From positions 1-10,903 of the forward strand of contig JAGVPN010000252.1 in assembly GCA_020052215.1 (NCBI GenBank): DNA of 10,903 bases. The letters run 5' to 3'. The DNA comes from Syntrophobacterales bacterium (GTDB lineage Bacteria > Desulfobacterota > Desulfobaccia > Desulfobaccales > 0-14-0-80-60-11). The translations under genes were made by a program, and so were the position numbers. This document shows, piece after piece, positions 1 to 10,903 of this stretch. Each line of letters opens with the position of its first letter. Positions within the stretch are counted from its first letter, which is position 1. Below the pieces are notes generated by a model. It had not been told where the DNA came from and made no database searches. It saw nothing but the letters and a program-made list of their open reading frames with translations.

Positions 1-555
1 AACCTGGCCACCGTGGCCGCCAAGCAAGGCCAGCCGGCGGAAGCCTCCCAGCACCTGCTTATGGCCCAGGATGCGGCCCGGCAATCCCGTTCCCCCCAGG
101 CCCTGGGACGGGTGTACCTCCAGTGGGCCAGTTTTTTTCTGGACCAGCATGATCCGGCTTCGGCCCAAGACTTTCTCACCCGGGCCCAACCCCTCGCCAC
201 CACTCCGGAACTCAAGGGCACCCTCTTCCATCACCGGGGCCGGCTCTCCCTGGCCCGGGGGGACACCGGCCAGGCCCTGGAGATGTTCGCCCAAGCCCTT
301 AGAGCCGATCGATCCATCCTGGACCGGGCCGCCATGGCCGCGGACCTGTTTTGTCTGGGCGAGACCTATCAGACCCGGGGGGACCTGGACCAGGCCTGGG
401 ATAACTATGCCCGGGCCTTCGACGTCTACGCCGGCCTGGGAAAAAAGGCCCAGTTAGACAGGTGTCTGAAACGGCTGCAGGAAGTCAACCGAGAGGGCCG
501 GATGGGCCACTCCCTGGAACGGTTCGAAAAGCGAGCCCATCCCGGCCCTTCCTGA
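1..555 (+). CDS. TPR-repeat protein, C-terminal part (5' end outside window)
   Basis: The reading frame is open from base 1, so the true start lies upstream; the GTG at 13 is probably internal. The visible ~184 residues are entirely helical and show at least two to three tetratricopeptide-like units. The clearest are around residues 70-105 (pattern RGRLSLARGDTGQALEMF) and 108-145 (LGETYQTRGDLDQAWDNY), each with the Gly-Asp turn and following Ala seen in TPR helix pairs. A charged tail with no domain follows. TPR arrays are protein-protein scaffolds, and nothing here identifies the partner or cell location. The next gene starts 141 bases downstream in the same direction, so co-transcription is possible but not evident. 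The TPR assignment is fairly safe; the function is unknown. Confidence 0.75.
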   Translation, partial: NLATVAAKQGQPAEASQHLLMAQDAARQSRSPQALGRVYLQWASFFLDQHDPASAQDFLTRAQPLATTPELKGTLFHHRGRLSLARGDTGQALEMFAQALRADRSILDRAAMAADLFCLGETYQTRGDLDQAWDNYARAFDVYAGLGKKAQLDRCLKRLQEVNREGRMGHSLERFEKRAHPGPS

Positions 556-696
556 TTTTCCCTGATTTCCGGCAGTCGGTCCCCAACCCGCGTTTGGTGA
601 GGCCAGGGCAGGGAACCATAAACCTGCCGGCCGCTGAGGGGGCTGCCATCCGGGCTTTACTTCTCGGTCACCCCGGTTTATGCTGCAAACGGACTT

Positions 697-2013
697 ATGG
701 TTATCTCCTGGTTGGTGCTAAAATTAGGAGTGGTGCGGTTTGCCACCTCATTATTGGTGGTGTTGCTGGCCAACGTCCTGAACCGGGTGTTGATCGTGGA
801 CCTGACGGTGCCCGCGGCCCTGGTCACCTTCAGCTTCGCCTTTCAGCACGTGATGACGCCGGTGGGCCTGGTTACCGGCTATTTTTCCGACAACTATGCC
901 GTCCGGGGCCGTCGCCGCGCCCCTTACATCTGGGGAGGCATGTTGCTCAGCGTGGCGGTTATGCCTTTCTTCCCGAGCTGGGCTATGGACCTGGGAGCCC
1001 AGCCCCACAACCGTATCCTCCTGTACCAGGGGGTGCTGCTGTTTTCCCTGTTCGGCATCGGCACCACCGTGTCCGCCACCGCCATCAATGCCCTCCTGGT
1101 GGACCGGATCCCGGAGCGGGACCGGGGCGGCGCCCTGACCATGGTGTGGATTTTGACCCTGCTGGGTTTTATCGTGGGCTCCTCCCTGGCCGGGGTGCTG
1201 TTCCCGGCTTTTGATCCCGACAAGATCCACCAGCTCTTTGTGGTGGTTACCCTGGTGGTGATGGCGGTCACCCTCTGGGGGGCCTGGGGCATCGAGCCGC
1301 CCAACGAGACCGAGGCTGCCCCCGGGCATCACCAGATGGCCTTGGGGCCTACTTTAAAGTTTTTGGCCAGCAACCGGCAGGCCGTGGCCTTTTTTGCCTT
1401 TCTGGGGATCTCCACCTTTTTCCTGGCCATCCAGACCTTCCTTTTGACCGCCTACGGCGGGGAAGTTTTGGCCCTGCCGGTGGCGCAAACCAGCCGGTTC
1501 GGGATTTACACCACCTATGGCATCTTGGCGGGCATGGTGGTGGTGCATCTTCTGATCAGCGCCCGGCAGAACTGGGGAAACAAAATCGTCCTGGCGGTAA
1601 GCCTGGTGGTGGGCGCGGCGGCCTTCGGGCTGCTGAGCCTGACCTCGTTTACGCCGAACCCCACCTGGGGCATCTATGCCCTCTGTCTCCTGGGGCTGGC
1701 CCGAGGCTTTTACAACGTAGGGCTGTCTCACCTGACCATGAGCATGGCCCACCCCACCTTCAGTGGAGTCTTTATGGGTTTGTGGAATCTGGCCAGCGGC
1801 CTGGCCCTGGCCGCGGGGGAAATGACCGGGGGATTCCTCAAAGACCGGCTCGCTTATCTTTCGGGCAGCGAGGCCGGGGCTTATGGCTGGGTGTTTCTGC
1901 TGGAAGGGGTGGGGTTGCTGGCCTGCCTCCTGTTCCTGGTGCCCCTGAGCCTGGAGAAATACCGGCCTCAACTGGCGGTGCTGGTGGCCGATAAACCGGT
2001 GAAACCGTATTAG
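697..2013 (+). CDS. MFS transporter of the PucC / bacteriochlorophyll-delivery (BCD) family
   Basis: This 438-residue, very hydrophobic protein has about 12 predicted membrane segments. Several stretches match the PucC/LhaA branch of the major facilitator superfamily: LNRVLIVDLTVPA near residue 28; the loop 2-3 signature with GYFSD followed by RGRRRAPYIWGG near residues 60-80; a SATAINALLVDRIPERDRGG segment; and a C-terminal FMGLWNLASGLALAAGE plus AYGWVFLLE pattern. In phototrophs, PucC-like proteins assist light-harvesting complex assembly and may move (bacterio)chlorophyll. The family also has members outside phototrophs with unknown substrates. No pigment or antenna gene is visible here, so the substrate is left open. 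ATG 697 is the first usual start after an in-frame TAA at 619; the Shine-Dalgarno is poor. The next gene starts one base after its stop, which suggests co-transcription. Family confidence is high, function low. Confidence 0.85.
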   Translation: MVISWLVLKLGVVRFATSLLVVLLANVLNRVLIVDLTVPAALVTFSFAFQHVMTPVGLVTGYFSDNYAVRGRRRAPYIWGGMLLSVAVMPFFPSWAMDLGAQPHNRILLYQGVLLFSLFGIGTTVSATAINALLVDRIPERDRGGALTMVWILTLLGFIVGSSLAGVLFPAFDPDKIHQLFVVVTLVVMAVTLWGAWGIEPPNETEAAPGHHQMALGPTLKFLASNRQAVAFFAFLGISTFFLAIQTFLLTAYGGEVLALPVAQTSRFGIYTTYGILAGMVVVHLLISARQNWGNKIVLAVSLVVGAAAFGLLSLTSFTPNPTWGIYALCLLGLARGFYNVGLSHLTMSMAHPTFSGVFMGLWNLASGLALAAGEMTGGFLKDRLAYLSGSEAGAYGWVFLLEGVGLLACLLFLVPLSLEKYRPQLAVLVADKPVKPY

Positions 2014-2014
2014 G

Positions 2015-3394
2015 GTGGGGAAAGTGGTGACGCCGCGCCTGACGCTGACAACTGCCGTACCGGGCCTCACCCATCTGGTCTGGGTTATATTGTTTTTGCA
2101 ATTGCTGGGGTGCGGGCCGAGTCCGGACATTTCGCCGCCCCGGTCCATCACCTACACCTTCGATGCCCCCACCCGGGAATTAATCCGGCTCCTGGCGCAG
2201 AAGGCCAAGAGTGCCGCGTACAAAGATTTCGACCGGAACTTTAAGGGAATCCTGGTGCCGGAAAGCCTGCTCCCTTATGAGCCCTTTGTGCTGGGACTCT
2301 CCACCGAGAGCAAGATACCCGCGGTGCTGCTTCTTGACGCCCCCTGGGTCCAGCGGTACGGGGTGGCCGGGTGGCTCTATGAACTGGAACGCACCAAGGT
2401 CTTTGACCGGACGGAACTGGCGCCGTCGGTGGCGGAGGCCTTCTCCGTGTCCCTGGCCCACATCACCGGCCGGGGAGGCAAGCAGTTGGTGGCTGTGCCC
2501 ACGTACATCAAGGGCAACATCCTATTCTATCGCCGGGATATCCTGAAGCGCTACAACCTGGCGCCCCCCCGCACCTGGGAGGATCTCAGGGTGATCTGCC
2601 GCAAGGTTCTGCCCCAGGAAAAGTCTCTGAAATATGGCCTGCTTATCCACTCCACCAATACCCTGAATGATTTTTATCCGATTTTCTGGGGCTTCGGGGG
2701 CCGGATCAACGATGACGCCGGCCAGTTTGTCCTGCCCCAGAAGAACAACGCCGAGGCCTTCGTCGCGGCCCTCAAAGCGCTGATAGCCATGCAGGGGAGC
2801 ATTATTCCGGGGCCCGGGGCGCTGCCACAATTCGACCCCGGGGGGAGCCTGCGGCAGGCTTTTTACCAGGGCCAGACCCTGTTTATGATCAACTGGAGCA
2901 CCCGCCTGAAAGACTTGAGCGATTTGATTGCCAAAGGCGCGGGCCAGCCGCAGGGTCGCCTCACCAGCGTCAGCCAGGTGGGGGTGGCCCCCATCCCGGC
3001 CCAGGAGGGTCATCCGCACCGCTATTCCAACATCGGCTCTTTTGGCTGGGCCGTCAACCGCTTTTCCGTGATCGATCCGGTGGTCATCGAACATGCCAAG
3101 CGGTTTATCGGGGTGGTGGCCGGCGAGCAATTTCAGCTCCTGGCGGCGGAAACCATGGGGCAGGTGCCGTCCCTCATCCGGGCCCTGAAAAAGGTCACCA
3201 ACCAAGAAGTGTTGCAGGTGTACAATGATACCTTTGCCCAGAAAGATATGGTAATGCGCCCCCGGCCCCACAGCCGCCGGATCAACAATATACTGGAAAA
3301 AGTCCTGGATGAGGCCCTTTACGGCCGGCAAACCCCAGAAGCGGCCCTGGCTTGGGCGCTGGCGGAACTGAAAAAAGACCAAACTCCTGATTAG
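2015..3394 (+). CDS. Extracellular solute-binding protein family 1, lipoprotein
   Basis: A 459-residue periplasmic binding protein. A basic N-terminus and hydrophobic stretch (residues 18-31) end in the lipobox L-L-G-C with Cys33, so it is probably a lipid-anchored lipoprotein. Glycine at +2 gives no inner-membrane retention Asp. The body follows the family-1 (sugar/ABC type) binding-protein pattern: a LLDAPWVQRYGVAGWLYEL block; VAVPTYIKGNILFYRRDIL followed by PPRTWEDL; and a later AFYQGQTLFMINW segment. Such proteins normally deliver sugars or other small solutes to MalFG-type permeases, but none is encoded nearby. The next gene instead encodes a membrane sensor-like protein that abuts it exactly (TAG then ATG). 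GTG 2015 is one base after the previous stop; GTG 2024 or 2027, preceded by a GGGGAAA stretch, are plausible alternatives that keep the signal peptide. The ligand is unknown. Confidence 0.87.
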   Translation: MGKVVTPRLTLTTAVPGLTHLVWVILFLQLLGCGPSPDISPPRSITYTFDAPTRELIRLLAQKAKSAAYKDFDRNFKGILVPESLLPYEPFVLGLSTESKIPAVLLLDAPWVQRYGVAGWLYELERTKVFDRTELAPSVAEAFSVSLAHITGRGGKQLVAVPTYIKGNILFYRRDILKRYNLAPPRTWEDLRVICRKVLPQEKSLKYGLLIHSTNTLNDFYPIFWGFGGRINDDAGQFVLPQKNNAEAFVAALKALIAMQGSIIPGPGALPQFDPGGSLRQAFYQGQTLFMINWSTRLKDLSDLIAKGAGQPQGRLTSVSQVGVAPIPAQEGHPHRYSNIGSFGWAVNRFSVIDPVVIEHAKRFIGVVAGEQFQLLAAETMGQVPSLIRALKKVTNQEVLQVYNDTFAQKDMVMRPRPHSRRINNILEKVLDEALYGRQTPEAALAWALAELKKDQTPD

Positions 3395-5038
3395 ATGAAA
3401 ACCTCCGAGACCTTCATCCGCTATTCCCTGCGGAACCGGCTGTTCGTCCTGGCCGGGGCCACTTTCTTGTTGTGCGCCGTGGTCATCCTGCTGTTCTTCC
3501 CCCTGCTCAACCTCACCCTGGAAGGGCTCCAGAACCGCACCATCAATTCCATGAAAGAGGCCGCCGAAGTGGAGGCCACCACCATCGCCCGGCTCCTGGT
3601 CCTGGAATTTTCGTCGCTCAAGGGGTTGTTGAAGGTGACGCCGACCTCGAACACGGAGACCGATCAGTGGATCAAAGCTCTCTTGTGGGAGAAGGTCACC
3701 TTCAATGAAATCATCGAAGGGATTGAGCTGATCCAGGGGCAGAAAGACATCCAGGGCCGGCACCTGACCTACCTGTTTTATCGCCGGGATGCTCCGGAAC
3801 TGAAGCCCATGGCCGGCCCCCAAAAAATCATGAAGTCGTTTCAAGGCCTGGAACAGGACCTCATCAACAGCATTACCACGCAGCAGCGGGTGGACAACGC
3901 CATCCAGGAATCCGTCAATCGGGGGCCTAACGAAGAAGGGGAGATGCTGCGGCGCTACATGCCGGTGTATGTGCTGCTGGCGGATGAGGGGGCGGTCTTC
4001 TGGGGCGTGGCCAAAATCGGCATCGATACCGAGCGGATGCGCCAACTGCTCCTCCTTCAGAGCCAGGAGCAGACCAATATCCGCCGGAACATCTGGGTGG
4101 AGATCATTCTGAGCCTGTTCATCTCCGGGGTCCTGGCCATGAGCCTCATCTACTTCTGGGTGCGGCACATCACGGAGCCTTTAAGGACCCTCAGCATGGT
4201 GACCGCGGCTTTGAAGGGCGCCAAACCTGAAGATTTCGATCTCTGGCTGGAGAACCTGAAACGGGTGGATGCCCAGGGGCAGGCCGAGGTGGTGGTGATC
4301 CAGGAGGTCCTGGAACGACTGGGCATGGCCGTGCCCAAACTGGGGCAGCGGCTGATTGACGGGGAAGCCCGGGCCTGCCTGGGTAAAGTGATGGCCCGGG
4401 GGCTTCCGGCCCTCCAGGCCTGGCAGGCTCAATTGCCTGGTCTGGAGCAGAAACTGGGCGATGAGGGGGCCACCGGGCCGCCCCACCAGACCCTGACCTT
4501 GATGCGGGCCAGACTGGACACGGTGTTTGACGATCTCTCCCACCTCTGGTCTGACCCCGCCGGGGAGTGGAATCGCCTTGATGTTACCCCCGGGGTGCAG
4601 CGGGCCTGGCGCCTGGCGACCCTGGGGCTGCCGGCGGAGGTTACGCCGCACCAGGAGTTCGCGCCCCTGCCGCCGGTCTGGGGGTCACAGGCCAAGCTGA
4701 GCCTGGCCGCTCTCTATCTCCTGGATTTTGCGGTGGATCTGCTGCCGCCGGCCGGGGAGCTGGGTATCAAGGCGGAGCCCAGCCCCGGGGGAGGGGTGCG
4801 CCTGGCCGTCTGGGTTTCCGGGAAGCCGCGCTCTACTTTGGAGTGCCAGGGGTGGTTAAATCCGTTCGGCGATCCGGGCCGGATTCAGGGAAGCCTGGGG
4901 CCGGCCCTGGCCGCGGCCATCGCCTCCCAGCACGGCGGCAGTCTCACGGTGGCGCCCCGGGAGGGCGGCGGTGCGGTCTTTTCCCTGGAATTACCCCCTC
5001 TGGCGGCCTCAGAGGAACTTCATGAACCGGCTATTTAG
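3395..5038 (+). CDS. Two-TM HAMP protein with degenerate histidine-kinase-like C-terminus
   Basis: 547 residues. TM1 spans about residues 17-38, a periplasmic domain about 39-230, TM2 about 236-256, then a HAMP-like segment with the conserved Pro (ITEP, Pro262). Beyond it lie a helical region (about 310-400) and an ATPase-like fold. The C-terminus (499-534) has the outline of the kinase G2 box and final strands: S-L-G-P-A-L, then S-Q-H-G-G-S-L-T-V and G-G-G-A-V-F-S-L-E-L-P. Key residues are missing. The N-box region (about 435-449) reads L-Y-L-L-D-F-A where N-L-L-x-N-A is expected, no DxGxG motif is seen, and no phosphoacceptor His stands in an H-box context. It therefore looks like a pseudokinase sensor. 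It abuts the binding-protein gene and overlaps the MlaE-like permease gene by 17 bases, which suggests a binding-protein/sensor pair. Fold assignment is moderate; loss of activity is inferred by eye. Confidence 0.72.
   Translation: MKTSETFIRYSLRNRLFVLAGATFLLCAVVILLFFPLLNLTLEGLQNRTINSMKEAAEVEATTIARLLVLEFSSLKGLLKVTPTSNTETDQWIKALLWEKVTFNEIIEGIELIQGQKDIQGRHLTYLFYRRDAPELKPMAGPQKIMKSFQGLEQDLINSITTQQRVDNAIQESVNRGPNEEGEMLRRYMPVYVLLADEGAVFWGVAKIGIDTERMRQLLLLQSQEQTNIRRNIWVEIILSLFISGVLAMSLIYFWVRHITEPLRTLSMVTAALKGAKPEDFDLWLENLKRVDAQGQAEVVVIQEVLERLGMAVPKLGQRLIDGEARACLGKVMARGLPALQAWQAQLPGLEQKLGDEGATGPPHQTLTLMRARLDTVFDDLSHLWSDPAGEWNRLDVTPGVQRAWRLATLGLPAEVTPHQEFAPLPPVWGSQAKLSLAALYLLDFAVDLLPPAGELGIKAEPSPGGGVRLAVWVSGKPRSTLECQGWLNPFGDPGRIQGSLGPALAAAIASQHGGSLTVAPREGGGAVFSLELPPLAASEELHEPAI
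5011..5016 (+). promoter_or_regulatory. Ribosome-binding site fixing the MlaE-like start
   Basis: AGAGGA sits five bases before ATG 5022, inside the end of the preceding gene. It is the best Shine-Dalgarno in the cluster. It favours ATG 5022 over the longer open frame that starts at ATG 4971, whose extra residues do not resemble an MlaE N-terminus. Confidence 0.65.
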
Positions 5039-5837
5039 GGTGGTGAGGGCCCTGGAGGGGCTCCTGGGCCGGGCCTGGGGCCGGTTCGGCGCCCGGGTCT
5101 CCCTATTTCTGGACATCTGCGCCATGTTCCATCGCCTCCTCCTGGGGGCCTTCATCGGTCCCCCCTGTGTGGGCCTGCTCTTCCGGGAACTGTGCCGGCA
5201 GGTATATTTCACCGCGATGCGGCGGGCCTATATCCTGGTCTTTACGTCCCTGATGCTGGGCATGTTGGTAATCGTCCATGCCACTCAGCAACTGGTCAAG
5301 CTCCAGGGGGAGGAATTCGTCGGCTGGCTGCTGGTCACCATCGTGGTGCGGGAGGTGGGGCCGGTGTGGGCCGCGTTTTTCGTCCTGCTCAATTCCGGGG
5401 GCGCCATCACCGTGGAGATCGGCAATATGTCGATAAACCAGGAGATTCGGGCCTTGAAGATGATGGGCATCGACCCATACCGTTACCTGGGGGTGCCGCG
5501 CTTCTGGGGGATCACCATCAGCCTGCTGTGCCTCTATATCCTGTGCGTGTTCACCGCCATCATCGGGGGGTATCTCTTTGCCCAGGCCTTTGCCGAGATC
5601 TTTTGGGCCAAATTCTGGCTGTCCTTCGTCAATGCCCTGCAGTGGATTGACCTGAGCGTGGGTTTCGCCAAGACCACCATCTTTGCTATGCTCATTGCCA
5701 CCGTGTCCATCTATTTCGGCTTCAGTTGCCGCGTCAACGTGGACGAGGTGGCGCGTAATACTTCCCAGGCGGCCATCTGGAGCCTGGTGCTCATAGGGGC
5801 CACGGACATCATCCTGACCGCGGCTTATTACCTGTGA
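5022..5837 (+). CDS. MlaE-type ABC transporter permease
   Basis: A 271-residue integral membrane protein of the MlaE/YrbE permease family, the inner-membrane part of phospholipid and hydrophobic-compound transporters in diderm bacteria (MlaFEDB type). Diagnostic segments are VREVGPVWAAF (about 109-119), a stretch aligning with the family's glycine/serine-rich GRxGSA segment but reading NSGGAITVEIGNM (124-136), INQEIRALKMMGIDPYRYL (138-156), and the C-terminal VDEVARNTSQAAIWSLVLI followed by a membrane-embedded TDIILT. About five to six membrane helices are likely, preceded by an amphipathic N-terminal region. An active partner needs an MlaF ATPase and usually an MlaD-type MCE protein. Here the downstream gene is ATPase-like but catalytically degenerate, and no MCE gene is in view. 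ATG 5022 is chosen because of the AGAGGA ribosome-binding site; it overlaps the upstream gene by 17 bases. Family assignment is strong; the cargo is unknown. Confidence 0.9.
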   Translation: MNRLFRVVRALEGLLGRAWGRFGARVSLFLDICAMFHRLLLGAFIGPPCVGLLFRELCRQVYFTAMRRAYILVFTSLMLGMLVIVHATQQLVKLQGEEFVGWLLVTIVVREVGPVWAAFFVLLNSGGAITVEIGNMSINQEIRALKMMGIDPYRYLGVPRFWGITISLLCLYILCVFTAIIGGYLFAQAFAEIFWAKFWLSFVNALQWIDLSVGFAKTTIFAMLIATVSIYFGFSCRVNVDEVARNTSQAAIWSLVLIGATDIILTAAYYL

Positions 5838-5867
5838 GCGCCCCCGGTTGGGGCCGCCGTGAAGCGC

Positions 5868-5872
5868 AAAGG
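5868..5872 (+). promoter_or_regulatory. Ribosome-binding site of the MlaF-like gene
   Basis: AAAGG lies five bases before ATG 5878, which is the only usual start codon after the in-frame TGA at 5860-5862. Confidence 0.5.
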
Positions 5873-5877
5873 CGCCT

Positions 5878-6597
5878 ATGCTGCACCATGCCTTGAATCT
5901 GGATATGGTCACCCTGCCGCGAGATAGCGCCTGGCCCGGGCCCCTGTCCCTGGCGGTGGCCTTCAACGAGGTCGTGCTCATTGAAGGGGCCGGGTTGGCG
6001 GAGAGCTTGCCGTTGCTGGACGTGGCGGCTACGCTCGCCTCCCCGGCGTCTGGCCACGTCCGCCATTGGGGTCGGGACGCGGCCCTGCGGCGCCGGGAAA
6101 AGCTCTACCGCCTCCGGCGCCGCATCGCCTATATCTCACCCCGGCAGGTGCTGCTGCACCTCATTACCCTGGGTGAGAATATCGCCCTGGGCCCCTGTTA
6201 TTACCAGGGATGCTCGGAAGCGGAGGCTTTAGCCCCCCACGCCGACTTGCTGGAACTCCTGGGACTTAACACCCATCTAACCCAGTACCCGCCCCAGGTG
6301 TCCGCCGCCATCTATGCCCGGGCGGTGTGGGCCCGGGAACTGGTAAAAGGGCCGGAGTTGATCCTGGCGGTGATCGAAGGCGACCTCGCCACCACCGCCG
6401 GGGCCGCCAGGCTGGCCCACGTCCTCCGGGATCATCTGGCCCGGAACGGGGCCGCCGCCTTGTTGCTGGGCGAGTCCCTGGAAGCCTTTTACCCCCTGGG
6501 GCATCGGCTCTTCAGGCTGGAAGCGGGGCAACTCCGCAAACAGACGATCCTGGAACACCGGGCCCGCCCCCTGACGGCTTACCTGCCCCTGATATGA
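5878..6597 (+). CDS. MlaF-like ABC ATPase homologue lacking all catalytic motifs (pseudo-ATPase)
   Basis: 239 residues. The chain keeps the order and spacing of an ABC ATPase of the MlaF kind, but the nucleotide-handling residues are replaced. Walker A is E-G-A-G-L-A-E-S (36-43), with Glu42 where Lys is required. The Q-loop region reads AYISPRQVLLHLITLGENI (84-102), matching the family around T-x-x-E-N but with Pro88 at the Gln position. The signature is V-S-A-A (141-144) instead of LSGG, followed by a recognisable YARAVWARELVKGPELIL. Walker B reads L-A-V-I-E, with no Asp-Glu pair at the usual place. The H-loop has Glu199 (LLLGES) for His. The frame is intact and GC-rich like its neighbours, so this is not simple decay. 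The start ATG 5878 follows AAAGG (5868-5872), and an in-frame TGA at 5860 excludes anything longer. It lies 40 bases after the MlaE-like permease, its likely partner. Confidence 0.72.
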   Translation: MLHHALNLDMVTLPRDSAWPGPLSLAVAFNEVVLIEGAGLAESLPLLDVAATLASPASGHVRHWGRDAALRRREKLYRLRRRIAYISPRQVLLHLITLGENIALGPCYYQGCSEAEALAPHADLLELLGLNTHLTQYPPQVSAAIYARAVWARELVKGPELILAVIEGDLATTAGAARLAHVLRDHLARNGAAALLLGESLEAFYPLGHRLFRLEAGQLRKQTILEHRARPLTAYLPLI

Positions 6598-7181
6598 CCA
6601 TGATGAGCAAGTTATCATTTAAGAAGATCATTTTCTACTTGATGTTGATTATTATTCCATTAATAGCCATTGAGTTAGGCTTGCGGATTTTCTTTGCAGT
6701 GAAGGTAAGTCCAAACGTAATGTTATTTGGTACTCCATGGTTTAATACCAAATGGCAGCAAAAATTTGATGACAGGGGCTATTCATTAAGAAAAGCTAAG
6801 AAGGAAAAAGCCAATGTCATGTGGCACGATAATTATCTAAATAATTATTCCAAATATTACCCGCGAGAAGAACGCACTGATCATGATGAGAATGGAGATA
6901 AATTTGTCATCAAGATGAACAACATGGGGTTTAGAGGCCCTGATTTCACTTATAAAAAGGAAGTAGGCACTATAAGAATTATCACTTTGGGAGCGTCCTC
7001 CACCTTTGGATATCGTGATAGAGACAATGAAACTTATCCATATTACTTACAAGAGTTCCTAAATCAGAAGTTAGGAGAAAAAAGTTGCGGGGATATTAAG
7101 CACTTTGAAGTACTAAACCTGGGCATTCCACACTTGCGGGCTGAGAATATTTACTCCTTAGTTCATGCAAGAAGTCCTTAA
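6594..7181 (+). CDS. SGNH/GDSL hydrolase-like protein, N-terminal part (gene split by frameshift)
   Basis: 195 residues. A single N-terminal membrane anchor (about residues 10-32) precedes a domain starting with the motif N-N-M-G-F-R-G-P-D, then I-I-T-L-G-A-S-S-T-F-G (nucleophile block I; Ser135 in G-A-S replaces the textbook GDS). Asn175-Leu-Gly177 stands at block II. SGNH enzymes are esterases or acyl transferases, often acting on surface polysaccharides. The frame ends abruptly at 7181, just where the conserved fold should continue, and the rest of the domain is found in the next frame from 7165. ATG 6594 overlaps the previous stop as ATGA, which suggests translational coupling; ATG 6600 and 6603 are alternatives. 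Base composition is much more AT-rich than in the flanking genes, which suggests acquisition by transfer. The product alone should be non-functional. Confidence 0.72.
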   Translation: MTMMSKLSFKKIIFYLMLIIIPLIAIELGLRIFFAVKVSPNVMLFGTPWFNTKWQQKFDDRGYSLRKAKKEKANVMWHDNYLNNYSKYYPREERTDHDENGDKFVIKMNNMGFRGPDFTYKKEVGTIRIITLGASSTFGYRDRDNETYPYYLQEFLNQKLGEKSCGDIKHFEVLNLGIPHLRAENIYSLVHARSP

Positions 7182-7917
7182 GTTTAACCCAGATGTGGTC
7201 ACGTTTTATGAAGGGTCCAATGACGTAGATCTTGACCAACGATCCATTACAAAAAAACTTATGCGTAACAGATATTTAAGCTTTGTGCCGGCAATCTACC
7301 AGGAATTGCGTCTACGTCTCATCTTTCTGGCAGCGGTGGCGGAAGTTGTCAATACGAAATTGATAAAATACAAATCATCCGATTTGATTGAAGATCATTA
7401 TAACGCTAAGAACAGATCCGCCGGCAAAGCCGATGAACAGATATCCTCTGTCACTGATGTCGATAATAAAATTTATCAACAAAATACGGCAATGTTTGCT
7501 TCCTTTATAAGTTATTTAGAGATGATTCGTAACGAATGCAGAGGGCGTCAAATATTGTTCATAGTGGCCAATCAGCAAGGGTCATCCTACTCTTTCCCGA
7601 GAGAAAAACTCAAAGGAATGTCGTATGAACAAGAAGTTAACTTTATTAAAAAACGGTTAATCAATCATAATAACATTAGCCGTCACCAGCTCTATTTATT
7701 AGGACACGCCGCCTTGAACCAAAGGATTAAAGGTTGGGCCTCTGAGAACCAGGTAATCTTCGTCGATGTCATCAATGCCCTGGATCAAGACCGGGACACC
7801 ATCTTATCATGGGTGCATCTATCTCCCCGGGGCAACCGGATTATCGCCAATGAATTCGCCAACACCATATTCAACCGGCTGTGTCGGGATAACCCCAAGC
7901 AGGCCGAAGCGAAGTAA
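7165..7917 (+). CDS. SGNH/GDSL hydrolase-like protein, C-terminal part (gene split by frameshift)
   Basis: 250 residues from ATG 7165, but probably the continuation of the preceding frame rather than a separate gene. There is no Shine-Dalgarno, and its first residues (QEVLKFNPDVVTFYEGSND) continue the fold of the upstream part. It holds block III G-S-N-D (17-20) and block V W-V-H-L-S-P-R-G-N (His218). The catalytic Asp expected three residues before that His is Ser215 (TCA at 7807-7809). Removing one base near 7160-7170 would join the two parts into one protein of roughly 440 residues. The gene is AT-rich through most of its length, becoming more GC-rich from about 7735. A true one-base insertion, a sequencing error or, less likely, programmed frameshifting could explain the break; the Asp loss favours real decay. 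Confidence 0.68.
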   Translation: MQEVLKFNPDVVTFYEGSNDVDLDQRSITKKLMRNRYLSFVPAIYQELRLRLIFLAAVAEVVNTKLIKYKSSDLIEDHYNAKNRSAGKADEQISSVTDVDNKIYQQNTAMFASFISYLEMIRNECRGRQILFIVANQQGSSYSFPREKLKGMSYEQEVNFIKKRLINHNNISRHQLYLLGHAALNQRIKGWASENQVIFVDVINALDQDRDTILSWVHLSPRGNRIIANEFANTIFNRLCRDNPKQAEAK

Positions 7918-7960
7918 ACTAGGCCGGAGGAGGTCCGGGCGGCCTGGAAATTTCGAAAAC

Positions 7961-8012
7961 CATGAAACCCTGCGGTCGTCGCCGAAGCCCTTGACAATCC
8001 CGCGGCTTCATG
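7961..8012. repeat. Imperfect inverted repeat in the intergenic region
   Basis: CATGAAACCCTGCGG (7961-7975) pairs with CCGCGGCTTCATG (8000-8012), with two bases bulged and one mismatch. The 24-base loop contains the TTGACA hexamer at 7991. A shorter inner pairing, GAAGCC with GGCTTC, is also possible. It has no T-tract and is not a terminator. It may be an operator or leader structure, or chance. Confidence 0.4.
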
Positions 8013-8032
8013 TTAGTTAGCAATGATATTAA
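7991..8032 (+). promoter_or_regulatory. Weak candidate promoter region for valS
   Basis: A perfect TTGACA is present at 7991-7996. The hexamer at 17-base spacing (TAGTTA, 8014-8019) is a poor -10. An extended -10-like TG-A-TATTAA lies at 8024-8032 but is too far away to pair with TTGACA. The AT-rich patch around 8011-8050 in a GC-rich window, and the 255-base gap before valS, make a promoter somewhere here likely. The exact elements are uncertain. Confidence 0.3.
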
Positions 8033-8040
8033 ATAGTTAG
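8014..8040. repeat. Direct repeat TAGTTAG x2, 20-base period
   Basis: TAGTTAG occurs at 8014-8020 and 8034-8040, start to start 20 bases, close to two helical turns. The second copy runs into the palindrome TTCACATGAA (8041-8050). This could be a regulator-binding site near a promoter, but a short AT-rich repeat may also be chance. Confidence 0.3.
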
Positions 8041-8064
8041 TTCACATGAACCACCACCCTATCC

Positions 8065-8166
8065 CCTTATGGGGGTTGGAGTAGGGGGTTTGGGGGAGTT
8101 TTTTGTAAGGGCAGTGCCCACTTACAAAAAAGCCCATGACGTCCTCCCCCAACCACTTCCATAAGG
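8065..8166. repeat. Long imperfect palindrome just upstream of valS
   Basis: Three paired blocks nest around one centre. CCTTATGG (8065-8072) pairs with CCATAAGG (8159-8166), TTGGGGGAG (8090-8098) with CTCCCCCAA (8144-8152), and TTTTTTGTAAG (8099-8109) with CTTACAAAAAA (8121-8131). A small inner GGC/GCC hairpin sits at 8110-8118. About 28 base pairs are matched, with unequal spacers (17 vs 6 bases, and 0 vs 12). The inner stem begins with T6 and ends with A6 on both strands, so it is not a Rho-independent terminator. It could be a REP- or MITE-like palindromic element, or a leader that folds over the valS ribosome-binding site, which lies in the outer right arm. Confidence 0.65.
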
Positions 8167-8167
8167 A
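8163..8167 (+). promoter_or_regulatory. Ribosome-binding site of valS, inside the palindrome
   Basis: AAGGA lies five bases before ATG 8173 and sets the start. Four of its five bases are part of the outer right arm of the palindrome, so folding would hide it. Confidence 0.6.
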
Positions 8168-8172
8168 CCCCC

Positions 8173-10851
8173 ATGACCGAAATTCTGGAAAAAGTCTACG
8201 ATCCCCAGCGGATCGAAGCGAAATGGTACCGTTTTTGGGAGGAGCGGGGCTTCTTTCATGCCAAGGCGGACGGGGTCAAACCCGGCTATTGCATCGTCAT
8301 TCCACCCCCCAACATCACCGACGTCCTGCACATGGGCCACGCCCTGAACAACACCTTACAAGACATCCTGATCCGGTTTAAACGCATGGACGGCTTCGAT
8401 GCCTTGTGGATGCCGGGCACCGACCACGCCGGGATCGCCACCCAGAACGTGGTGGAGCGCCAGCTGGCCGCCGAGGGCGCCGACCGCCACGCCCTGGGCC
8501 GGGAGGCCTTTGTCCGGCGGGTGTGGGAGTGGAAGGCCGCCTCCGGCGGGCACATCATCACCCAGCTGAAGCGCCTCGGCTGCTCATGCGACTGGAGCCG
8601 GGAGCGCTTTACCCTGGACGAAGGCCTTTCCCGGGCGGTGCGGGAGGTCTTCGTGCGCCTCTATGAAGAAGGCCTGATCTACAAGGGGGACTACATTATC
8701 AACTGGTGCCCCCGCTGCCAGACGGCCCTGGCCGATCTGGAGGTGGAGCACGAACCCACCGACGGCTTCCTCTACCACATCAAGTACCCCCTGGCCCAGG
8801 GCGAAGGCAGTGTCACCGTGGCCACCACCCGCCCGGAAACCCTCCTGGGGGACACCGCGGTGGCCGTGAACCCCTTCGATCCGCGCTACAAGAAATTCCA
8901 CGGCGCTACCCTGAGTCTGCCGGTGTTGAAGCGCCCCATCCCGGTCATCACTGATGCCTATGTAGCCCTGGAGTTCGGCACCGGCGCCCTGAAGATCACC
9001 CCGGCCCACGATTTCAACGACTTCGAGGTGGCCCGGCGCCATGACCTCCCCGCAGTCAAGGTCATCGACGAAGCCGGCCTGATGACCGCCGCGGCCGGCA
9101 AATACCAGGGAATGGACCGGTTCGCCTGCCGGGCCCAAATCCTCAAGGACCTCAAAGCCGACGGCCTCCTGGTCAAGATGGAGCCGTACACCGTGCCGGT
9201 GGGGCACTGCTACCGCTGCAAGACCGTGGTGGAGCCCCTGATCTCCAAGCAGTGGTTCGTGGCCGTAAAGACCCTGGCGGCGGCGGCCATCGCCGCGGTG
9301 GAAGACGGCCGCACCCGGCTGATCCCCGCGAACTGGGACAAGAGCTATTACGACTGGATGACCAATATCCGGGACTGGTGCATCTCCCGGCAGATCTGGT
9401 GGGGCCACCGCATCCCGGCCTGGACCTGCTCCAAATGCGGCCTTACAACCGTCAGCCGGGAAGACCCGGCCGCCTGCCCCCATTGCGAAGGCAGGGACCT
9501 GGTCCAGGAAACCGACGTCCTGGACACCTGGTTCTCTTCGGCCCTGTGGCCCTTCTCCACCCTGGGCTGGCCCACCGAGACCCCGGAGCTCAAGCTCTTT
9601 TACCCCACTTCCGTTCTGGTCACCGCCTTTGACATCCTGTTTTTCTGGGTGGCCCGGATGATGATGATGGGGATTCACTTCATGGGGGAAGTCCCCTTCC
9701 GGGAGGTCTATATCCACGCCCTGGTGCGGGACCCGGAAGGTCAGAAAATGAGCAAATCCAAGGGCAACGTCATCGATCCCCTGGATCTCATGGATAAATA
9801 CGGCACCGACGCCTTCCGCTTCTCCCTGGCCGCGTTCGCGGCCATGGGCCGGGACGTGCGCCTCTCCGAAGAGCGCATCGCCGGCTACCGCAACTTCGCC
9901 AACAAGGTCTGGAACGCCTGCCGCTTCACCTTCATGAACCTGGAGGGCTTCGACCCCGCAAGCCCGGCCGGCGGCGCTGGCGCTGACGCTTACAAAAAAC
10001 CCCGGAGTGCGGTGGAGGCCTGGATCATGAGCCGCCTCCAACAGGTCATCCGGGAGACCCGCAACAGCCTGGACTCCTACGCCTTCGATCAGGCGGCCAA
10101 CGTGCTTTACCAGTTCATCTGGCACGAGTTCTGCGACTGGTACCTGGAACTCATCAAGCCCCAACTCTATGATAAAGAGGACGCGGCCACCCGGCGCCTA
10201 TGCCAGGAAGTCCTCCTGAAGGTGCTCAGCGCCATCCTGCGCCTCCTGCATCCCTTCACGCCCTTCATCACCGAAGAGATTTGGCAGAAGCTGCCCGGGG
10301 CCCAAGGCAGCATCATGGTGGCGCCCTATCCCCAACCGGACCCCCAATTCGACCACCCCGAGGCCGAAGCGGAGCTGAACCTGGTCATGGCCACCATCAC
10401 CGCCATCCGCAATATCCGGGGCGAAATGAACGTGCCCCCGGGCACCCAGGTGGAGGTCTTTCTCCACAGCCCCGAGGCCGCATCCATTGAGGCGCTTAAC
10501 CGCCACCGGCAGTCCATCCAGATCCTGGGCCGGGTCCAGAATCTCCACTGCAACTCGCCCAGCGGCCCCCCCGCGGCCGCGGCCAAGGCCGTGGTGGACC
10601 AGGTGGACATCTTCATGCCCCTGGCCGGGGTCATCGACTTTGCCGAAGAAGCCAAACGTCTGGACCGGGAACTGGAGAAACTGGGCAAAGAAGTCAGCCA
10701 GGCCCAACGCAAAATGAGCAACGAAGACTTCCTGGCCAAGGCCCCGGCGGAAGTCGTCGCCAAAGAACAGGCCAAACTCCAGGCCCAGACCGAAAAACTT
10801 AACAAACTCAAAACCCACCGGGAACGGATCAAGGAACTGATGGAGGGATAG
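8173..10851 (+). CDS. valS: Valyl-tRNA synthetase
   Basis: A complete 892-residue class I aminoacyl-tRNA synthetase that charges tRNA-Val in the cytoplasm; this is the usual length for bacterial ValRS. The HIGH-type motif is HMGH (53-56) after PPPN (44-47), with Asp50 where Gly is common. G-T-D-H-A-G-I-A-T-Q (82-91) is typical of ValRS. Two Cys pairs flank the CP1 editing domain, C179-x2-C182 and C346-x2-C349; within it, A-T-T-R-P-E-T (217-223) is the proofreading motif. A second zinc site is C419/C422 with C435/C438. KMSKS lies at 525-529. The anticodon-binding helical domain (about 610-770) and the C-terminal charged coiled-coil arm (about 820-890) complete the protein. The start ATG 8173 has an AAGGA ribosome-binding site. 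It is separated by 255 non-coding bases from the preceding cluster and is probably transcribed on its own. The assignment is certain. Confidence 0.98.
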   Translation: MTEILEKVYDPQRIEAKWYRFWEERGFFHAKADGVKPGYCIVIPPPNITDVLHMGHALNNTLQDILIRFKRMDGFDALWMPGTDHAGIATQNVVERQLAAEGADRHALGREAFVRRVWEWKAASGGHIITQLKRLGCSCDWSRERFTLDEGLSRAVREVFVRLYEEGLIYKGDYIINWCPRCQTALADLEVEHEPTDGFLYHIKYPLAQGEGSVTVATTRPETLLGDTAVAVNPFDPRYKKFHGATLSLPVLKRPIPVITDAYVALEFGTGALKITPAHDFNDFEVARRHDLPAVKVIDEAGLMTAAAGKYQGMDRFACRAQILKDLKADGLLVKMEPYTVPVGHCYRCKTVVEPLISKQWFVAVKTLAAAAIAAVEDGRTRLIPANWDKSYYDWMTNIRDWCISRQIWWGHRIPAWTCSKCGLTTVSREDPAACPHCEGRDLVQETDVLDTWFSSALWPFSTLGWPTETPELKLFYPTSVLVTAFDILFFWVARMMMMGIHFMGEVPFREVYIHALVRDPEGQKMSKSKGNVIDPLDLMDKYGTDAFRFSLAAFAAMGRDVRLSEERIAGYRNFANKVWNACRFTFMNLEGFDPASPAGGAGADAYKKPRSAVEAWIMSRLQQVIRETRNSLDSYAFDQAANVLYQFIWHEFCDWYLELIKPQLYDKEDAATRRLCQEVLLKVLSAILRLLHPFTPFITEEIWQKLPGAQGSIMVAPYPQPDPQFDHPEAEAELNLVMATITAIRNIRGEMNVPPGTQVEVFLHSPEAASIEALNRHRQSIQILGRVQNLHCNSPSGPPAAAAKAVVDQVDIFMPLAGVIDFAEEAKRLDRELEKLGKEVSQAQRKMSNEDFLAKAPAEVVAKEQAKLQAQTEKLNKLKTHRERIKELMEG

Positions 10852-10857
10852 AAATAA

Positions 10858-10902
10858 TTTGAGGGGAGGGCGGGGGGAATAATCCCCCGCCCTCCCCTCA
10901 AA
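10858..10902 (+). terminator. Strong hairpin after valS, probable terminator
   Basis: A perfect 19-bp GC-rich stem pairs 10858-10876 with 10884-10902; the loop is GAATAAT. It begins seven bases after the valS stop. The window ends one base after the stem, so the T-tract needed for intrinsic termination cannot be seen. The stem ends in AAA on this strand. The position argues for a terminator; an intergenic palindromic repeat is the alternative. Confidence 0.6.
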
Positions 10903-10903
10903 C

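Follow-up and report, generated by a model that had tools for sequence, protein, structure and literature searches.

The stretch of DNA analysed here, referred to throughout as the window, spans 10,903 nucleotides and is contig C127 of a source genome (G000) of 2.83 Mb that is 73% complete and divided among 514 contigs. Near its middle lies the gene for a degenerate MlaF-like ABC ATPase, which we refer to as the pseudo-NBD (nucleotide-binding domain), placed directly downstream of a gene for an MlaE-type permease. The features of the locus are listed below, with motif positions taken from an alignment to intact MlaF-type NBDs.

1..555, + strand: 3' end of a TPR protein gene, homologous (223 bits) to the TPR gene 3' of the cognate MCE gene in genome G007
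697..2013, + strand: PUCC-family MFS transporter, 220 bits
2015..3394, + strand: extracellular solute-binding protein (SBP; SBP_bac_1, 60 bits), with an LLGC lipobox read by eye
3395..5038, + strand: membrane histidine-kinase-like protein of 547 aa, degenerate
5022..5837, + strand: MlaE-type permease (PF02405, 183 bits against a cut-off of 22.5), of a distinct Desulfobacterota clade
5878..6597, + strand: pseudo-NBD of 239 aa, ATG start, intact ORF
5986..6009, + strand: former Walker A of the pseudo-NBD, residues 37-44 (GAGLAESL), Lys column occupied by Ser43
6139..6141, + strand: former Q-loop Gln, now Pro88
6298..6309, + strand: former LSGG signature, now VSAA (residues 141-144)
6370..6375, + strand: former Walker B Asp-Glu, now Val165-Ile166
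6472..6474, + strand: former H-loop His, now Glu199
8173-10851: ORF of 892 aa read by eye as valyl-tRNA synthetase

The MFS transporter at 697-2013 belongs to a family (PUCC) named for photosynthesis assembly proteins, and is found here in a Desulfobacterota lineage that we take to be non-phototrophic. Between the pseudo-NBD and the valS-like gene lies a low-GC region (approximately 6600-7917, with a GC of about 0.38-0.41 over 6501-7500) in which an SGNH-hydrolase-like protein is split over two frames (ORFs ending at 7181 and starting at 7165), possibly a recently acquired and frameshifted gene. In other loci of the host order a conserved three-gene block is situated upstream of the MFS gene (L055:593-3968, L011:1197-4521 and similar) and holds a GT4 glycosyltransferase; since the match of the L055 protein to glucosyl-3-phosphoglycerate synthase is too weak (52.8 bits versus a cut-off of 262), we name no substrate from this trio.

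The pseudo-NBD gene is preceded by AAAGG at 5868-5872, 5 nt upstream of its ATG, in keeping with the intact frame and ribosome-binding site described in an earlier note on this DNA. Pfam ABC_tran scored 17.2 bits against its product, below the 25-bit cut-off, and the NCBIfam ABC-ATPase models that cover most of the protein all fell under their cut-offs (the DevA family at E 8e-19). Sequence matches in the PDB were MacB, FtsE and LolD, and by sequence the protein is closer to MacB, DevA and FtsE than to MlaF, which counts against the explanation that we favor below. The earlier note held that any fold other than an ABC NBD would overturn its reading; the single-chain AlphaFold2 model (pLDDT 89.8) predicts precisely an ABC NBD fold, with E. 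coli MlaF, tied with LolD, as the top structural match. The C-terminal tail, modelled with a confidence of only about 51, carries a PLxxYLPL motif that is nearly invariant among close relatives.

In the alignment to intact MlaF-type NBDs the losses at the Q-loop, the signature, Walker B and the H-loop fall exactly where the earlier note had placed them, with Val165-Ile166 occupying the Walker B Asp-Glu positions. Its loss of the Walker A Lys also stands, but not the assignment to Glu42, which corresponds to the preceding Gly of the motif, the Lys column being Ser43. By the same approach, residues equivalent to K47 and E170 of E. coli MlaF are absent from the pseudo-NBD. These losses extend well beyond the window copy. 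Among 121 aligned sequences (P0001 and the best 120 of 248 matches, 70-99% identical, with P0115 and P0121 matching over only 76-78%), none has a Walker A of the form GxxGxGK[ST], none has DE at Walker B and none has a His at positions 198-200, whereas the Q-loop column is Pro in 113/121 and the string SGG occurs anywhere in only 2/121. A protein search with profile A2 returned 415 matches, the best 120 of which included few new entries.

Orthologues were sought with a 23-row profile in 59 genomes, 29 of them from the host order. At a threshold of at least 150 bits the pseudo-NBD was found in 14 of the 59, all of them within the order (14/29) and in two families only, the next match scoring 83 bits; the NCBI names of two homologues point to Desulfobaccales MAGs. 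The Walker A Lys, Q-loop Gln, SGG and DE are lost in all 14, and an isolated His at the H-loop column is seen solely in G010. The earlier note had regarded degeneration of this copy alone as fatal to its proposal. The orthologues are degenerate as well, and local decay of one copy beside intact orthologues is thereby excluded. The frame is also kept open in members of the order outside the genus, whose copies are 34-55% identical to that of the window.

Within the genus, simple pairwise Nei-Gojobori estimates of dN/dS, a check that the earlier note had proposed, were below 1 in 10/10 pairs (0.26-0.55). The corresponding values for neighboring genes were 0.20-0.44 for MlaE (6 pairs), 0.20-0.35 for the kinase-like gene (6 pairs), 0.27-0.38 for the SBP (6 pairs) and 0.21-0.25 for the PUCC transporter (3 pairs). 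Selection on the pseudo-NBD is purifying and somewhat relaxed, and its faster evolution relative to its partner genes counts against the favored explanation. Taken together, these results confirm what the earlier note observed at 5878-6597: a conserved protein with the predicted fold of an ABC NBD that lacks the catalytic residues.

Where conservation resides in the protein was scored among nine divergent pseudo-NBDs, for which the protein mean is 0.39. Three former motifs lie below this mean (Walker A at 0.31, the signature at 0.24 and Walker B at 0.18), while conservation is high in the stretch preceding the Q-loop (0.69), the Q-loop itself (0.52), and the stretches following the Q-loop (0.58) and the signature (0.70). 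In intact MlaFs, Walker A, the signature, Walker B and the H-loop score 0.68-0.87. Because the post-Q-loop and post-signature stretches are conserved in intact MlaFs also (0.72 and 0.63, respectively), and because the former H-loop stretch at 0.57 stands above the pseudo-NBD mean, a clear change of conservation is confined to Walker A, the signature and Walker B, which counts against the favored explanation. The coupling helix of MlaE is described as binding MlaF (PMC7790496), and the Q-loop region of ABC exporters as touching the transmembrane domains (PMC7756269). Given these contacts known elsewhere and the pattern of conservation, the pseudo-NBD would seem to be retained for contact with its permease.

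This partnership is also evident from gene content. The earlier note had paired the pseudo-ATPase with the MlaE permease from a single locus, and we found the two genes directly adjacent in 10 of the 14 order genomes and inherited together in 14/14: close MlaE homologues occur in the same 14/29 genomes at 182 bits or more, the best match outside them (137 bits) belonging to another family of the phylum. The same 14 genomes contain the SBP (at least 388 bits, others at most 64) and, as judged by its N-terminal part, the kinase-like protein. A profile search further placed a cognate MCE protein at 330 bits or more in 13/14 genomes with a pseudo-NBD, the gap being the incomplete source genome. 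Fifteen genomes of the order lack a pseudo-NBD; 10 of them were searched, and none gave more than 157 bits. In G007 and G010 the MCE and TPR genes adjoin the pseudo-NBD. Since the truncated TPR gene of the window is homologous to the TPR gene that follows MCE in G007, the MCE gene of the source genome probably lies beyond the contig end. No STAS (MlaB) domain was detected among the seven window proteins scanned. Counting against the favored explanation, in genus g10 (4/14 genomes) the pseudo-NBD gene is far from the MlaE cluster, with the MFS-SBP-kinase-MlaE genes still together (on two contigs in G027). A second MlaE (96% over 183 aa) and pseudo-NBD (82%) are present on contig C16 (L065) of the source bin; this pseudo-NBD is nearer by dN to those of G001 and G002 than to the window copy, and the locus is either a duplicate or a sister-species contig.

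The gene at 3395-5038 appears to encode a second degenerate ATPase in the same operon. Its predicted fold (pLDDT 75, pTM 0.51) is that of a membrane sensor with long helices and a kinase catalytic domain, and its Foldseek matches are histidine kinases (ZraS, DivL, HK853, a BceAB-S chain), all partial and with low whole-chain TM-scores. The catalytic domain aligns at E 3.5e-12 with three intact kinases from other clade operons. It has lost nucleotide-binding residues: the N-box Asn is replaced by Phe or Tyr and the G1-box Asp is absent in 11/11 orthologues aligned (from 11 of the 14 genomes). The phospho-acceptor His was read by eye as Pro and no H-box was seen, in a stretch that lies outside the profile alignment and where MAFFT seems to misplace the H-box.

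To place the window MlaE in a wider context we searched 395 Desulfobacterota genomes, drawn evenly from a larger group, using an MlaE-type profile and scoring no more than 6 or 7 candidates in each; the profile matched 57/395 at E ≤ 1e-55. The two lowest-scoring of these (G246 and G373) possess intact NBDs and group with canonical MlaEs, so that clade MlaEs are present in 55/395 of the genomes sampled, mostly within MlaE-NBD-MCE operons. Neighborhoods were retrieved for all 57 plus G002, G027, G028 and G118, giving 58 clade MlaE loci (the 55 together with G002, G027 and G028). In a maximum-likelihood MlaE tree these 58 rows split from all 8 intact rows with support of 100/100. In 43/58 loci MlaE has an NBD gene no more than 400 bp away on its own strand. 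The other 15 comprise contig ends (G046, G197, G220), intervening genes or gaps (G083, G173, G115), overlapping ORF calls (G090, G305), three f26 genomes lacking such a gene and the four of genus g10. MCE genes were present in 39 and TPR genes in 27 of the retrieved clade stretches.

From these loci 55 clade NBDs were scored, a set that leaves out C16, G123 (unrelated NBDs), the intact outgroup of G246 and G373 and six reference NBDs, as well as G176, G197 and G223, whose retrieved stretches hold no NBD. Included are the NBD of G220, taken from a second contig on which an end of MlaE is found as well, and those of G046, G118 and the four g10 genomes, which were assigned by similarity and lie elsewhere than MlaE (in G118 MlaE was not found). 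An intact SGG was seen in 0/55 and the H-loop His in 2/55, the Walker B DE in 9/55 and its Asp in 28/55, the Q-loop Gln in 16/55 and a laxly defined Walker A in 22/55; all five features are lost in 28/55. Families f20, f32 and f40 keep Walker A and the Gln, with DE in 9/11 members, have signatures of the LSLG or LSLE type and lack the H-loop His. Families f17 and f52 keep Walker A and have lost DE, and Walker A is lost in f18, G159, f51 and the order of the window, a distribution of the 'no Walker A' label that needs at least 4 changes on the MlaE tree. On the simplest reading, with 8 outgroup rows as the reference, the signature and H-loop would have been lost in the clade ancestor and the remaining motifs would have decayed in parallel. 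Clade NBDs that retain Walker A, the Gln and the DE may still be capable of ATP binding or hydrolysis, which counts against our favored explanation.

Two sets of loci in the clade differ in their surroundings. In the f26 genomes G123 (L165), G176 (L163) and G223 (L170) the clade MlaE stands between an MBL-fold gene and a fructose-1,6-bisphosphatase gene, with no MlaF-like NBD or MCE among the adjacent genes; in G123 nearby NBD genes are on the opposite strand. From these neighborhoods we do not argue that the NBD has been lost altogether in the three genomes. In G143 (L149), G240 (L151) and G372 (L152) an MlaE-NBD-MCE-TPR operon is followed by an intact response-regulator/kinase gene (Pfam on G143 only), and the G143 operon is preceded by SLH-domain and weakly LPP20-like genes.

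Three things are new beyond the earlier note: the whole MlaE clade shares the defect, the kinase-like gene is degenerate, and an MCE gene belongs to the set. Its proposal of a retained non-catalytic function gains support from the degenerate orthologues, the ABC fold and the dN/dS below 1. We conclude that the MlaE-MCE system with the pseudo-NBD is ATP-independent, energised otherwise, or sensory. The explanation we favor, and consider rather probable, is that the pseudo-NBD serves an MlaE-MCE lipid-transport complex as a conserved pseudo-ATPase subunit, and that the complex no longer depends on ATP hydrolysed there. In such a complex two copies would dock on the coupling helices of the MlaE dimer, as MlaF does, and the docked pair would hold or gate the dimer. 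Lipid might then pass between the membranes via MlaE and the MCE ring, either down a gradient or drawn by a periplasmic acceptor. The neighboring binding protein and degenerate kinase may control the opening, or the neighboring MFS transporter may supply the power. The homodimer, its docking, its independence of ATP and the direction and substrate of transport are all parts of this model that we infer. A bolder extension, to which we give slightly less than an even chance, is that the whole clade gave up ATP hydrolysis, the signature and H-loop going first (in or before the ancestor) and Walker B and A repeatedly thereafter, with the window's order possessing a pure scaffold accompanied by a binding lipoprotein and a dead kinase, and the conduit being passive, externally energised or ligand-gated.

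The literature speaks on both sides of this model. Against it, Walker A or B mutants of E. coli MlaF (K47, E170) fail to complement (PMC7367683). According to a review (PMC10212509), MlaD has been reported to pass lipid to MlaC independently of ATP, but the same review notes a later study in which ATP hydrolysis prevented that transfer, which again counts against the model. Searches of open-access papers turned up no direct precedent for an MlaE system that does without ATP, and no description of a degenerate MlaF or of an MlaE system lacking an active ATPase.

Among the alternatives, it is conceivable, though we think it unlikely, that MlaE, the pseudo-NBD and MCE form a sensor set that reads the state of envelope lipids and, with the SBP and degenerate kinase, relays a conformational signal to an unlinked regulator, in loose resemblance to transporter-kinase pairs such as BceABS. 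The adjacent protein does have a predicted histidine-kinase fold (its partial matches including DivL and a BceAB-S chain) with nucleotide-binding residues lost in all 11 aligned orthologues, it occurs in the same 14 genomes as the pseudo-NBD, and the TPR genes of G143, G240 and G372 are followed by an intact response-regulator/kinase gene. On the other hand, the flanking genes scanned in G058, G044, G043 and G146 (dUTPase, BrkB, LonB, SpoIID, DsbD-like, or without a match) include no sensors, which means that the clade is not regularly accompanied by one. Moreover, MCE proteins of this kind are known from lipid transport.

The earlier note had left three options, of which a structural or regulatory subunit fits best and a heterodimer shared with an active MlaF is disfavored. 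This last option, an asymmetric pair on the MlaE dimer in which a pseudo-NBD is joined by an active MlaF supplied from a different operon, strikes us as distinctly improbable. It has in its favor that pairs of a degenerate and a catalytic site are well known in ABC exporters (PMC7756269), that the source genome has four intact MlaF-type NBDs and that part of the clade retains Walker A. However, MlaF-type NBDs are cleanly set apart by score (at least 335 bits, with the next match at 176), and each adjoins its own MlaE: 4/4 in G000 (73% complete), 4/4 in G024 (a single contig of 3,282,536 bases) and 1/1 in G044, with no spare one found for the extra MlaE in these three genomes. A borrowed MlaF would moreover have to fit two dissimilar MlaEs, the window MlaE being 21-27% identical to its four paralogues.

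Very improbable, in our view, is continued use of nucleotide by the pseudo-NBD at a non-canonical site, where it might for instance bind nucleotide without hydrolysing it and so switch conformation. Walker A in part of the clade, DE in 9/55 and the fairly conserved former H-loop stretch of the order (0.57) would fit such a role, but the window's lineage has lost the P-loop Lys, the Gln and the DE, and three of the old motif stretches now rank with the most variable parts of the protein. That the gene is a decaying pseudogene would accord with its evolving faster than its neighbors and has next to no likelihood, the frame being open across the order at the divergence given above and, as with an assembly artefact, the possibility being excluded by the 121 aligned homologues (from the best 120 of 248) and dN/dS below 1 in 10/10 pairs.

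Returning to the favored explanation of a pseudo-ATPase subunit in an MlaE-MCE complex, both the need for ATP and the direction of lipid movement in MCE/Mla transfer are disputed, and a clade in which the ATPase has decayed stepwise while MlaE and MCE were kept provides a natural experiment in which half-dead and dead motors can be compared with intact ones. Related pumps of the same phylum with such stepwise decay suggest either a pump that works without ATP or one that has turned into a sensor. The usual expectation is that at least one catalytic site stays in any ABC transporter, an expectation that a transporter whose sole linked NBD is dead would break. Surveys that find MlaF by motif or Pfam cut-off may also log such loci as MlaDE systems lacking an ATPase.

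When set beside known systems, the pseudo-NBD resembles MlaF, the NBD of the MlaFEDB phospholipid transporter, in being paired with MlaE in an MCE system, but differs in being without any catalytic motif; the STAS (MlaB) domain of MlaFEDB is likewise missing from the seven window proteins scanned, and the C-terminal tail of the pseudo-NBD is short, with a low-confidence predicted helix (232-238), so that a handshake like that of the MlaF C-terminal extension would be conjectural for it. BceABS is an ABC transporter linked to a membrane kinase, and shares with this locus the combination of transporter and membrane kinase-fold protein; here both the ATPase and the kinase sites look dead and the permease family differs. 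The heterodimeric exporters TM287/288 and Pdr5 also contain a folded NBD without the Walker A Lys, Walker B Glu or H-loop His, yet keep one catalytic site per transporter, whereas no catalytic NBD was found linked to this MlaE. LetAB and PqiABC are likewise MCE systems without an ATPase of their own, but use LetA/PqiA-type membrane proteins, whereas here the permease is an MlaE and a motor-shaped subunit has been kept. A large Mla survey (PMC10665443) identified MlaF by profile and synteny, calls MlaF annotation uncertain and also uses MlaDE clusters, and for these reasons degenerate MlaFs could hide in it. Finally, the minimal Mla system of Veillonella (MlaEFD) parallels the present set in having MlaE, F and D without MlaA, MlaB or MlaC, although its MlaF is closely like those of model bacteria (PMC10665443) and thereby unlike the pseudo-NBD described here.
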